Positions 1 through 64,000 of a stretch of DNA of 64,000 bases are shown here, piece by piece. Location of the stretch: contig CAMNTH010000002.1 of the NCBI GenBank assembly GCA_946557785.1, positions 124,001 through 188,000 on the forward strand, in the 5' to 3' direction. This DNA comes from an uncultured Blautia sp. Its GTDB lineage: Bacteria; Bacillota; Clostridia; Lachnospirales; Lachnospiraceae. The notes beneath the pieces are model-generated. The model saw only the letters and a program-made list of their open reading frames with translations. It had not been told where the DNA came from and did no database searches. Each line of letters begins with the position of its first letter. The first letter of the stretch is position 1. The position numbers were made by a program, and so were the translations under genes.

Positions 1-278
1 ACGATCAGGGAATATACACCGAGAACCAGGGTATTCTTAATAACAAGAAGGCTGGAATTAGAAGTTAAAAACTGCTGGAAATATTTAAGCCCAACCCAAT
101 CACTTCCGAAAATTCCTCTTTTGGGACTGTAGTCCTTAAAGGCCATAATGATTCCGCCCATGGGAACATAAGCAAAAACAATTGCATAAATAACGGGAAG
201 TGCGATAATGAGCCAGAACTGCCAATTGGCATTTTTGATCTTATTACCGTTAGCCGGGAGATTTTTCTTTTTACCCAT
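1..278 (-). CDS. Sugar ABC transporter permease (LplB/YteP type), 3' part cut by window edge
   Basis: The first 92 codons of a binding-protein-dependent permease run off the left edge. The N-terminus is short and basic, followed by a hydrophobic segment (about residues 20-42) and the FKDYSP...GLKYFQQF stretch typical of the LplB/YteP permeases that pair with large LplA-type binding proteins. An AGGAGG site lies 9 bases before the ATG at 278. It follows the binding-protein gene at 388 with a hairpin between them, so it should be the first of two permeases that form the membrane channel for an oligosaccharide importer. The ATPase is not in view; such systems often share one encoded elsewhere. 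Confidence 0.88.
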   Translation of the reverse strand, partial: MGKKKNLPANGNKIKNANWQFWLIIALPVIYAIVFAYVPMGGIIMAFKDYSPKRGIFGSDWVGLKYFQQFLTSNSSLLVIKNTLVLGVYSLI

Positions 279-332
279 ACATAAATCCTCCTAAATTATA
301 GGGTCCGCTTATCCTTCGTATCACTTCAGGAT

Positions 333-366
333 AAGTAAAAGGAGCTGCTTAGTGCAGCAGCCCCTT
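333..366 (-). terminator. Intercistronic hairpin between binding protein and permease
   Basis: An 11-position stem with one mismatch (339-349 with 356-366, loop TAGTGC) is followed on the minus strand by a T-rich stretch. Placed between the binding-protein gene and its permease, it probably causes partial termination or protects the upstream mRNA, giving more binding protein than permease. Confidence 0.65.
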
Positions 367-387
367 TGCTATTATCACGCTTATGCT

Positions 388-2082
388 TTATTCTGCTGCT
401 TCTGCTTCAACTTCAGTTTCAGCGGTTTCGGCAGCACCAAAAGAACGGTCGTATGCTGTCTGATAGGTAGACAGTAAATCCTGAAGACCTGCATTGTTCA
501 GAGACTCAATATAGCTGTCCCATTCAGCATCAATGTCTTTTGCACCAGTCATAAATGCAACAGAGGATTCTTCAATAATCTTTTCAATTTCTACTGCGAT
601 AACAGAAATATTAGAAATTTCTTCATCTGTCATCTTTAAGGTATCCAGAAGCTGGATATCGCTGGTTCCTGCATATGGCTCATAAAGGTCACGGCTTGCA
701 TCAAAGAGAAGCTTCTCAAGGCCTTCCGGAGCATACGGATCAACGTCAGCATCTACAGCCTGTCCAAGACGATAGTCAGCCGGAGCTACACGGATACCGA
801 TATCCTGCCAGTCATGGTTCTGTGTTTCAGAGGTGTAAAGGTTCAGTACTTCATATTTTGCAGCTTCGCCGTCAAGACCAGTTTTTCCTTCCGGATTCAG
901 AACCCAGTCAGTACCTTCTTCCGGTCCGTACTGAGAGCAAAGGTCACCGATCTCGCTGTAGAAGAAGTCTACCCAACGAAGAGCTGCTTCCGGGTTTTCA
1001 CATTTATCAGTAATACAGAATGCACCAGAGTCAACGCCAGGGTTGGGAGTTTCGAATGCGATACGTGTGCCGTCCGGTCCTGCGATCGGAGCCATACATA
1101 CATAATCTCTGTAGAAGTCTGGGTTGCTTGCTGGAGCAATGGCATCGGAAATGGTTCCTGCTGTGAAGAACAGAACCGGTTCATCCGGCTGGTTAACCAG
1201 AGTCTTCATCTGCTCGCCGGTCTGGGTAAAGTCACCATCATAGATTGCGCCCAGATCATAAAGGCTCTTGATCCATTTCATTGCTTCTTTATAACGGTCA
1301 TCTGTTGCTACACAGGTCATCTTTCCATCTTTGTCTGCTGCAACAGCGTCACGAACGACCAGTGTCTGGGACTTATGAGGCATCAGGACAAATGCATCGA
1401 TCAGCCAATCCTGCATACGGGAATACCAGCCCTGAGCGGCACCTGCTACTGCAATACCGTTTGGTTTGTATTCCAGATATTTTGCGCATACATCATAGAA
1501 TTCGTCTGTAGTTGTAGGAATCTCACATCCCATTTCGTCAAGGTAGCGTTTGTTTACCCACATTTTTCTTCCGTACTGGCAATGATAACATACATTGATG
1601 TCTGCCAGAGAGTAAATCTTTCCGTCTGCCTCACGGGTCATATCCAGTCCGTACTGCTCCATCATTTTTAAGTAGTTCGGAACATTTTCTTCTGTCAGAT
1701 AGTCATCCAGAGGAATGATCATTTCCTCTTTGACACCGTATTTTGCCAAGTCAGTGGAAACGCCGAAAATAATTTCCGGATAGTCGCCGGACTGCAGAAG
1801 CATATTCAATTTGTCTTTCCAGTCATCACGTCCCCCTGTCTGGAATTCCATGATCACACCAGTCTTTTCTTCCATGAACTTGGTGAAATCGTTTGTCTGA
1901 ATGTTTTCTACGTTTGGCATAGACATGGTGAATGCTTCGAATTCAATGGTACCATCCTTTACTATAGGATAAGTTCCGGCTGGATTTAACTCCACCTCAT
2001 CTGCTGCTACTGTCATAGCTGATGCTGCGATCATGCTAACAGACAATAACATAGCTGTCATTGTTGCGAGATTCTTTCTCAT
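388..2082 (-). CDS. Extracellular solute-binding protein for an oligosaccharide ABC importer (LplA-like)
   Basis: A 564-residue extracytoplasmic binding protein of the large LplA/YtcQ-like family. It should capture an oligosaccharide and deliver it to the permease encoded just downstream. The chosen ATG at 2082 (MRKNLATM) has a GGAGG site 9 bases upstream; the longer open frame has no such site. The signal peptide ends around VAADE and contains no cysteine, so no lipobox is visible, which is unusual for a Gram-positive binding protein. The C-terminus ends in a low-complexity Glu/Ala tail. A promoter sits just upstream and a hairpin follows. The ligand is not evident; the neighbouring GH29 gene hints at fucosylated glycans (inference). 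Confidence 0.9.
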   Translation of the reverse strand: MRKNLATMTAMLLSVSMIAASAMTVAADEVELNPAGTYPIVKDGTIEFEAFTMSMPNVENIQTNDFTKFMEEKTGVIMEFQTGGRDDWKDKLNMLLQSGDYPEIIFGVSTDLAKYGVKEEMIIPLDDYLTEENVPNYLKMMEQYGLDMTREADGKIYSLADINVCYHCQYGRKMWVNKRYLDEMGCEIPTTTDEFYDVCAKYLEYKPNGIAVAGAAQGWYSRMQDWLIDAFVLMPHKSQTLVVRDAVAADKDGKMTCVATDDRYKEAMKWIKSLYDLGAIYDGDFTQTGEQMKTLVNQPDEPVLFFTAGTISDAIAPASNPDFYRDYVCMAPIAGPDGTRIAFETPNPGVDSGAFCITDKCENPEAALRWVDFFYSEIGDLCSQYGPEEGTDWVLNPEGKTGLDGEAAKYEVLNLYTSETQNHDWQDIGIRVAPADYRLGQAVDADVDPYAPEGLEKLLFDASRDLYEPYAGTSDIQLLDTLKMTDEEISNISVIAVEIEKIIEESSVAFMTGAKDIDAEWDSYIESLNNAGLQDLLSTYQTAYDRSFGAAETAETEVEAEAAE

Positions 2083-2150
2083 AAAAATCATCCTCCTTGT
2101 TTTTTCTTTTTTTATTACTCTGAATCTCTTCTGATGCATTGAGTGAGTTA

Positions 2151-2180
2151 AGTATACCCCGTTGTGGGCAAAATTTACAA
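2151..2180 (-). promoter_or_regulatory. Sigma-A promoter for the binding-protein operon
   Basis: On the minus strand TTGTAA (2175-2180) and TATACT (2151-2156) are separated by 18 bases, about 70 bases before the chosen start codon of the solute-binding protein. Confidence 0.65.
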
Positions 2181-2212
2181 CAAACATTTTTTACACATGG
2201 CATACAATTTGT

Positions 2213-2238
2213 AAAAACGCCCTATTTAAGGGCGTTTT
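2213..2238 (-). terminator. Terminator after the AraC-type regulator
   Basis: A perfect 9-bp stem (AAAACGCCC / GGGCGTTTT, loop TATTTAA) ends in a run of T on the minus strand. It separates the regulator gene (stop at 2280) from the binding-protein promoter. Confidence 0.8.
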
Positions 2239-2279
2239 CGCATGTGTTCTTGTGCTTTTTTGTATGTTTTTTTGCTGTG

Positions 2280-4589
2280 CTACTGAATATCCTTGTAATC
2301 GCTGGGCGTAATGCCGACGATTCTCTTAAAAGCTCTGCGGAAAGAATAGTCACTGCTGTAACCCACCCGCTCAGCAGTTTCCCTAACTGGCTTTCCTGCT
2401 TTTAAAAGCTGGCAGGCATGGTTCATCCTAAGCTGCTCCAGATAATTGCTGAAGGACATACCAAAGCAGATCCTAAAATCATTGTAAATTTTTCGTTCAG
2501 GTTCATCAAGCCATTGGGCAAGAACAGAAATATTCAAATTACAGTCCCCGTAATTCTCTTCAATAAAGCCGGCAACTTTTTCCTTATCCATGGAAGGGAA
2601 TACCTCTTCTTTTTCAGCAGAATTCTGCAGCCGATATTCTTTTACTCCTTTGATCACGCTGAGAATTTCATCCTCCCGACAGGTGTTCTGCGCTTTGCGG
2701 CGAAGCTCCTCTGCCTCCGGGCTTTGATCCTCTGAAGGAATGCTTCGGAAAACTGAACTGCGGAGAACTTCGAGGGCATGATCATAGATATACTGGCTTG
2801 TTCCAGGATAAAAGTAATCATTGCGTATTTCTTCCAGAAGCAGTTCAAGCTGCTCCATTGTTCCGCCCCGAATGGCTGAAAGCAGTTTTACTTCCATGTC
2901 AATGGAGAAATACTGGGGCTCCTTAACATTATCCTTGGGAAGATCAGAAGGAAGAAGGGGACTCAAAATGGACTTATAATGTGCATATTCGCTGATCCGG
3001 AAGGCCAGTTCCCTTTGTTTGGATATTTCTATTTCCTGATTAGTTCCGTTGCTGATGCCTATATAGCACTTGAAACCGGATTCCTGACTAATCGTACGGC
3101 TTATCTGCCAAAAGGCTGCTTTTAAGGATTCCTCCTGCCCTTCCTCACTGCTTCTTAACAACAGCACAAAAGAACAATTCCCTACCTGATAAGTCCAAAA
3201 GTCCCAATGCAGGTATTTTGCAAAGCTTTTTTCCATAATACTGGAGAACTCCGCCCCGCTGATATTTTGATCCAGAGAGGCAAAATCTTCTAATTCCACA
3301 TCCGCCACATAATAGAAATTTTGATCGTTGTCAAATTCTGTATATCCGCTATTTCTTTTAAGGGCTTCCACGGAATCGTACCCGCCGTAAAGAAGCTTGC
3401 GCAGAAAATCTTCTTTTATAAGGGTCGTCTGCATTTCCAGGGTGTCCGAAAGGCTGTCCACGCTGCTTAAAAATCCTTCAAAAGTCCCCCAGAATTTCAC
3501 ATCCTTCCAGGGTTTGCCAGTGCCGGCTGTGCCCAGCCGCTTATGAAGACGGAAATATTCCTGGACAACTTTCTCCCTTTGCTTATAGTAGTACACACAA
3601 AGCATCAGCCCTATCAAAAGAGATAGGATGCAAAATACCGTGCAGATAATGCCCACAGAACCAATCCTGTCTGTGAGAACGCTTTCCGGAATAGCTGCAG
3701 CAAGCTTCCATCCATTGTAGTCCGATGTTACTTTACAATCGGTAAAACTTCCGTAGCCCAAGACGTCGCTCTCCAGGATTTCATCCCAGGAATCACCTTC
3801 TTTGAGTCTGTTGTTTTTTCCATTTGTATTCTGGTACAGGGTAAGTATGCTGCCCTGTTCATTGAGGAGGACTGCAGCACCCTCCTGTCCTGAAAGGAGG
3901 GGCTGCAGGATTTCCCGGATCCTTGTTAAGGAAAGCTGTACAACGACCACGCTTTTTCCCGGGCGCGTATAGGGATAGGAAATTTGGCAGGGAAGGAAAA
4001 GAACTTGTTTCCCTGCGGCATTTTCACAGAAAAACAGCGTCTGCTTTTTATCCTGTGTCTGAAAATATTCCTCATATGATTCATAATTATAAAACGGAAA
4101 TCCGTCAAGTGTGGAAATTCCAGGTTCAGAGTCTGGAATAACCTGGGGAATCTTCATGACATAATTGCTGTCTGCGATCAATACAAACACGTTTTGGATG
4201 ATCTGATTTGTCAGGGTATAATTCGGATAATTGTTGGAAATAAGATACATGGAATAAAACTCTTCCGTCCTGCTTAAAGGTGCGTCCTGGCCAAGATAAT
4301 CGCAGAGGCGTTTTTCACGGCTTACGTAATATCCTACGTTTTTGGCCTGGAGAATTTCCCTGTCAAAGGTCAGCTTTGCTTCCGAAAGCATATTCTGCAT
4401 CCGCTCTTTTTGGGTATTCAAAAGAGAGTGGTTAATAACGATATAGCTTGTCAAAATGGCGGCTGACGGAATGAGAAGTATAAAAAGATAAGAAATCAGC
4501 AAACTAAGGGAAATCCTCTGTTTTTTCTTTTTTTCCAGACTATTTTTTACACGACGGGTCATTTTTTTCATCTGCTTGCGTTTCCTCAT
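2280..4589 (-). CDS. Membrane-anchored AraC-family regulator (YtdP/YesN-like)
   Basis: A 769-residue one-component regulator. A basic N-terminus leads into a membrane segment (about residues 27-50), an external sensor region of some 250 residues, a second membrane segment (about 305-330) and, at the C-terminus (about 670-769), two helix-turn-helix units of the AraC type (SNYLEQLRMNHACQLL... and VGYSSDYSFRRAFKR). Proteins of this plan sense a sugar outside and switch on nearby ABC importer genes, so the binding protein and permease downstream are the likely targets. The start is uncertain: ATGs at 4589, 4571 and 4562 are all possible, with a GAGG 12 bases before the one at 4571. Confidence 0.87.
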   Translation of the reverse strand: MRKRKQMKKMTRRVKNSLEKKKKQRISLSLLISYLFILLIPSAAILTSYIVINHSLLNTQKERMQNMLSEAKLTFDREILQAKNVGYYVSREKRLCDYLGQDAPLSRTEEFYSMYLISNNYPNYTLTNQIIQNVFVLIADSNYVMKIPQVIPDSEPGISTLDGFPFYNYESYEEYFQTQDKKQTLFFCENAAGKQVLFLPCQISYPYTRPGKSVVVVQLSLTRIREILQPLLSGQEGAAVLLNEQGSILTLYQNTNGKNNRLKEGDSWDEILESDVLGYGSFTDCKVTSDYNGWKLAAAIPESVLTDRIGSVGIICTVFCILSLLIGLMLCVYYYKQREKVVQEYFRLHKRLGTAGTGKPWKDVKFWGTFEGFLSSVDSLSDTLEMQTTLIKEDFLRKLLYGGYDSVEALKRNSGYTEFDNDQNFYYVADVELEDFASLDQNISGAEFSSIMEKSFAKYLHWDFWTYQVGNCSFVLLLRSSEEGQEESLKAAFWQISRTISQESGFKCYIGISNGTNQEIEISKQRELAFRISEYAHYKSILSPLLPSDLPKDNVKEPQYFSIDMEVKLLSAIRGGTMEQLELLLEEIRNDYFYPGTSQYIYDHALEVLRSSVFRSIPSEDQSPEAEELRRKAQNTCREDEILSVIKGVKEYRLQNSAEKEEVFPSMDKEKVAGFIEENYGDCNLNISVLAQWLDEPERKIYNDFRICFGMSFSNYLEQLRMNHACQLLKAGKPVRETAERVGYSSDYSFRRAFKRIVGITPSDYKDIQ

Positions 4590-4607
4590 TTCTTATTGTA
4601 AAATTAT

Positions 4608-4631
4608 GATACAAAAAATAAAAATTGTATC
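4608..4631. promoter_or_regulatory. Inverted repeat between divergent genes, possible operator
   Basis: GATACAA and TTGTATC, separated by 10 A/T-rich bases, lie between the start of the regulator (minus) and the small plus-strand gene. The position suits an autoregulatory site, but such AT-rich repeats also occur by chance. Confidence 0.3.
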
Positions 4632-4644
4632 GAGGTATATCCGT

Positions 4645-4938
4645 ATGTTATTTAAAAAGAAAAGTCCAGCTCAGCCCTCTATATCTATTCGCAGCAGAGA
4701 GCAGCTTTTATATGAAGGACTCCTTCGTGATGTTCCGCTGAAGGAAGCTGTGATCATTGAAAAGAGCATTCGTTTCTTTGACGATCCGGAACCCTGCTTT
4801 ATTCATCGCAACGCAGTACGGGTGCGGCTTATTTCAGAAATCCAGAAAGAGCTGCTGGAACGGGATACAGAATCCCCAGGTTCGCTTCTTCTTTCTTATG
4901 TGGATTTTGAAGACATTACAGCCTGCTGTCTTCTCTGA
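4645..4938 (+). CDS. Small conserved-looking protein of unknown function
   Basis: A 97-residue protein, not recognised. The chosen ATG at 4645 (MLFKKKSPAQPS) has a GAGG about 10 bases before it; an in-frame extension back to 4576 has no ribosome site. The sequence is mixed, acidic/basic and soluble-looking (KEAVIIEKSIRFFDDPEPCF..., two short helices likely) with no signal peptide or membrane span, and ends in CCLL. The base composition matches its neighbours and the reading frame is not antisense to another gene, which supports it as real. It is divergent from the AraC-type regulator and convergent with the thiol-disulfide protein. Confidence 0.65.
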   Translation: MLFKKKSPAQPSISIRSREQLLYEGLLRDVPLKEAVIIEKSIRFFDDPEPCFIHRNAVRVRLISEIQKELLERDTESPGSLLLSYVDFEDITACCLL

Positions 4939-4974
4939 GCAAATTTATTGCAGTGCCACAAAAGGGCTTTGCTT

Positions 4975-6486
4975 TCAGAGCGCAAAATATACTGCATATA
5001 TAAGGAATAAAAGGCAGTTCAGTAACTTGACGGCTCCCATATGCTTCAGCATAAAGTCAGAAACCACCCCGGTCCCTTTTGTTTTATGTATGATAAAAAG
5101 AAAAAAAACTGCTGGAAAGCTCATAGCAGTAACAAAAACCAAAAGCGGATCCAAAAGATTCAAAAAATAGCCAATGGAAGTCCGTAAAGTGTACAGGATA
5201 GACGCCATATAAATCTGTCCCGTACAGAAAAACTCTCCCAAGGAAATGGCCATCCCAAGTCCCAGAACCACAAGCCCCAGAAGCGCACCCTGGGTACGGT
5301 CGGTTTTTTTTAGTAATTTATGATTGAATCGGCGCAGCCTTTGTGGAAGCTGCATCCGTATTTTTCCATATTCTTGTCTCCTCACATGGAGGAAATCCAA
5401 AAAATTCATAACAGCCACGATAAAAAACAATACAACAATTATTTTGTTGATAACGCTTCCAAACTTCTCCAGAATAGATGGATTTAACCGATTTGCTGCC
5501 ATGCAAATTCCAATTCCGATTCCAAGATAAGTTATATATTTTCCAGTCAGATATAAGATGCCGTTTTTCAGAACAGATACCTGCGTTGTCAGCAAAATGG
5601 AAAACAGCATTAACAGCATGGATATAGAGCAGGGATTGAACCCGGCCAGAAATCCGGCACAAAGCATGGTAAAAATACCGCCTGTTTCCTGTGAATCTGC
5701 TTTTTTAAGTTTTCCTAGCTGTTCCTTTAGATAACGGGACTGACTTTCCTCTCCTGCCAGAATAATTTCCAGTTCAGACTGGATTTCTTCTTTTCCTAAC
5801 AGAGCATTCTTCCCTACAAAGACAGCCGGAACCTTCCCTTCCTTCTCGTCCCTTGCGTATATCTTTAGAAGCTCCTTGAATACCTGTACTCCGGTTCCTT
5901 CTGCAATACTTTCTTCCGTAAGAGAAAAATCTGTCTTTTTGTCAAGGTCCTCCAGGTAGGATTTTACCTGCTGGCAGTCCTGGCAGGACCAGGTGCTGAA
6001 AAATAAAATAGCTTTTTCTTCATCCTCTGCATTTATGACAGGGACTATAAGATTTGTATCCTCTCCAGAATCTTTTGCAGGCAGAGATATCTCTTCAGGC
6101 TGCTTCATAGTTTCGCCGCTGATCAGTACTTTGTGAAGGTTTTCCTCTATTTTTTCGTAGCTTTCCAGCCATTGCCCGTTTACAAAAAGCGCCGGAAGAA
6201 TTGGTGCCGTATTTCTCCCGCTTTCCCTCCAAAGCGTTTCATAAGTTTCCTTGCTGGCATTCAGAAAAACATTATAGGTTCGTATTTCATAGGAAATGTT
6301 TTCCTTCTCTTCTTTAGAGATACAGCGGTTAAACAATTCGTAGAAATCGTCCTCCTCATGGCAGGAGGCACATACGTTTTCAAAGAAAAACTGTAAGGTG
6401 TTATTTTCTTTAGCAAAGGCAGTGTCTCCTGCCAAAAGCCCAAACAAAATACAGATAAGTAAAAAAAGTGTTGTTTTTCTTTTCAC
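4975..6486 (-). CDS. Fusion of two thioredoxin-like domains to a CcdA/DsbD-type membrane domain
   Basis: A 503-residue protein likely to carry reducing equivalents across the membrane to outside thiols. A signal-like segment (1-25) precedes a first thioredoxin-fold domain with a C-x2-C pair (C39, C42, in VCASCHEE), a second one with C168-Q-D-C171, then a polytopic domain from about 270 onward. That domain has the two cysteines expected of CcdA/DsbD transporters: one in FNPC (C286) and one in GEFFCTG (C421). The start is GTG at 6486 with an AGGTGA site upstream. It follows the fucosidase by 40 bases and probably shares its transcript. Partner substrates are unknown. Confidence 0.82.
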   Translation of the reverse strand: MKRKTTLFLLICILFGLLAGDTAFAKENNTLQFFFENVCASCHEEDDFYELFNRCISKEEKENISYEIRTYNVFLNASKETYETLWRESGRNTAPILPALFVNGQWLESYEKIEENLHKVLISGETMKQPEEISLPAKDSGEDTNLIVPVINAEDEEKAILFFSTWSCQDCQQVKSYLEDLDKKTDFSLTEESIAEGTGVQVFKELLKIYARDEKEGKVPAVFVGKNALLGKEEIQSELEIILAGEESQSRYLKEQLGKLKKADSQETGGIFTMLCAGFLAGFNPCSISMLLMLFSILLTTQVSVLKNGILYLTGKYITYLGIGIGICMAANRLNPSILEKFGSVINKIIVVLFFIVAVMNFLDFLHVRRQEYGKIRMQLPQRLRRFNHKLLKKTDRTQGALLGLVVLGLGMAISLGEFFCTGQIYMASILYTLRTSIGYFLNLLDPLLVFVTAMSFPAVFFLFIIHKTKGTGVVSDFMLKHMGAVKLLNCLLFLIYAVYFAL

Positions 6487-6526
6487 AGGAAATCACCTGC
6501 CTTTCTATAATACTTAATCTTTCAAA

Positions 6527-7834
6527 TTAATCTTTTAAAATGACCTCAAGCACGGTATCTACCGGATCCGGTAAAACAGGATCCGGACCCAGATCGGCAA
6601 AGAGGATGTCCGGATAGTCACTGTGTACCCAGCTTGTGGAAACAGGAACTTCTGCTCCGGAAGCCAGATAACGGATTCCTGCCACATCTTCCTTTTTGAT
6701 TCCAGGAAGGGGAACCGGTCCAATGGCATTTTCGTATAGATGGAAATAAACGTGGTTTCCGTTTCTTGTGATCCTTCCGAAATCCGGTTTTGGAAGTCCG
6801 CTCTTGCCGCATCCCTTGATACTGTTTCCGTTTCTGTGCATCCATTTTCCAATATCCTGGAGAATTTTCATAGATTCATCCGGAATATTTCCTTTTGCAT
6901 CAGGGCCAACATTCAGGATCATATTTCCGCCCTTAGAAACACATTCTACCAGCTTCTTGATCATCATGGAGGACGGTTTCCAGAAATGGTCAGTTGCATG
7001 GTACCCCCAGTTTCCATTCATGGTAACGCAGGATTCCCAGTAAAGATCATTGCCATTTACATCCTGGATTCCATTAGGCGGGATCATCTGCTCTGGTGTT
7101 ACGAAATCACCGTGATATGGTGTTGGATTTCCGGTTGCAAGAGAACCATAACCCTCTCCGCTGACTTCCAGACGGTTGTCAATGATAACTGTGGGCTGCA
7201 GAGTACGTACCATGTTAATTAATTCAGTTGCCCTCCATGCCTCTCCTCTTAAATCCTCATAGGAGAAATCAAACCACAGAAGATCCAGCTTTCCATAATT
7301 GGTACAGATTTCACGGATCTGATTATGCATATAATCCAGATAACGATTGAAATCCCGGTTATCGTTCTTATATGCAGGATTATTTCTCATTGGATGGATC
7401 TTATCTCCGAAATTAGGATAATCCGGATGGTGCCAGTCAAGAAGGGTAAAGTAAAGACCAACCTTCAGACCTTCTGCCCGTACGGCCTCCACATATTCTG
7501 CTACCAGATCACGTCCGCATTTGGTATTAGTGGATTTATAATCTGTATACTGGCTGTCGAACAGACAGAATCCATCATGGTGCTTAGCAGTAAGAACTAC
7601 ATATTCCATACCTGCTTCCTTGGCTGCCCTTGCCCATTTTTTAGGGTCATAGTCTACCGGGTCAAATTCATCGAAGAATTTCATGTATTCTTCTTCCGGC
7701 ATCTCTTCATAACTGCGTACCCATTCCCCTCTTGCAGGAATGGAATAAAGTCCCCAGTGAATAAACATTCCGAACCTTGCATTTACAAACCATTTCATTC
7801 TTTTTTCGTAATCTTCACGATTAAACTGGTACAT
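6527..7834 (-). CDS. Alpha-L-fucosidase, glycoside hydrolase family 29
   Basis: A 435-residue GH29 enzyme that removes L-fucose from glycans. The family N-terminus (WFVNARFGMFIHWGLYS), the KHHDGFCLFDS segment and LDLLWFDFSYED, which carries the nucleophile aspartate (the D of WFD), are all present. The C-terminal part contains GGNMILNVGPDAKG, also typical. There is no signal peptide, so it should act inside the cell on imported oligosaccharides, in keeping with the ABC importer nearby. AGGAGG and a closer AAGGAA precede the ATG. It lies 53 bases after cutC and should be co-transcribed with it. The acid/base residue cannot be assigned by eye. Confidence 0.95.
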   Translation of the reverse strand: MYQFNREDYEKRMKWFVNARFGMFIHWGLYSIPARGEWVRSYEEMPEEEYMKFFDEFDPVDYDPKKWARAAKEAGMEYVVLTAKHHDGFCLFDSQYTDYKSTNTKCGRDLVAEYVEAVRAEGLKVGLYFTLLDWHHPDYPNFGDKIHPMRNNPAYKNDNRDFNRYLDYMHNQIREICTNYGKLDLLWFDFSYEDLRGEAWRATELINMVRTLQPTVIIDNRLEVSGEGYGSLATGNPTPYHGDFVTPEQMIPPNGIQDVNGNDLYWESCVTMNGNWGYHATDHFWKPSSMMIKKLVECVSKGGNMILNVGPDAKGNIPDESMKILQDIGKWMHRNGNSIKGCGKSGLPKPDFGRITRNGNHVYFHLYENAIGPVPLPGIKKEDVAGIRYLASGAEVPVSTSWVHSDYPDILFADLGPDPVLPDPVDTVLEVILKD

Positions 7835-7887
7835 AGATTTCCTTTATCCTCCTGATTTGATTGTTTTGCAGCTGCTGAAACCTGTTT

Positions 7888-8634
7888 TTATAGTTCCATA
7901 AGAACCTTTCGTGCTTTTCTGATCTGTTCCTCATCCGTGCGGTAAATCTCATATTCGCTTAAGAACGGAAGACCCATGTTTACCCCTTCTTTGCGGTAAG
8001 CCATAGGGCTTTCCAGCACAAGTTTTCCGGACATATGGAATGCATGCAGCCCGGCATAGGGCTTTAGCGTACGAATGGTATCTGCATTTACGCCTCCGCC
8101 TGCCATGATGGAGATTTTGCCGTCAGACATAGCATTTAATTCCCGAAGAAGTTCTTTTCCTTCCAGGCAGTGGTTCTTCTGACCGGAGGTCAGGATCGTA
8201 TGGATACCAAGGGACTTGGCCTGTTCAAGAGCCTGATAGGGATCAGCACAGACGTCAAATGCACGATGGAGGGTAACGGACATTCCCCTTGCTTCTTCCA
8301 TCAGAATTTCCATCTGTTCCATATTCAGACTTCCGTCAGGTTTCAGAATTCCAATCACTACTCCTTCTGCACCAAGCTCGCGGAACATTTTTACATCATT
8401 ACGAATAATATTGAATTCATAATCCGTATAACAGAAATCACCAAACCGGGGACGAATGAGAGCATGGATACGAATATCGGAAACCTTTCTGATCTCCTGA
8501 AACAGCCACTGATCCGGGGTGGTTCCTCCAATGATTAAATTGCTGCACAGCTCCAATCTGACAGCGCCGCCTCTTTCAGCCGCAAGAGCAGATTCAACGG
8601 AATCCACACAAGATTCCAGAACAAAATCCTTCAT
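7888..8634 (-). CDS. cutC: CutC family TIM-barrel protein
   Basis: A 248-residue protein of the CutC family, named for copper homeostasis but of unproven biochemical role. The family signature ESCVDSVESALAAERGGAVRLELC is followed by IIGGTTPD, HALIRPR(F)GDFCY, VTLHRAFDVC and ILTSGQ. The ATG at 8634 has an AGGAGG 5 bases upstream and is preferred to an upstream in-frame ATG at 8673. It is the first gene of the operon with the GH29 fucosidase, which points to a role in glycan or sugar breakdown rather than copper handling (inference). Confidence 0.93.
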   Translation of the reverse strand: MKDFVLESCVDSVESALAAERGGAVRLELCSNLIIGGTTPDQWLFQEIRKVSDIRIHALIRPRFGDFCYTDYEFNIIRNDVKMFRELGAEGVVIGILKPDGSLNMEQMEILMEEARGMSVTLHRAFDVCADPYQALEQAKSLGIHTILTSGQKNHCLEGKELLRELNAMSDGKISIMAGGGVNADTIRTLKPYAGLHAFHMSGKLVLESPMAYRKEGVNMGLPFLSEYEIYRTDEEQIRKARKVLMEL

Positions 8635-8681
8635 ACAATCCTCCTTTAAAACATCTTGTTTCAATAGATACAAACGTTAAA

Positions 8682-8722
8682 ATAGTTCAATTAACTATAC
8701 CATTGTTTTTCAGGGATGTCAA
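8682..8722 (-). promoter_or_regulatory. Strong sigma-A promoter with overlapping inverted repeat for cutC-fucosidase
   Basis: TTGACA (8717-8722) and TATAGT (8694-8699) are separated by 17 bases. A 17-base imperfect palindrome (8682-8698, ATAGTT...AACTAT) overlaps the -10 and start point, where a repressor could block transcription. A promoter this close to consensus would need such control for an inducible sugar operon. Confidence 0.8.
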
Positions 8723-8776
8723 AGTTTTTTATTGTTTTGTCATAATTTATATTTATTTGTATTGTTTTAATCGCTA

Positions 8777-9328
8777 TTACCTTTTATCAAATACATACAT
8801 ACTAAAAAAGGTTGCTATATTTCCTCCCCATTCCATTTCCATATGGCAATGTTCAGCAAGCGCAGATGCATTGATGCAGTAGGCAGAAAGGCAGGAAGAA
8901 CGCATATCCTCATGGGCGCAGGGTTTCCCTTCCAGTACTGCGCAGACGGCGCAGAAATCGCAGGGACCGCACATAATGGAAAATCCGTCCATAGCCATTC
9001 CGGTTTCTTCCATACGTTTTATGCAGTGGCGTGTCATCCGGATATGGTTCTTTTTGATAGGTTTTGTGAGAACCGGATCCATAATATCAGCCGCTTTTGT
9101 TCTGGATTGGAAAACGACGGCCTTCCGGTACTTCATAACCCGATCCTTCATTTCCTCTGCTGTACCGCACAGAGGAGGACATCCATAGTTCTTTCCATAA
9201 TTTCCGCAGTCATTTTCTTCACAGAGCGTACGGAAAGCGGAAACAAATTCCAGATCCTCCGTATTGATCACAGCCACATTGGCAAAGCCCTCTTCTGCTG
9301 CGATTTCATAAATCGTATTTACATCCAT
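8777..9328 (-). CDS. DUF2284 predicted metal-binding protein
   Basis: A 183-residue cysteine-rich protein of the DUF2284 family. Four groups of cysteines are visible: NDCGNYGKNYGCPPLC near the N-terminus and a cluster CGPCDFCAVC followed by CAHEDMRSSC and YC, suited to binding a metal or iron-sulfur centre. No enzymatic role is known to me. It stands between the cutC promoter and the his operon terminator and is preceded by an AAGGAGAAA ribosome site. Co-transcription with neighbours is not obvious. Confidence 0.85.
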   Translation of the reverse strand: MDVNTIYEIAAEEGFANVAVINTEDLEFVSAFRTLCEENDCGNYGKNYGCPPLCGTAEEMKDRVMKYRKAVVFQSRTKAADIMDPVLTKPIKKNHIRMTRHCIKRMEETGMAMDGFSIMCGPCDFCAVCAVLEGKPCAHEDMRSSCLSAYCINASALAEHCHMEMEWGGNIATFFSMYVFDKR

Positions 9329-9368
9329 TGCTTTTCTCCTTTTATTTTTTTATCATTCTTTAAAGACA

Positions 9369-9396
9369 ATAAGATGCCCTTTTTCGGACATCTTAT
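9369..9396 (-). terminator. Hairpin after the his operon
   Basis: ATAAGATG/CATCTTAT extended by two G-C pairs past one mismatch, with a TTTTT(C) loop, just after the stop of hisIE. The T-tract after it is weak, so termination may be partial. Confidence 0.5.
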
Positions 9397-9401
9397 ATCA
9401 T

Positions 9402-10685
9402 TTACCTACGTGCCAGTTCCCGTGTAATATCCGCCCAGGAAACTCCTTTTTCTGCCATGAGGACCATTACATGATAAAGGAAATCCGAAATTTCGTATTT
9501 TATCTCTTCTTTATCAGGATTTTTGGCTGCGATTACGATTTCGGTACACTCTTCTCCTACCTTTTTCAATATCTTGTCAATACCTTTGTCAAAGAGATAG
9601 TTGGTATAGGAACCTTCTTTCGGGTTTTCCTTGCGATCAAGAATAACATCAAATACATCCTGGAAAACCCGAAGAGGGTTGGTATCGTCATATTCTTTTT
9701 TCATCAGCGGCTTAAAAAAGCAGGTTCTGCTGCCTGTATGGCATGCAGCGCCAACTTGTGCTACTTTTGCAAGGATTGTATCGTTGTCACAATCCAATGT
9801 GAGAGATTTTACATACTGCAGATGCCCGGAGGTCAGTCCCTTTGTCCAAAGCTCCTGGCGGCTTCGGCTCCAGTAAGTCATTTTTCCGCTTTTTAGAGTG
9901 GTTTCAAACGCCTCCTCATTCATATAAGCCACCATGAGAACTTCGTCTGTTTTATAATCCTGTACGACCACAGGAATCAGTCCGTCACTATTTAAGTGAA
10001 ATTCAGACCAGGGAATACTGCTTTCGAAGGTATTCACAGAGATACCGTTTTCCCGGCACAGTTCTTTAAATGCAAGGAGATCCTGCCTGGCATCGCTTAC
10101 ATACGAACCGCACAGGCCGCTTACAGCCGGACTCTTTAACAATTCCACAAGTGCTTTATCCCTGCTCTCATCTGTATGAAAGATCACCGGGATGGAAGAA
10201 ACCCGGGCAATGGCGTCCTGTACCGCATCAAGAGCCAGCACTGCTTTGGCGTATTGCTCGATCAGTTCCTGATGATCCATATATTCTTCCAGGGAAGAAA
10301 TACTGACCATTATTCGCTCCTTCCCAAAGCGTTTGGAAACCTCCTCCAGAAGCTCCACATTTCCCTGCTTGGAAAAATTCAGCACTGTTTTTGCACAGCC
10401 TGCATAAATAAGCTTTTTCACATCTTCCATACGCTTGATATTACCGGCTACGATCACCGGAATCTCAGAAGCAGCGCAAATTTCCTTGATTTTTCCAATG
10501 GCTTTTTCGTGTTCCTGATCCTCTGAGGAAAAGTCGAATACCAGAAGCTCATCTGCTCCGTTATCACTGTAAAATTTTGCCAGTGCTTCTACATCACCAT
10601 CCCCAAGCAGATTACGCTGTCCAAATCCGGTGACTGCCTTTCCGTTCTGCAGGTACAGACAGGGAATAATTAATTTATTTACCAT
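9402..10685 (-). CDS. hisI: HisIE with an N-terminal degenerate HisF-like barrel
   Basis: A 427-residue three-part protein. Residues 1-220 resemble HisF (IIPCL...NGK.V.G...RN.LGD) but the catalytic aspartate of IIPCLD is tyrosine ([10 protein letters not shown], residue 11), the second catalytic aspartate is replaced by serine (MVSISS), and the glycine pairs that bind phosphate are altered (AGN for AGG). Residues about 225-330 are HisI, phosphoribosyl-AMP cyclohydrolase ([32 protein letters not shown]). Residues about 340-427 are HisE, phosphoribosyl-ATP pyrophosphatase ([19 protein letters not shown]). It thus does histidine steps 2 and 3, with the barrel probably structural. ATG at 10685 with AAGGAG, 13 bases after hisB. 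Confidence 0.9.
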
Positions 10686-10698
10686 GATTTTTCTCCTT

Positions 10699-11289
10699 TT
10701 ATGCAAGGCTCCCTTTGGTAGAGAGCACATCTTTTATTCTTGGGTCAAAGGACACCGCTTCATCCACAGCCTTTGCAAAGCTTTTAAACATTGCTTCTGC
10801 AACATGATGGTTGTTTCCGCCGGACAATACTTTTATATGAAGGTTCATGCCGCAGGTATAGGAAATTGCATAAAAGAATTCTTTTACCATTTCGGAAGAC
10901 ATATCCCCGATCTTTTCACAGGTAAATTCCCAGTCCCAGGAAAAATATGGTCTTCCGGACAGATCCACTGCGCAAAGAACCAAGGACTCATCCATTGGAA
11001 GGACAGCGCTTCCGAACCTGCGGATTCCTTTTTTGTCTCCCAAGGCTTCTTTAATGGCAGTTCCAAGGACGATCCCCGTATCCTCTATAGTATGGTGATC
11101 GTCTACATTCAAATCCCCATGGACTCTCAGGCAGAGATCAAAGAATCCGTGCCTTGTAAATCCATCCAGCATATGGTCAAAAAAGCCCACGCCTGTTTCG
11201 ATATCAGCATAACCTGTTCCATCCAGACAAAGCTTCAGCTTGATTTCCGTTTCTTTGGTATTACGTTCTACAGATGCTTCTCTTGCCAT
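10699..11289 (-). CDS. hisB: Imidazoleglycerol-phosphate dehydratase
   Basis: A 196-residue monofunctional HisB, which dehydrates imidazole-glycerol phosphate to imidazole-acetol phosphate in histidine synthesis. The manganese-binding histidine motifs are all present: [20 protein letters not shown] and [10 protein letters not shown]. The length fits the single-domain enzyme; there is no phosphatase domain, so a separate histidinol phosphatase must be encoded elsewhere. The start codon overlaps the hisD stop by one base (TAATG), which indicates translational coupling. Confidence 0.97.
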
Positions 11290-12587
11290 TATTCCTCCTC
11301 CTCAAAGCGGACGGCAATGGAATTGGCATGTGCCGTAAGCTGCTCAGATGCTGCAAATTGTTCAATATCTTTGTGTATTTCCCTTAAGGCATCTCTGGAA
11401 TAATAGATGATGCTGGATTTTTTTACAAAATCATCTACAGACAGCGGGGAGAAGAACTTCGCTGTTCCATTGGTTGGAAGAATATGATTGGGGCCTGCAA
11501 AATAATCCCCCAAAGGCTCTGAGCTGTATTCTCCAATAAAGATTGCCCCTGCGTTTCGCACCTTCATCATAACCTCAAAAGGATTTTTGGTGATAATTTC
11601 CATATGTTCGGAAGCAATGGCATTGGTAGCCAAAACAGCCTCATCCATATTGTCCGCAATAAGGATATAGCCGAAATTATCAAGGGACTTTTGGATGATC
11701 TCCTTGCGTGAAAGAACCTCTGTAAAGTTCTGAACTTCTTTATCTACCTTGTCTGCCAGCTCCTCACTTGTAGTAATAAGGATTGCGGAGGCCAGTTCGT
11801 CATGCTCAGCCTGTGACAAAAGATCTGCTGCCACAAAGCGGGGATTTGCCGTTTCATCCGCCAGGATTAGAATCTCACTGGGGCCTGCAATGGAATCAAT
11901 GCTTACATGTCCGTAAACTGCTTTTTTTGCAAGGGCAACGAAAATATTGCCAGGGCCTACGATCTTATCTACCTTTGGGATGCTCTCTGTTCCGTAGGCA
12001 AGAGCGGCTACCGCCTGTGCCCCGCCCGCTTTATAGATCACATCGGCTCCTGCTTCATTGGCAGCGACCAAAGTGGCAGGATTTATCTTTCCATCTTTTC
12101 CGGGCGGGGTGGTCATTACAATCTCGTTTACTCCGGCAACCTTTGCAGGCACTACATTCATGAGTACTGAGGAAGGGTATACGGCCTTGCCGCCGGGAAC
12201 ATAGACCCCCACCTTTTCAAGGGGCGTAACCTTCTGGCCAAGCATGGTGCCCTTTGTTTCGCTGGTAAACCAGCTATTCTGTTTCTGCTTTTCATGGTAA
12301 CTGCGGATGTTCACAAGAGCCTTTCGGATCACGTCAATGAGAGAAGGATCCACAAGGCTGTACGCTTCTTCTATTTCTTCGTTTGATACACGGATATTTC
12401 CTGCATGGATTTCTGCCTTGTCAAATTCTTCTGTGTATGCAAAAACAGCGGCGTCTCCTTCTTCTTTTACTTTTGAGAGGATCCGGGCAACAGCATCCTC
12501 AAATTTCCCGTAATTGTTGGGGCTTCTTTTTAAAAGATTCTCTAAAATACCTTTGGTTGTCTCTTTGGTAAGCCTTACTTTGCGCAT
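11289..12587 (-). CDS. hisD: Histidinol dehydrogenase
   Basis: A 432-residue NAD-dependent, zinc-dependent enzyme that converts histidinol to histidine in two oxidations. Family segments seen include VPGGKAVYPSS, IAGPSEILI, LLSQAEHDELA (zinc-binding Q and H), ASEHMEI (catalytic E-H) and AGPNHILPT. The ATG at 12587 has GAGGAG 9 bases upstream and gives the usual length; a longer frame begins at 12614 inside hisG. Confidence 0.97.
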   Translation of the reverse strand: MRKVRLTKETTKGILENLLKRSPNNYGKFEDAVARILSKVKEEGDAAVFAYTEEFDKAEIHAGNIRVSNEEIEEAYSLVDPSLIDVIRKALVNIRSYHEKQKQNSWFTSETKGTMLGQKVTPLEKVGVYVPGGKAVYPSSVLMNVVPAKVAGVNEIVMTTPPGKDGKINPATLVAANEAGADVIYKAGGAQAVAALAYGTESIPKVDKIVGPGNIFVALAKKAVYGHVSIDSIAGPSEILILADETANPRFVAADLLSQAEHDELASAILITTSEELADKVDKEVQNFTEVLSRKEIIQKSLDNFGYILIADNMDEAVLATNAIASEHMEIITKNPFEVMMKVRNAGAIFIGEYSSEPLGDYFAGPNHILPTNGTAKFFSPLSVDDFVKKSSIIYYSRDALREIHKDIEQFAASEQLTAHANSIAVRFEEEE

Positions 12588-12606
12588 ACTCTTCGTCTCC
12601 TCTATC

Positions 12607-13242
12607 TTACACATATTCCCGAAGCATTAAAATCAGCTTACGGATTCGCTCATCTTCCATTTTCATGCTAACCTGATTAACCACCATACGGGCAGAAAGA
12701 GGACAAACCTCCTCAAGAACCTTCAGCCCGTTTTCCTTCAGTGTGGAGCCTGTTTCCACAATATCCACGATTACTTCGGAAAGCCCTACAATGGGAGCCA
12801 GCTCAATGGAGCCGTTGAGCTTAATGATTTCTACAGTCTGGTGTTTTTTATTATAGAAATAGTCTTTTGCAATATGGGGATACTTGGTTGCTACCCGGAT
12901 CAATTGATTATTGTTTAGTACTTCTCTTGCGCTTTCAGGTCCGCATACACACATTGTGCAGTTCCCGAAACCCAGATCCATGACCTCGTAAAGCTTCCTT
13001 CCTTCCTCCATTATGGTATCCTTTCCCACTACGCCGATGTCTGCAGCACCGTACTCCACATAGGTGGGAACATCAGGCCCTTTTGCAAGGAAAAATTTCA
13101 GCTTCAGTTCTTCATTGACAAAAATTAGTTTCCTGGAATCCTTGTTACGCATTTCTTCGCATGTAATGCCTACTTTTTCCAGGAGGTCCATGGTCTTATT
13201 AGCCAGCCTGCCTTTTGTCAAAGCAAACGTAAGATATCTCAT
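12607..13242 (-). CDS. hisG: ATP phosphoribosyltransferase, short form
   Basis: A 211-residue catalytic subunit for the first step of histidine synthesis, joining ATP and PRPP. It lacks the C-terminal regulatory domain of long HisG proteins and so needs HisZ, which is encoded directly upstream. The PRPP loop is visible as [16 protein letters not shown]. Its ATG overlaps the hisZ stop codon by four bases (ATGA), which supports tight co-translation of the two subunits. Confidence 0.97.
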
Positions 13243-14360
13243 TCTTCTGCCTCCTTTTCAAGACGCAGCGCTACATTTATGCCTTGGCTGCGAAAGCTTT
13301 GAGCCTGTTTCAATGCTTCCCTGCGGTTTTCTTTTTGGTAGGTAATTATCACCGTATCTTCATTCTCAGGCAGGGCGATTTTCTGTCTGGAAAGGGCAGC
13401 CATAAGGCTGTCCACCATGATTGCAAAGCCAATGGCAGCAGCCGGTTTTCCGAAATGCTTCATAAGCGTATTGTACCGGCCTCCTTTAATCAGGGGCTCC
13501 CCTGTTCCGTAAGTATATGCCTGGAAAATGATTCCCGTATAGTAACGGTATTTGCTCAGCATTCCAAAATCAAAGCTTATATATTTTTCACAGCCGTACA
13601 GCTTCAGGATTTCATAGATTTCCTCCAGCCTTGAAACGGCATTTAAGGCATGTTCATTGGAAGTTAGCTCCTTTGCACGCAAAAGAACCTCCCTGGAGCC
13701 AAATAAATGAGGAAGCTCCATAAAAGCCCTGGACAATTCCAAAGACAGCTTCTGCTCCTGTACCAGATCTTCCACACCGAAATAGTTTTTCTGAGAAATC
13801 AGGGTGCGAAGGCGTTCCTGCGCCTCATCATCAAGCCCTGCTTCTTCCAAAAGGGATTTGAAGTAATCCACCTGACCCACGCTTACCTGGAATTCCTTAA
13901 GGTGCGAGGCCTTAAGGCACTCTACAGTCATTGCAAGCAGCTCCGCGTCCGCATCTGCAGATGCATCTCCATAACGCTCCACACCCATCTGGGTATTTTC
14001 TTTTAATCTCCCGCGGAAATCAGAATTATTGATAAACGTATTCCCTGTATAGCAAAGGCTGACAACTTCCTTATCAGGTGAAAAATAGGTTGCACATGCC
14101 CTGGATACGGATGGGGTAAAGTCCGGCCGCAGAACCAGGGTGTTTCCTTCTCTGTCAAAAAATTTGTAAAGATCCTTGGACGGAATGGTTCCCACCTCAT
14201 TGCTGAATACTTCAAAAAATTCAAATGTGGGAGTGTCTATATTCTCATAGCCATAACGGGAAAAAACCTTCCGGAGCATTTCCTGAAGATTTTGTTTCCG
14301 GCTGCATTCTTTGCTGTAAATATCCCTTACACCTTCTGGGGTATGAAAGATACGCTGCAT
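13239..14360 (-). CDS. hisZ: ATP phosphoribosyltransferase regulatory subunit
   Basis: A 373-residue paralogue of histidyl-tRNA synthetase that lacks the anticodon-binding domain and serves as the histidine-sensing partner of short HisG. The class II synthetase-like core is clear ([54 protein letters not shown]). It is the first gene of the operon, with AGGAGG 8 bases before the ATG and a consensus promoter about 85 bases upstream. The C-terminus is abrupt (RLEKEAEE), as is usual in this family. Confidence 0.95.
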
Positions 14361-14446
14361 GTGTGCTTTCCTCCTTCTTGATTCTATAAATCAGCTGTGC
14401 GCTTTAATGAATTACCATGATAACATGACGATGCAAATTAGTTAAA

Positions 14447-14475
14447 ATTATAAAGGATACATCTTTGATTGTCAA
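14447..14475 (-). promoter_or_regulatory. Perfect consensus sigma-A promoter of the his operon
   Basis: TTGACA (14470-14475) and TATAAT (14447-14452) with a 17-base spacer, overlapping the last codons of recU. The leader before hisZ is under 90 bases; I see no T-box, histidine leader peptide or attenuator in it. Confidence 0.85.
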
Positions 14476-15005
14476 TCCCGCTTTTTCAGATCTGCCTGAA
14501 GCCCTTCCAGGTAAGGTACCAGAATACCGCTTTTCTTTTTTAAATAAAAGCCATTATCCAGCTCTTCTCTTCGAAAGCTTTTCCGGCCTCCATCCTCCAT
14601 CCGTTTCCAGAAAACAAGAAGATCCCGGAGTGGGAGGTAATAAAACAAATCCTCCATACTATAGAAAATAAGAAAAAATGCAACACCGCCCTGTTCCTCA
14701 AAAGCCCTCATAAAATCCACCTGATGCTGGTGGATATTACAAAGAGGAAAGGTATCCGTACTGCATTCCTTTGCATCAAAGCACACAGGGATCCCCTGTA
14801 CTGCCCCGATATAATCCACCGTACTGCGCTGGTCAAAATAGGCCAGCGTAATATGACGGCTTTCTTTGTCCATTTTCACAGGGGTAATAGGGGTAGGGAT
14901 CTTCTGGATCAAAGCAAGCCCCTTTTCCCTGTATTGCTCATTGGAGCGGTTGACCAGCTCCTCTAATGTAGAGCCCCGAAGTCCGCGGCTGTTCCAGGTT
15001 GCCAT
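14472..15005 (-). CDS. recU: Holliday junction resolvase RecU
   Basis: A 177-residue nuclease of the RecU family, the Gram-positive resolvase that cuts four-way DNA junctions made by RuvAB. Features match: GSTLEELVNRSNEQYREKGLALIQKIPTP at the N-terminus and the catalytic STVDYIGAVQGIPVCFDAKEC (D...E-x-K-type metal site). In Bacillus recU sits beside a penicillin-binding protein gene; here it follows lepB by 19 bases. ruvAB are in the same window near 42 kb. Confidence 0.92.
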   Translation of the reverse strand: MATWNSRGLRGSTLEELVNRSNEQYREKGLALIQKIPTPITPVKMDKESRHITLAYFDQRSTVDYIGAVQGIPVCFDAKECSTDTFPLCNIHQHQVDFMRAFEEQGGVAFFLIFYSMEDLFYYLPLRDLLVFWKRMEDGGRKSFRREELDNGFYLKKKSGILVPYLEGLQADLKKRD

Positions 15006-15024
15006 ACAAAAGCTCCTTTATTGT

Positions 15025-15582
15025 TTACTTTAACAGCTTAATAGACGGGAAATAGCGGATGATAGCTTTTCCTACAATTTGGTCAAAGGAAACGTAGGTG
15101 TTTTTCCAAAATCTGGAATCCTTTGAATTCTGACGGTTATCACCCAGCATAAAATAGTGGTCTTCCGGTACCGTATAAGGGCCGAAATTACCCACGGGTG
15201 TTTCCGGTACAAAGCTATCGTCCAGAGGAGTATCTGAACCATTGATATAAACTTTACCGTCCCGGATTTCCACGGTTTCTCCGGGAAGACCAATCAGGCG
15301 CTTAATAAAAAGCTGGCTTTCATCATCCGGATAATGGAAAATGATAATGTCATACCGCTCCGGATCCTTCACTTTTTTTACGATTTTTTTTCCGAAAAGA
15401 TCCAAGTTCAGTCCATAGGAAAGACGCAGGCCGAAAATACGATCCCCGGTCATAATAGTTTTTTCCATGGATTCTGAAGGAATCTTGGCATTGATCAAAA
15501 TAACATTATTTACAATGGTTACAACTACCACCACAATGATGATCATTTTTACATATTCCCAAATCTCTTTCCAAATTTTCAT
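15025..15582 (-). CDS. lepB: Signal peptidase I
   Basis: A 185-residue type I signal peptidase, anchored by one N-terminal membrane segment (about 12-30) with its active domain outside. The Ser/Lys pair is visible: S38 in IPSESME and K94 in FIKRLIGLPGE; the GDNRQNSKDSR box near the C-terminus also fits. A GAGGAG lies 7 bases before the ATG at 15582. Its first 77 bases overlap the end of the upstream pseudouridine synthase gene in another frame, and the membrane anchor lies in that overlap. A start at the internal ATG (15546) would shorten the anchor. Confidence 0.95.
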   Translation of the reverse strand: MKIWKEIWEYVKMIIIVVVVVTIVNNVILINAKIPSESMEKTIMTGDRIFGLRLSYGLNLDLFGKKIVKKVKDPERYDIIIFHYPDDESQLFIKRLIGLPGETVEIRDGKVYINGSDTPLDDSFVPETPVGNFGPYTVPEDHYFMLGDNRQNSKDSRFWKNTYVSFDQIVGKAIIRYFPSIKLLK

Positions 15583-16561
15583 AATAATTCTCCTCTAACT
15601 GTTCCTTTTGAATAATGTGAAAAAACTGTTCAGGCACTTTGGCAACAAAGACTCTGCCTGAAAGCCGCTGAAGCTTCCCATCTAAATGCTCCGGAAATTC
15701 CAGCCTGTATGCATGAAGAAGCTGATGTCCAAGGGAATATTCATGCCTAAGGCTTTTATTGAACGCTTCCTTACCATATTTTCCGTCCCCTGCAAGGGGA
15801 TGGCCGATTCCTGCAAGATGAGCCCTGATCTGATGGGTACGCCCGGTGATCAGCCTTACCTTCAGAAGGGTGTCATGTCCATTGTCTCCCCATGGGGTAT
15901 AATAAGTTTCAATGGGGAGGGAAGCTTCTTTTCTGGAATCGTATACTACTACTTTATTACATTTCTCGTCTTTATGCAAATATCCTTTGATATAATTTTC
16001 ATTTTTTATAACCCCCTTTACAAGGCAGAGGTAATCCTTGTGAATGGTGCGGTCATGAAACAGAGCCGAAAGTTCCTGAAGCCCGGAAAGGCTTTTTCCT
16101 GCAGCAATAATTCCGCTGGTGTTCCTGTCAAGGCGGTTGCACACAGACGGACGGAAGGTATGCAGGCTTTTTTCCGTAAGGCTTCCTGTTTCCAAAAGGT
16201 AGCCGGTGATATATTCCACAAGGGAGGGCTCGCCGCTTTCCGATGGCTGGGAAAGCATTCCTGCCGGTTTGTTGACCAAAAGAATATCTTCATCCTCATA
16301 AAGAATATCCAGCTTGCAGATTGCCTTTGGGACTGCCCCATCCCCTGCAAATTTCAGAAAGGTATCGTCGCTTAGAAAAAGCGTTACCTGATCCCCTTTG
16401 GAAAGCTTTTCATTTCCCGAAGCCTTCTTTCCGTTGAGGGTAATATTTTTTTTTCGCAGCATTTTATAAAAGAAACTTTTGGGAGCTTGTTTTAAAAGCT
16501 TGGCAAGATATTTATCAAAACGCTGTCCTGCTTCGTTCTCTTCAATGACAAACCGCTTCAT
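15506..16561 (-). CDS. RluA-family pseudouridine synthase with S4 domain
   Basis: A 351-residue RNA pseudouridine synthase of the RluC/RluD group. An S4-like RNA-binding domain (residues about 12-70) precedes the catalytic domain with NKPAGMLSQPS and NRLDRNTSG, whose D145 is the catalytic aspartate, and RTHQIRAHLAGIGHPLAGDGKYG. The target base in rRNA or tRNA cannot be read from sequence. The last ~26 residues are read from the lepB start region in a different frame, are cysteine/histidine-rich (CGGSCNHCK) and look non-family; the gene may have lost its earlier stop. Confidence 0.92.
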   Translation of the reverse strand: MKRFVIEENEAGQRFDKYLAKLLKQAPKSFFYKMLRKKNITLNGKKASGNEKLSKGDQVTLFLSDDTFLKFAGDGAVPKAICKLDILYEDEDILLVNKPAGMLSQPSESGEPSLVEYITGYLLETGSLTEKSLHTFRPSVCNRLDRNTSGIIAAGKSLSGLQELSALFHDRTIHKDYLCLVKGVIKNENYIKGYLHKDEKCNKVVVYDSRKEASLPIETYYTPWGDNGHDTLLKVRLITGRTHQIRAHLAGIGHPLAGDGKYGKEAFNKSLRHEYSLGHQLLHAYRLEFPEHLDGKLQRLSGRVFVAKVPEQFFHIIQKEQLEENYYENLERDLGICKNDHHCGGSCNHCK

Positions 16562-16591
16562 AATTTTTCCGGACGTCCTCCTTATCCTGTT

Positions 16592-17215
16592 TCATAAACA
16601 GATTGCCAGAATGGTATGTTTGATCATTTCATTTCTGGAAAGCTGCGGATATTTTTCATCAGGCTTAAATTTAATTCCCTCTTCCAGAGATGCTTTGTGT
16701 TCGTTCATGGAATCCAACCGTTCCAGATAAGGACGCAGATCCTTTAAAATTTTTACATTGACTTTGTAGCCGTTTTTGCGGATGATTTTCTGCGCTTCCG
16801 CTGCCATGAATTCCGTATTAATTTTAGGATCACTGCTGAACCCTACTACTTCATTGCCGCAGATGGCAAATGCATCAATGGAAGCACTATTTTCATAAAA
16901 CGTCATATACATCTCATAGGACATTACAAGATCTCCTGAATGACGCTTGATCTCCAGGTAAATCTTTTCATCCATTGGCTTACGCATTAGGATCATGATA
17001 AGGTTCACCATAGAACGGCAGGCAGGCAGGCAGCCTACTACGCATCCTACGGTCCAGATGGTCATACGGGTTTTCAGATAAAGCCATGCAGCAAAAAAAA
17101 CTCCAAGGGGAAGGACAAACAGCAGCGCTGTAATAGCTGCCCGGCGTTTTTTTTCTGCGGCAAAATACCCAAAATCCCCTTTTGGGACGCTGCTTTTCTT
17201 TTTGATTGTGCTCAT
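16592..17215 (-). CDS. Membrane protein of unknown function
   Basis: A 207-residue protein, not recognised. A short basic N-terminus (MSTIKKKSSVPKGDFG) leads into two membrane segments (about residues 27-48 and 53-75, the latter with CVVGCLPAC), then a soluble cytoplasmic tail of about 130 residues that begins RKPMDEKIYLEIKRHSGDLVMSYEMYMTF. The tail mixes helix and strand and includes AICGNEVVGFSSDPKINTEF. AGGAG precedes the ATG at 17215. It sits between ygiQ and an RluA-type gene in a long operon, so it is probably a conserved housekeeping membrane protein. Confidence 0.75.
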   Translation of the reverse strand: MSTIKKKSSVPKGDFGYFAAEKKRRAAITALLFVLPLGVFFAAWLYLKTRMTIWTVGCVVGCLPACRSMVNLIMILMRKPMDEKIYLEIKRHSGDLVMSYEMYMTFYENSASIDAFAICGNEVVGFSSDPKINTEFMAAEAQKIIRKNGYKVNVKILKDLRPYLERLDSMNEHKASLEEGIKFKPDEKYPQLSRNEMIKHTILAICL

Positions 17216-17240
17216 TTCATACTCCTGTCTTTTGAATCGG

Positions 17241-19121
17241 TCATTTATTTTTCTTTTTATGAATATTGCGGATTGCCTTCTTCCTGGAAACAGCCTTCTG
17301 CTCTTTAGCGGGCTGTCCCTGTCTTGGCTTTTCAGGACGTACCAGACATTGCTTTCCATAGCCAATGAGATCCGTCCTTTTGGCAAGGTGAAGCCCTTCC
17401 AATACCAATTCTCTGTTTACCGGATTTTTGTATTGTAAAAGAGCCCTCTGAATTGCTTTTTCATGAGGAGTTCTGGGCACATAAACCTTCTCTCCTGTAA
17501 GGGGATGAAAGCCGGTATAATACATACAGGTAGACAGTGTGGAGGGTGTGGGATAAAAATCCTGTACCTGCTCCGGCGTAAAGCCCAGATCCCGCACATA
17601 TTCCGCCAGTTTCACCCCATCTTTTATGGTACAGCCCGGATGGGAAGACATGAAATAAGGAATGGCATACTGCTGCTTCCCTGTTGTACGGTTGGCCTTT
17701 TCATATGCACTCAAAAAAAACTTGTAAACCTCATGAGGAGGCTTGCCCATATATTTCAGCACTTCATTTGAAACATGCTCCGGAGCTACCCGAAGCTGTC
17801 CGCTTATATGGTGCTCCACCAGTTCTCTAAGAAATGTTTGATCCCGATCAGCCATGACATAATCAAAACGCACTCCTGAGCGGATAAAGACCTTTTTTAC
17901 CTTTGGAATTTCCCTTAATTTCCGAAGGAGAGCCACATAGTCGGAGTGATCTGCCCTTAGGTTTTTACAGGGCGACGGAAAAAGACACTGCTTATTTTTA
18001 CACACGCCTTTTGTAAGCTGTTTTTCGCAGGAGGGCTGGCGGAAATCTGCAGTAGGTCCTCCCACGTCGTGGATATATCCCTTAAAATCAGGATCCCTTG
18101 TCATTCGTACGGCTTCTTTTATAATGGAATCATGGCTTCTTGTCTGAAGGATCCTTCCCTGATGGAAGGTCAATGCGCAGAAATTACATCCGCCAAAGCA
18201 TCCTCGGTTGCTGGTAATACTGAATTTCACTTCCTCAAGAGCCGGGATACCCCCGTCTTTTTCGTACATGGGATGGTATCTGCCTGTATAAGGCAGGTCA
18301 TAAATATCATCCATTTCCTGCTGGGTAAGCGGACGTGAAGGCGGATTCTGGATGACAAACCCTCTGGTTCCATAAAACTCTGCCAGGGGACTTGCAGTAA
18401 AGGGATCGGTATTTTCATATTGAATGGCAAAGCTTTCCCCATAGGCTTTTCGGTTTGCCAGAAGTTCCTCATAGGAAGGTAGCACCTGTGCGCCGCCTGC
18501 TCTGGACAAATCCTTATATTTATAAACCGTACCCGGAATATAGGTAAGCTCCTGCACCGGGATTCCGCTGCTTAAGGAGTCTGCAATTTCCACAATGGAA
18601 TGCTCTCCCATTCCGTAGGAAATGAGGTCTGCGCCGGAATCCATTAAAACGCTTCTGCGTATTTTATTCTGCCAGTAATCGTAATGGGCCAGCCTTCTAA
18701 GGCTGGCTTCAATACCTCCGAGGATGATGGGCGTGTGCTTATAAGTCTGACGGATAAGATTGCTGTAAACAATAACAGGCATATCCGGCCGAAGTCCCAT
18801 CTTCCCCCCTGGAGAATAGGAATCCTTCTGCCTGTGCTTGCCTGAAACAGTATAGTGATTTACCATGGAATCCATGTTTCCTGCAGTAACAAGAAAACCC
18901 AGGCGTGGCTTGCCAAACACCTGGATACTCTCTTTTTTTCGCCAGTCAGGCTGTGGAATGATCCCTATGCGGTAGCCCCGGCTTTCTAAAAGGCGGCTAA
19001 TAATAGCTGCACCAAAAGAAGAATGGTCCACATAGGCGTCCCCTGTCACATAAACAAAGTCCACCTCATCCCATCCTTTTTCTTTCATGTCTATTCTGCT
19101 TACTGGTAAAAAATCCTGCAT
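17241..19121 (-). CDS. YgiQ family radical SAM protein
   Basis: A 626-residue radical SAM protein of the YgiQ family. The [4Fe-4S] binding motif in this family is C-x3-C-x2-C, seen here as C308-x3-C312-x2-C315 in [10 protein letters not shown], after SITSN. Family N-terminus ([33 protein letters not shown]-like) and a basic C-terminal tail are present. The reaction is unknown. It follows the HAD phosphatase by 3 bases. Confidence 0.95.
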   Translation of the reverse strand: [626 protein letters not shown]

Positions 19122-19124
19122 CGG

Positions 19125-19787
19125 TCATTCCTCGTATGTATCCGGGATCACCTCTTCATAAGATTGAATATAGTAATCCGCAGTTTCTCTTTTTTCTTTT
19201 TCCTGTGGGATGCTGTATGCATCCTCCACAGCGCAGACGGTCATGCCCGCCGCTTTTCCGGAAAGGATCCCGGGTAAAATATCTTCAAATACCAGGCAGT
19301 GGGAAGGACTTGTTCCAAGGCGTCTTGCCGCCTCCAGATATACATCCGGGGCGGGCTTTCCTTTTTTTACCTCGCAAGAGGTAATGATACAGTCAAAATA
19401 TTCCCGGATGCCATGCCCTGTAAGGGCAGCCTCGATCAGCTTCCGGTCATTGCTGGAAGCTACAGCCATCCGTATCCCCTGGGCTTTTGCATAGGGAAGA
19501 AAACGGGTGAGGCCGGGTTTTAGCAAAACCTTACGGCTGTATTGATCCATTGCCATTCTCTGCCATGTTTCCTTGATCTTTTCGATAGAATCAGGAATAA
19601 AGAAACGCTCTTTAAAATACAGCGCCACTTCCGTAAAGCTCATTCCTTCAATGGCGTTCTGCAGATCTTCGGGAACGGTGTATCCCAAATTTCCAAGAAA
19701 CGCAATATCTATATCCTTCCAGACCCACATGGAATCCACCAGTGTTCCATCCAGATCAAATAAAATCGCTTTTTTTCCTTTCAGCAT
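19125..19787 (-). CDS. HAD-superfamily phosphatase (beta-phosphoglucomutase-like)
   Basis: A 220-residue haloacid dehalogenase hydrolase. The nucleophile motif FDLDGTLVDS, motif II (VASSN), motif III lysine (KKGKPAPDVYLEAARRLG) and VFEDILPGILSGKAAGM are all present, with a small helical cap, as in beta-phosphoglucomutase and phosphoglycolate phosphatase relatives. The substrate is unknown. The ATG at 19787 is set by GAGG 6 bases before it; a GTG at 19799 is less likely. Tightly coupled to ygiQ downstream. Confidence 0.9.
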   Translation of the reverse strand: MLKGKKAILFDLDGTLVDSMWVWKDIDIAFLGNLGYTVPEDLQNAIEGMSFTEVALYFKERFFIPDSIEKIKETWQRMAMDQYSRKVLLKPGLTRFLPYAKAQGIRMAVASSNDRKLIEAALTGHGIREYFDCIITSCEVKKGKPAPDVYLEAARRLGTSPSHCLVFEDILPGILSGKAAGMTVCAVEDAYSIPQEKEKRETADYYIQSYEEVIPDTYEE

Positions 19788-19826
19788 ATCTGTCCTCACT
19801 ATTCCTGCCGGGGCTGTTAGGCGGCC

Positions 19827-20627
19827 TTACACAGACTGGGCGCGGTAGCCTTCTGCAATGATATCAAGCTGCCTGTGAAAACGTTCGAGCTGCTTAAGAT
19901 CTTTTGTTTTAAATACCCGCAGGAATTCGTCCTGTATTTTCATTACTTCCCGTTTGTTGGAAAGCTTATAAAGATTCTCAATATTCAGTAAAATATCACG
20001 TACAAGATTAGACTGCATCTGCGAAGAATTCTGAGCATCCATAATCTCGTTTCTTACAGAAGCCATTTCCTGGTCAAGGGAAATAATGGCATCGGCAGCC
20101 TTACTGAGCCTTTCCGTAACATGAAGGGGCATATCTCCCTTATATTTATATTGAAGGGAATGCTCAATGGTTGCCCAGAAGTTCATGGCCATTGTACGGA
20201 TCTGGATTTCTGCCTGCAGCCTCTTAGATCCCTTTATTGTATCAACTGTATAATAAATGATCAGATGGTAGCTTCGATACCCGCTCTGCTTAATATGCTT
20301 CAGGTAATTCTTTTCACTTTTGATTTCCATATCCGATCTGTTGCGGATGAGGGTCGCTACAGTATCAATATCTTCTTCAAACTGGCAGATGATCCGTACT
20401 CCTGCAATATCTTCAATTTCCTCTTCCATGTGCTCAAGGGGAATCTGTTTGCGCTGCAGCTTTTCCAGGATGCTGGTAACGCTTTTGACACGGCCGCTTA
20501 CCTGTTCAATAGGGGAATAGAGATCATTTAGCTTATGCTCCGTAATGATATGCTCAAACTTGACGATCAGTTCCCTGACTGCCAGGTCATATGGGCTTAA
20601 TATGCTTCTCCATAACTGTATTTCCAT
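19827..20627 (-). CDS. Small alarmone synthetase (RelQ/YjbM type GTP pyrophosphokinase)
   Basis: A 266-residue single-domain (p)ppGpp synthetase. The RelA/SpoT synthetase fold is clear: AGVRIICQFEEDI, NYLKHIKQSGYRSYHLIIYY (substrate-binding G-Y-R-S-x-H) and EIQIRTMAMNFWATIEHSLQYK with the catalytic Glu/Gln segment. There is no HD hydrolase, TGS or ACT domain. Helices follow at the C-terminus as in tetrameric RelQ proteins. A TATAAT box lies about 30 bases upstream on the minus strand, so this may be the first gene of the operon running to recU. Confidence 0.93.
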   Translation of the reverse strand: MEIQLWRSILSPYDLAVRELIVKFEHIITEHKLNDLYSPIEQVSGRVKSVTSILEKLQRKQIPLEHMEEEIEDIAGVRIICQFEEDIDTVATLIRNRSDMEIKSEKNYLKHIKQSGYRSYHLIIYYTVDTIKGSKRLQAEIQIRTMAMNFWATIEHSLQYKYKGDMPLHVTERLSKAADAIISLDQEMASVRNEIMDAQNSSQMQSNLVRDILLNIENLYKLSNKREVMKIQDEFLRVFKTKDLKQLERFHRQLDIIAEGYRAQSV

Positions 20628-20691
20628 TTTAAATCGCTCCTTGCATTTCCATACGCTTCATATTATAACATAAAAAACAGGGTTTTTTCCA

Positions 20692-21504
20692 TTAATATGA
20701 ATAGTTTATAATATTTTTATGGATGGATTGTAAAATCCAATAAGGATTTACGCTCATTTCCTTTTTTGACGGTGTGGAAATATAAATTCCCAGATGCAGA
20801 TGTACAGGAAACTGTCCTTTGGTTCCTTCTGGACCATATCCCGTATTTCCCATGTACCCCAGAATATCCCCGGCCATAACGGTATCTCCTATTCGGAATT
20901 CCTTTTCATAATCAGACAGATGGGCATAATAAAAATAGCCGCCATGCTCCGAACGGATTCCGATACGGTAACCGCCAAGAGGCAGCCAGCCGATCTGCTC
21001 TATTGTCCCGTCCGTCATACTTACGATGGGGTAATAACCGGAAAGGGTTACCTGGCCAAAAAGATCACATCCTTCATGAAACCTCTTTCCGCCATATGTT
21101 CTGGGGGCAAGCCATGTATTTTCAAAGGAGATCTCCTGGGAGGGTACCGGAAAATACTGAATATCCGCCCAGATAGCCTCATAACAGCGCTTTAAAAGAA
21201 AAAATTCCTGTTTTTTGTAGCGCAGATAGGGTATTTCATTCTGGCTGATCTGCCTGGGACAAAAATTTCCGCAAAGCATGGTGACTGTCAGTACCGTCCC
21301 CAGATCTTTGCCTTCATCTGCCTGGCGCACCAGCTCCTGATAGAGTTCCGGCATCAGCTCCTGGTTCCTGAAGGCTTCACTTTCACAGGTATCCATTTTC
21401 AGATTGGAAACACTGCTTCGCTCTTTAAGTACTGCTGTCAAAAAAACAACCAGGATAAAAAGAAACATCCATACAGGAATCTTATATCTCCATCCGAACT
21501 TCAT
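20692..21504 (-). CDS. Membrane-anchored M23 peptidase
   Basis: A 270-residue cell-wall peptidase with one N-terminal membrane anchor (about residues 8-26). The LytM-type catalytic domain occupies the C-terminal half: HEGCDLF (zinc ligands H and D), PIVSMTDGTIEQIGWLPLGGYRIGI and QFPVHLHLGIY with the H-x-H pair. All key residues are present, so it should be an active endopeptidase. A stretch between anchor and catalytic domain contains CGNFCP of unknown role. ATG at 21504 has GGAGG/GGAGG sites upstream. Confidence 0.9.
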   Translation of the reverse strand: MKFGWRYKIPVWMFLFILVVFLTAVLKERSSVSNLKMDTCESEAFRNQELMPELYQELVRQADEGKDLGTVLTVTMLCGNFCPRQISQNEIPYLRYKKQEFFLLKRCYEAIWADIQYFPVPSQEISFENTWLAPRTYGGKRFHEGCDLFGQVTLSGYYPIVSMTDGTIEQIGWLPLGGYRIGIRSEHGGYFYYAHLSDYEKEFRIGDTVMAGDILGYMGNTGYGPEGTKGQFPVHLHLGIYISTPSKKEMSVNPYWILQSIHKNIINYSY

Positions 21505-21605
21505 CCTCCACCTCCCGTACCAGAACAATATATGACGGCGGTCTGTCATTTAGAACAGCAAAAAAGAAAATCCGGAGATTATTTTTTCATAATATGGGAC
21601 AAAAG

Positions 21606-21631
21606 AAATACCCCGACAGTTGCCGGGGTAT
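21606..21631 (-). terminator. Terminator after pepD
   Basis: ATACCCCG/CGGGGTAT stem with an 8-base loop, followed on the minus strand by TTTCTTTTG. Confidence 0.75.
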
Positions 21632-21647
21632 TGTGGGGTATAGATTC

Positions 21648-23099
21648 TCAATCCTTCAAAACTTCCAGGACTCTGATAAGATATTCCCAAACACGTTTTG
21701 TGGAAGCAATATCCAGCATTTCCTCAGAGGTATGGATGTCCTTCATGTTTGGCCCGAGAGATACGCAGTCCAGACCGTTGATCTTTTCGTAGAAAAGGCC
21801 GCATTCCAGACCGGCATGGATCGCTACTACATTTGGCATAGTTCCGTACATTTCCCGGTATATCTCTACCATTTTGTCCCGAAGGGGAGAATCTTTGCGG
21901 TATTCCCATGCAGGGTAAGCCCCCTCGATCTTGTATTCACCGCCAAGGAACTCCGTAAGATATTCTATTTTATTGGATACGGCATATTTGCCTGCTTCCA
22001 CAGAGCTTCGGATGCCTGAGCTTGTGATAAGTTCTTCTTCCTCCAGTTTCAGAACGCCAAAATTCGTGGAGGTTTCCACAAGACCTTCGATGGAACCGCT
22101 CATTTTCTGAATGCCGAATGGAACCTGCATCAGATAAAAGAGCACTTTTTCACGGCTGGTAGGATGAAGTACGTTTGCTTTTTCAGTGCCTTCCTCTGTG
22201 ATTTTAACGGTAATATTCTCATCGCTTCCAGCATATTCTTCCCGCAGTTTTTTTGTACAAAGATCTGCATACTCTTTAATAGAAGAAATTTCTTCAGGTG
22301 TAGTAAGGATTTCTGCATCAGATTCTCTGGTGATCACATTATCCCTTTTGCCGCCTTCCAGGGAAAGGATTTCATAATCTGCCTGTTTCTTCAATTCGTA
22401 TAAGAACCTTCCAAGCAGAATATTGGCATTTGCTCTTTTCTTATCAATTTCCGCACCAGAATGCCCTCCTGTCAGACCGCAGATTTTCACATGAAGCTTT
22501 TCACCCTCAGCTTTGATTCTGCGCACCGGAATCCGGCTCTTTCCAGCCATTCCTCCTGCACAGCTGATCCATAAGCTTCCTTCCTCCTCGGAATCCAGGT
22601 TGATCAGACGCTTTCCTTCCAAAACGCTGCAGTCAAAGCCTACTGCTCCTAATAATCCGGTTTCCTCATCAACCGTGATCAAAACTTCCAGTGCCGGATG
22701 TGCAATATCATCACTGTCCAAAAGAGCCAGTCCATATGCAACCGCAATTCCGTCATCACCTCCCAGGGTAGTGCCGTTTGCAGAAATGAAACCGTTTTCT
22801 ACAGAAAGCTTTAATCCATCTTTTGTAAAATCATGCTCTACATCCGGGCGCTTTTCGCATACCATATCCATATGTCCCTGAATAATAACCGTGGGTGCAT
22901 TTTCATACCCCGGGGATGCAGGCTTATAGATGACCACATTATTCAGCTCATCCTGTATATAACGCAGTCCATGATCCTTTGCAAAAGAAACCAGGTAGTC
23001 GCTGATCTGCTTTGTATTTCCGGAACCATGGGGAATGCTGCAGATTTCTTCAAAATAATAAAGTACTTTTTGGGGTTCGTAATTTTCTAAAACTCTCAT
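21648..23099 (-). CDS. pepD: Aminoacyl-histidine dipeptidase (peptidase D)
   Basis: A 483-residue M20C metallopeptidase that hydrolyses dipeptides with broad specificity, including Xaa-His. The zinc-site motifs are present: IIQGHMDMVCEKRP, TTLGGDDGIAVAYGLALL and ITVDEETGLLGA, with the H in AIHAGLECG near the C-terminus. The length is usual for the family. There is no signal peptide, so it acts in the cytoplasm. It ends with a clear terminator and is divergent from ylbJ. Confidence 0.97.
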   Translation of the reverse strand: MRVLENYEPQKVLYYFEEICSIPHGSGNTKQISDYLVSFAKDHGLRYIQDELNNVVIYKPASPGYENAPTVIIQGHMDMVCEKRPDVEHDFTKDGLKLSVENGFISANGTTLGGDDGIAVAYGLALLDSDDIAHPALEVLITVDEETGLLGAVGFDCSVLEGKRLINLDSEEEGSLWISCAGGMAGKSRIPVRRIKAEGEKLHVKICGLTGGHSGAEIDKKRANANILLGRFLYELKKQADYEILSLEGGKRDNVITRESDAEILTTPEEISSIKEYADLCTKKLREEYAGSDENITVKITEEGTEKANVLHPTSREKVLFYLMQVPFGIQKMSGSIEGLVETSTNFGVLKLEEEELITSSGIRSSVEAGKYAVSNKIEYLTEFLGGEYKIEGAYPAWEYRKDSPLRDKMVEIYREMYGTMPNVVAIHAGLECGLFYEKINGLDCVSLGPNMKDIHTSEEMLDIASTKRVWEYLIRVLEVLKD

Positions 23100-23156
23100 A
23101 ATTTATTTCCTCCGGATTTTTATTGGCATATCTAAAGTGTGTGTGATCCAATAGAA

Positions 23157-23185
23157 TCATATTACCTGTTTGCCTGCCATATACT
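23157..23185 (+). promoter_or_regulatory. Sigma-E-like sporulation promoter for ylbJ
   Basis: TCATATT (23157-23163), 14 bases, CATATACT (23178-23185). This matches the sigma-E consensus KMATATT - 14 - CATACAMT with one mismatch and lies 22 bases before the ylbJ start codon. Confidence 0.6.
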
Positions 23186-23207
23186 GTAGAAAAAAACAGG
23201 GATACCT

Positions 23208-24146
23208 ATGAAGCGCAGATTAAATATTGCGGGAGTTATCCTGCTTCTTTTGTTTCTCCTGTCTTATCCCCAGGAAGCGCTGGATGCTTCCAGGGAAGGA
23301 ATGAAGCTATGGCTGAATACACTGCTTCCCACGCTGCTTCCATTCCTTATTTTAACCGGTCTACTGCTCCATACCGAAGGAATTGAAAAATTTCTTTCCC
23401 CTCTGTCAAAATTCTGGAAAACATTTCTGGGCTTGTCCCCTGCGGGTGCCTATGTTTTCCTCCTTGGCATGCTGTGCGGATATCCTATGGGAGCCAAGCT
23501 GGCATCCGATATGTTTTCCCATGGAAAAATTGACCGGAGGGAAGCCGAATATCTTCTTACCTTTACCAACCAGGCAAGTCCTGCTTTCCTGACTACTTAT
23601 CTGGCACATGTATGCCTGGAACAAAAAACAGGTATAAAAAGAATCTTTTTTATCATGTTTGCTGCCAGCGCTGTTTGTATGGTGTTTTTTCGTTTTGTCA
23701 TATTTCGAAATCATACCGCTACGACAGCGGATAAAAGTTATTTGCAAAAAGAGACATCTACCGGAAGTTCCCCAGGAACCATCATAGATGTCTCAATTAT
23801 GAACGGATTTGAAACCATAACCCGGTTGGGCGGTTATATTCTTCTATTGTCGCTAATATCTGCCTGCATCCGGCACTATTGGAGATGGTCGCCCGAAATA
23901 TGCAGCCTTTTTCTTGGAACAATGGAAATCACAACCGGCCTTCATCAGATTGCTCTGGCAAATCTGCCATATGAAGCGAGATATTTGATATCCATGGCTC
24001 TGACTGCCTTTGGCGGATTCTGCATACTGGCACAAACCAGAAGCGTTACGGATAAACGTCTGTCATTTCTGCCCTATATTGCTGCAAAATTCCTGAATGC
24101 AATAGTAACAGGATTTCTGGCATTACTCTTCACCCAGATCGTCTAA
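23208..24146 (+). CDS. ylbJ: Sporulation integral membrane protein YlbJ
   Basis: A 312-residue polytopic membrane protein of the nucleoside-recognition/YlbJ family, needed for spore envelope formation in Bacillus. Several membrane segments are visible, with the typical LWLNTLLPTLLPFLILTGLLL and GMLCGYPMGAKLASDM and TNQASPAFL motifs. In Bacillus ylbJ lies beside rsmD (ylbH) and coaD (ylbI); the same genes are here at 24.8-25.8 kb. A sigma-E-like promoter precedes it. Its last 24 bases overlap the end of the convergent coiled-coil gene. Confidence 0.9.
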   Translation: MKRRLNIAGVILLLLFLLSYPQEALDASREGMKLWLNTLLPTLLPFLILTGLLLHTEGIEKFLSPLSKFWKTFLGLSPAGAYVFLLGMLCGYPMGAKLASDMFSHGKIDRREAEYLLTFTNQASPAFLTTYLAHVCLEQKTGIKRIFFIMFAASAVCMVFFRFVIFRNHTATTADKSYLQKETSTGSSPGTIIDVSIMNGFETITRLGGYILLLSLISACIRHYWRWSPEICSLFLGTMEITTGLHQIALANLPYEARYLISMALTAFGGFCILAQTRSVTDKRLSFLPYIAAKFLNAIVTGFLALLFTQIV

Positions 24147-24749
24147 CATGGTATCTTCAGCTTCTTCCGGCTCTTCGCGATAGGAATTGGACATAGCTGC
24201 TGCCTGTGCGGTCTGGGGAGCAAGCTCCTGACGATTATGGTTCACAACCTCAAGGCATGTCTGGAGCGCTTCAATAAACAGCTTGTATTTGCCGCCTGCA
24301 TCTTCCAGTGTCTGGTTCAGGATGGCGCCGATATTCGCCATCATATCATCTGTATAAGTAATGGCGCTCAAGCGGATGCTGTTGGCATCCTGCGTAGCAG
24401 AGTCCAGAATTTCCTGAGCCTGTCTGTTGGCAGCATTAATGGTTTCATTCGCCTGTGCATAAGCCTTCTGCATGATCTCATGCTGGGTCACAAGCTCCTG
24501 AGCCTTGGCCTGTGCGTCTGCGATCAAAGCGTCTGCCTTTACCTGTGCATCTTCTAAAATAGCATCCTTGTTGCTGATGATCTTCTGATAGCGTTTGATC
24601 TCATCAGGAGTCTTCAGACGAAGTTCCCGAAGAAGTTCTTCAATTTCTTCCTTATTTACAACGATCTTTGTAGTGGACAGCGGCTGATATTTACAACTGT
24701 CTACAAATTCTTCTATTTCTTCAATAATCTGTTCAATTCTGCTGCTCAT
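24123..24749 (-). CDS. DivIVA-like coiled-coil protein
   Basis: A 208-residue protein that is mostly helical coiled coil (about residues 50-170) with Ala/Gln-rich heptads (ADALIADAQAKAQELV, ANRQAQEILDSA) of the kind annotated as DivIVA-like or ATP-synthase-subunit-like. The C-terminus is acidic (EEPEEAEDTMLDDLGEE). It may organise cell-envelope or chromosome partners but no function is known to me. It follows coaD and is convergent with ylbJ, overlapping by 24 bases. Confidence 0.8.
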   Translation of the reverse strand: MSSRIEQIIEEIEEFVDSCKYQPLSTTKIVVNKEEIEELLRELRLKTPDEIKRYQKIISNKDAILEDAQVKADALIADAQAKAQELVTQHEIMQKAYAQANETINAANRQAQEILDSATQDANSIRLSAITYTDDMMANIGAILNQTLEDAGGKYKLFIEALQTCLEVVNHNRQELAPQTAQAAAMSNSYREEPEEAEDTMLDDLGEE

Positions 24750-24771
24750 AGTACACTCTCCTTATTCTTCT

Positions 24772-25254
24772 CTACTTTTCGCACATCTTTAACTTTACTG
24801 CTTCAATAATTTCAGGCGGAGCAAATTTGGATAGATCTCCATTGAACTTCGCAACCTCTTTCATAATCGTGGAACTTAAATATGCATACTCCAAACTGGT
24901 AGTCAGGAATACAGTATCAATATCCGGCGCCAGAACCCGATTGGTCTGAGCCATCTGTAATTCATATTCAAAATCCGTAACGGCACGCAGTCCCCGGATG
25001 ATCACTTTAGCCTGATTCTCCCTGGCAAAATTTACCGAGAGACCGTCAAAGGGCTTTACGATCACATTCGGGATGTCCCTTGTCGCCTTTTCCAATATAT
25101 TAACACGTTCTTCAACAGAAAACAACGGACTTTTTGCAGAATTATGTAAAACTCCTACAATTACCTGATCAAAGGAAACGCTCGCCCTGCGAATGACGTC
25201 AAGATGTCCATAAGTAGCCGGATCAAAGCTTCCAGGATAAACAGATATTACCAT
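24772..25254 (-). CDS. coaD: Phosphopantetheine adenylyltransferase
   Basis: A 160-residue nucleotidyltransferase making dephospho-CoA. The N-terminus ([20 protein letters not shown]) holds the T-x-G-H nucleotide-binding motif; [17 protein letters not shown] and [11 protein letters not shown] are also family-typical. The ATG at 25254 aligns with the family start; a GTG 15 bases upstream is possible. It lies 21 bases after rsmD in the operon mgsA-rsmD-coaD-coiled-coil gene. Confidence 0.97.
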
Positions 25255-25275
25255 TCTATACAATCTCACTTTCTC

Positions 25276-25830
25276 TTACGGTAATTTTTTCAGGAAAACA
25301 TGCTTATTGGTTTTATATTCTTTACAGCGCAGAAGTTCAAATCCCAACGACCCTGCATAAGAAAAATCCGTATTCAGATCAGCTTCGATAATGATCAGTG
25401 TTTCTTCGTTAATTATGCTGCTTTCCTTCAGGCATTCCAGCACCTGACGTTCCAGTTCCTGGTGATAGGGCGGATCCATAAATACACAATCAAACACCCC
25501 TTTATTCTCCAGAGAACGAAGGGCCTGTAATACATCCATATTTAAGAGTTTACCATTTTCTGCGAGTTTTGTAAATGAAAGATTTTCCCGGATACAGGCG
25601 CATGCCTTAGGATTTTTTTCTACAAAGACTGCATATTCTGCTCCGCGGCTTAAAGCTTCAATTCCGATTCCGCCGCTGCCGCTGAACAGATCCAGAAATT
25701 TGCAGCCAAGGAGTTCCGGCTGCAAAATATTGAATAAAGTTTCTTTAATTCGATCTGTGGTGGGCCGGGTATCCATTCCCGGCACAGTCTTTAACTGAAG
25801 GCGCCTGGCCTTCCCTGCAATTACCCTCAT
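25276..25830 (-). CDS. rsmD: 16S rRNA (guanine966-N2)-methyltransferase
   Basis: A 184-residue Rossmann-fold methyltransferase. The substrate-loop RPTTDRIKETLFNIL, SAM site LDLFSGSGGIGIEALSRGA and catalytic DPPY are all present. The ATG at 25830 overlaps the mgsA stop by four bases (ATGA). Confidence 0.97.
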   Translation of the reverse strand: MRVIAGKARRLQLKTVPGMDTRPTTDRIKETLFNILQPELLGCKFLDLFSGSGGIGIEALSRGAEYAVFVEKNPKACACIRENLSFTKLAENGKLLNMDVLQALRSLENKGVFDCVFMDPPYHQELERQVLECLKESSIINEETLIIIEADLNTDFSYAGSLGFELLRCKEYKTNKHVFLKKLP

Positions 25831-26222
25831 CTTAAATTCAGTCTCCAATCCAGGTCGCCGCGGGACAATCCAAGAATCAGAAGCTCTGCCGTTGCAATAT
25901 TCGTTGCAACAGGAATGTTATACTGATCGCAGCGCTTTACAATAGCCATGATATCCGGCTCCTTGGGATCGATCATTACAGGATTGTAAAATAAGATTAC
26001 CATATCCAGATTCTGACGTTCCACCATTTCCATGAATTGCTTATCACCGCCGATACTTCCTGCTAAAAACTTGTGAACATGGAGACTGGTCGCTTCTTCA
26101 ATTCTTCTTCCTGTTGTTCCTGTTGCATAAACCTCATGCTTGGCAAGTATATTCTTATAAGCAATACAGAAATCTTCGATCAGAACCTTTTTGCTATTGT
26201 GTGCAATGATTCCTAAATTCAT
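25827..26222 (-). CDS. mgsA: Methylglyoxal synthase homologue with altered active-site residues
   Basis: A 131-residue protein of the family that converts dihydroxyacetone phosphate to methylglyoxal and phosphate. ATGTTG and GGD (D60, the catalytic base D71 of E. coli) and D90 (D101) are kept. But the E. coli aspartate D91 is asparagine (N80, in FYNP), histidine H98 is lysine (K87, in DPKEPD) and D20 is asparagine (N9). These changes could lower or alter activity. Length is a little short for the family. It heads the rsmD/coaD operon behind a good promoter. Confidence 0.85.
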   Translation of the reverse strand: MNLGIIAHNSKKVLIEDFCIAYKNILAKHEVYATGTTGRRIEEATSLHVHKFLAGSIGGDKQFMEMVERQNLDMVILFYNPVMIDPKEPDIMAIVKRCDQYNIPVATNIATAELLILGLSRGDLDWRLNLR

Positions 26223-26277
26223 AATTCACCTCTCCATTTTTCAAATACAATGTATAGGAATGCTTAATTCCTTACCT

Positions 26278-26306
26278 ATTATAACAACTTAACTAAAGAA
26301 GTGCAA
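26278..26306 (-). promoter_or_regulatory. Sigma-A promoter for mgsA-rsmD-coaD
   Basis: TTGCAC (26301-26306) and TATAAT (26278-26283) with 17 bases between, about 55 bases before the mgsA start. Confidence 0.75.
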
Positions 26307-26428
26307 TTAAATCTGCGTAAAATATACAAAGTTCATAATTTGTTAATAATTTAGCATTTATATATTCCGGATTCCATACTTTTTTGCATTAGACAGCAAA
26401 ATTCTGCCAGTTCAGGCAGGAACTTCTA

Positions 26429-26457
26429 GTGTATTATCTGTTGAATATCGCATACTA
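26429..26457 (+). promoter_or_regulatory. Sigma-G-like -10 element for the SASP gene
   Basis: CATACTA (26451-26457) matches the sigma-G/sigma-F-type -10 of forespore genes and lies about 50 bases before the SASP start. A convincing -35 at 17-18 bases is not seen (GTATT at a 15-base spacing is the nearest). Confidence 0.4.
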
Positions 26458-26504
26458 GCATTGTAACATCCAAACAACAAAAACAACCAAGGAGGAAATG
26501 AATC

Positions 26505-26729
26505 ATGTCAAACACAAATTCTTCTAACAAAGCAGTAGTACCAGAAGCAAAAGGTGCATTAGACCGTTTTAAATTTGAGGTAGCCAACGAACTGGGTGTA
26601 CCCCTTACAGATGGCTATAACGGAAACCTTACTTCCAAGCAGAACGGAAGTGTTGGCGGTTATATGGTTAAGAAAATGATCGAAGCACAGGAAAGACAGA
26701 TGTCTTCCGGTTCTCAGGGAAATCTGTAA
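26505..26729 (+). CDS. Alpha/beta-type small acid-soluble spore protein
   Basis: A 74-residue DNA-binding protein that saturates spore DNA. Both family signatures are visible: DRFKFEVANELGVPL, containing the germination-protease cleavage site (FE-VANE), and NGNLTSKQNGSVGGYMVKKMI. It stands alone between its own sporulation-type promoter region and a strong terminator. AAGGAGG precedes the ATG. Confidence 0.97.
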   Translation: MSNTNSSNKAVVPEAKGALDRFKFEVANELGVPLTDGYNGNLTSKQNGSVGGYMVKKMIEAQERQMSSGSQGNL

Positions 26730-26805
26730 TCTATCTTATAAAAAGAACGGTTACTTTCCCTTAAGTTCTGTGAAAGCTTAAGAAATTAAGGCGGAAATCC
26801 CTGAA

Positions 26806-26851
26806 AAAAACGGATAGAGGAAAGAAAAACGCTTCTTTCTTCTATCCGTTT
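26806..26851. terminator. Strong bidirectional terminator between SASP and MATE genes
   Basis: An 11-bp perfect outer stem (AAACGGATAGA / TCTATCCGTTT) with an inner AAAGAA/TTCTTT stem, followed by T-rich DNA on the plus strand and preceded by an A-run that gives T on the minus strand. Confidence 0.8.
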
Positions 26852-26903
26852 ACTTTTATTTTTATGTTTTTATCTCTTTTCACTTTGGTATTTACGCTGT
26901 TTT

Positions 26904-28262
26904 CTAAAACCATAGCGTATTTTTGTTCCTTTTCCAGTACCATCGGAAATACAAAAGCAGTGTTATGCTGCATACGATCCATCCTGCCGGATACCCAAAA
27001 GCAACAATGGGAAAGGTTCCTGCCAGGCGTGAAACCGTAAATAAATAGATCTGCCTGAAAACCACAAAGGAACTAAGCATGATAATCATTGGCGCCCGGG
27101 TATTTCCAAGTCCGCGAAGTGCGCTTGCGTAAACCTGATTAATACAGCATACAAGATAAAATGGAGACATCATCCGAAGGAGCATGGCTCCGTATCTGAT
27201 CACGGCATTTTCTTTGCTGAAAAGCCCTACAAGCATAGGGGCAAAGTAAAGCACCGGAATCATCATGCTCAAAGTAACTGCCACGGCAAGAAAAAGAGCA
27301 GTTCCGGTTCCTTTTTTAATCCGGTTTATAAGGCCTGCACCATAATTTTGCCCTACAAAGGTTGTGGAAGATAAAGAAACACTTTGCATGGGCAAAAGAA
27401 TAAACTGGTCGATTTTGGTATAGGCACTCCACCCTGCCATAACATTTGAACCAAAGGCATTGATATAGGACTGCACAAATACATTGGAAAAAGATGTGAT
27501 CATCATCTGTATTGCTGCCGGAAGTCCAAGAAAAACAATTTCCTTCAGGATTTTTGCTTCTATATAAAGAGATGGAACATGCAGCCTATAAGGTCCCTCT
27601 GAACGGGAAAGGACAAACAGGATCATGATGGCGGACATGATCTGGGCAATTACCGTAGCCCAGGCTGCACCTGCAATTCCCATACGAAGCACTGCTACAA
27701 AAAGAATATCCAGTACGGTATTCATGCAGGCGGAAAAGATAAGGAAATAAAGAGGCCGTTTGGAATCCCCCACTGCCCGCAAAATACCAGCCCCCATATT
27801 ATAAACCATAAGGCCGGATACTCCGGCAAAATAAATTTTTAAATAGCCGGATGCTTCATAAAATACATCCTGTGGTGTACTCATTAAGCGGAGCATGGAA
27901 GGCGTAGCCAAAACACCGATCACGGAAAAAGCTGCACAAAGTAAAAAAGTCATTATCAAAGTGGTATGAACCGCCTTGCTTACTTTTTCCTCATTTTTTG
28001 CTCCGTATGCCTGAGAAATCACAACTCCAGCACCTGTTGCCAGACCCATAAAGAAACCGATCAGGGAATTGATGATGGGACCTACGGATCCTACTGCAGC
28101 CAAAGCCTCTTTGCCTACAAAATTTCCCACCACAATACTATCTGCTGTATTATAAAACTGCTGAAAGATATTCCCTGCAAGAAGAGGCAGCGCAAACAAA
28201 AGGATTTGTTTCCAGATTACCCCCTGGGTCATATCAATCTCCTTTTTTCTCTTTTGCATCAT
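26904..28262 (-). CDS. MATE family efflux transporter
   Basis: A 452-residue twelve-span cation-coupled exporter of the multidrug and toxin extrusion superfamily. The N-terminal GVIWKQILLFALPLLAGNIFQQFYNTADSIVVGNFVG motif and the repeat of two six-helix halves are clear. Substrate unknown. The start may be the ATG pair at 28262 (GGGGG upstream) or ATG at 28232 (AAGGAG upstream, MTQGVIWKQ). Confidence 0.93.
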   Translation of the reverse strand: MMQKRKKEIDMTQGVIWKQILLFALPLLAGNIFQQFYNTADSIVVGNFVGKEALAAVGSVGPIINSLIGFFMGLATGAGVVISQAYGAKNEEKVSKAVHTTLIMTFLLCAAFSVIGVLATPSMLRLMSTPQDVFYEASGYLKIYFAGVSGLMVYNMGAGILRAVGDSKRPLYFLIFSACMNTVLDILFVAVLRMGIAGAAWATVIAQIMSAIMILFVLSRSEGPYRLHVPSLYIEAKILKEIVFLGLPAAIQMMITSFSNVFVQSYINAFGSNVMAGWSAYTKIDQFILLPMQSVSLSSTTFVGQNYGAGLINRIKKGTGTALFLAVAVTLSMMIPVLYFAPMLVGLFSKENAVIRYGAMLLRMMSPFYLVCCINQVYASALRGLGNTRAPMIIMLSSFVVFRQIYLFTVSRLAGTFPIVAFGYPAGWIVCSITLLLYFRWYWKRNKNTLWF

Positions 28263-28281
28263 GTAAATTCCCCCTGATGTG

Positions 28282-28313
28282 AAAAAAACTCAGTGACCGT
28301 ATAGCCTCTGAGT
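28282..28313 (-). terminator. Terminator after the DUF6465 gene
   Basis: ACTCAG/CTGAGT stem followed on the minus strand by seven T residues. Confidence 0.75.
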
Positions 28314-28323
28314 CTTTTCATTC

Positions 28324-28728
28324 TTATAATCCGATGAATCCGGTGATGTCATGGTTAATGACATAATGTGCACCATTATCTTCCGGCTTGATATATACTT
28401 TTAAGTCTGTAATATCTTCTTCCTTTTTGCCTAACTCTTCAGTCCAAATCTTCTTGATACTTTCTACAACGTCTTTAGCATATACCTCTTTGCCCCAGAA
28501 CTGCACGTAAACCTCTGTGTTAGCAGCAGCCGTTTTCACTGTTTTTCTGGCAGCAGGTTTTCTTGTGGTTTTCTTTTCGGCTGGTTTTTCGGCTGTTTTG
28601 GCAACAGCAGCAGCGGTTTCAGCTTCTGCAGCCTGTGCCTTTACTGCTTTGCTTCTGGTTTTCTTAGCAGGAGCCTCTTTTAAAGTTTCTGTTGCAGCTT
28701 CTGCCTTTTTTGTTGTTGTTCTAGCCAT
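28324..28728 (-). CDS. DUF6465 protein with a histone-H1-like Lys/Ala-rich tail
   Basis: A 134-residue protein. Residues about 1-70 are a low-complexity Lys/Ala/Thr/Glu repeat region (TRKPAARKTVKTAA) like the DNA-binding tails of bacterial H1-like proteins. Residues about 71-134 form a compact domain (VYVQFWGKEVYAKDVVESIKKIWTEEL...VYIKPEDNGAHYVIN) that matches DUF6465, of unknown role. A nucleoid- or RNA-associated function is possible but unproven. Own promoter and terminator, so monocistronic. Confidence 0.85.
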   Translation of the reverse strand: MARTTTKKAEAATETLKEAPAKKTRSKAVKAQAAEAETAAAVAKTAEKPAEKKTTRKPAARKTVKTAAANTEVYVQFWGKEVYAKDVVESIKKIWTEELGKKEEDITDLKVYIKPEDNGAHYVINHDITGFIGL

Positions 28729-28771
28729 ATTGTTAGCCTCCTTACAAGGTGAAAATAATTGTTACTTCCCT

Positions 28772-28800
28772 AGAATACTACTGTTTCCGGGATTTTGCAA
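28772..28800 (-). promoter_or_regulatory. Promoter of the DUF6465 gene
   Basis: TTGCAA (28795-28800) and TATTCT (28772-28777), 17 bases apart, on the minus strand. Confidence 0.6.
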
Positions 28801-28811
28801 GAATTTCTTTT

Positions 28812-30863
28812 TTAAAGCCCAAGATTCTCCAATTCATCTTTCATGTACGATGTGAGCTTTTCCTTTAGAATCCGGTGCTGCGGCAGGGATAAATCTCCAT
28901 CCAGAGAGAGAATTTCTCCTGCTGCCTCGCTGGCTGCCTTTAGGATATCTGCATCCTGATAAATATCTCCAAGCTTAAACTCCATAAGGCCGCTCTGGCG
29001 GATACCGAACAGATCCCCTGGTCCCCGAAGCTTTAGATCTTCCCCTGCAATAAAGAATCCATCATTGGACTTATTCAGGATCTGAAGTCTTTTGGAAGTT
29101 TCCTTTACCTCATTTCCCTGTACAAAAATACAGTAGGACTGATGCTCTCCCCGCCCTACGCGGCCCCGAAGCTGATGAAGCTGCGCAAGTCCAAAGCGCT
29201 CTGCATTTTCTACCATCATGACGGTTGCATTTGGAACATTTACGCCCACTTCCACCACTGTGGTTGAAACCAGGATCTGGATTTCTCCTGATGCAAACTG
29301 TTCCATCACCTGATTTTTCTCTTTTGCCTTCATTTTTCCATGAAGATACGTAATCCGGAAATCTTTTGGAAGAATTCCTTTCAGCTTTTCTGTGTAATCC
29401 AGAACATTTTCTCCATCGAATCCTTCGCTTTCTTCTACCATTGGGCAGATAATATATACCTGCCTGCCTTCTCTCACCTGTTTTTCTATGAAAGTATATG
29501 CAGACGGCCTGTACGATGTTCCTACAACACAGTTTTTAATAGGAAGACGTTTTGCAGGAAGTTCGTTGATCACGGAAATATCCAAGTCGCCGTAGAGGAT
29601 GATGGCCAAGGTTCTGGGAATAGGCGTAGCGCTCATAACCAGAACGTTAGGGGGATTTCCCATAGTTGTCAGCGCCTCTCTTTGTTTCACTCCAAAGCGG
29701 TGCTGTTCATCTGTAATTACCAGCCCAAGCTTATGGTATACGACTTTTTCCTGAATGAGGGCATGGGTGCCGATAATAATATGGGCCCCTCCAGATGCGA
29801 TCATGGCATAGCGCTCACGTTTTTCCTTTGCAGTATGGGATCCTGTCAAAAGAATTACCCTGCAGGATAGACCTTGCTCTTTTATAAGCTTCAAAAAGGA
29901 TTCGTAATGCTGCCGTGCCAAAACTTCTGTAGGGACCATCAGTGCAGCCTGATAACCGTTTTCATATGTAAGGATCATGGCAAGAAAAGCCAAGATGGTT
30001 TTTCCGCTTCCCACATCTCCCTGCACCAGCCTGGACATCAAAGCCTGCCCGGCCAGATCTCGCTCAATCTCATGCCAGGCGTTCAGCTGCGCATTGGTAA
30101 GACGGTAAGGCAGGTTCTCAATAATCTGCTCGGTTGTCCAGGTCTGTTTCATAGGAAAGGTATTGGGTGCTTCTTCTGTCTTTTCTTTTAAAAGCTGCAC
30201 AGCCAGAATGAATAGAAGAAATTCATCGAATACAAGTCTTTTTCTTGCAGTGAGAAGCTGTTCTTTGCTCTCCGGAAAATGAATGGTCCGTATGGAAAAA
30301 TTATAATCTGCAAGGCCGTATCTTTCCCGAACTTCTTCCGGAAGATATTCCATTTTAAGCTGCTCTTCTTTTAATACCGTTTTGATCAGCTTCGTGATGG
30401 ATTTGTTGGAAAGTCCTGCGGTCAGGCCGTAAATGGGCTGAAGGCTGTTAAGCACCTCTTCATAAGCCGCTGGAGTAAAAATCTCCGGATGCTCCATTAG
30501 AAGCTTACCCTGCTTATGCGCCACTTTTCCACGAAAGACAAATATGCGTCCCTTTTTTAGGGTACTTTTCAGGTAAGGAGTATTAAACCAGGTGATATTC
30601 AGCTTGTCCCTTTCGTCTGCCGCTGTGACAGAGATGATCTGCAGGTTCCGAATCTGATTTACATAGACCCCTGATATAATAGAAACACGGACAGCAGCCA
30701 AAGTTCCCTCTTTTAATTCGGAAACAGGAATCGGATCTTCAAAGGAATCATAAGTCCTTGGGTAATATCGAAGAAGATCATCCGTGTCTTGGATATTCAG
30801 TTTCTGATACAGCTTTTCTGTCTTTTCTCCTACACCTTTCAGTTCTCGCAGTTTTTTTTTCAT
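28812..30863 (-). CDS. recG: ATP-dependent DNA helicase RecG
   Basis: A 683-residue superfamily 2 helicase that remodels stalled forks and branched DNA. The N-terminal wedge/OB domain is followed by Walker A GDVGSGKT, DEQHRFG (motif II), SATPIPRT and QLRGRVGRG (motif VI), all intact. ATG at 30863 with GAGG 8 bases upstream is preferred over the upstream in-frame start at 30887. A terminator lies in its leader, ending the fakA-like transcript. Confidence 0.97.
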   Translation of the reverse strand: MKKKLRELKGVGEKTEKLYQKLNIQDTDDLLRYYPRTYDSFEDPIPVSELKEGTLAAVRVSIISGVYVNQIRNLQIISVTAADERDKLNITWFNTPYLKSTLKKGRIFVFRGKVAHKQGKLLMEHPEIFTPAAYEEVLNSLQPIYGLTAGLSNKSITKLIKTVLKEEQLKMEYLPEEVRERYGLADYNFSIRTIHFPESKEQLLTARKRLVFDEFLLFILAVQLLKEKTEEAPNTFPMKQTWTTEQIIENLPYRLTNAQLNAWHEIERDLAGQALMSRLVQGDVGSGKTILAFLAMILTYENGYQAALMVPTEVLARQHYESFLKLIKEQGLSCRVILLTGSHTAKEKRERYAMIASGGAHIIIGTHALIQEKVVYHKLGLVITDEQHRFGVKQREALTTMGNPPNVLVMSATPIPRTLAIILYGDLDISVINELPAKRLPIKNCVVGTSYRPSAYTFIEKQVREGRQVYIICPMVEESEGFDGENVLDYTEKLKGILPKDFRITYLHGKMKAKEKNQVMEQFASGEIQILVSTTVVEVGVNVPNATVMMVENAERFGLAQLHQLRGRVGRGEHQSYCIFVQGNEVKETSKRLQILNKSNDGFFIAGEDLKLRGPGDLFGIRQSGLMEFKLGDIYQDADILKAASEAAGEILSLDGDLSLPQHRILKEKLTSYMKDELENLGL

Positions 30864-30887
30864 TTCATCAACCTCACATTCCTGCAA

Positions 30888-30915
30888 AGAAAAAGGCGGA
30901 AGTCCCCCTCCGCCT
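30888..30915 (-). terminator. Terminator after the fakA-like gene
   Basis: AGGCGGA/TCCGCCT stem with an 8-base loop, then TTTTCTTT on the minus strand. Confidence 0.85.
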
Positions 30916-30948
30916 GATCCAGCAGTCCGTATGATTCGTACAGTCTTA

Positions 30949-32622
30949 TTATTCTACAGAAATTACATAATAGTAAATGGGCTGTCCGCCAAGGCTTAAT
31001 TCTATTTCGCAATCAGGATATGTTTCTTCTAAATAAGCAGCCAGTTCCTCTGCTTCTTCTTCCGGAATATCTGCGCCATAATAAATGCTGATCACTTCTG
31101 CATCATCGCTGAACATGGCTGCAACCGTTTCTTTGGCAACGTCGGCTCTGTCCTTGCCAACGGAAAGCATACCGCTGTCACCGATTCCCATGATATCCCC
31201 TTCATGGATCTCTTTATCGTCAATTCTGGTATCCCGTACTGCATAAGTGATCTGGCCTGTTTTTACCTTGGAGATGGATTCCATCATGTCTTCCAGATTC
31301 TCTTCTGAGGACTTTTCCGGTACAAAGCTGATAAGTGCGGTAATTCCCTGAGGAATGGTCTTGGTCGGTACCACAATGATCTCCTTATCCTCTGTCAGAT
31401 CCCTTGCCTGATTGGCTGCAAGAACAATGTTCTTGTTATTTGGGAAAATGTAGATGGTTTTTGCATTTACTTTCTCAATGGCATTGAGCATATCCTCAGT
31501 GCTTGGATTCATGGTCTGTCCGCCTTCAATGAGATAGTCTACGCCCAGCTCTTTAAAAATGTCCGTTAAGCCTTTTCCTACAGATACGGAAATAAATCCA
31601 AAGTCCTTTGGCGGCTGTGCTGACTTCGCCAAAGCTTCCTGCTCTGCCTGTTCTTTTGCCAGTTTTTCTGCATCCTTGATCAGCTTCTCCTGATGTTCTT
31701 CCCGCATATTGTCAATCTTCATACGGGAAAGGGCTCCGTAGGTCAGGGCACGCTCGATGGCCTGGCCTGGATGATTGGTATGGACATGTATTTTTACGAT
31801 TTCGTCATCAGCTACAAGAACGATGGAATCACCAATAGATGTAAGGAATTCCTTAAAAGCATGCTCTTCTTCCTCAGGCATTGGTTTCTCCAGAAGAATG
31901 ATAAATTCTGTACAATAACCAAATTTTATATCTGCTTCTGCCTGGGGCGTGATCTTAGTTACTGCAGGGCCTGCGCTCTTCTGGAAAGAAGAATAATCAA
32001 TTTCTTTTCCAAGGAAACCGTCAATAGCGCCCCGGAATACTTCCAGAAGTCCCTGTCCGCCGGAGTCTACCACGCCTGCCTCTTTTAATACGGGAAGCAT
32101 CTCAGGGGTTTTGGCAAGGGTAGCTTCTGCATGGTCAAAAATTTCCCGGAAGAATGTCTCTAATTCTTCAGCGTCCTCAGCGATTTCTGAAGCTCTGGCT
32201 GCCGCTTCTCTGGCAACGGTGAGAATGGTACCTTCTTTCGGCTTCATAACGGCTTTATATGCTGTTTCTACACCCTTTTCCATGGCCGCGGCAATATCCG
32301 CTGCCCCAAGCTCCCGGCACTTACGTACGCTTCTGGTAAAGCCACGGAGGAGCTGAGAAAGGATAACGCCGGAATTGCCTCTGGCACCGCGCAGGGAACC
32401 GGAAGAAATAGCCTTCGCAAGGGTCTCCATATCCGGATCTGTTAAAGCTCCCACCTCTGCTGCTGCAGACATGATGGTCAGTGTCATATTGGTTCCCGTA
32501 TCCCCATCAGGTACAGGGAAAACATTTAATTCATTGATCCATTCTTTTTTCGCTTCCAGATTCTTGGCGCCTGCCAGAAACATCCTGGAAAGTATCTTGG
32601 CATCTATGGTCTTCGTATTCAC
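30949..32622 (-). CDS. Fatty acid kinase-like DAK2 protein (YloV/FakA family)
   Basis: A 557-residue protein. The N-terminal DAK2 ATP-binding domain shows NELNVFPVPDGDTGTNM and GARGNSGVILSQLLRG; a middle region and a C-terminal domain follow, as in FakA, which phosphorylates fatty acids held by FakB. FakB is not in view. The start is one of two adjacent GTG codons (32622 or 32625) after GGAGGAGG; no ATG fits. It follows the Asp23 gene by 22 bases, the usual yloU-yloV order. Confidence 0.9.
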   Translation of the reverse strand: MNTKTIDAKILSRMFLAGAKNLEAKKEWINELNVFPVPDGDTGTNMTLTIMSAAAEVGALTDPDMETLAKAISSGSLRGARGNSGVILSQLLRGFTRSVRKCRELGAADIAAAMEKGVETAYKAVMKPKEGTILTVAREAAARASEIAEDAEELETFFREIFDHAEATLAKTPEMLPVLKEAGVVDSGGQGLLEVFRGAIDGFLGKEIDYSSFQKSAGPAVTKITPQAEADIKFGYCTEFIILLEKPMPEEEEHAFKEFLTSIGDSIVLVADDEIVKIHVHTNHPGQAIERALTYGALSRMKIDNMREEHQEKLIKDAEKLAKEQAEQEALAKSAQPPKDFGFISVSVGKGLTDIFKELGVDYLIEGGQTMNPSTEDMLNAIEKVNAKTIYIFPNNKNIVLAANQARDLTEDKEIIVVPTKTIPQGITALISFVPEKSSEENLEDMMESISKVKTGQITYAVRDTRIDDKEIHEGDIMGIGDSGMLSVGKDRADVAKETVAAMFSDDAEVISIYYGADIPEEEAEELAAYLEETYPDCEIELSLGGQPIYYYVISVE

Positions 32623-32644
32623 CACAAGTTCCTCCTCCAATTCA

Positions 32645-33004
32645 TTAATCTATGGCGCGCACGCCTTCCACATAGATATTGATTTTTTCAATCTCCAGCC
32701 CTGTAAAGGCTTCTACTTTATATTTTACATTGCTGACAAGGTTGTCGGCAATGGCACTTATGTTCACGCCATATGCCACGATCACATGGAAGTTCAGGCG
32801 AATCTTATTTTCATCTGTGATCATTACACTGATTCCATGCTGCAGGCTTTCTCTCTTAAGAAGCTTCACAAGCCCGTCCTTCATGCTGACAGCGGCCATT
32901 CCGATAATTCCGAAGCATTCAACAGCGACACTTCCCGCATAAGTTGTAATGACATCTGTATTAATGACGATCTGTCCCAATCCGGAATCTATATGTCCAT
33001 TCAT
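32645..33004 (-). CDS. Asp23/Gls24 family envelope stress protein
   Basis: A 119-residue member of the Asp23 family (YloU type), small membrane-associated proteins linked to the cell envelope and to fatty acid metabolism. IDSGLGQIVINTDVITTYAGSVAVECFGIIGMA is typical. Coupled to the downstream fakA-like gene. Confidence 0.93.
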   Translation of the reverse strand: MNGHIDSGLGQIVINTDVITTYAGSVAVECFGIIGMAAVSMKDGLVKLLKRESLQHGISVMITDENKIRLNFHVIVAYGVNISAIADNLVSNVKYKVEAFTGLEIEKINIYVEGVRAID

Positions 33005-33038
33005 ATGGTTACCTCCAATTTTAGTTTAGTATGCTTGT

Positions 33039-33067
33039 ATTATAACCTGTTTTAACGGAAAAAGAAA
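33039..33067 (-). promoter_or_regulatory. Candidate promoter for asp23-fakA
   Basis: A perfect TATAAT (33039-33044) about 35 bases upstream; the -35 (TTTCTT at 17 bases) is weak. Confidence 0.45.
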
Positions 33068-33096
33068 TAATAATTTTAGATTTTTCCTTTTTTTGC

Positions 33097-33125
33097 TTGC
33101 AAAAATTTGTCCCATCTGTTAAAAT
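33097..33125 (+). promoter_or_regulatory. Promoter of rpmB
   Basis: TTGCAA (33097-33102) and TAAAAT (33120-33125), 17-base spacer. Confidence 0.65.
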
Positions 33126-33161
33126 AAAACCTGTTGAAAAAAGCGTCAAGGAGGTGCTATC

Positions 33162-33347
33162 ATGGCTAAATGCGCAATTTGTGAAAAAGGTGCTCATTTC
33201 GGAAACAATGTGAGTCATTCCCATAGAAGATCCAATAAAATGTGGAAATCCAACGTAAAATCCGTTAAAGTTAAAACCGAAGGCGGAGCAAAGAAGATGT
33301 ACGTTTGTACTTCCTGCTTAAGATCCGGCAAAGTTGAAAGAGCATAA
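33162..33347 (+). CDS. rpmB: 50S ribosomal protein L28
   Basis: A 61-residue L28. It carries two C-x2-C pairs (CAIC near residue 4 and CTSC near 51), so it is the zinc-binding form rather than the cysteine-free paralogue found in some Firmicutes. NNVSHSHRRSNKMW is typical. AGGAGG precedes the ATG. Monocistronic between its own promoter and terminator. Confidence 0.97.
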   Translation: MAKCAICEKGAHFGNNVSHSHRRSNKMWKSNVKSVKVKTEGGAKKMYVCTSCLRSGKVERA

Positions 33348-33358
33348 GAAACTCCTTT

Positions 33359-33389
33359 TACCCTCGCATATCTGCGGGGGTATCTTTTT
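33359..33389 (+). terminator. Terminator of rpmB
   Basis: A ten-base-pair stem (TACCCTCGCA with TGCGGGGGTA, one G-T pair, loop TATC) followed by TCTTTTT. Confidence 0.85.
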
Positions 33390-33427
33390 GGCCCCCATAC
33401 GGCAGGATGCAGTATTTTTTTCATACT

Positions 33428-33462
33428 CAAAAAAGAGTATGCAGGAAAAACTGCATACTCTT
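33428..33462 (-). terminator. Terminator of the gerW transcript
   Basis: A 12-bp perfect stem (33433-33444 with 33451-33462) followed by a T-run on the minus strand. It overlaps the stop codon of the small membrane ORF. A third copy of the arm (CATACTC, 33422-33428) could pair instead. Confidence 0.75.
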
Positions 33463-33598
33463 ATCTGCAAAACATATGATATCCGCACAAAAGACACACT
33501 GCCGCTGCTATGATAATGATCACACTGTCTGCAACCATCATTCCGATGATCATACCGATCCCCACACAAAACAGAATAAGTCCCAAAAGCTTTCCCAC
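33461..33598 (-). CDS. Small two-helix membrane protein after gerW
   Basis: A 45-residue hydrophobic product if GTG at 33598 is used (VGKLLGLILFCVG..., two membrane helices, ending GYHMFCR). The frame continues upstream, in phase, to the gerW stop codon at 33671 and encodes a basic positive-inside stretch (INYIKPKRREWICVGK), but this extension has no ATG, GTG or TTG. The protein-like character of the extension suggests either a rare start codon (ATA or ATT) or read-through. It stands between gerW and a terminator. Function unknown. Confidence 0.5.
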   Translation of the reverse strand: MGKLLGLILFCVGIGMIIGMMVADSVIIIIAAAVCLLCGYHMFCR

Positions 33599-33670
33599 AC
33601 AAATCCATTCCCGTCTCTTTGGTTTAATATAGTTTATGCAGGAAACAGCCCTTGGAATACCGGATTCTTT

Positions 33671-34036
33671 TTAAGCTTCTTCTGAAGCAGACTTTGATGC
33701 AAAGCGGTCCACAAAGTCAGGAACCATATCCAATACCTTGGTAAGGCCGTCCTGATTCTTGATGTTGACAAGCTTTGTGCTTCCATTTTGAATGACAAGA
33801 ACTGCACAGGGACTCATTTTACCAGTCATGCCGCCGCCGCCGTTATTCTTCTTTTCTGCTGAAAAAGCGCCCGCCCCCATTCCAAAGGTTACGTCAACCA
33901 ATGGAAGAATGATGGTATCGCCCACATGGATGGCATCGCCTACAACGGTTTTGGCAGAAAGAAATGCATCCATACCCTTAAATAATGAATTTACAGTATC
34001 CTTAAAATTGTTTTCATATTTCTCTTCGTTTGTCAT
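33671..34036 (-). CDS. ytfJ: GerW family sporulation protein (YtfJ)
   Basis: A 121-residue protein of the GerW family, linked to spore germination in Bacillus. Family segments are VGDAIHVGDTIILPLVDVTFGMGAGAF followed by a glycine-rich turn and a C-terminal strand-helix part. It overlaps the upstream DUF2953 gene by four bases (ATGA), the same pairing as ytfI-ytfJ in Bacillus. Confidence 0.93.
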   Translation of the reverse strand: MTNEEKYENNFKDTVNSLFKGMDAFLSAKTVVGDAIHVGDTIILPLVDVTFGMGAGAFSAEKKNNGGGGMTGKMSPCAVLVIQNGSTKLVNIKNQDGLTKVLDMVPDFVDRFASKSASEEA

Positions 34037-34980
34037 AACGATTCCTCCTTATACTTCCATTGCTTGATGACGTATTTGATATTTTTATTAAAATAAATCT
34101 GAAGGGCTGTTTTTACGATCACAAATCCATAGATGCGGCCCCGCAGCTTTATATGTCCGTAAAAAAGATTGCTTCCGTCAAATACAGGATTGATTTCTAT
34201 ACAATTCTTATGGAATGCCATAGTGATTCCAAGAACCCCAAGCACAGTACCTGTAATAGATGGATTCTCATTTCCAAAAACGATATGCCCCTGGATCTTT
34301 GTAGGGAAAATATGTTTCAGAAATCCCTTCAGCTTCTGCCATGTAAAGGAAATAGCTTCCTTTACTCTTGGATTGTCCAGGAACTGTTTCCAGTAATCTA
34401 TTGTACCATAAAACTCCTGTAATTTGAAAAGAAGATTGCGGATTGCTTCCGGTATCTTTTTTAGTTTGTCCATAAATGCACTGACTTTATTCCTCATGGA
34501 GAAAAAAAGGCCTGATTTCCGCGGCTCTTCCGTTTTAGGAAGCTCTTCTATTTTCGTAAAGATAGGCTCTGTTCTTATCTTCTCTTCCTTTTGGGGTTTT
34601 TCTGTTTTAATGGAATCCGTTTCCGGAAGGGGGACAGCCTCTTCTTTTTTTTCGGGCTTTTTGGACGCCTTTTTTGCAGAAGAAACAGCCCTTTTTCTTT
34701 TCTTCCTGGGTTTACGACTTAAAAGGGGAATGCCAAGGAGGCGTATGCTGTGGGAAAACGTTCCATCCCGAAGGAAGATCCTAAGCGTGATTCCCCGAAA
34801 CAACCAGCTTACACAAACACTTGCCTGGGCCTTTTTCCATTCCTTATAATCCCCTGCCCCTTGCGCTTCATACCGTACAGGGCAGAATAAAAGCAGCAAA
34901 AGCGCAAGAAGCAGCACACCCAGGAGGATTAAAAATATGATCAATATGAATTTCAAAATCATCCACAGTATATGTAACAT
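34033..34980 (-). CDS. DUF2953 membrane-anchored protein (YtfI-like)
   Basis: A 315-residue protein with one N-terminal membrane helix (about 5-32), a lysine/proline/glutamate-rich linker (about 90-155) and a C-terminal DUF2953 region (PTKIQGHIVFGNENPSITGTVLG). Its role is not known but it accompanies gerW. It follows a small unknown gene by four bases. Confidence 0.85.
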   Translation of the reverse strand: MLHILWMILKFILIIFLILLGVLLLALLLLLFCPVRYEAQGAGDYKEWKKAQASVCVSWLFRGITLRIFLRDGTFSHSIRLLGIPLLSRKPRKKRKRAVSSAKKASKKPEKKEEAVPLPETDSIKTEKPQKEEKIRTEPIFTKIEELPKTEEPRKSGLFFSMRNKVSAFMDKLKKIPEAIRNLLFKLQEFYGTIDYWKQFLDNPRVKEAISFTWQKLKGFLKHIFPTKIQGHIVFGNENPSITGTVLGVLGITMAFHKNCIEINPVFDGSNLFYGHIKLRGRIYGFVIVKTALQIYFNKNIKYVIKQWKYKEESL

Positions 34981-34984
34981 GCGC

Positions 34985-35296
34985 TCACCTGTTTTTTAAA
35001 TAATTTTTAATATCAAAAGCTCCTGTTGCGTCATATACTTCCTTTAATACGCTGCACGCCAGGTCAATGGCAGCATTCTTACTTCCTGCCATGCCGAAGA
35101 TTTCCGGGCAAAGCTCCCTGGCGCCTCTCTGCTTGAGAGAAACCGCAGGCAGTATTTCCATAAGATGCCCAGGATGGTGGGAAAAAGTCAGCAGATAAAT
35201 ACCTGGAGTCAGTTTATTCTGATCCAGTCTGTTACGAATTCTGTCTTCATTTTCCAATAGCTCATCCACATAAATATGATCCATCCATTTCAGCAT
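34985..35296 (-). CDS. Unknown 103-residue protein upstream of ytfI
   Basis: Not recognised. It is soluble-looking, with WMDHIYVDELLENEDRIRNRL at the N-terminus, and lies four bases before the ytfI-like gene, so it is probably part of the same sporulation transcript. The start at 35296 has GGTGG nearby; MDHIYVD at 35284 is an alternative. No signal peptide. Confidence 0.7.
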   Translation of the reverse strand: MLKWMDHIYVDELLENEDRIRNRLDQNKLTPGIYLLTFSHHPGHLMEILPAVSLKQRGARELCPEIFGMAGSKNAAIDLACSVLKEVYDATGAFDIKNYLKNR

Positions 35297-35336
35297 TTCC
35301 TGCCACCGCTCTTTCCATGCACAAGGGCTTCATATG

Positions 35337-35365
35337 AATGATTCCCTTTTTCTCATAATTTAAAC
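35337..35365 (-). promoter_or_regulatory. Possible forespore (sigma-F-like) promoter before the ytfI/gerW genes
   Basis: GTTTA (35361-35365) and GGGAATCATT (35337-35346), 14 bases apart, resemble GYWTA and GGNRANANTW with one mismatch. The spacer is a little short. Confidence 0.3.
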
Positions 35366-35392
35366 GGGACTGCGTTAAAAAACACAGCCCGC
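35363..35392 (-). terminator. Hairpin after the NUDIX gene
   Basis: CGGG-CTG-GTT arms with a bulge and one mismatch around an A-rich loop; the T-rich tail on the minus strand is short. Confidence 0.5.
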
Positions 35393-35399
35393 TTTTGTT

Positions 35400-35855
35400 T
35401 CAATAATACTTATGCTGTTTTCCCCAGAGCCCTTCGCTACGCATTTCCAGATATTCCTGGTATGCTTTTTCCACGATCTGCTTTTCATTGGAAAAACGAA
35501 GAAGATGATAAATCTCATGGAATTTATAATAACCTGAGTCCACGAAAAACTCCTCCCGCTGAGGTTTACTATGATAATTATCAGCAGTCATCAGATACCA
35601 ATGTACTTCTTTTGTGACCATATCTTCCGGAACTGTAAAATTGTATTGGCTCTTGCCTATATACTTTACGATGGAAGCTCTCACATCCGCTTCCTCACGC
35701 ACTTCCCGCAAAGCCGTTTGCTCATGGGTCTCTCCGGACTCTACTGTGCCCTTGGGGAGAACCCACCCTTCATAACGATTCTTATAGGATTTATATAGTG
35801 CCAGTATCTTTCCCCGATGAATTACCACACCGCCACAGCTCGTTGCTTCAATCAT
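35400..35855 (-). CDS. NUDIX hydrolase
   Basis: A 151-residue hydrolase of nucleoside-diphosphate-linked compounds. The Nudix box is visible (GTVESGETHEQTALREVREEADV) with the usual glycine before the last position replaced by aspartate. The substrate is unknown. The ATG at 35855 has AGGAGG 9 bases upstream, which decides against a start at 35906. It has its own promoter. Confidence 0.9.
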   Translation of the reverse strand: MIEATSCGGVVIHRGKILALYKSYKNRYEGWVLPKGTVESGETHEQTALREVREEADVRASIVKYIGKSQYNFTVPEDMVTKEVHWYLMTADNYHSKPQREEFFVDSGYYKFHEIYHLLRFSNEKQIVEKAYQEYLEMRSEGLWGKQHKYY

Positions 35856-35941
35856 AATGCAAGTCCTCCTGTACTGCGCGTGTATCCCAAAACTGCCGGC
35901 AGTCAAATGGAAAAACCGTCAGTCTTTTTTAATCTTTATAC

Positions 35942-35970
35942 AGTATACCTCTTTTTCAGGAGCATGGCAA
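35942..35970 (-). promoter_or_regulatory. Sigma-A promoter of the NUDIX gene
   Basis: TTGCCA (35965-35970) and TATACT (35942-35947), 17 bases apart. Confidence 0.7.
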
Positions 35971-35983
35971 TAGAAAATAACGG

Positions 35984-37414
35984 TCATCCTGTGTAATAAG
36001 CATCAAAAATCTGTCCCGCAATGGGAACGGCTGCCTCGCTTCCGGTTCCGCCGTTTTCTACAATAATAGAAACCACCAGATCAGGATCATCTACATTGGA
36101 ATATCCGATAAACCAGGAGTGACTGGAACCATTTTCATCAAACTCCGCAGATCCGGTTTTGCCTGCGGCAGAGTAGCTTCTTCCGCTAAGGGCGGAAGCA
36201 GTGCCGAAATCTACTACATTTTTCATCAGCTTGCCCAGAAGGTTTGCCTCATTATCAGACATCAAACGCTTATATTCTTCCGGATGAGTGGTACTTATAT
36301 TCTCACCTTCCACATTTTGTACGTGGTCAATAAGGTATGGCTTCATTAAAATTCCGCCGTTAGCTACTGCACTGGTGATCAAAGCCATCTGAAGGGGACT
36401 TACCAGGGTATTTCCCTGTCCCATGGCAGTTTGCATAACAAGGGCTGTTGGAGAATCCCCATCTAATGTGAAACTGCTCTTTCTTGAGCCCTTAAGCAGG
36501 AGAGATTTATTAAACAGCAGATCCTCACTTGTTTTACGAAGGGACTTGGCACCCAGTGAAGTTCCCATATCTGCAAAAGCGCAGTTACATGAATTTGCAA
36601 AAGCGGAATAAAAATCCTCCTGCCCATGAACTGTCCCATTGTAGCACTGGATGGTATGCTCTTCCATCGTGATACTTCCCTGACAGAGATAACTGTATCC
36701 CTCAAAGCTTCCTTTATTCCGGAAATAATCCAGTGCAGTTACCACCTTAAAAGTGGAACCAGGAGGATACTGTCCCATTGTAGCACGGTTTAAAAGACTG
36801 CTGTTGTTTTCATCATTGATCAGGGTATCCCAGTTTTCTGCAATATAGTTGGGATCAAAATCCGGTTTGCTGACCATTACAAGGATTCTTCCCGTAGAAG
36901 GCTCCAGTGCAAGTATGGCACCTCTTCGGTCTCCCAGTGCCTGATAGGCGGTCGTCTGAAGTCTGGCATTTAAGGTTGAAACAACTGTATCCCCCATGTT
37001 TTTCTGCCCGCGCAGTTCATTTTTCATCTGGGTCAGGAAAAACTCATGAGAGGTGAGAAGCTGAAAATTGGCTTCTGACTCCAGTCCGTTTTTTCCGTTG
37101 GAATCATACCCTACTGCGTGGGCGAAAATTTGATTATAGGGATACACCCGCTTTTCCGTTCCGTCTTCATTGATATTGGTTTCTGCCAGCACCTCACCGT
37201 CTGAGGAAAGGATATTCCCTCGTACGACCCGGTCGGAAAAGGTATCCTGCCGTGTATTATAAGGGCTGTTGATAAAGGCTTCACTTTTAACCAGATTAAA
37301 ATAAAGAAGGTATGCGATCAGGCTTACAAAGATCAGCACAAAAAATCCGGATACCAGGGTATACTCTTTATTTCTGGCACGCTTTTTTTTAGAAATTTCC
37401 CTCTCTCTGTGCAT
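35984..37414 (-). CDS. Penicillin-binding transpeptidase (PBP2/PbpA type)
   Basis: A 476-residue class B penicillin-binding protein that cross-links peptidoglycan. One membrane anchor (about residues 18-40), then the transpeptidase domain with active-site serine in PPGSTFK, SCN in ANSCNCAF, and KTG in AGKTGSAEF. The chosen start at 37414 overlaps the FtsW/RodA stop by 26 bases; a longer frame to 37477 overlaps by 89 bases. Both starts have only weak ribosome sites. It is paired with the SEDS protein upstream, the usual polymerase-transpeptidase couple. Confidence 0.92.
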   Translation of the reverse strand: MHREREISKKKRARNKEYTLVSGFFVLIFVSLIAYLLYFNLVKSEAFINSPYNTRQDTFSDRVVRGNILSSDGEVLAETNINEDGTEKRVYPYNQIFAHAVGYDSNGKNGLESEANFQLLTSHEFFLTQMKNELRGQKNMGDTVVSTLNARLQTTAYQALGDRRGAILALEPSTGRILVMVSKPDFDPNYIAENWDTLINDENNSSLLNRATMGQYPPGSTFKVVTALDYFRNKGSFEGYSYLCQGSITMEEHTIQCYNGTVHGQEDFYSAFANSCNCAFADMGTSLGAKSLRKTSEDLLFNKSLLLKGSRKSSFTLDGDSPTALVMQTAMGQGNTLVSPLQMALITSAVANGGILMKPYLIDHVQNVEGENISTTHPEEYKRLMSDNEANLLGKLMKNVVDFGTASALSGRSYSAAGKTGSAEFDENGSSHSWFIGYSNVDDPDLVVSIIVENGGTGSEAAVPIAGQIFDAYYTG

Positions 37415-38759
37415 ACGCTCTTTCTCTAGCTCTTTTTGCCGCTTCTTTTCTCCGTTTTTCAAATTCCTCATCCTCATCTTCTCTTAAAATATATAATCCC
37501 TGGATGATCGCAAGCATCAGGATCGTACTCATAACAGAACTTCCGCCATAGCTGACCAGAGGTAAGGTAACTCCTGTCAGCGGAATAAACTTAGTGGCGC
37601 CTCCGATGGTGAGGAATACCTGAAATGCGTACTCCGCACCAAGTCCCAGTGCGATCAGCTTGTAAAATGGATTCTTGATCTTCATGGCAATGTTTACGAT
37701 CATCAAAAAGAAACTCATGCAGACAAGAATCAGGCAGACGGCAAAGATGGCACCCATTTCTTCACAGATGGCGCTGAAAATAAAGTCATTCTTCACAATG
37801 GGGATTACTTCCGGAGACCCTTGGCAAAGACCCATTCCAAACAATCCGCCTGTTCCGATGGCGAATAAGGACTGCACGATCTGATAGCCCTCATTCTGAT
37901 AAACAGCCATGGGATCTTTCCATGCACTTACCCTCTGGCGCACATGGCCGAACAGGAAATAGGCCGCTACGGACGCACAGAACCCGCCTAAAACTCCGAT
38001 CCCAAGATATGCCTTTTTCTTTGTGGCAACAAAGATCATAACAAGGTAGGCAACAAAGAAAATAACAGCGCTTCCCAGGTCTCTGGATAATACCAGGATT
38101 CCTACATGCAGGCCCGCAATGACCGTTGCTTTTACTACAGCAGAAAAACTGGTATCCCTTGATAAAAGTGCAGCCATAAAGAAGACAAAAGTAATTTTGA
38201 TGGCTTCCGAAGGCTGGATTCCCATAAGAGAAAGTTTAGCGCCATAGCTTGTATTAGCCAGAACAAGAACTGCTCCAAGCAAGGCTACGCCGATTCCTGC
38301 ATAAAGCCATGTCAAATTCCGTAAAAATTTCATTTTCCGCACCATCACCGGAATAACAAGAGCTGCCGCACTGGCTCCGATTACAATCAGAAGCTGTCTT
38401 GTGGCCGTAGAGATATCCAGTCTGCAAAGCATGATAAAACCAACGCTTAAGAGCATACACATATTATTCAAAAGGAGCAGCGATGCCTTTCTGTAAAAAA
38501 TGCGGTAAAGAATCTGAATCCCCGCAAAGTATGCCATCATCTCCATATAATACAGGATTACCTTAAAATCAAAGGTTTTCAGATAGATTACCAGAAATGC
38601 TGTAAAATCCATGAAAAAGATCAGGATCAGCTGCTGGTGAAGCAATTCATTTTTTTCTTCCTCACTTTGACGGTGCACCATATAAAAACAGTGAAAGGTA
38701 TAGACGATCATCAAAGTCAGGATAATGTATTTCGATAGTTCAACAATTACATTAATCAT
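37389..38759 (-). CDS. FtsW/RodA/SpoVE family SEDS glycosyltransferase
   Basis: A 456-residue polytopic SEDS protein that polymerises peptidoglycan glycan strands with its PBP partner. The family end motif PLTGVTLPLVSYGGSS is present, along with about ten membrane segments. It carries an extra N-terminal region of several spans compared with a minimal RodA. It lies between a U32 peptidase and the PBP. Whether it serves elongation, division or sporulation is not shown by sequence. Confidence 0.92.
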   Translation of the reverse strand: MINVIVELSKYIILTLMIVYTFHCFYMVHRQSEEEKNELLHQQLILIFFMDFTAFLVIYLKTFDFKVILYYMEMMAYFAGIQILYRIFYRKASLLLLNNMCMLLSVGFIMLCRLDISTATRQLLIVIGASAAALVIPVMVRKMKFLRNLTWLYAGIGVALLGAVLVLANTSYGAKLSLMGIQPSEAIKITFVFFMAALLSRDTSFSAVVKATVIAGLHVGILVLSRDLGSAVIFFVAYLVMIFVATKKKAYLGIGVLGGFCASVAAYFLFGHVRQRVSAWKDPMAVYQNEGYQIVQSLFAIGTGGLFGMGLCQGSPEVIPIVKNDFIFSAICEEMGAIFAVCLILVCMSFFLMIVNIAMKIKNPFYKLIALGLGAEYAFQVFLTIGGATKFIPLTGVTLPLVSYGGSSVMSTILMLAIIQGLYILREDEDEEFEKRRKEAAKRARERAYAQREGNF

Positions 38760-38765
38760 ATGCCT

Positions 38766-40955
38766 CTATTCGGCTCCTCTTTTAAAATGTCCTCTGGTGA
38801 ATTCCCTGGGTGCAGGTTCCCGGTTTCTTAGATATACATCCAGAAACTCCCTCAGAATCTGATTGGCTTCTCCGGGCTTTTCCGTGGTAAAGGACAACCG
38901 CAAAGACTTTACGCCAAGAGCCAAAACCTGCGCTTTTTCTTTTAGAAGGCCAAGGGGAATACTGTTGTAGATGATATTATAACAGTTTTTACCCTTGTCT
39001 GTATTTTTTAATTTCCATGGATCGCAGAAACACACAGAGGGGAAGGTTTTTTCATAACGATCCTTCAAAAAGCTTCCCCCTTCTTTTTGGTCACACTGAT
39101 ACAGGTTTTTCTTTACACATTGGGCGGAGATCATCAATGGATAATATCCGTAAATTACCATTTCGCTTTGGGAATTATCTCTATGGAAAAGCTCCTTCTG
39201 GTTCAGTTCCAACGGAACGGTATCCTTAAGAATCCCTTCTTCTCTCCAAAAGGCAATCGCTTCGTCATTCCAGGTGTAAAGGGATGCATCTATGATGCAT
39301 TTCGCTGCATATCCCAGTTCCTTGACCATGCCGTATGACTCCAGGTTTTTTACAAGGAATCCTTTCATTCCAAGGGAAAGCCATTTTTCTGCCTGGATAA
39401 AGTAATCTTTCGGAACAGCTCCCCGGGTGATATGGGGCATGGAGAGATACAGCTCCGTATCATGGGCAAGCCCTCGCTCCATACATTGCTTCAGTATGTC
39501 ATATGGCAGGTACATGCCCTGGATTTCCCGGTTCCTTAAAAGGATCTCTGCCTGCTCCATGGATCTACAGGAAACATACACAGGAGGTATTTTTGGCTTT
39601 TCCTCCTTAACCCCTGAAGAGTATTTGGCTTTTGTGTTTAAGGCCTGGCGGTAATCTTTTTTCATTTCACGTTTTGTATCTTTTGTAAGAGCCTTCGTAA
39701 GACGCTCAAGAGCTTCTCTTCGCACCTCATTGAGCACCTTTATGGGTACAAATATCTGCTCTCCCATTAAAATATCCAGCTTGTCCCACTGGAACTCCGT
39801 ATTTCCAAGCTTCTCCATCTGCGCCCGGATGCGTTCTTCCTCCATGGGCTGACGGATGGCGTACTGTACTTCACCTGCAGAAGCCCTTACTGAGATATCT
39901 TTGCAGCTTATTTCCAGTATAGCAGGACTTCCGGGAAAAAGAATAAAATTTCCATTAATTTTTTCTTTTCTTTTTCTAATCTCAGGTTCAGACCCGCCTG
40001 TTTTCTTTTCATTGGAAAATGCCATCATGGAAGGGCCGTTGTGCTGCTGATAATAACCGCTGCAGGATCCGCCTCTGTTAAAAATATTAAGAAGAGCCCT
40101 GCGGTCTTCCTCTTTTACTTTATATCCTTCCCGTCCCATTTTAAGGTAGAGATCCAGATATTTCCGATAGATTCCTGTCACACCGGCAGTATAGTGGGGC
40201 TGCTTCATCCGTCCTTCAATTTTTAAAGATACCACCCCTGCTTCCAGAATGTCCGGAAGCAGGTCAATGGTACAGATATCCTTCAGGCTTAAAGGACACA
40301 GTTCACCGTTTCCCTGAAATTTCTTCCCATCAGGGCTTGTATGATAAGACAGCCTGCAGGGCTGGGCACAGCGGCCGCGGTTTCCGCTTCTCCCGCCAAA
40401 AAGGCTGCTCATCAGGCATTGGCCTGAATAGCTGTAGCACAACGCACCGTGAATAAATGCCTCAATTTCAATGGGGCTTGCCTTATGCATGGCATACAAT
40501 TCCTGAAGGCTTAATTCTCTGGCAGCAACAACTCTGTGGGCACCCTGTTCCTCTAAAAATTTTGTTCCTGCAGGCCCGGTAACTGTCATCTGGGTACTGG
40601 CATGAAGGTGCAGGCCCGGAAAGTTCCGCCGGATAAAGCGGAATACGCCCATATCCTGAACGATCACCGCATCCAGACCGGCTTCGTAATAAGGAAGCAG
40701 ATAGTCAAAAAGCTGCTCCTTTAATTCCTTGTTTTTCAAAAGCGTATTGACTGTAAGATATATTTTTTTTCCGTGGATATGGGCTGTGTCAATAGCCAAC
40801 AGCAGCTCTTCTTCGCTGAAATTCTGTGCGTATGCCCTGGCTCCAAAGGCTGCGCCTCCTACATAAACGGCATCTGCGCCTGCCCCGATGGCAGCTTCAA
40901 AAGCTTCGTAGGAACCTGCAGGCGCCAATAATTCTATTTTTTGCTGATTATTCAA
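38766..40955 (-). CDS. U32 family peptidase with DUF3656 extension
   Basis: A 729-residue protein of the U32 family, several members of which are now known to hydroxylate RNA bases (RlhA, TrhP) rather than cleave proteins. The N-terminal barrel begins ELLAPAGSYEAFEAAIGAGADAVYVGG, and the cysteine signature IEAFIHGALCYSYSGQCLMSSLFGGRSGNRGRCAQPCR is intact. The long C-terminus is the DUF3656-type extension. Ends six bases before the SEDS gene. Confidence 0.93.
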   Translation of the reverse strand: MNNQQKIELLAPAGSYEAFEAAIGAGADAVYVGGAAFGARAYAQNFSEEELLLAIDTAHIHGKKIYLTVNTLLKNKELKEQLFDYLLPYYEAGLDAVIVQDMGVFRFIRRNFPGLHLHASTQMTVTGPAGTKFLEEQGAHRVVAARELSLQELYAMHKASPIEIEAFIHGALCYSYSGQCLMSSLFGGRSGNRGRCAQPCRLSYHTSPDGKKFQGNGELCPLSLKDICTIDLLPDILEAGVVSLKIEGRMKQPHYTAGVTGIYRKYLDLYLKMGREGYKVKEEDRRALLNIFNRGGSCSGYYQQHNGPSMMAFSNEKKTGGSEPEIRKRKEKINGNFILFPGSPAILEISCKDISVRASAGEVQYAIRQPMEEERIRAQMEKLGNTEFQWDKLDILMGEQIFVPIKVLNEVRREALERLTKALTKDTKREMKKDYRQALNTKAKYSSGVKEEKPKIPPVYVSCRSMEQAEILLRNREIQGMYLPYDILKQCMERGLAHDTELYLSMPHITRGAVPKDYFIQAEKWLSLGMKGFLVKNLESYGMVKELGYAAKCIIDASLYTWNDEAIAFWREEGILKDTVPLELNQKELFHRDNSQSEMVIYGYYPLMISAQCVKKNLYQCDQKEGGSFLKDRYEKTFPSVCFCDPWKLKNTDKGKNCYNIIYNSIPLGLLKEKAQVLALGVKSLRLSFTTEKPGEANQILREFLDVYLRNREPAPREFTRGHFKRGAE

Positions 40956-41046
40956 AGTGTTTCCCCAACTTTCTGATTTTAAGCATTTTTATTGATCTGC
41001 AGCCAAAAGAAGATTTCCGGGCAAATCCTCATGCTTGTCCGGAAAC

Positions 41047-41076
41047 GAAAAAGGAGATTACCGAAGCAACCTCCTT
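41047..41076 (-). terminator. Terminator after zapA
   Basis: AAGGAG-G-TT/AA-T-CTCCTT stem followed by TTTTTCGTTT on the minus strand. Confidence 0.75.
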
Positions 41077-41081
41077 CTCTT

Positions 41082-41489
41082 TTACTTTAGTAATTCATCT
41101 ACCTCTTTTTCCAGTTCCTTCACCTTTTCTTCCAGAAGATTATTTCGGGTTTCCGTGTCTTTTTCTTTCTTCTGGGCTTCCTCAAGCTGCATACGCAAAG
41201 TGATCAGCTCATGCTTCAGATTATACATTTCCTGAGCTGTCTGATTAAGATCCTGTTCGTAAATCTCCGCCTGTTTCTTAGCCTTAAAATAATCGTCTGT
41301 AATATTCAGGCTGAGTAAGGTGTGCTTCGTCTCCATAGGCTGCCTGGAATATCCCGGCATTCCGCTTAACTCTGAAATTTTATTATTTATATAGGATGCT
41401 ACTTTCTGAAAGTATTCCTCAGATTCATAGCCGCCCAATGTAATGATTTTCCCTCCGATCACTACTTGTGCCGTATTCTTGACTGCCAT
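41082..41489 (-). CDS. zapA: Cell division protein ZapA
   Basis: A 135-residue Z-ring-associated protein. The N-terminal globular part (VVIGGKIITLGGYESEEYFQKVASYINNKI) is followed by a long coiled coil (about 60-135). ATG at 41489 has AGGAGG 7 bases upstream, chosen over the start at 41516. It stands between ruvB and the U32 gene with a terminator after it. Confidence 0.88.
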   Translation of the reverse strand: MAVKNTAQVVIGGKIITLGGYESEEYFQKVASYINNKISELSGMPGYSRQPMETKHTLLSLNITDDYFKAKKQAEIYEQDLNQTAQEMYNLKHELITLRMQLEEAQKKEKDTETRNNLLEEKVKELEKEVDELLK

Positions 41490-41608
41490 AGTAATGCCTC
41501 CTGTATTTTTCTCCAATGGTTCTTTTCTATATGTAATTATTCAGGGCATGAATAGTTACACCCATTATAATCGAATTTTGTAGAAAAGTATAGGATTTTT
41601 TTGCAAAA

Positions 41609-42610
41609 TTACTTTTCAGGCGGTTCATATCCCAGATGCGCAAAAGCAAGAGGACCTGCTATCCTGCCCCTGGGGGTTCTGTGAATGAAGCCGTTCTGCA
41701 AAAGATAGGGCTCATAAACATCCTCCAGTGTGCCTGCGTCCTCTCCGATAGCGGCAGCCAGTGTTTCAAGCCCTACTGGGCCTCCCTTAAAGTTTGTGAT
41801 CATCGTCTTCAGTATCCGCCGGTCTGTTTTATCCAAACCGTACTGGTCTACTTCCAGAAGATCCAATGCAAAGGAGGCAACGTCATATGTAATGCTGCCG
41901 TCATATTTTACCTGGGCAAAATCCCTGACGCGCTTTAGAAGACGGTTGGCCAGACGCGGCGTCCCCCTGGAACGCTTGGCAATTTCTCCGGCTCCTTTCA
42001 CATCGATTTCTACGCCCAAAACCTTGGCGGAGCGGATAACAATGGTCTGCAGCTCCTTCTGATTATAGAATTCCAGATGATGCATTACGCCAAAACGATC
42101 CCGCAGGGGCGCAGATAAAAGCCCTGCCCTGGTAGTGGCTCCTACAAGGGTGAATTTTGGCAGCTCCAGGCGGATAGAACGTGCAGAAGCTCCCTTGCCG
42201 ATCATAATATCAATGGCATAATCCTCCATTGCCGGATACAAAACCTCCTCTACCTGGCGGTTCAGGCGGTGGATTTCATCTACAAAAAGGATATCCCCTT
42301 CCTGAAGGTTATTTAATATAGCAGCCATTTCTCCTGGCTTCTCAATAGCCGGTCCGGAGGTAACCTTCATATGTACGCCCATTTCATTGGCAATAATGCC
42401 GCAAAGAGTAGTCTTGCCAAGCCCGGGAGGTCCGTAAAACAAAACATGGTCTAACGGATCATGACGCTGTTTGGCTGCTTCAATATAGATCTTAAGGGTA
42501 TTTTTCAGTTTCTCCTGTCCGATATATTCCTCCAGTGACTGGGGACGGAGATTTCCCTCCAGGGTAAAATCCTCTTCTGTAATATCTGTAGTAATCATTC
42601 TTTTATCCAT
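41609..42610 (-). CDS. ruvB: Holliday junction branch-migration ATPase RuvB
   Basis: A 333-residue AAA+ motor. Walker [11 protein letters not shown], Walker B FVDEIHR, sensor [18 protein letters not shown] and the C-terminal winged-helix part ([14 protein letters not shown]) are present. It follows ruvA by 16 bases. RuvC was not seen; RecU (near 14.7 kb) serves as the resolvase in Firmicutes. Confidence 0.98.
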
Positions 42611-42626
42611 ATCCAGCTCCTACTGC

Positions 42627-43247
42627 TTATAAATACTTCAATGCTGCTTTTAAAAGCCCCTCTACGTCACCTGGGTCGGCTTCTCCCTGTGCAGCCTTAC
42701 GAACAGCCCGAAGAGCATCTGTATTGCTGTAGCCAAGAGCCACTAGAGCTTCCGCAGCTTCCTGGCGGCCGTTAGATTCCTCGTCCAGGCTTCCTGCTTC
42801 TGAAGCAGCCTGGACATTAGCCAGCTTCTGCTCAAAGGCATCCTCAAGGTTCAATTTATCTTTTAATTCCAATATAAGCTTCTGAGCCGTTTTACGGCCA
42901 ATCCCAGGCGCTTTGGAAATCGTCTTTACATCATCGGACAGGACTGCAAAACGAAGCTCGTCCGCCGTTATTCCGGACATGACCCCAAGAGCTGCTTTCG
43001 GTCCTATCCCATTGACTCCAAGAAGCAGTTTATATATGTCAAGATCGTCCCTTGTCAGAAAACCATAAAGCTGCATCACATCTTCTCTTACATGAAAATA
43101 TGTATATATTTTCACTTCCTGTCCCATTCGGCCAAGCCGCTCTATGGAAGATCCTGTCATAAAAATCTCATATCCTATGTTCCCTGCTTCCAGTATAACG
43201 GAAACCTCTGTTACTTCGGCAACCCTGCCTCGAATAAACGAAATCAT
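42627..43247 (-). CDS. ruvA: Holliday junction branch-migration protein RuvA
   Basis: A 206-residue protein that binds four-way junctions and loads RuvB. It starts MISFIRGRVAEV, has the helix-hairpin-helix motifs (LLGVNGIGPKAALGVMSG and ISKAPGIGRKTAQKLILEL), an acidic linker and the flexible C-terminal RuvB-binding domain (ALVALGYSNTDALRAV). Its promoter lies about 50 bases upstream. Confidence 0.98.
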   Translation of the reverse strand: MISFIRGRVAEVTEVSVILEAGNIGYEIFMTGSSIERLGRMGQEVKIYTYFHVREDVMQLYGFLTRDDLDIYKLLLGVNGIGPKAALGVMSGITADELRFAVLSDDVKTISKAPGIGRKTAQKLILELKDKLNLEDAFEQKLANVQAASEAGSLDEESNGRQEAAEALVALGYSNTDALRAVRKAAQGEADPGDVEGLLKAALKYL

Positions 43248-43293
43248 ATTTCTTATGCTCCTATTCCATCTCCGTTTTTTTCAGTCTTACGAC

Positions 43294-43322
43294 ATCATAT
43301 CATATCCTTCAAAAAAAAGCAA
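43294..43322 (-). promoter_or_regulatory. Promoter of ruvAB
   Basis: TTGCTT (43317-43322) and TATGAT (43294-43299), 17-base spacer, about 45 bases before the ruvA start. Confidence 0.6.
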
Positions 43323-43368
43323 ACATCTATTCGATATAAAAAAGAAATATTCAATTAACAGGGGGAAA

Positions 43369-43731
43369 TCAGGAAACAGCATCCAGTCCGTTTAAAGAAT
43401 GCCCTTCGCTTTCCACTGCTTCGATTACAACTTTATTTGGCAGGCATACAATGGTTCCTCCTGATGCATCCACAGCCTTTTGCTTCATGCACAGCTTGTC
43501 AGGGCAATTTGCGCTGATCATTTTTGCTTTTTTATTTTCAATCCTGCAGATATTGGTTTTTCCAATGGCAATCTCCTGTTCTTCTAAAAGAGAATACTCT
43601 CCTAATACGGTTCCGTCCACCGTGATCCGTATTTTCTGATAATCATCTGGAAGGAAAAACCGGGCAGCACCCCACCAAATCAATGTCAGAGCCAGGATTC
43701 CTGCCATCAGTATCATATCCCTTTTTTTCAT
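43369..43731 (-). CDS. NusG domain II (DUF1312) membrane-anchored protein
   Basis: A 120-residue protein with one N-terminal membrane segment (about 8-28) and an extracytoplasmic NusG-domain-II-like fold ending in a NCPDKLC...IVCLPNKVVI cysteine pair. Such proteins commonly follow Rnf or FMN-dependent redox genes in Clostridia; the role is unknown. ATG at 43731 has GGAG 13 bases away, so an upstream start remains possible. Confidence 0.82.
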   Translation of the reverse strand: MKKRDMILMAGILALTLIWWGAARFFLPDDYQKIRITVDGTVLGEYSLLEEQEIAIGKTNICRIENKKAKMISANCPDKLCMKQKAVDASGGTIVCLPNKVVIEAVESEGHSLNGLDAVS

Positions 43732-43822
43732 AAATACAATCATTCTCCGTATAATCTTTTCATGATTTATAACTGCCCATCCATCATACAACGGGGCAGA
43801 AAAAAATACAACGTTATCTGTA

Positions 43823-43857
43823 CAAAAATGTCAGCCGCAGAATATTCTGCGGCTGAC
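43823..43857 (-). terminator. Terminator of the rnf operon
   Basis: A long perfect palindrome (GTCAGCCGCAG...CTGCGGCTGAC, 43830-43857) followed by TTTTTG on the minus strand. Confidence 0.85.
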
Positions 43858-43874
43858 TGATGAAACAAGAGAAC

Positions 43875-44672
43875 CTATTTGGAAAAGATAATCCCTCTGG
43901 GGCATACATCCTTACATGCACCGCAATTGGTACATTTGCCGTAATCAATATGGGCACAGAAATCCTGAACGGCAATGGCGCCGTTAGGGCAGGTCTTCTC
44001 ACACTTTTTACATCCGATACATCCTACCTCACATGCGCTTGTCACAGCTTTTCCCTTTGCGCGGGAGCTGCAGCTTACGAATAGTTTCTGGTCATAAGGT
44101 ACCAGTTCGATCAGGTGCTTCGGACATTTTGCCACACATTTGCCGCAGGCACGGCATGCTTCTTTTTCTACGACAGCCACGCCGTTTATAATGTGGATCG
44201 CATCAAAAGGACAGGCTTTTACACAGCTTCCGAAGCCAAGGCAGCCGTAATCGCAGGATTTGGCTCCGCCGCCCGGAACAAAGGACAGCATTTCGCAGTC
44301 TTCCACGCCTGTGTAAGTATAATTTTCTTTAGCTCTATCGCAGGTCCCTGCACATTTTACATAGGCAACCTGCCGCGCTGTTTCTACAACCTCCTGCCCC
44401 ATAATTTCTGCAATGATCTTTCCTACAGGATCGCCTCCCACCGGGCAGCCGTTGACAGGGGCTTCCCCTTTGGCAATGGCTGCTGCAAGACCGTCACATC
44501 CGGGAAATCCGCATCCGCCGCAATTATTCCCAGGAAGGGCTTCCCTTACTGCCACTTCCCTTTCATCTACTTCCACTGCAAATTTTTTTCCTGCTACACC
44601 TAAGAAAATGCCAATAAAGAGGCCGACTGCCGCAACTACAACGGTTGCTATAATAATTGCTCCGATATTCAT
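43875..44672 (-). CDS. rnfB: Rnf electron transport complex subunit B
   Basis: A 265-residue iron-sulfur subunit that takes electrons from reduced ferredoxin. An N-terminal membrane helix is followed by a C-rich 4Fe-4S domain (NCGGCGFPGC, CPVGG) and ferredoxin-type C-x2-C-x2-C-x3-C clusters (CRACGKCVAKCPK, CIGCKKCEKTCPN and CTNCGACKDVCPR). The number of clusters fits the clostridial enlarged RnfB. Last gene of the rnf operon. Confidence 0.97.
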   Translation of the reverse strand: MNIGAIIIATVVVAAVGLFIGIFLGVAGKKFAVEVDEREVAVREALPGNNCGGCGFPGCDGLAAAIAKGEAPVNGCPVGGDPVGKIIAEIMGQEVVETARQVAYVKCAGTCDRAKENYTYTGVEDCEMLSFVPGGGAKSCDYGCLGFGSCVKACPFDAIHIINGVAVVEKEACRACGKCVAKCPKHLIELVPYDQKLFVSCSSRAKGKAVTSACEVGCIGCKKCEKTCPNGAIAVQDFCAHIDYGKCTNCGACKDVCPRGIIFSK

Positions 44673-44684
44673 ATTTATGCCTCC

Positions 44685-45260
44685 TTAAATCAATCCGGAA
44701 AAACCGAAGAACGCAATTGCCATCAGTCCTGCTGTTAAAAGAACAGATGGGAAGCCCTGAAATGCCTTCGGAATGTCGTTGTACTCAATTTTCTCACGGA
44801 TACCTGCCATCAGGACAATCGAAATGGTAAAGCCTACTGCCGTAGCAAAGCCGTTGATGGTCCCCTGCAAAATGTTATAATCTTTCTGAACATTGATAAG
44901 CGCTACACCGAGAACAGCACAGTTAGTAGTGATCAGAGGCAGATAAACGCCAAGAGCCTGGTATAACGAAGGCATTGCCTTTTTCAGGAACATTTCCACA
45001 AACTGTACAAGGGCTGCGATGATCAAAATAAATACAATGGTCTGAAGATACTCCAGATTCGTAGGAATCAGGATGAATTTATAAATAAGGCCGGTTACAA
45101 AGGAAGACAGCGTAATAACGAAAACAACCGCACCGCCCATTCCGGCAGCCGTTTCAATCTTTTTGGATACCCCAAGGAACGGACATAATCCAAGGAACTG
45201 GCTTAGCACCACATTATTTACCAGAGCTGAACTAATGAGAATAATTAGTAATTCTTTCAT
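44685..45260 (-). CDS. rnfA: Rnf electron transport complex subunit A
   Basis: A 191-residue six-span membrane subunit. The opening LIILISSALVNNVVLSQFLGLCPFLGVSK and NCAVLGVAL (membrane cysteines of the RnfA/E pair) are typical. Its partner RnfE is encoded directly upstream. Confidence 0.96.
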   Translation of the reverse strand: MKELLIILISSALVNNVVLSQFLGLCPFLGVSKKIETAAGMGGAVVFVITLSSFVTGLIYKFILIPTNLEYLQTIVFILIIAALVQFVEMFLKKAMPSLYQALGVYLPLITTNCAVLGVALINVQKDYNILQGTINGFATAVGFTISIVLMAGIREKIEYNDIPKAFQGFPSVLLTAGLMAIAFFGFSGLI

Positions 45261-45265
45261 AGATA

Positions 45266-45979
45266 TTATTCCCTCCTTCCTTTACACATGCTATTGCCGC
45301 AGGATGCGCATGCACCGCCGCAGGAATCCGGGTTGCTTGGATCGATTCCTCTTTTTGCAGCACCCAGCTTGAATTTATTCTGAAGTGCAGAAAGGAATGC
45401 CAGTACAAAGAATGCACCCGGAGCCAGGATAAAAATAGTAACAGGCTCATATCCAATCTTACCTGATGCAGAATCAGCCAGAGGAAGAACCTGTGCTCCA
45501 AAAAGCTGTCCGGCACCGATTAGCTCCCTTACGGCACCAATGCAGGTTATGCTGAGGGTAAATCCAAGTCCCATGCCAATTCCATCAAACAAAGAGGGTA
45601 CGGGCGGATTCTTGGACGCATATGCTTCTGCGCGGCCAAGGATGATACAGTTTACCACGATCAGAGGAATATAGATGCCAAGGGATGCATAAAGGCTTGG
45701 AATAAAGCCTTCCAAAAGCATTTGTACAATGGTTACAAAAGACGCAACTACCACGATAAATGCAGGCATACGTACTCCGTCGGGGATGAATTTGCGAAGC
45801 AGGGAAATCATCAGGTTGGAAGCTGCAAGAACCACTGTGGTAGTCAGCCCCATGCCGATTCCGTTGGTTGCGGAGGTGGTAACTGCAAGTGTAGGACACA
45901 TTCCCAGCATCAGTACAAATGTGGGATTCTCCTTCACGATGCCGTTTATTAATCGTTCTGCAGGTGTGTTTGCTTTCAT
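45266..45979 (-). CDS. rnfE: Rnf electron transport complex subunit E
   Basis: A 237-residue six-span paralogue of RnfA (NPTFVLMLGMCPTLAVT and NCIILGRAEAYA). The C-terminus is a short cysteine-rich tail (SCGGACASCGNSMC), more cysteine-rich than the core needs; it may bind a metal or cluster. ATG at 45979 has GGAGG 8-9 bases upstream, so the longer frame to 46015 is not used. Confidence 0.95.
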   Translation of the reverse strand: MKANTPAERLINGIVKENPTFVLMLGMCPTLAVTTSATNGIGMGLTTTVVLAASNLMISLLRKFIPDGVRMPAFIVVVASFVTIVQMLLEGFIPSLYASLGIYIPLIVVNCIILGRAEAYASKNPPVPSLFDGIGMGLGFTLSITCIGAVRELIGAGQLFGAQVLPLADSASGKIGYEPVTIFILAPGAFFVLAFLSALQNKFKLGAAKRGIDPSNPDSCGGACASCGNSMCKGRRE

Positions 45980-46596
45980 TCCAGATTCCCTCCTTTTGCA
46001 AATTGAAACGTACATAATCCGGCATTAACTCCATTAGTCATAGCATTTGTGGTAATCGTGGCGCCGCTTAAAGCATCAATCTCATTGTCTGCGGAAGCAC
46101 CGCTTTTGGTGTAGGAAAATTTTTCCACCTTTTTCTCTTTGAACTGTTCCTGGAATTCAGCCGTAGTGGCTTTCATTCCAAGACCAGCCGTTTCGCTGAT
46201 ATTCAAAATGGAAATTCCATTCATAGTTCCGTCTGCTTTTACGCCCATAGCGAACTGAATGTCACCGCCGTACCCTTCGGACGAGGTTACAGTAAAGGCA
46301 TATCCTATTTCAGCACCGGCATTGTCCTTTGCAAGCATGATCTCATCAATATTCTGGGCTGTATAACCGTTTTCATCAAGATTCGCTTCGATGGCTGCAG
46401 ATAATTCCTCTGTAAGAGTAAGCTCTTCAAAGGTATCTGCATCTGCAAACACAGCCTTATATGCCTCTTCTTTTGCTTTTTTCTGCTGCTTGGCAATAGG
46501 TCCTGCCGTAATATCCTGTACAAGGCCAAGAGCCAGGCCTGAAATCAATGTGATCAAGGTAATGGCCAGCGTATCTTTTACAATTTTATTACTCAT
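45976..46596 (-). CDS. rnfG: Rnf electron transport complex subunit G
   Basis: A 206-residue subunit with one N-terminal membrane helix and an external domain carrying covalently bound FMN on a threonine, seen in DALSGATITTNAMTNGV. Its start overlaps the rnfD stop by four bases. Confidence 0.96.
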   Translation of the reverse strand: MSNKIVKDTLAITLITLISGLALGLVQDITAGPIAKQQKKAKEEAYKAVFADADTFEELTLTEELSAAIEANLDENGYTAQNIDEIMLAKDNAGAEIGYAFTVTSSEGYGGDIQFAMGVKADGTMNGISILNISETAGLGMKATTAEFQEQFKEKKVEKFSYTKSGASADNEIDALSGATITTNAMTNGVNAGLCTFQFAKGGNLE

Positions 46597-47567
46597 GCTT
46601 TGCCTCCTTTCCCGAATGCAGTGGGACGGGTCAAACGTTCGATCACCGGTACCAGCAGGTTACAGAAGATGATCGCATAGGATACGCCCTCTGCAGACCC
46701 CCCGAAGAGACGGAAGACCGCAGTAAGGATGCCAAGGATACATCCGTAAAAGAGCTGTCCCCTGGGGGTGATGGGTGTTGTAACATAATCGGTTGCCATA
46801 AACCATGCGCCAAGCATCAATCCGCCGCCGAAAAGATGGCTGAACAGATAATTCACGTCAAAGCCCATACCGGAAAACAGCATGTAAAGAATGACAAACA
46901 CGGCAAAACTGCAGATATATGTAAGGGGCACCTTAAGATCTATAATCTTAAATCCCAAAAGGATCACTGCGCCGATAAGGATGGCAATGGCAGAAGTTTC
47001 GCCGATGGTTCCCTGGATATTTCCAAGAAACAGATTCTGTACAGGTACGGAGCCTTCCGCAAATCCCTGCGCCTTTAAAGCAGCCAGAGGAGTTGCTCCT
47101 GTTACGGCATCTATAACACCGCCGAAATTCTTTTTCACAGAGAAATCCGTCATTTTTCCTGCAAAGGAAATCATCAGGAAACATCTTCCTGCAAGGGCCG
47201 GGTTCATAAAATTCTGGCCAAGGCCTCCGAACAGCTGTTTTACGATAATGATGGCAAAGCCACTTCCCAGAACCGGCATCCAAAGAGGAATCTGGGGAGG
47301 CATATTCAGCCCTAAAAGAAGCCCGGTAACTACCGCACTGAAATCTGTCACGGTATTTGGTTTATGCATCAGATAGTCATAGAGCCATTCAAAAGCCACA
47401 CTGGAGGCGACAGATACCAAAACCACCAGAAGAGCATGAAGGCCAAAATTCCATACACCGAATAAAGTAGTGGGAAGCAGGGCAAGCGCAACAAGCTGCA
47501 TGATCCTGCTTGTAGTCATCTTATCCCTGACATGGGGATTGGATGATACGTTTAACATTTGTTCCAT
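46593..47567 (-). CDS. rnfD: Rnf electron transport complex subunit D
   Basis: A 324-residue membrane subunit with covalent FMN. The flavinylated threonine lies in DAVTGATPLAALK. It has about nine membrane spans. The ATG at 47567 is set by GGGAGG; the open frame extends further without a ribosome site. Confidence 0.95.
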   Translation of the reverse strand: MEQMLNVSSNPHVRDKMTTSRIMQLVALALLPTTLFGVWNFGLHALLVVLVSVASSVAFEWLYDYLMHKPNTVTDFSAVVTGLLLGLNMPPQIPLWMPVLGSGFAIIIVKQLFGGLGQNFMNPALAGRCFLMISFAGKMTDFSVKKNFGGVIDAVTGATPLAALKAQGFAEGSVPVQNLFLGNIQGTIGETSAIAILIGAVILLGFKIIDLKVPLTYICSFAVFVILYMLFSGMGFDVNYLFSHLFGGGLMLGAWFMATDYVTTPITPRGQLFYGCILGILTAVFRLFGGSAEGVSYAIIFCNLLVPVIERLTRPTAFGKGGKA

Positions 47568-47581
47568 TTCTTTACCTCCCC

Positions 47582-48898
47582 TTATTTCTTCCTGCGGCTG
47601 GCAAGAACCATTTTCCGCATGGATTTGATACTCTGGGTCAATGGCCTTTTTGCCGGACAAACATAGCTGCAGCAGCCGCATTCACAGCATTCCATTCCAT
47701 CAAATTTCTGGAATGCTTCCATATTTCCATGTTCCGCAAAGGTTGCCAGACGTGCAGGCAGTACATGTCCCGGACAAACGCTTACGCACCGTCCGCAGTT
47801 GATGCAGGCTGTCTGGTGAGCCTGAGAAACAGGATCCTTCTCCAGGCAGAGGAATGCGGATGTAGTCTTGGTACACGGCACGTTAAGCTGATACATGGCA
47901 AAGCCCATCATGGGGCCTCCAGAGATTACCTTGGCTGTTCCGGTCTTTAAGCCTCCGCTGGCCGTTAGAAGCTCTTCCATACAGGTTCCGCAAAGCACGG
48001 TAAAGTTCTTCGGATTTTGGATTCCGTCTCCTGTTACGGTGACAATACGGCTCATAACAGGCATTCCAAGGATAACCGCCTGATAAATGGCAACAACCGT
48101 ATCCACATTATCTACCACACAGCCTACGTCTGCAGGCAGCATGGAGGAGTTGATCTCCCGTCCTGTTGCCGCGTAGATCAGGGTACGTTCACCGCCCTGG
48201 GGATATTTTGTCATCATTTCCTTTACTTCCATGCGGGGAATATCCTTTACAAGCTCTTTGAGCTTGGCAATACAGTCCGGTTTATTATCTTCAATGCAAA
48301 TATAGCCTTTCGCATGGTCAAAAATCGTCAGCATGACTCTCAGGCCTTCTACGATCTTTTCCGGTTCTTCCAGCATTCTGCGGTAATCGCTTGTAAGATA
48401 AGGTTCGCATTCTGCGCCGTTGACCAGAACATATTCAATCTTATCAGGATCCTTTGGGGCAAGCTTAACGTGTGTGGGGAAGCCTGCCCCGCCCATTCCT
48501 ACCACGCCTCCGTCACGGATCCTGGCTAAAATCTGTTCCTTTGTCAGGCTCTCCAATGGAGCAGGTATGTACTCTACACTCTCATACTGCTGGTCATTTT
48601 CAATGATAATGGAATTAACCATAGAGCCTGTTGCATTTAGTCTGGATTCAATTCCCTTCACGATTCCGGATACGGATGCATGAATGGGGGCAGATACAAA
48701 TCCACCGGCATCTGCAATCTTCTGCCCTGCAAGTACGCGGTCTCCTTTCCCCACCACCGGAACTGCAGGTGCTCCGATATGCTGGGAAAGGGGATAGACC
48801 ATTTCACCCTGCGGAAGATACTTCTCAACCGGATAGTTCTTGGACAGTTCCTTACCATCATAAGGATGAACACCACCCTTAAAGGTTAAAAGTCCCAT
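47582..48898 (-). CDS. rnfC: Rnf electron transport complex subunit C
   Basis: A 438-residue peripheral subunit that passes electrons to NAD+. It has the NAD/FMN-type GMGGAGFPTHVKL motif, YVLVNGAECEPYL, and two 4Fe-4S motifs near the C-terminus (CINCGRCVSVCP and CCECGCCSYVCPAKRPL). First gene of rnfCDGEAB. The spacer to the divergent yprB-like gene (48899-49079) is AT-rich and must hold both promoters; no clear -35/-10 pair could be assigned. Confidence 0.97.
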   Translation of the reverse strand: MGLLTFKGGVHPYDGKELSKNYPVEKYLPQGEMVYPLSQHIGAPAVPVVGKGDRVLAGQKIADAGGFVSAPIHASVSGIVKGIESRLNATGSMVNSIIIENDQQYESVEYIPAPLESLTKEQILARIRDGGVVGMGGAGFPTHVKLAPKDPDKIEYVLVNGAECEPYLTSDYRRMLEEPEKIVEGLRVMLTIFDHAKGYICIEDNKPDCIAKLKELVKDIPRMEVKEMMTKYPQGGERTLIYAATGREINSSMLPADVGCVVDNVDTVVAIYQAVILGMPVMSRIVTVTGDGIQNPKNFTVLCGTCMEELLTASGGLKTGTAKVISGGPMMGFAMYQLNVPCTKTTSAFLCLEKDPVSQAHQTACINCGRCVSVCPGHVLPARLATFAEHGNMEAFQKFDGMECCECGCCSYVCPAKRPLTQSIKSMRKMVLASRRKK

Positions 48899-49079
48899 AA
48901 ATTTATTCCCTCCTTCTTATAAAGCATTGGTATTACCATATTCAGAAACACAACCTTCTTTTGGATTTTTTGTCTGAATTCCATACTTATACTATAACTC
49001 TTTTTAGGAAAAAATTCACTACCATTTTGTCAAAATTTTGTGTATAATTAGATACAATCCAAGAAAGGAACTAGCGTTC

Positions 49080-50114
49080 ATGATTGTTAAAAAAATGCCT
49101 ATTTTACAAGGGTTTCCGGACTTTGAAAGTGTTAAAAAATTGTCGATTTCTTTTCGGCAAAAGGAGGATTTCACACCTGTTTTTTATGACATTGAAACTA
49201 CCGGACTATCACAATATTCCACTTTTTTATATCTGATCGGTGCAGTTGTCCTGGAGAATGGACAATGGGTTTTATATCAGTGGTTTGCAGATTCGGAGAC
49301 AGAGGAAAAAGAAGTACTGAAATCTTTTGCAGCTTTTGTTAAAAATTATTCATGCACCATCCAATACAATGGAAACCGCTTTGACCAGCCCTATCTGGAA
49401 GCCAGGTATAAACTTTGGGAGCTTACTTCTCCCTTTGGCTCCATGCCTTCCATTGATCTGTATCAGGCATTGAAGCCCTGCAAAGAACTTTTGAAGCTTC
49501 CCCGTATGAAACAGCCGGATCTGGAGAAATTTCTGCATCTTCCGCAAAGGCTTTTCTGCAATGGAAAGGATTGTATCCGCTGTTACAAGAAATATCTGAA
49601 AACAAAGGAAGAAGATATTTTAAGAGAGCTTCTTGGGCATAACCTGGAAGACCTGATGGGACTTGGCGCCGTATGGGAAATGCTGGCTTATGGAATGCTT
49701 TTTACGGGTGACTATGAACCAGCGGACGCAGAACTTCAGGATGAGCTTCTCCTTATTTCCTTAGTCCTTCCAGTTCCGCTCCCCACACCTTTTTCCAACG
49801 GAAATCAGCACTTCTATATAAGCGGTGAAGGAAGCTTTGTAAAACTTTTGGTTCCTTTGGATAACGGCAGGCTCCGTCATTACTATCCGGATTATCAAAA
49901 TTATGATTATATTCCTTCAGAGGATACAGCCATCCCTAAATCTTTAAGCACCTATATGGAGAAAAAATTGCGTGTTTCTGCCAGGCCGGATACCTGTTTT
50001 ACATGGTTTTCCTGTAATGAAGCTTTCCTGGAGGATGCGGACCGCCAGGCAAAATATCTAAAGCATACCCTGCCTTTTCTATTGGGCACCTTAAAGTCAA
50101 AAAGTAATTTGTGA
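49080..50114 (+). CDS. Ribonuclease H-like exonuclease (YprB-like)
   Basis: A 344-residue protein with a DEDDh-type exonuclease fold: FYDIETTGL, NGNRFDQPYLEAR and HNLEDLMGL carry the metal-binding acidic residues and the histidine. YprB homologues are of unknown cellular role. The ATG at 49080 has AGGA upstream and is chosen over 49038. It is the only plus-strand gene between 33 and 64 kb. Confidence 0.88.
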   Translation: MIVKKMPILQGFPDFESVKKLSISFRQKEDFTPVFYDIETTGLSQYSTFLYLIGAVVLENGQWVLYQWFADSETEEKEVLKSFAAFVKNYSCTIQYNGNRFDQPYLEARYKLWELTSPFGSMPSIDLYQALKPCKELLKLPRMKQPDLEKFLHLPQRLFCNGKDCIRCYKKYLKTKEEDILRELLGHNLEDLMGLGAVWEMLAYGMLFTGDYEPADAELQDELLLISLVLPVPLPTPFSNGNQHFYISGEGSFVKLLVPLDNGRLRHYYPDYQNYDYIPSEDTAIPKSLSTYMEKKLRVSARPDTCFTWFSCNEAFLEDADRQAKYLKHTLPFLLGTLKSKSNL

Positions 50115-50130
50115 CAATATCTTAAGATAC

Positions 50131-50171
50131 AAAAACCAGGCAAACCGCCCCATAGCGATCTGCCTGGTTTT
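50131..50171. terminator. Bidirectional terminator between yprB-like and rpsA
   Basis: AAAACCAGGCA/TGCCTGGTTTT, an 11-bp perfect stem with an 18-base loop. Its A- and T-rich ends serve both strands. Confidence 0.85.
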
Positions 50172-50201
50172 ATCATACATGATCATTTGTGAATAAGGAA
50201 A

Positions 50202-51287
50202 TTATTCCTCAACATATTCCTCTTCAGCCGGTGCTGCAGCTTCCAAAGCCTTCATGCTAAGGCTGATCTTCTTGTCTTCGCCATTAAAATCAACAACTTT
50301 TGCTTCGATTTCCTGGCCAATGGAAAGAACATCTGCCGGCTTTGCAACATGATCCCTGGAAATCTGAGATACATGAAGAAGTGCGTCAATTCCAGGTGCC
50401 AGTTCTACAAATGCACCGAAATCAGTCATTCTTGCAATTTTCCCATTAACAACATTGCCTACTGCAAATTTCTCTGCAGCAGTCAGCCATGGATTCTCTT
50501 CCGGGAATTTCAGGGAAAGAGCAATCTTATCACCATTAATATCCTTAATAAGAACTCTGAGTTCTTCACCAACTGTAAAGACCTTCTTCGGGTTCTCTAC
50601 TCTGCCCCAGGACATTTCGGAAATATGAAGGAGACCATCAGCGCCGCCAAGGTCGATAAATGCACCGAAATCAGTTACATTCTTCACAACACCTGTTACA
50701 GCATCGCCAACGTGGATCCTCTCCATTAATTCTTTCTGTTTTTCTGCTTTTTCAGCAAGAAGAAGCTGTTTACGGTTACCGATGATACGGCGTCTTCTTG
50801 GATTGAACTCTGTGATCACAAATTCGATTTCCTGGTTTGAATACTTGGATAAATCTTTCTCATAAGTATCGGAAACAAGGCTTGCAGGAATAAATACTCT
50901 TGTCTCTTCTACGCTGACACATAATCCGCCGTCCAGCACCTGGGTAACGGCTGCCTTTAATACTTCCTGATTTTCAAATGCTTCTTCCAAACGTTTGTTT
51001 CCTTTTTCTGCAGCGAGTCTCTTATAGGTCAGAATTACCTGGCCTTCGCCATCGTTTACTTTCAGTACTTTGGCTTCCATTGTATCGCCAACATGTACTG
51101 TGTTGGAAAGTACTACGCCTGCATCGTTAGAGTACTCGTTCTTTGTGATAATACCGTCTGCTTTATACCCGATATTCAGGATGATCTCATCTTCTTTTAC
51201 ATCGATGACAGTCCCCTGTACGATCTCTCCATTTCTGATTGTTTTTACGGAATCTTCCAGCATCTGTTCAAAACTTAATTCTGACAT
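50202..51287 (-). CDS. rpsA: S1 RNA-binding domain protein, ribosomal protein S1-like
   Basis: A 361-residue protein with four S1 domains (starting near residues 17, 100, 190 and 275), for instance DAVTGVVKNVTDFGAFIDLGGADGLLHISEMSW. It may recruit mRNA to the ribosome. In many Clostridia S1 is fused to the C-terminus of IspH; here the two genes overlap by 20 bases in different frames. GAGGAGG 9 bases upstream fixes the ATG at 51287. Confidence 0.93.
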   Translation of the reverse strand: MSELSFEQMLEDSVKTIRNGEIVQGTVIDVKEDEIILNIGYKADGIITKNEYSNDAGVVLSNTVHVGDTMEAKVLKVNDGEGQVILTYKRLAAEKGNKRLEEAFENQEVLKAAVTQVLDGGLCVSVEETRVFIPASLVSDTYEKDLSKYSNQEIEFVITEFNPRRRRIIGNRKQLLLAEKAEKQKELMERIHVGDAVTGVVKNVTDFGAFIDLGGADGLLHISEMSWGRVENPKKVFTVGEELRVLIKDINGDKIALSLKFPEENPWLTAAEKFAVGNVVNGKIARMTDFGAFVELAPGIDALLHVSQISRDHVAKPADVLSIGQEIEAKVVDFNGEDKKISLSMKALEAAAPAEEEYVEE

Positions 51288-52134
51288 GTTCTTGAACCTC
51301 CTCAATAATTTTCTTTGGGGTGGACGCCCCTGCTGTAATACCTACATAACTACTGCATTGGAACATTTCAGAATCCAAGTCTACAGGTGTTTGTATATAG
51401 TAAGTATTTTTACATTCCTTTTTACATATTTCAAACAGCTTTTGAGTATTGGAACTATGTCTGCCACCAATAACTAACATAGTATCTACCGCTCCGGCAA
51501 TGTCTCTTGCTTCTTTCTGCCGTTCTTCGGTAGCATTACAAATAGTGTTTAAAACATCGAATGTATTTAAAACATTATTATAATACCTCTTTTTCTGGAG
51601 AATTTCAACTAATTCTTTAAATTTGTTGTAATTAAATGTCGTCTGGGAAACCACGCAGATTTCCTGCCCTATATGAATGGTCAGATTTTCTGCTTCAGCG
51701 GCAGTTTTAAGAACTGTATATGATCCTTTTACCCATCCGCAGATTCCTTGTACCTCCGGATGGCTGGCATCCCCGATGATCACAATATGTTTGCCTTTGG
51801 CACTCTCCCGCTCCACGATCCTGTGGATTTTCAGTACAAATGGGCAGGTTACATCCACATATGATAAGCCTCTGGATTTCAGCTTATCATAGACCGCCTT
51901 TCCTACGCCATGAGAACGAATTACCACGATTCCGTCACGGATGTTATCCAGATCTTCTTCAGAAACGACAGAAACCCCTTTTTTCTCCAGGTCAGCCACC
52001 ACTTCTTCGTTATGGATAATAGGACCTAGAGTATAAATAGGGCCTTCGCCGGACCCGATCAATTCATAAACCTTATCTACAGCCCTTTTCACACCAAAGC
52101 AGAACCCGGCTGTTTGTGCTGTCTTTAGCTTCAT
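51268..52134 (-). CDS. ispH: 4-hydroxy-3-methylbut-2-enyl diphosphate reductase
   Basis: A 288-residue iron-sulfur enzyme for the last step of the MEP isoprenoid pathway. The three cluster cysteines lie in GFCFGVKRAV, VTCPFVLKIH and NTICNATEERQKEA. The stop codon is followed within the overlap by the rpsA start. Confidence 0.97.
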   Translation of the reverse strand: MKLKTAQTAGFCFGVKRAVDKVYELIGSGEGPIYTLGPIIHNEEVVADLEKKGVSVVSEEDLDNIRDGIVVIRSHGVGKAVYDKLKSRGLSYVDVTCPFVLKIHRIVERESAKGKHIVIIGDASHPEVQGICGWVKGSYTVLKTAAEAENLTIHIGQEICVVSQTTFNYNKFKELVEILQKKRYYNNVLNTFDVLNTICNATEERQKEARDIAGAVDTMLVIGGRHSSNTQKLFEICKKECKNTYYIQTPVDLDSEMFQCSSYVGITAGASTPKKIIEEVQEHVRIKF

Positions 52135-52152
52135 GGTTTTTCCGCCTTTTCT

Positions 52153-52824
52153 TTATTTCTTTGTTTTTTTCCAAAAAACATTGAGGATGGCAGCCACCAC
52201 TTCGTCAATGGTCATTTCCGAGGAATCTACCAGCACAGCGTCCTCTGCCTGGCAAAGGGGGGATATTTCACGGTTCATATCCCTTTGATCCCGTTCCTCA
52301 ATGTCCTTCTGGATTTCTTCCAGATTACAGTCTTCTCCTTTTTCCAGGAGTTCTTTGTAACGGCGCTTTGCTCTTGTCATAGAACTTGCAGTCAGGTAGA
52401 TTTTAACATCTGCATTTGGGAGAATTGTAGTTCCGATATCCCTTCCATCCATAACAACGCTCTGGGAAGCCGCCAGGTTTCTCTGGAGTTCCAGAAGATG
52501 CTCCCGGACTTTCGGATTTGCAGAAGTTAGGGAGGCCATCTTTCCCACTGCTTCTGTTCTTAAACGCCCATTTATATTTTCTTTGTTCAAAAGTACGATC
52601 TGCTCTCCGTTGTGATACTCAATAGAAATACCCGCCCCGCAGCAGACCGAAGCAACCGCACCCTGATCTGTGCCATCTACATGCTGATCCAGAAGATAGC
52701 AGGCCATTGCCCTGTACATTGCACCGGTATCAACATAGATAAAAGACAGCTCCTTTGCTACCCTTTTTGCGATGGTACTTTTGCCAGCCCCGGCAGGCCC
52801 ATCAATGGCAATATTATAAACCAT
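52153..52824 (-). CDS. cmk: Cytidylate kinase
   Basis: A 223-residue kinase of CMP and dCMP. P-loop IDGPAGAGKSTIAK, VDTGAMYRA and VVMDGRDIGTTILPNA are intact. It is followed by ispH and rpsA in the usual order. Confidence 0.97.
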   Translation of the reverse strand: MVYNIAIDGPAGAGKSTIAKRVAKELSFIYVDTGAMYRAMACYLLDQHVDGTDQGAVASVCCGAGISIEYHNGEQIVLLNKENINGRLRTEAVGKMASLTSANPKVREHLLELQRNLAASQSVVMDGRDIGTTILPNADVKIYLTASSMTRAKRRYKELLEKGEDCNLEEIQKDIEERDQRDMNREISPLCQAEDAVLVDSSEMTIDEVVAAILNVFWKKTKK

Positions 52825-52840
52825 GTTCTATTCCTCCTTT

Positions 52841-54079
52841 TTATGCGTTTCCAACAGCACTTGCTGCAAGATATGCAGTTGACCAGGCAATCTGAAGGTT
52901 GTAGCCTCCGGTAACTGCATCCAGATCCAATACCTCTCCGATAAAATAAAGATGCTTCATGATTCTGGACTCCATAGTTCCCGGGTTGATTTCTTTTACG
53001 GAAACGCCCCCTCTTGTAATGATAGCCTCTTTAAATTCGCCCATTCCCACAATAGTAAAAGGGAAAGCCTTTATCAGGGCACCGAAGCGCATACGTTCCT
53101 CCCTGGTAATTTCATGAACCGCTTTTTCCGGAGAAATCTTTCCAAGCTCGAGCATGACCGGAGTCAGGGACGAGGGAAACAATACGCCTATGACATTTTT
53201 AAATTGTTTATTTGGAGCAGCTTCAAATTCCCGCAGGATCCTTGCGTCCAGCTGATCTGCCGTAAGTGCAGGCTTTAAATCCAGCCATGCGGACAATTCA
53301 TTTTTTTCTAAAGCTTTGCCGATGCGGGCACTTGCAGACAAGATCATGGGACCTGTTACACCAAAATGGGTAAACATCATTTCCCCAAAATCCCGATAAA
53401 GGACTTTTTTGCCGTTTTTAATGGTCAGCTCTGTATTTCTAAGGGAAAGCCCCTGCAGCTTTGGAATATACGCCTCCTTTGTTTTTAAAGGAACAAGGGA
53501 TGGCTTTAAGTCCGTCACCCGATGCCCAGCCTCCCTTGCAAAACGGTACCCGTCTCCTGTAGAACCAGTGGAAGGATAGGATAATCCGCCAGTAGCTATG
53601 ATCACATCATCTGCCATAACCTTCTTTCCATCAGACAGCTCTATACCCACTGCATGTTCTCCCTGGGAAAGCACACGTTTTACTTCCCTGTGAAGATGGA
53701 TCGCTGCACCAGCCTGCTTCAGTTCCCGTTCCAACGCCCGGATAATATCGGAAGAATGATCGGATACAGGAAAAACCCGGTTTCCCCGTTCTATCTTCAA
53801 TGGCACGCCGGCTTTCTCAAAAAATTCCATTACATCATGATTGTTATACGTATAAAAGGCACTATACAGGAATTTTCCGTTGCTCATTACCGCAGGGAAA
53901 AGCTCCTCCGTGTCACAGGAATTGGTCACGTTGCATCGTCCCTTACCTGTAATGTACAGTTTCTTGCCTAACTTTTCATTTTTTTCAAATAGGTGTACTT
54001 CATTGCCCTTTTGTGCTGCATAAACACCTGCCAGCATTCCGGCCGGACCGCCGCCGATAATAATTACTTTACTCATCAT
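52841..54079 (-). CDS. BaiN/HI0933-family FAD-dependent oxidoreductase
   Basis: A 412-residue flavoprotein annotated in relatives as aminoacetone oxidase or BaiN. The FAD motif (IIIGGGPAGMLAGVYAA) and the family core (LYITGKGRCNVTNS, GGLSYPSTGSTGDGYRFA) are present. The reaction is uncertain. The start is either of two adjacent ATGs (54079 or 54076). First gene of the cmk-ispH-rpsA operon. Confidence 0.9.
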   Translation of the reverse strand: MMSKVIIIGGGPAGMLAGVYAAQKGNEVHLFEKNEKLGKKLYITGKGRCNVTNSCDTEELFPAVMSNGKFLYSAFYTYNNHDVMEFFEKAGVPLKIERGNRVFPVSDHSSDIIRALERELKQAGAAIHLHREVKRVLSQGEHAVGIELSDGKKVMADDVIIATGGLSYPSTGSTGDGYRFAREAGHRVTDLKPSLVPLKTKEAYIPKLQGLSLRNTELTIKNGKKVLYRDFGEMMFTHFGVTGPMILSASARIGKALEKNELSAWLDLKPALTADQLDARILREFEAAPNKQFKNVIGVLFPSSLTPVMLELGKISPEKAVHEITREERMRFGALIKAFPFTIVGMGEFKEAIITRGGVSVKEINPGTMESRIMKHLYFIGEVLDLDAVTGGYNLQIAWSTAYLAASAVGNA

Positions 54080-54109
54080 ACGTCCTTTCGTATGCTATAA
54101 GCAACACAA

Positions 54110-54131
54110 GCCCGCCGGAAAACCGACGGGC
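54110..54131 (-). terminator. Hairpin after the carboxyltransferase gene
   Basis: GCCCG-x-CGG / CCG-x-CGGGC arms with a four-base loop; the T-tract after it is poor. Confidence 0.5.
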
Positions 54132-54153
54132 ATATGTGCTTTTTTAGAGATAC

Positions 54154-55566
54154 TTATACAGGATATGCTCCGTTTTTGGTATCTGCTGCTGTTTCGTCCA
54201 CTTTTGTTTTCTGTGCCTGACGATACTTAAAGAAGTCAGTTGCAACCTGCGGGAACAGTGCGTAGGATAATACGTCCTCATCCTGCTCCTTATACTGGGC
54301 CATTTCGCTTTCCAGCTTGTCCAGTTCGTTTTCGATAAGATCCGCCGGACGGCAGGTGATAGGCTTGGTATCGCCGATACACTTCTTCTGAACTTCCGGA
54401 TCAAAAGGTTTTACAGTAGCACCGTATTTGCCGCTTAAAATATCTTTTGTCTCCTTGGTTGCGATCTTATACCTTTCACCCATAACAACATTAAATACAG
54501 CCTGGGTACCAACGATCTGGGAAGAAGGAGTAACAAGGGGCGGCTCGCCAAGGTCTTTACGAACGCGGGGAACCTCCTCCAAAACATCGTAGAATTTGTC
54601 TTCTGCGTGCTGTTCTTTTAACTGGGAGGTCAGGTTGGATAACATACCGCCTGGTACCTGATACAGCAGAGTCTTAATATTAACACCCATGTTCTTCGGA
54701 TTTAAGAGACCGCTTTCCAGAGCTTCATCACGAAGAGGACGGAAGTAATCTGCAATTTCTGCCAGAAGGTTTTGATCAAAGCCAGTATCGTATGGGGTAC
54801 CTTTGAAGGTTTCCACCATAACCTCTGTAGCCGGCTGGGAAGTTCCAAGTGCAAATGGAGACATTGCTGTATCAATGATATCCACGCCTGCTTCTACTGC
54901 CTTTAAGTAGGTCATAGAAGCAACTCCGGAGGTATAATGGGTATGAAGGTCAATGGGGATCTTAACAGCATTCTTAAGGGCTGTTACAAGCTCTGTAGCC
55001 TTGTACGGAACAAGAAGGCCTGCCATATCCTTGATACAGATGGAATCGGCACCCATTTCTTCAATCTTCTTTGCAATGGAAGTCCAGTATTCCAGAGTAT
55101 ACGCATCACCCAACGTATAAGAAAGGGCTACCTGTGCATGAGCTTTTTCTTTATTTGCCGCAGAGACAGCTGTCTGCAGGTTACGCATATCGTTGAGACA
55201 ATCGAAGATACGGATAATATCAATTCCGTTTGCAGCAGATTTCTGCACAAAATATTCTACCACATCGTCTGCGTAAGGACGGTAACCTAAGATATTCTGT
55301 CCGCGGAAAAGCATCTGCAGCTTTGTATTTTTAAAGCCATCGCGTAATTTACGAAGTCTTTCCCATGGATCTTCCTTCAGGAAACGAAGGGAAGCATCAA
55401 AAGTAGCTCCGCCCCAGCACTCTACTGCATGGTAGCCTACTTTATCAAGCTTATCTACGATTGGAAGCATCTGTTCTGTGCTCATACGGGTTGCGATCAG
55501 GGACTGATGAGCATCACGCAGAATGGTTTCCACAATTTTAACAGGTTTTTTTTCAATTTCTGCCAT
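54154..55566 (-). CDS. Oxaloacetate/pyruvate-type carboxyltransferase subunit (OadA/PycB-like)
   Basis: A 470-residue carboxyltransferase that passes carboxyl from oxaloacetate (or pyruvate side) to biotin. The TIM-barrel with LRDAHQSLIATRM, the metal-binding DLHTHYTSG and IKDMAGLLVPYKA (family lysine) are present. No biotin domain is attached; the carrier is a separate gene upstream. In Lachnospiraceae this protein is often called pyruvate carboxylase subunit B. Last gene of the sodium-pump operon. Confidence 0.92.
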   Translation of the reverse strand: MAEIEKKPVKIVETILRDAHQSLIATRMSTEQMLPIVDKLDKVGYHAVECWGGATFDASLRFLKEDPWERLRKLRDGFKNTKLQMLFRGQNILGYRPYADDVVEYFVQKSAANGIDIIRIFDCLNDMRNLQTAVSAANKEKAHAQVALSYTLGDAYTLEYWTSIAKKIEEMGADSICIKDMAGLLVPYKATELVTALKNAVKIPIDLHTHYTSGVASMTYLKAVEAGVDIIDTAMSPFALGTSQPATEVMVETFKGTPYDTGFDQNLLAEIADYFRPLRDEALESGLLNPKNMGVNIKTLLYQVPGGMLSNLTSQLKEQHAEDKFYDVLEEVPRVRKDLGEPPLVTPSSQIVGTQAVFNVVMGERYKIATKETKDILSGKYGATVKPFDPEVQKKCIGDTKPITCRPADLIENELDKLESEMAQYKEQDEDVLSYALFPQVATDFFKYRQAQKTKVDETAADTKNGAYPV

Positions 55567-55589
55567 AATGATTTCTCCTTATATTATTA

Positions 55590-56738
55590 TCATACTCCGA
55601 AAATAGCCATAAAGGTTCCGGCTGCAACGGCCGTACCAATAACACCTGCAACGTTTGGACCCATTGCATGCATCAGAAGGAAGTTAGTAGGATCTGCTTC
55701 CGCACCTACCTTCTGGGATACACGAGCTGCCATAGGAACTGCAGATACGCCTGCGGAACCGATCAGCGGGTTGATCTTGCCGCCGGACAGCTTGCACATC
55801 AGCTTACCAAGCATACATCCTCCAAAGGTTCCGAATGCAAAGGCAACAAGACCTAATACAACGATTTTCAGCGTGTCTACGTTCAGAAATGCTTCAGCAC
55901 TGGTAGATGCGCCTACGGAAGTTCCGAGAAGGATAACAACGATGTACATCAACGCATTGGAAGCAGTTTCTGTAAGCTGTTTGACAACACCGGACTCTCT
56001 GAACAGGTTGCCAAGCATCAGCATACCCACAAGAGGTGCTGTTGTAGGCAGGATCAGGCAGACAACAATGGTGATTACGATCGGGAACAGGATCTTCTCC
56101 AGTTTGGTAACAGGACGAAGCTGATCCATTTTAATTTTACGTTCTTTTTCTGTTGTACACAGCTTCATGATTGGCGGCTGGATAATAGGAACCAGGGACA
56201 TATAGGAATATGCAGCGACTGCAATAGGTCCCATAAGGGTGGTTTGTCCAAGCTTACCGGCCAGGAAAATGGAGGTAGGACCATCCGCACCGCCGATAAT
56301 GGAAATCGCTGCTGCTGCTTTTCCATTGAATCCCAGGAAAATAGCCAGGAAATAAGCAACGTAAATACCAAGCTGTGCTGCAGCGCCCATCAGAAAGCTG
56401 ATAGGGTTCGCAATCAGCGGGCCAAAGTCTGTCATAGCTCCAACGCCCATAAAAATCAGTGATGGAAGAATACTCCACTCATCCAGAATATAGAAATAAT
56501 GCAGAAGTCCACCTACGCCATTGGACATATCCTCCGGTCTTGCCATAATATCCGGATAGATGTTTACCAGCAGCATACCGAATGCGATCGGCACCAGAAG
56601 CAGCGGCTCAAATCCATGACGGATGGCAAGATACAGGAACACGCATGCCACCGCGATCATCAGGTAGTTGCCCCATGTCAGATTAAAGAATGCTGTCTGA
56701 TGAATCAGGTTGGACAAAGTTTCTGTTACATAAGACAT
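55590..56738 (-). CDS. Sodium-translocating decarboxylase beta subunit
   Basis: A 382-residue polytopic membrane protein that couples decarboxylation of carboxybiotin to Na+ export (OadB/MmdB/GcdB family). GGADGPTSIFLAGKL holds the conserved aspartate thought to bind sodium, and the C-terminal NFLLMHAMGPNVAGVIGTAVAAG is typical. Confidence 0.96.
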   Translation of the reverse strand: MSYVTETLSNLIHQTAFFNLTWGNYLMIAVACVFLYLAIRHGFEPLLLVPIAFGMLLVNIYPDIMARPEDMSNGVGGLLHYFYILDEWSILPSLIFMGVGAMTDFGPLIANPISFLMGAAAQLGIYVAYFLAIFLGFNGKAAAAISIIGGADGPTSIFLAGKLGQTTLMGPIAVAAYSYMSLVPIIQPPIMKLCTTEKERKIKMDQLRPVTKLEKILFPIVITIVVCLILPTTAPLVGMLMLGNLFRESGVVKQLTETASNALMYIVVILLGTSVGASTSAEAFLNVDTLKIVVLGLVAFAFGTFGGCMLGKLMCKLSGGKINPLIGSAGVSAVPMAARVSQKVGAEADPTNFLLMHAMGPNVAGVIGTAVAAGTFMAIFGV

Positions 56739-56754
56739 TTGACTACCTCCCGTC

Positions 56755-57126
56755 CTAGTTCATTGTTGCTAAAGTATCTCCATTTTCTACAGAGGCACCT
56801 TCTGCAACATCAATACTTGCAACGGTTCCGTCCTGGGGAGCTACTACAGGGATTTCCATTTTCATGGATTCCAGAATTATAATGCTGTCGCCTGCTTTTA
56901 CTGCCTGTCCTGCGCCTGCAACCACCTTCAGAACTTTGCCTGGTACGGATGCTGTTACTTTTACTGCGCCTGCACCTGACACAGCCGGTGCAGCTGCCTT
57001 CGGTGCAGCTTTTGGTGCGGCTGCCGGTGCCTTTGGAGCTGCAGCTGCCGGTGCGGAAACACTTCCTGTTTCTTCAACAGTTACTTCATATGCTGTTCCG
57101 TTTACAGTAATTGTATAACTTTTCAT
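56755..57126 (-). CDS. Biotin carboxyl carrier subunit
   Basis: A 123-residue protein. An N-terminal segment (about 1-20) is followed by an Ala/Pro/Lys linker (about 24-50) and a biotinyl domain with the modified lysine in ESMKMEIP. It should serve all catalytic subunits of the cluster. Confidence 0.95.
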   Translation of the reverse strand: MKSYTITVNGTAYEVTVEETGSVSAPAAAAPKAPAAAPKAAPKAAAPAVSGAGAVKVTASVPGKVLKVVAGAGQAVKAGDSIIILESMKMEIPVVAPQDGTVASIDVAEGASVENGDTLATMN

Positions 57127-57144
57127 TTTTAGATCCTCCTAATG

Positions 57145-57876
57145 TCATTTACCTTTTTTACGATTTATTTTACGGATGGAACGAACAACGAATCCATCAG
57201 TGCTGGTTCCTTCAGAAGCTGCGATCGCTGCTGCGATTACTGCAATAAGCTCTGTATCATCCACTTCCTCTTCCAAAACCGGAGCCTGTACAGGAACAGG
57301 GCTTGCCGGAACCGGCACTTCTTTCTTTTTGCCTTCCAGAAATCCGGGGATGAATCTGAACAGGGAAATAATAAAGCTCAAAAATACAAGCATGACAAAT
57401 ACGGTGCCAAGACCCATAAGGGTGTTCAGACCTGCTCTCTGTAAGGTAACAGACAAAGGATACTGAACATCTACGGTCATGCTCATGGGCATTCCCTCTT
57501 CACTGAAAATATATATGAAATTCGCATCTGTTTTTTCGAAATCAACCGGAACTGTGACTGCATACTGATCATCATCAAATTCGATCTCTGCTTTTCCAAT
57601 TTCTTTCAGCTCTCCCACTTCTTCTTTGGAACTGCTCCATGAAGTGACAGCCTGGACGGTAAACTCATCAGCAGATTCCATATACCTGGTGATTTCTTCA
57701 TCAGATAACGGAACGATGGCATCCGTCAGACCTTCAGCCGTTGCGGTAAGCTGAGTTTTTACCGTCTCATCAATCTCACTGTCAGCCGCTACGACCACTG
57801 CACCAGACACAGTCAGGGAAGCAGCACATACAACAGCAGCACATACAGAAGATACTTTCTTTAAAATCTGCTTCAT
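57145..57876 (-). CDS. OadG-like gamma subunit with a large external domain
   Basis: A 243-residue protein. A signal-like N-terminus (about 1-30) is followed by an external domain of some 110 residues (EEITRYMESADEFTVQAV ... YIFSEEGMPMSMTVDVQYPLS), one membrane helix (about 150-175, GLNTLMGLGTVFVMLVFLSFIISLF) and a cytoplasmic tail. The membrane/tail part is like OadG, but OadG is usually under 100 residues with no such external part. The external role is unknown. Confidence 0.82.
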   Translation of the reverse strand: MKQILKKVSSVCAAVVCAASLTVSGAVVVAADSEIDETVKTQLTATAEGLTDAIVPLSDEEITRYMESADEFTVQAVTSWSSSKEEVGELKEIGKAEIEFDDDQYAVTVPVDFEKTDANFIYIFSEEGMPMSMTVDVQYPLSVTLQRAGLNTLMGLGTVFVMLVFLSFIISLFRFIPGFLEGKKKEVPVPASPVPVQAPVLEEEVDDTELIAVIAAAIAASEGTSTDGFVVRSIRKINRKKGK

Positions 57877-57889
57877 ATGCTCACCTCGC

Positions 57890-59326
57890 TTAGACCGTAC
57901 CGTGCTTTTTGGACGGACGTTCTTCCCTTTTTGTGAATAGCATTTCGAAAGCTCCGATTACATATTTTCTTGTATCAGCCGGGCTGATGATCGTATCCAC
58001 ATATCCTCTTGCTGCTGCAGATTCCACGCTGGACTGCAGTTCCCTGTATGCAGAAGCCTTTTCACTGATCACGGAAGCATCGGCACCTGCGTACATGATC
58101 TTCGCAGCTAGGGAAGCATCCATCATACCAATCTCTGCATTATCCCATGCATAAACCATATCTGCTCCAATTCCCTTGCTGTTCATAGCCACATATGCAG
58201 TTCCGTATGCCTTTCCAATAATGACGTTTACCTTTGGAATTGTTGCAGATGCAAAGGCATGAACCATTTCGCCGACAGACTTAGCCATCATCTTCTCATT
58301 GCACAAGGTAGCCTTGAAGCCTGTTACATTGGTAAGGGTTAGTACAGGAATGTCAAAGGCATCGCAGAATTTGACAAAGTCAGCAGCCTTTCTTGCGCCT
58401 CTTGCAGAAAGAGAGCCGCCAAATTCTTCTGTCTTATTACCGTCCGCATCATAGATTTCGCTTCTGTTGGCAACCGCACCAATGGTAGCGCCGTTAAGGC
58501 GAAGGAATCCGGTTACAATATCTTTGCCGTAGGCAGTTTTTGTTTCAAAGAATGCACCGTTATCTGCAATCCTGGAAAGAGCAAGCACAGTATCACCTGC
58601 GCAGTTAGCAATATCTTCGCAGATGCGGTTTAAATCGTCTGTACATTCCATATAGGAATCATTGTCGTCATAGTTAGAAGGAAGCATGCTTACAAGAGCA
58701 CGGATTTGTGCAAGAATCTCTTCCTGCGTTCCCGTATAATCAATAAGGCCTGTTTCTTCGCTCTGGAAATCAGCGGCTGCTGTATCACATTTGGATACAT
58801 GATTTCCTTCCAGTGCATTTGGGGAATTTACAAACATTCTTCCTTTCTCAGATTCCATAAAGGTGAAATCAGCAAGAGCCGGAACCACTGCCATACCGCC
58901 GCCGCAGGTACCGAAAATGGCTGTGATCTGCGGAACCATTCCGGATGCCATTGCCTGCTTCAGATAAATATTTCCGAAAGCATTCAAAGCATCTGTAGCT
59001 TCCTGAAGGCGGATACCTGCACAGTCAATAAGCCCGATTATGGGAGCGCCCATTTTCATAGCCATATCATACAGTGCACTGATCTTCTTTGCATGCATTT
59101 CGCCGACAGTACCGTTCAGTACGGAAGCATCCTGGCTGTATACAAATACCAGATTTCCCTCAATCACACCATAACCGGTAATGACACCGTCTGAAGGTGC
59201 TTTCTTTTCAGTCATATTGAAATCTGTACTTCTGGCTGTTACACTTTGTCCGATTTCAACAAAACTGTTGGCATCAAGCAAAGAAGTAATTCTTGTGCCT
59301 GCTAAACCTTGTGTTGCATTACTCAT
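57890..59326 (-). CDS. Acyl-CoA-type carboxyltransferase (MmdA-like, divergent)
   Basis: A 478-residue carboxyltransferase of the family that includes methylmalonyl-CoA, glutaconyl-CoA and propionyl-CoA carboxylase beta chains. Crotonase-like folds and motifs are visible (SFVEIG.., PSDGVITGYG, CGGGMAVVPAL, VTGFKATL). It is shorter than the ~510-residue MmdA and lacks the usual N-terminal helix segment (R.ERI.. region); NDSGGARIQEG of MmdA reads IDCAGIRLQEA here. The acyl-CoA substrate is therefore not safely assigned. First gene of the operon. Confidence 0.85.
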   Translation of the reverse strand: MSNATQGLAGTRITSLLDANSFVEIGQSVTARSTDFNMTEKKAPSDGVITGYGVIEGNLVFVYSQDASVLNGTVGEMHAKKISALYDMAMKMGAPIIGLIDCAGIRLQEATDALNAFGNIYLKQAMASGMVPQITAIFGTCGGGMAVVPALADFTFMESEKGRMFVNSPNALEGNHVSKCDTAAADFQSEETGLIDYTGTQEEILAQIRALVSMLPSNYDDNDSYMECTDDLNRICEDIANCAGDTVLALSRIADNGAFFETKTAYGKDIVTGFLRLNGATIGAVANRSEIYDADGNKTEEFGGSLSARGARKAADFVKFCDAFDIPVLTLTNVTGFKATLCNEKMMAKSVGEMVHAFASATIPKVNVIIGKAYGTAYVAMNSKGIGADMVYAWDNAEIGMMDASLAAKIMYAGADASVISEKASAYRELQSSVESAAARGYVDTIISPADTRKYVIGAFEMLFTKREERPSKKHGTV

Positions 59327-59389
59327 TCTTGTTTACCCTCCATTTTTTATAAAAATTTTAAAGCATAACCAAAATTTTAGCCGATTATA

Positions 59390-59418
59390 ATTGTACCCTT
59401 TTTTACATTTTTTTTCAA
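59390..59418 (-). promoter_or_regulatory. Promoter of the sodium-pump operon
   Basis: TTGAAA (59413-59418) and TACAAT (59390-59395), 17-base spacer, about 64 bases upstream of the start. Confidence 0.65.
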
Positions 59419-59453
59419 TACCTTTCTCCTATTTTTGTTAATTATTTAACCTT

Positions 59454-59510
59454 AAAAAGAGCATCGAAGCGCCAGGATTATAGTAATCCTTACACTTAAA
59501 TGCTCTTTTT
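59454..59510 (-). terminator. Terminator of the dac/scp operon, two-tier hairpin
   Basis: AAAAAGAGCAT/ATGCTCTTTTT outer stem around an inner AGGATTA-TAG-TAATCCT hairpin. The T-run on the minus strand is clear. Confidence 0.75.
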
Positions 59511-59538
59511 AGCTCTTGCTGATAAATTCTATTTCTTT

Positions 59539-60807
59539 TCAGTGAAAAAAATCATGAAAAACACGGTCAGCACACCAGAAATAGCTGTTTTTTTTCACGC
59601 TTTTTTCTGCAACAATAGGAAAGCCGTATATTTTTTCTTCGCCAAGATAACAGGCTGCCTCGCCAATCTTCTGCCCTTTTTTGACAGGTGCAGACAGTTC
59701 TTTGGGAAGCATTATTTTCATGGTGATTTTTTCTCCTTTTTTTAGAAGGATCTTCCGCTGCTTTTCCTCTTCCGGAACAGAGTATCCGCAGGAAACATAA
59801 ACAGCGCTACCAGGATAAACCTCTTTGGTCACGCCGTTTTTTACTTCAATTTCTTTTAGAGAAGGCTCTCGCCAGAGCGTCTCATACTGAAAATTTTCTC
59901 CGCCGTATTTCAAAAGAGCCAGGGTATCCTTCCACTTGTAGGTTTTATTGTTTGGCCATCCGCAGCCAAGCAGAGAAATAATGAGCGTCTTGCCATCCTT
60001 TTCACAGGCGCAGACATAACAGTAGCCTGCATTAGCAGTAAATCCTGTTTTTCCTGACAAAACGCCCTCCGTCATATCCAAAAGAGCATTGGCATTGTGA
60101 ATGGAAAACTGACGTTTTCCGCTTAAATCCGAAAAAGTGTAGTCTCTTGTTTCCGTAATATGCAAAAAAGTCTTATTCCTGATGGCATAGCGCATGATCA
60201 AGGCCAGATCCTTTGCTGTTGTGTGATGCTCTCCACCTTCGTCTGTGCTATCCAGACCATTTGGCGTAACAAAATGGGTATCTGTGCATCCAAGCGCTGC
60301 GGCCTTTTCATTCATCATTCTGGCGAAGCCCTCCACTGAGCCTCCAATATGTTCTGCGATTGCTACAGCCGTATCATTGTGGCTTTTCAGCATCAGGGAA
60401 TAGAGAAGGTCTTCCAGATAATACTGCTCTCCCTTTTGCATATTTAGTTTCACCTCAGGCTGAGCCGCTGCATTAGCAGAGACTTCCACATAATCATCAC
60501 CGGGTGCATTTTCCAGCGCAAGGATACATGTCATCACTTTTGTGGTACTGGCCATAGGGCGCGGCGTCTCCCCCTCTTTTTCGTAAAGCACCCGTCCTGT
60601 CTCCCCGTCCATTAAAACTGCAGAAAGGGCATACAAACTGCCGGGGTCATCCGGTACCCCATGTTCGCCCGCCTCCATCTGCACAACAGAAGGAATCAGC
60701 TCTACAACATGGGACAAGCCTCCTTTTGCAATAACAGATGCTTCTGCACCCATGCATTGGAGCAATGCCAGAACAATGGAGACTGCGGCAATGATTTTTT
60801 TCCTCAT
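59539..60807 (-). CDS. D-alanyl-D-alanine carboxypeptidase (PBP5/DacF type)
   Basis: A 422-residue secreted class C penicillin-binding protein that trims peptidoglycan stem peptides. A signal peptide (about 1-23) precedes the catalytic domain with ASTTK (nucleophile serine), SHND and KTGFTANAGYC. A PBP5-type C-terminal domain follows, but the usual amphipathic anchor is weak. ATG at 60807 is set by GAGGTGG. Confidence 0.95.
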   Translation of the reverse strand: MRKKIIAAVSIVLALLQCMGAEASVIAKGGLSHVVELIPSVVQMEAGEHGVPDDPGSLYALSAVLMDGETGRVLYEKEGETPRPMASTTKVMTCILALENAPGDDYVEVSANAAAQPEVKLNMQKGEQYYLEDLLYSLMLKSHNDTAVAIAEHIGGSVEGFARMMNEKAAALGCTDTHFVTPNGLDSTDEGGEHHTTAKDLALIMRYAIRNKTFLHITETRDYTFSDLSGKRQFSIHNANALLDMTEGVLSGKTGFTANAGYCYVCACEKDGKTLIISLLGCGWPNNKTYKWKDTLALLKYGGENFQYETLWREPSLKEIEVKNGVTKEVYPGSAVYVSCGYSVPEEEKQRKILLKKGEKITMKIMLPKELSAPVKKGQKIGEAACYLGEEKIYGFPIVAEKSVKKNSYFWCADRVFHDFFH

Positions 60808-60907
60808 AATCCACCTCGTTTCAGATTTCAAAATCCAAAAGATCACACAGGATTATTTTATGCCGCCTTGTCCGGCAATTATACCAATGGTTTTGCCCGC
60901 CATGCTT

Positions 60908-61702
60908 TTATCCGTTATAGGTTTTATCAAATCGCCGGGAAAGAGGCTGTCCCTCATTAGAAAGAAAATACAGCTCCTTCAGATATTGAGGCGCTTCCTC
61001 CAAAGCCCTTTTATACATCTGCTTCAATTCAATAACCGGCCTTAAGCTTCCTTCTACAGGCTGTTCGTCCATAAAGTGCTCCAGGGCAGAGTCTGTTCCC
61101 TTTTTGCTGACAAAGCCCCCAAAGAAGGCAAGAGCGCGCTTTCGCCTTCCTCCATTATCGCATACCATGGCATTGGTAAGGAGCTTCATCATCCGAAGGG
61201 ACCAGTAAATTTTCCTGCAAGATACCTCCGGAATTGCTTCATGTATCACTTTTGCATAAGATGTTTTGGGAACAATACAGTCTGAAGGATAAAATTTCAG
61301 GGGATTTTTCCCTTCTTCAAGCATAAATGCCCGATCAAGCTCTTTCTCAGATAGTGTGTGGGAAAGAATCCCTTCATCATCTATGTGGTTAACTGCAGGA
61401 TGGCATACGGAATCCAGGAGATAGTGTCCTCCAAATCCCAACAGATAGGCCAATAGAGGCTTGTTTCCTCCAGCACGCACCTTCCTCAGTCCTCTTTCGA
61501 AAAAAAAGCGTGCAGGTTCCTTATGCATTTTTACCCCGATCCTGGGAACACTGGGAACAGGCAGTAAATAAAACAGGATATCCGGCCCATGAAGGCCGAT
61601 ACGGTAAAGATCCTTGTTTTCCCGGATGATTTCCTGCATTTCTTCCGGAAGCTTTTGATAAAGTTGTTTTCCAAATAAATCATGTGTATAAGTTGTCGGC
61701 AT
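60908..61702 (-). CDS. Zinc-dependent phospholipase C-like protein
   Basis: A 264-residue protein of the zinc-dependent phospholipase C superfamily. The N-terminal TYTHDLFGK and histidine sites GLHGPDILFY, GFGGHYLLDSVCHPAVNH are visible. No signal peptide is evident, unlike secreted clostridial toxins, so the substrate is unknown. ATG at 61702 has GAGG 9 bases upstream. Confidence 0.85.
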   Translation of the reverse strand: MPTTYTHDLFGKQLYQKLPEEMQEIIRENKDLYRIGLHGPDILFYLLPVPSVPRIGVKMHKEPARFFFERGLRKVRAGGNKPLLAYLLGFGGHYLLDSVCHPAVNHIDDEGILSHTLSEKELDRAFMLEEGKNPLKFYPSDCIVPKTSYAKVIHEAIPEVSCRKIYWSLRMMKLLTNAMVCDNGGRRKRALAFFGGFVSKKGTDSALEHFMDEQPVEGSLRPVIELKQMYKRALEEAPQYLKELYFLSNEGQPLSRRFDKTYNG

Positions 61703-61713
61703 AATGGTATTCC

Positions 61714-62283
61714 TCACACATCCAGCTTTAGCTGAATTTCTTCTTCTGCTTCTGCTTTAAAGTCTTCGATTTTTACTGGGTCAGGTACTGGAAGATCATC
61801 AAGTCCATGTACCCCGAAGGAGCGAAGAAACTCCTCTGTCGTACCAAAAAGGATGGGACGCCCAGGCGCATCCAGCCTTCCCAGCTCTTTGGCCAGGCTG
61901 TATTCTACCAGCTTATTTATTGCATGATCACATTTCACACCCCGGATCTTTTCGATTTCAGCCTTTGTTACAGGCTGCTTATATGCAATAATCGACAGCG
62001 TTTCTAGCATTACCTCCGTCAGCGCAGGCTTCTTGGGCTGCATGGCAATACGGATCAAAGCTTCATAATATTCTTTTTTGGTGCACATCTGGTAAGAATT
62101 CTCCAGCTCAATAATCTGGATTCCCCTATCTTCCTCCTGATATCGTTCCATCATATGTCCAAGGATTTTCCGGGTAGTTTCCATATCCTGTCCTACAGCT
62201 TTTGCAATCTGAGATAGCTCTACAGCTTCGCCCATAGTAAAAAGCACAGCTTCAATGGCTGCTTGCGTCCTTTTGATCTCCAC
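61714..62283 (-). CDS. scpB: Segregation and condensation protein B
   Basis: A 189-residue winged-helix partner of SMC. Family segments: ALIRIAMQPKKPALTEVMLETLSIIAYKQPVTKAEIEKIRGVK. Start is GTG at 62283 with GAGG upstream. Confidence 0.96.
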   Translation of the reverse strand: MEIKRTQAAIEAVLFTMGEAVELSQIAKAVGQDMETTRKILGHMMERYQEEDRGIQIIELENSYQMCTKKEYYEALIRIAMQPKKPALTEVMLETLSIIAYKQPVTKAEIEKIRGVKCDHAINKLVEYSLAKELGRLDAPGRPILFGTTEEFLRSFGVHGLDDLPVPDPVKIEDFKAEAEEEIQLKLDV

Positions 62284-62363
62284 GATATAACCTCATTCTT
62301 ATTTCATTATTATCTGATGCCCAAACTCTATTTATTCGTCTGAAGATTCTGTTTATGTGAATC

Positions 62364-63149
62364 TTATTCATCTGCAAATTCCGTCAGATTCTTCCAGGCT
62401 GAAGGATCTGTTACTACGCTTACCTGAATATCATCAAAAAGATGATCCTGTTCTACCTGAATATGACCCATCTTCATCAGTTCCAGAATAGACAGAAAAG
62501 TAACGATCACCTGGACTCTGGAATCCTGGGCAGTGAGCAGCTGACGGAAGCTGAATTTCCTATGGTTTATGGCATATTCCTTCATCTGCAGCATTTTATC
62601 CGAAAGACTGACCTCCTCTTTTTCTATCTTTCCGAATTTGCTTCGGATAGGGTCGATCTTATTCTCCTGCTTTTTAATAATGGATTTATAAATACTGTTA
62701 AGCTTTTCGATTGTCAGACCCCGAAGAAGCTCCTCCGGATCTACCGGTTCTTTAAAAGCCAGTACCTCATAGGGGATCGTTGCCTTCTTAAAATACACCC
62801 CTGCAGCGTTGTCCATCCGATCCTTTAATTCATAGGACATATATTTATACGTCTTGTATTCCAAAAGCCTTGCCACCAGCTGGGCTCTTGGGTCTTCCTC
62901 TTCTCCCTCCTCATTTACTTCTCTTGGAAGGAGCATTCTGCATTTAATATCGATCAGAGTAGCGGCCATGACCATGAATTCGCTCATAATTCCCAGGTCT
63001 TCTTTTTCCATGGCATGAATGTATTCCATATACTGATCTGTAATCTCTACAATGGGGATATCATAAATGTCAATTTTATTTTTGTCGATCAAATGCAGCA
63101 GCAGGTCCAAAGGACCCTCAAACACATTTAATTTTACAGGAATTGCCAT
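62364..63149 (-). CDS. scpA: Segregation and condensation protein A
   Basis: A 261-residue kleisin that bridges SMC. Starts with IPVKLNVFEGPLDLLLHLIDKNKIDIYDIPIVEITDQYM, has MAATLIDIKCRMLLP and the C-terminal winged helix. The SMC gene is not in view. Confidence 0.97.
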   Translation of the reverse strand: MAIPVKLNVFEGPLDLLLHLIDKNKIDIYDIPIVEITDQYMEYIHAMEKEDLGIMSEFMVMAATLIDIKCRMLLPREVNEEGEEEDPRAQLVARLLEYKTYKYMSYELKDRMDNAAGVYFKKATIPYEVLAFKEPVDPEELLRGLTIEKLNSIYKSIIKKQENKIDPIRSKFGKIEKEEVSLSDKMLQMKEYAINHRKFSFRQLLTAQDSRVQVIVTFLSILELMKMGHIQVEQDHLFDDIQVSVVTDPSAWKNLTEFADE

Positions 63150-63173
63150 ATATTGTCCCCTTTCCGTTGTTCT

Positions 63174-63980
63174 TTACTCTTTTTCATTTTCCGGTTTTAT
63201 TACCACCATCAAAAGCTCCCGGGGATTATGGATACGGAGGGGGAGGGTGTGCTCTCCAAGCCCCGCGCTGACAAACATGTGGGTTCCTCCCTTGTGAAAA
63301 TCACCGCAGCAGTACTGGGGGAACAAAAGATACTGAGGACATGCCAGTCCAACATGCTCTGAAAAGCGAAGAATCCCACCATGATAATGTCCGGAAAAAA
63401 TCAGGTCTGCCCCCCATGAAAAGTAGGTGTTGCCGTATTTGGGATTATGAGCCAGAAGCACATGAATTCCATCCATATGAGGAACACCAATGAGACTTTC
63501 CATTTCTGTCAGGGAAAGAACCGGGGATTTTGGCTTTTTATAAAATTTCATGGGAAGCTCAAGCCCGTAAAATACAAAATCCGACCCCTGTATCTCCATA
63601 CAGGTATGTTCGTTATGAAGAAAACAGACACCTGCGTTGGTGAGGCTGCGCTCATACGCAAGATAGCTTTCCCGATATTCTTCTCTTTCCAGCAGATTAA
63701 ATTCATGATTTCCCAAAGCATAATATACGGGCAGATCTTTTGCAGCATTTGAAAGAAGCCTTTCCGCTGCCGCCATAGTGAAAGGCTGGGAACGCACAAA
63801 CATATCGCCCAGAACCAGAACTACATCAGGCTCTTCTCTTCTGACCGCATCCAAAAGCTCCCGATTCTGATCTCCAAATTCCAAGCCGTGGAGATCTGTC
63901 AGTACTGCAAGCCTGACTTCATTGTTTCCTTTTAATTTTCCTGTTTGGATTTCGTAAGTTTTTGTTCTGAATGTATTCAT
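63174..63980 (-). CDS. Metallophosphoesterase (calcineurin-like)
   Basis: A 268-residue phosphoesterase. The metal-site motifs TDLHG, GDMFV, GNHEF, HNPKYG and GHYHGG are complete. No signal or membrane helix, so it acts in the cytoplasm; substrate unknown. Heads the operon with scpA, scpB, the phospholipase-like gene and dac. Confidence 0.92.
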   Translation of the reverse strand: MNTFRTKTYEIQTGKLKGNNEVRLAVLTDLHGLEFGDQNRELLDAVRREEPDVVLVLGDMFVRSQPFTMAAAERLLSNAAKDLPVYYALGNHEFNLLEREEYRESYLAYERSLTNAGVCFLHNEHTCMEIQGSDFVFYGLELPMKFYKKPKSPVLSLTEMESLIGVPHMDGIHVLLAHNPKYGNTYFSWGADLIFSGHYHGGILRFSEHVGLACPQYLLFPQYCCGDFHKGGTHMFVSAGLGEHTLPLRIHNPRELLMVVIKPENEKE

Positions 63981-64000
63981 GAATATCCCTTAATCACCTT

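Follow-up and report, generated by a model that had tools for sequence, protein, structure and literature searches.

The hisIE gene of an uncultured Blautia sp. carries, in front of HisI and HisE, 222 N-terminal residues that are, judged by their sequence, a pseudo-HisF without the HisF active site. The best explanation, which we hold with moderate confidence, is that a fused hisF decayed and is now a folded, non-catalytic docking or regulatory module that is separable from HisI.

The gene was located in a 64,000-nt stretch of the genome (the window). Reading of the open reading frames across the whole window gave a 427-aa frame on the minus strand, running from an ATG at 10685 to 9402 (stop codon at 9402-9404). 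AGGAG, a likely ribosome-binding site, lies seven bases before this ATG (10693..10697, minus strand); an alternative longer start at 10730 would give a 442-aa frame that overlaps hisB. The (beta/alpha)8 barrel (residues 1-222; 10020..10685, minus strand) is followed on the same strand by HisI, phosphoribosyl-AMP cyclohydrolase (residues 223-335; 9681..10019; PF01502, 120.2 bits; NF000768, 164 bits vs a cut-off of 126), and HisE, phosphoribosyl-ATP pyrophosphohydrolase (residues 336-427; 9405..9680; PF01503, 76.3 bits; TIGR03188, 110.1 bits vs a cut-off of 42.7). Pfam placed PF00977 (HisA/HisF) at residues 6-134 (83.1 bits, cut-off 23.6), PRA-CH (HisI) at 251-324, and PRA-PH (HisE) at 344-427. 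Residues 223-427 are an ordinary HisIE (NF002747, 269.5 bits, cut-off 187), in which the HisI and HisE columns that are invariant among relatives are present.

The fused gene comes last in the order hisZ-hisG-hisD-hisB-[fusion]. These minus-strand neighbors are hisZ, a HisRS-like regulatory subunit (13239..14360; PF13393, 257 bits; C-terminal domain a weak PF21996 match at 20.4 bits, under the cut-off of 27), short-form ATP phosphoribosyltransferase hisG (12607..13242; PF01634, 190 bits), histidinol dehydrogenase hisD (11289..12614; PF00815, 603 bits), and, directly upstream of the fusion, imidazoleglycerol-phosphate dehydratase hisB (10699..11289; PF00475, 222 bits). An Rfam scan of the whole 64-kb window returned nothing at gathering scores. 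The HisIE with an N-terminal HisF-like barrel that the first-pass annotation had described at 9402..10685 is real and far above chance, as indicated by Pfam and by its recurrence in many genera, which also ruled out an assembly artifact.

The catalytic residues of HisF, which we take to be Asp11 and Asp130, were invariant in 44/44 HisF sequences compared. In the alignment to HisF, the window barrel has Y at position 11 and S at position 130, so both catalytic aspartates are gone, as had been noticed at first reading. The phosphate-binding glycines are altered as well (GGG of beta3 to AGN, GG of beta7 to TD), and the beta6 D-G loop is deleted. Among 181 non-redundant relatives, Asp11 is kept in two, Asp130 in 27, and both in one; as to whether the losses are fixed, that of Asp11 nearly is and that of Asp130 is not. 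At the D-G loop positions, 168-170 of the 181 have gaps, and T104 and G82, the phosphate binders of HisF, are mostly replaced. Position 11 is Y or F in 142/181, with N82 in 139 and S105 in 130. An active HisF was excluded on these grounds, 179 of the 181 relatives being without Asp11 and nearly all without the D-G loop.

Residues 1-222 were also compared with other families, a check that had been proposed with the original description. The window barrel scored 83.8 bits against the HisF equivalog TIGR00735 (cut-off 294.55), 87.3 bits against the WbuZ model TIGR03572 (cut-off 299.7), and 69.5 bits against the AglZ/HisF2 model NF038364 (cut-off 310), and the window protein scored 50.2 bits against the HisA equivalog TIGR00007 (cut-off 228.95). 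WbuZ and AglZ/HisF2, paralogues of HisF that act in sugar amidation, thus lie at a similar distance, far under their cut-offs. Membership in HisA or WbuZ was excluded by these profile scores; tree and fold likewise excluded an origin from HisA. PF00977, tree, and fold agree that the barrel derives from HisF. In a midpoint-rooted tree of 58 rows, which has long branches and rows without WbuZ or HisF2, the N-domains (support 99/96), HisF (92/45), and HisA (100/100) each occupied one side of a branch.

The predicted structure of the barrel has eight strands (pLDDT 91.6) in the (beta/alpha)8 fold of HisF. Median dN/dS of the barrel was 0.058 (maximum 0.19) for the 24 computable of 53 close pairs, and that of HisIE was 0.029; many dS values in this set were saturated and some loci were duplicated (L007/L047), and only four pairs had a barrel dS < 1 (dN/dS 0.036, 0.188, 0.099, and 0.088). 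These values, with the model, show that the barrel is not junk: it is predicted to be folded and is under purifying selection. Catalytic residues lost across the clade, together with a fold held by purifying selection, identify the domain as a pseudoenzyme.

Site rates were obtained for 178 of the 181 N-domains. The first half of the barrel evolves at 0.73 and the second half at 1.37, and the tops of beta1-beta4 (0.51) are slower than those of beta5-beta8 (0.94, p 0.0007). Helix alpha3 has a rate of 0.26. Since the N-half bottom face (0.40) is as slow as the pocket (0.51), part of the constraint on the barrel is on the fold. Fifteen positions are newly constrained relative to HisF, among them D56, R85, E87, K90, K91, Y94, E115, and R119, and R59, which 44/44 HisF share, has become H in 161/181 relatives. 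The newly constrained residues lie on or beside model helices 56-72, 86-94, and 107-120 (helices 2-4), as positioned via the alignment and model secondary structure rather than coordinates; from barrel geometry they would form one surface patch. Covariation between the barrel and HisIE was unusable due to too little depth (Neff ~102): barrel-HisI/HisE pairs, about half of the total, were depleted among the top 100 covarying pairs (11), and many of them centered on helix 8/linker vs 328-334.

HisF itself had been expected elsewhere in the genome, and a canonical hisH-hisF pair was found on contig C9, away from the fusion. This full HisF (284.8 bits with PF00977; 384.9 bits with the HisF equivalog, cut-off 294.55) adjoins hisH, so the working cyclase is encoded away from the fusion. 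Contig C13 (L002:1489-2259) encodes a eukaryote-type hisA (TIGR02129, 308.9 bits vs a cut-off of 229.3), a gene found above cut-off in four of the eight family genomes searched.

The survey of barrel-bearing HisIE proteins that had been suggested was run on 293 genomes of the class and 396 genomes of the family of the window (f1). In the class sample, full-length matches occurred only in family f1 and in G130, among the matches listed; 12 of the 13 f1 genomes carry the barrel and G121 is without it, again among the matches listed. In the family sample, 376/396 genomes match the fused protein, and 294 have their best whole-protein match at E < 1e-80, among the matches listed; this threshold is not strict, as HisIE alone reached 3e-84 in G342, where the barrel is shortened. 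Of the 82 matching genomes that fall short of E < 1e-80, 27 were read: the barrel is still present in four (G324, G460, G510, and G512), HisI stands alone in 13 (12 of them with HisD), a HisA-HisI fusion occurs in two, canonical hisF lies beside hisI(E) in six, and only HisF-HisH or less was seen in two. The 294 above threshold and these four give ~298/396 bearers among the matches listed. A barrel-like stretch of at least 100 residues precedes HisI in 79/79 loci read at the E < 1e-80 level (L007-L017 and L051-L118; the genome of L017 falls outside the 396-genome sample). Named bearers include Lachnotalea glycerini, Faecalicatena contorta, Eubacterium ramulus, Mediterraneibacter massiliensis, and Acetitomaculum ruminis. 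The barrel is truncated or lost in L119 (G342), G678, G679, and the HisI-only genomes. At L122 (G460), the HisE that follows barrel and HisI at the C-terminus has diverged strongly (32% identity).

In 14 of 138 barrel-bearing loci the gene just upstream of the fusion is a bacterial hisA, with hisB there instead in the window, and the slot after hisA is occupied by hisF in most outgroup loci read (e.g., L194-L197). The barrel of L172 is half decayed, keeping D11, D130, N103, and S104 with loop 1 and the C-half site gone; its genome has a full HisF too. Given the synteny with hisA, this half-decayed barrel, and the tree, the best reading is that a syntenic hisF was fused and then decayed; a duplicate hisF, rather than the syntenic one, could also have been the gene that was fused.

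Seven fusion genomes with a single match in the family sample, among the matches listed, prompted a search for HisF and HisH. Genome-wide searches for HisF, HisH, HisD, HisB, and eukaryote-type hisA found none of these five in G395, G625, and G385; for bacterial hisA, the HisF query, which finds hisA elsewhere, matched only the genomes' own barrel. These three genomes form one sub-clade and are drafts of 20, 60, and 210 contigs, respectively; G395 and G625, of the same genus, are 99% complete and G385 is 92% complete. Apart from the fusion, the 5.5-9.5 kb of surrounding sequence that was read contains just one his gene, hisZ, and this in G625 and G385. In G395, the fused gene begins 13 bases after a neighbor that we take to be recU-like and has its own AGGAG.

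Decay in the three proteins is concentrated in HisI. Using 39 HisI and 28 HisE residues strictly invariant in a 32-sequence alignment, and 16 barrel residues of which 11 are nearly invariant, G395, G625, and G385 were found to have lost 23, 12, and 10 HisI residues (0 or 1 in the relatives compared), 1, 1, and 8 HisE residues, and 1, 0, and 3 barrel residues, respectively. Their HisI equivalog scores (42.8, 119.5, and 120.5 bits) all fall below 126 (window 164, sister G677 161.9), while PF00977 scores (87.0, 85.5, and 86.7 bits) are unchanged from the window (83.1). At the whole-HisIE equivalog (187), G625 (223.8) and G385 (207.3) pass and G395 (144.6) fails; since the former two also pass PF01502 (84.6 and 84.8 bits, cut-off 27), their loss of HisI activity is argued from lost active-site residues. 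Relative to relatives, barrel dN is in the normal range in all three, HisI dN is up about two- to three-fold, and HisE dN is up. End branches for G395, G625, and G385 measure 0.35, 1.13, and 0.99 in the HisIE tree (relatives 0.008-0.17, window protein 0.39) and 0.20, 0.31, and 0.39 in the barrel tree (relatives 0.054-0.53, window protein 1.86). The barrel tree forces three separate pathway losses, and the HisIE tree, with its long branches, just one. These sequence comparisons show that constraint on the barrel is separable from HisI, three lineages keeping the barrel while HisI decays; it is separable from cyclase chemistry as well, and probably from histidine synthesis.

Retention is not the rule. 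Within the genus of G395 and G625, HisF was found in 8/10 genomes, and G678 and G679 have hisD, hisB, and HisF with cut barrels. Among the matches listed, 24 of 28 HisD-less family genomes are without a full-length fused match, so the fused protein is usually discarded with the pathway, and the idea that the fused gene always outlives the pathway was refuted. Eight of the 28 (G606, G607, G620, G622, G625, G630, G666, and G670) were counted as HisD-less by their absence from the listed HisD matches. A fourth HisD-less bearer, G630 (L052), has the operon hisZ-hisG-hisB-fusion, from which hisD is absent at its usual position, among the matches listed. A search of G395 and the 11 other HisD-less genomes gave no HisZ-level match, and HisZ of G625 is itself under looser constraint (52% to relatives that share 65% with one another).

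HisF and HisH were also not found by genome search in G318, G427, and G325 (96, 91, and 90% complete), where the operon through the fusion is present (hisZ, hisG, and hisD; hisB on another contig in G325). The fusion might substitute for HisF there, but the G318 barrel has Y11, and missing contigs are equally likely in all three. G475 has a HisF split over contigs as well as HisH and so is not HisF-less. In G427, HisZ and HisG are fused in one 549-aa frame (L262:3208-4857).

Under the favored explanation of a decayed fused hisF, the hisF of a hisA-hisF-hisIE operon would have been fused in frame to hisIE in an ancestor of Lachnospiraceae, as synteny suggests. A separate HisH-HisF pair would have taken over, or kept, the cyclase work. 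The chemistry of the fused copy would have gone with the loss of Asp11, in most cases Asp130, the loops of beta5-beta6, and the C-terminal phosphate-binding site. The barrel itself stayed folded, by the model, and under purifying selection, by dN/dS. Residues of helices alpha2-alpha4 (H59, R85, E87, K90, K91, Y94, E115, and R119) may bind a protein partner, for which HisZ or self-association are candidates, and the remodeled pocket at the beta1-beta4 ends (Y/F11, D51, S53, G81, N82, N103, and S105) may hold a small ligand. A job for the barrel outside histidine biosynthesis is suggested tentatively by the three lineages that dropped the pathway and kept the protein, two of them with HisZ.

The pocket could instead be the principal site, with the N-half binding histidine, AICAR, or a ribotide and thereby setting HisIE activity. 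The slow beta1-beta4 tops and the recurrent Y/F11, N82, and S105 fit such a sensor; we nevertheless regard it as unlikely, because the HisF phosphate binders T104 and G82 are mostly replaced and because both the N-half bottom face and helix alpha3 are slower than the pocket. Somewhat less likely still is that the barrel mimics HisF and brings HisIE to HisF-HisH or HisA for channeling. Helices alpha2 and alpha3 of HisF face HisH in IGP synthase, newly conserved residues of the barrel fall on these helices, and the window genome has HisF, HisH, and hisA alongside the fusion; the HisF-invariant R59, however, is mostly H in the barrels. Since G395, G625, and G385 keep the barrel, with scores unchanged, in genomes without detectable HisF, HisH, or eukaryote-type hisA, the tether to HisF/HisH raised by the first-pass annotation was ruled out as a sole role and does not hold as the whole story.

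It is also improbable that the (MazG-like) pyrophosphohydrolase activity of HisE is why the histidine-less genomes keep the protein, the barrel serving only for folding. G395 and G625 have an intact HisE active site (TIGR03188, 98.5 and 103.6 bits vs a cut-off of 42.7), so HisE may be what is retained there, but in G385 E378, E379, and E398 are replaced by T, T, and N and the barrel is kept, and HisE dN rises in all three. A passive relic or solubility spacer, kept because in-frame deletions are rare, would accord with a barrel dN ~1.9x that of HisIE (53 close pairs) and with the truncated or lost barrels noted above, but is improbable to a like degree given the low dN/dS, the newly fixed surface residues, and a barrel constraint unchanged where HisI decays.

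Compared with known systems, the window barrel differs from HisF (TIGR00735, PF00977) in its lost Asp11 and usually Asp130 and its deleted C-half phosphate site and beta5/beta6 loops, and in being fused to HisIE rather than placed beside hisH. Bifunctional HisIE (NF002747; solved as 6j2l and 7bgm) is like window residues 223-427, and the solved chains, at 202-238 aa and without a barrel, are unlike the window protein. The HisF-HisIE fusion of G130 (L018) shares the architecture, but its barrel is above the HisF cut-off (317 bits). That protein (L018/L045, from another family) has 454 aa with hisA upstream and is likely a true trifunctional enzyme. Other fusions encountered were 496-aa HisA-HisIE proteins in another Clostridia family (L038, L039, and L040; G171, G205, and G237), HisA-HisI proteins of 350-376 aa (L132, L133, and L226), and HisF-HisI proteins with a separate HisE (L046 and L198; 379 and 371 aa). 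Those at L132 and L133 (family f1) perhaps arose by deletion of the pseudo-HisF between hisA and hisI.

The fusion itself is not new: in the portions available, one sentence of PMC9413887 names hisF-hisI-hisE among fused his genes, and PMC11237513 describes fusions of HisA/F to HisIE from four archaeal metagenome assemblies. Neither mentions, in those portions, a dead barrel or retention without the pathway. The corresponding parts of PMC1963479 cover five his fusions, the dead HisF-HisIE form not among them, those of PMC7478625 call a Roseburia gene hisEI, and those of PMC7284861, PMC10138114, and PMC9026213 do not mention a dead HisF barrel on HisIE. A literature search of titles and abstract openings found no description of such a barrel. 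The pseudoenzyme state and its retention without the pathway appear undescribed in the literature searched, as far as these partial texts extend.

In work on enzyme evolution, design, and allostery, HisF serves as a textbook barrel. A family-wide dead HisF under selection, the half-decayed L172, and pathway-less bearers together make a natural series from enzyme to pseudoenzyme, and retention without the pathway hints at a non-enzymatic job of the barrel. The gene is annotated as HisIE or, in at least one database entry (P0106), as HisF. Histidine prototrophy predictions for gut Lachnospiraceae could mislead, as the fused barrel is no cyclase and HisI looks dead in some species. If a job outside histidine biosynthesis is true, the fused protein would combine a pathway enzyme with a pathway-independent docking or sensing module.
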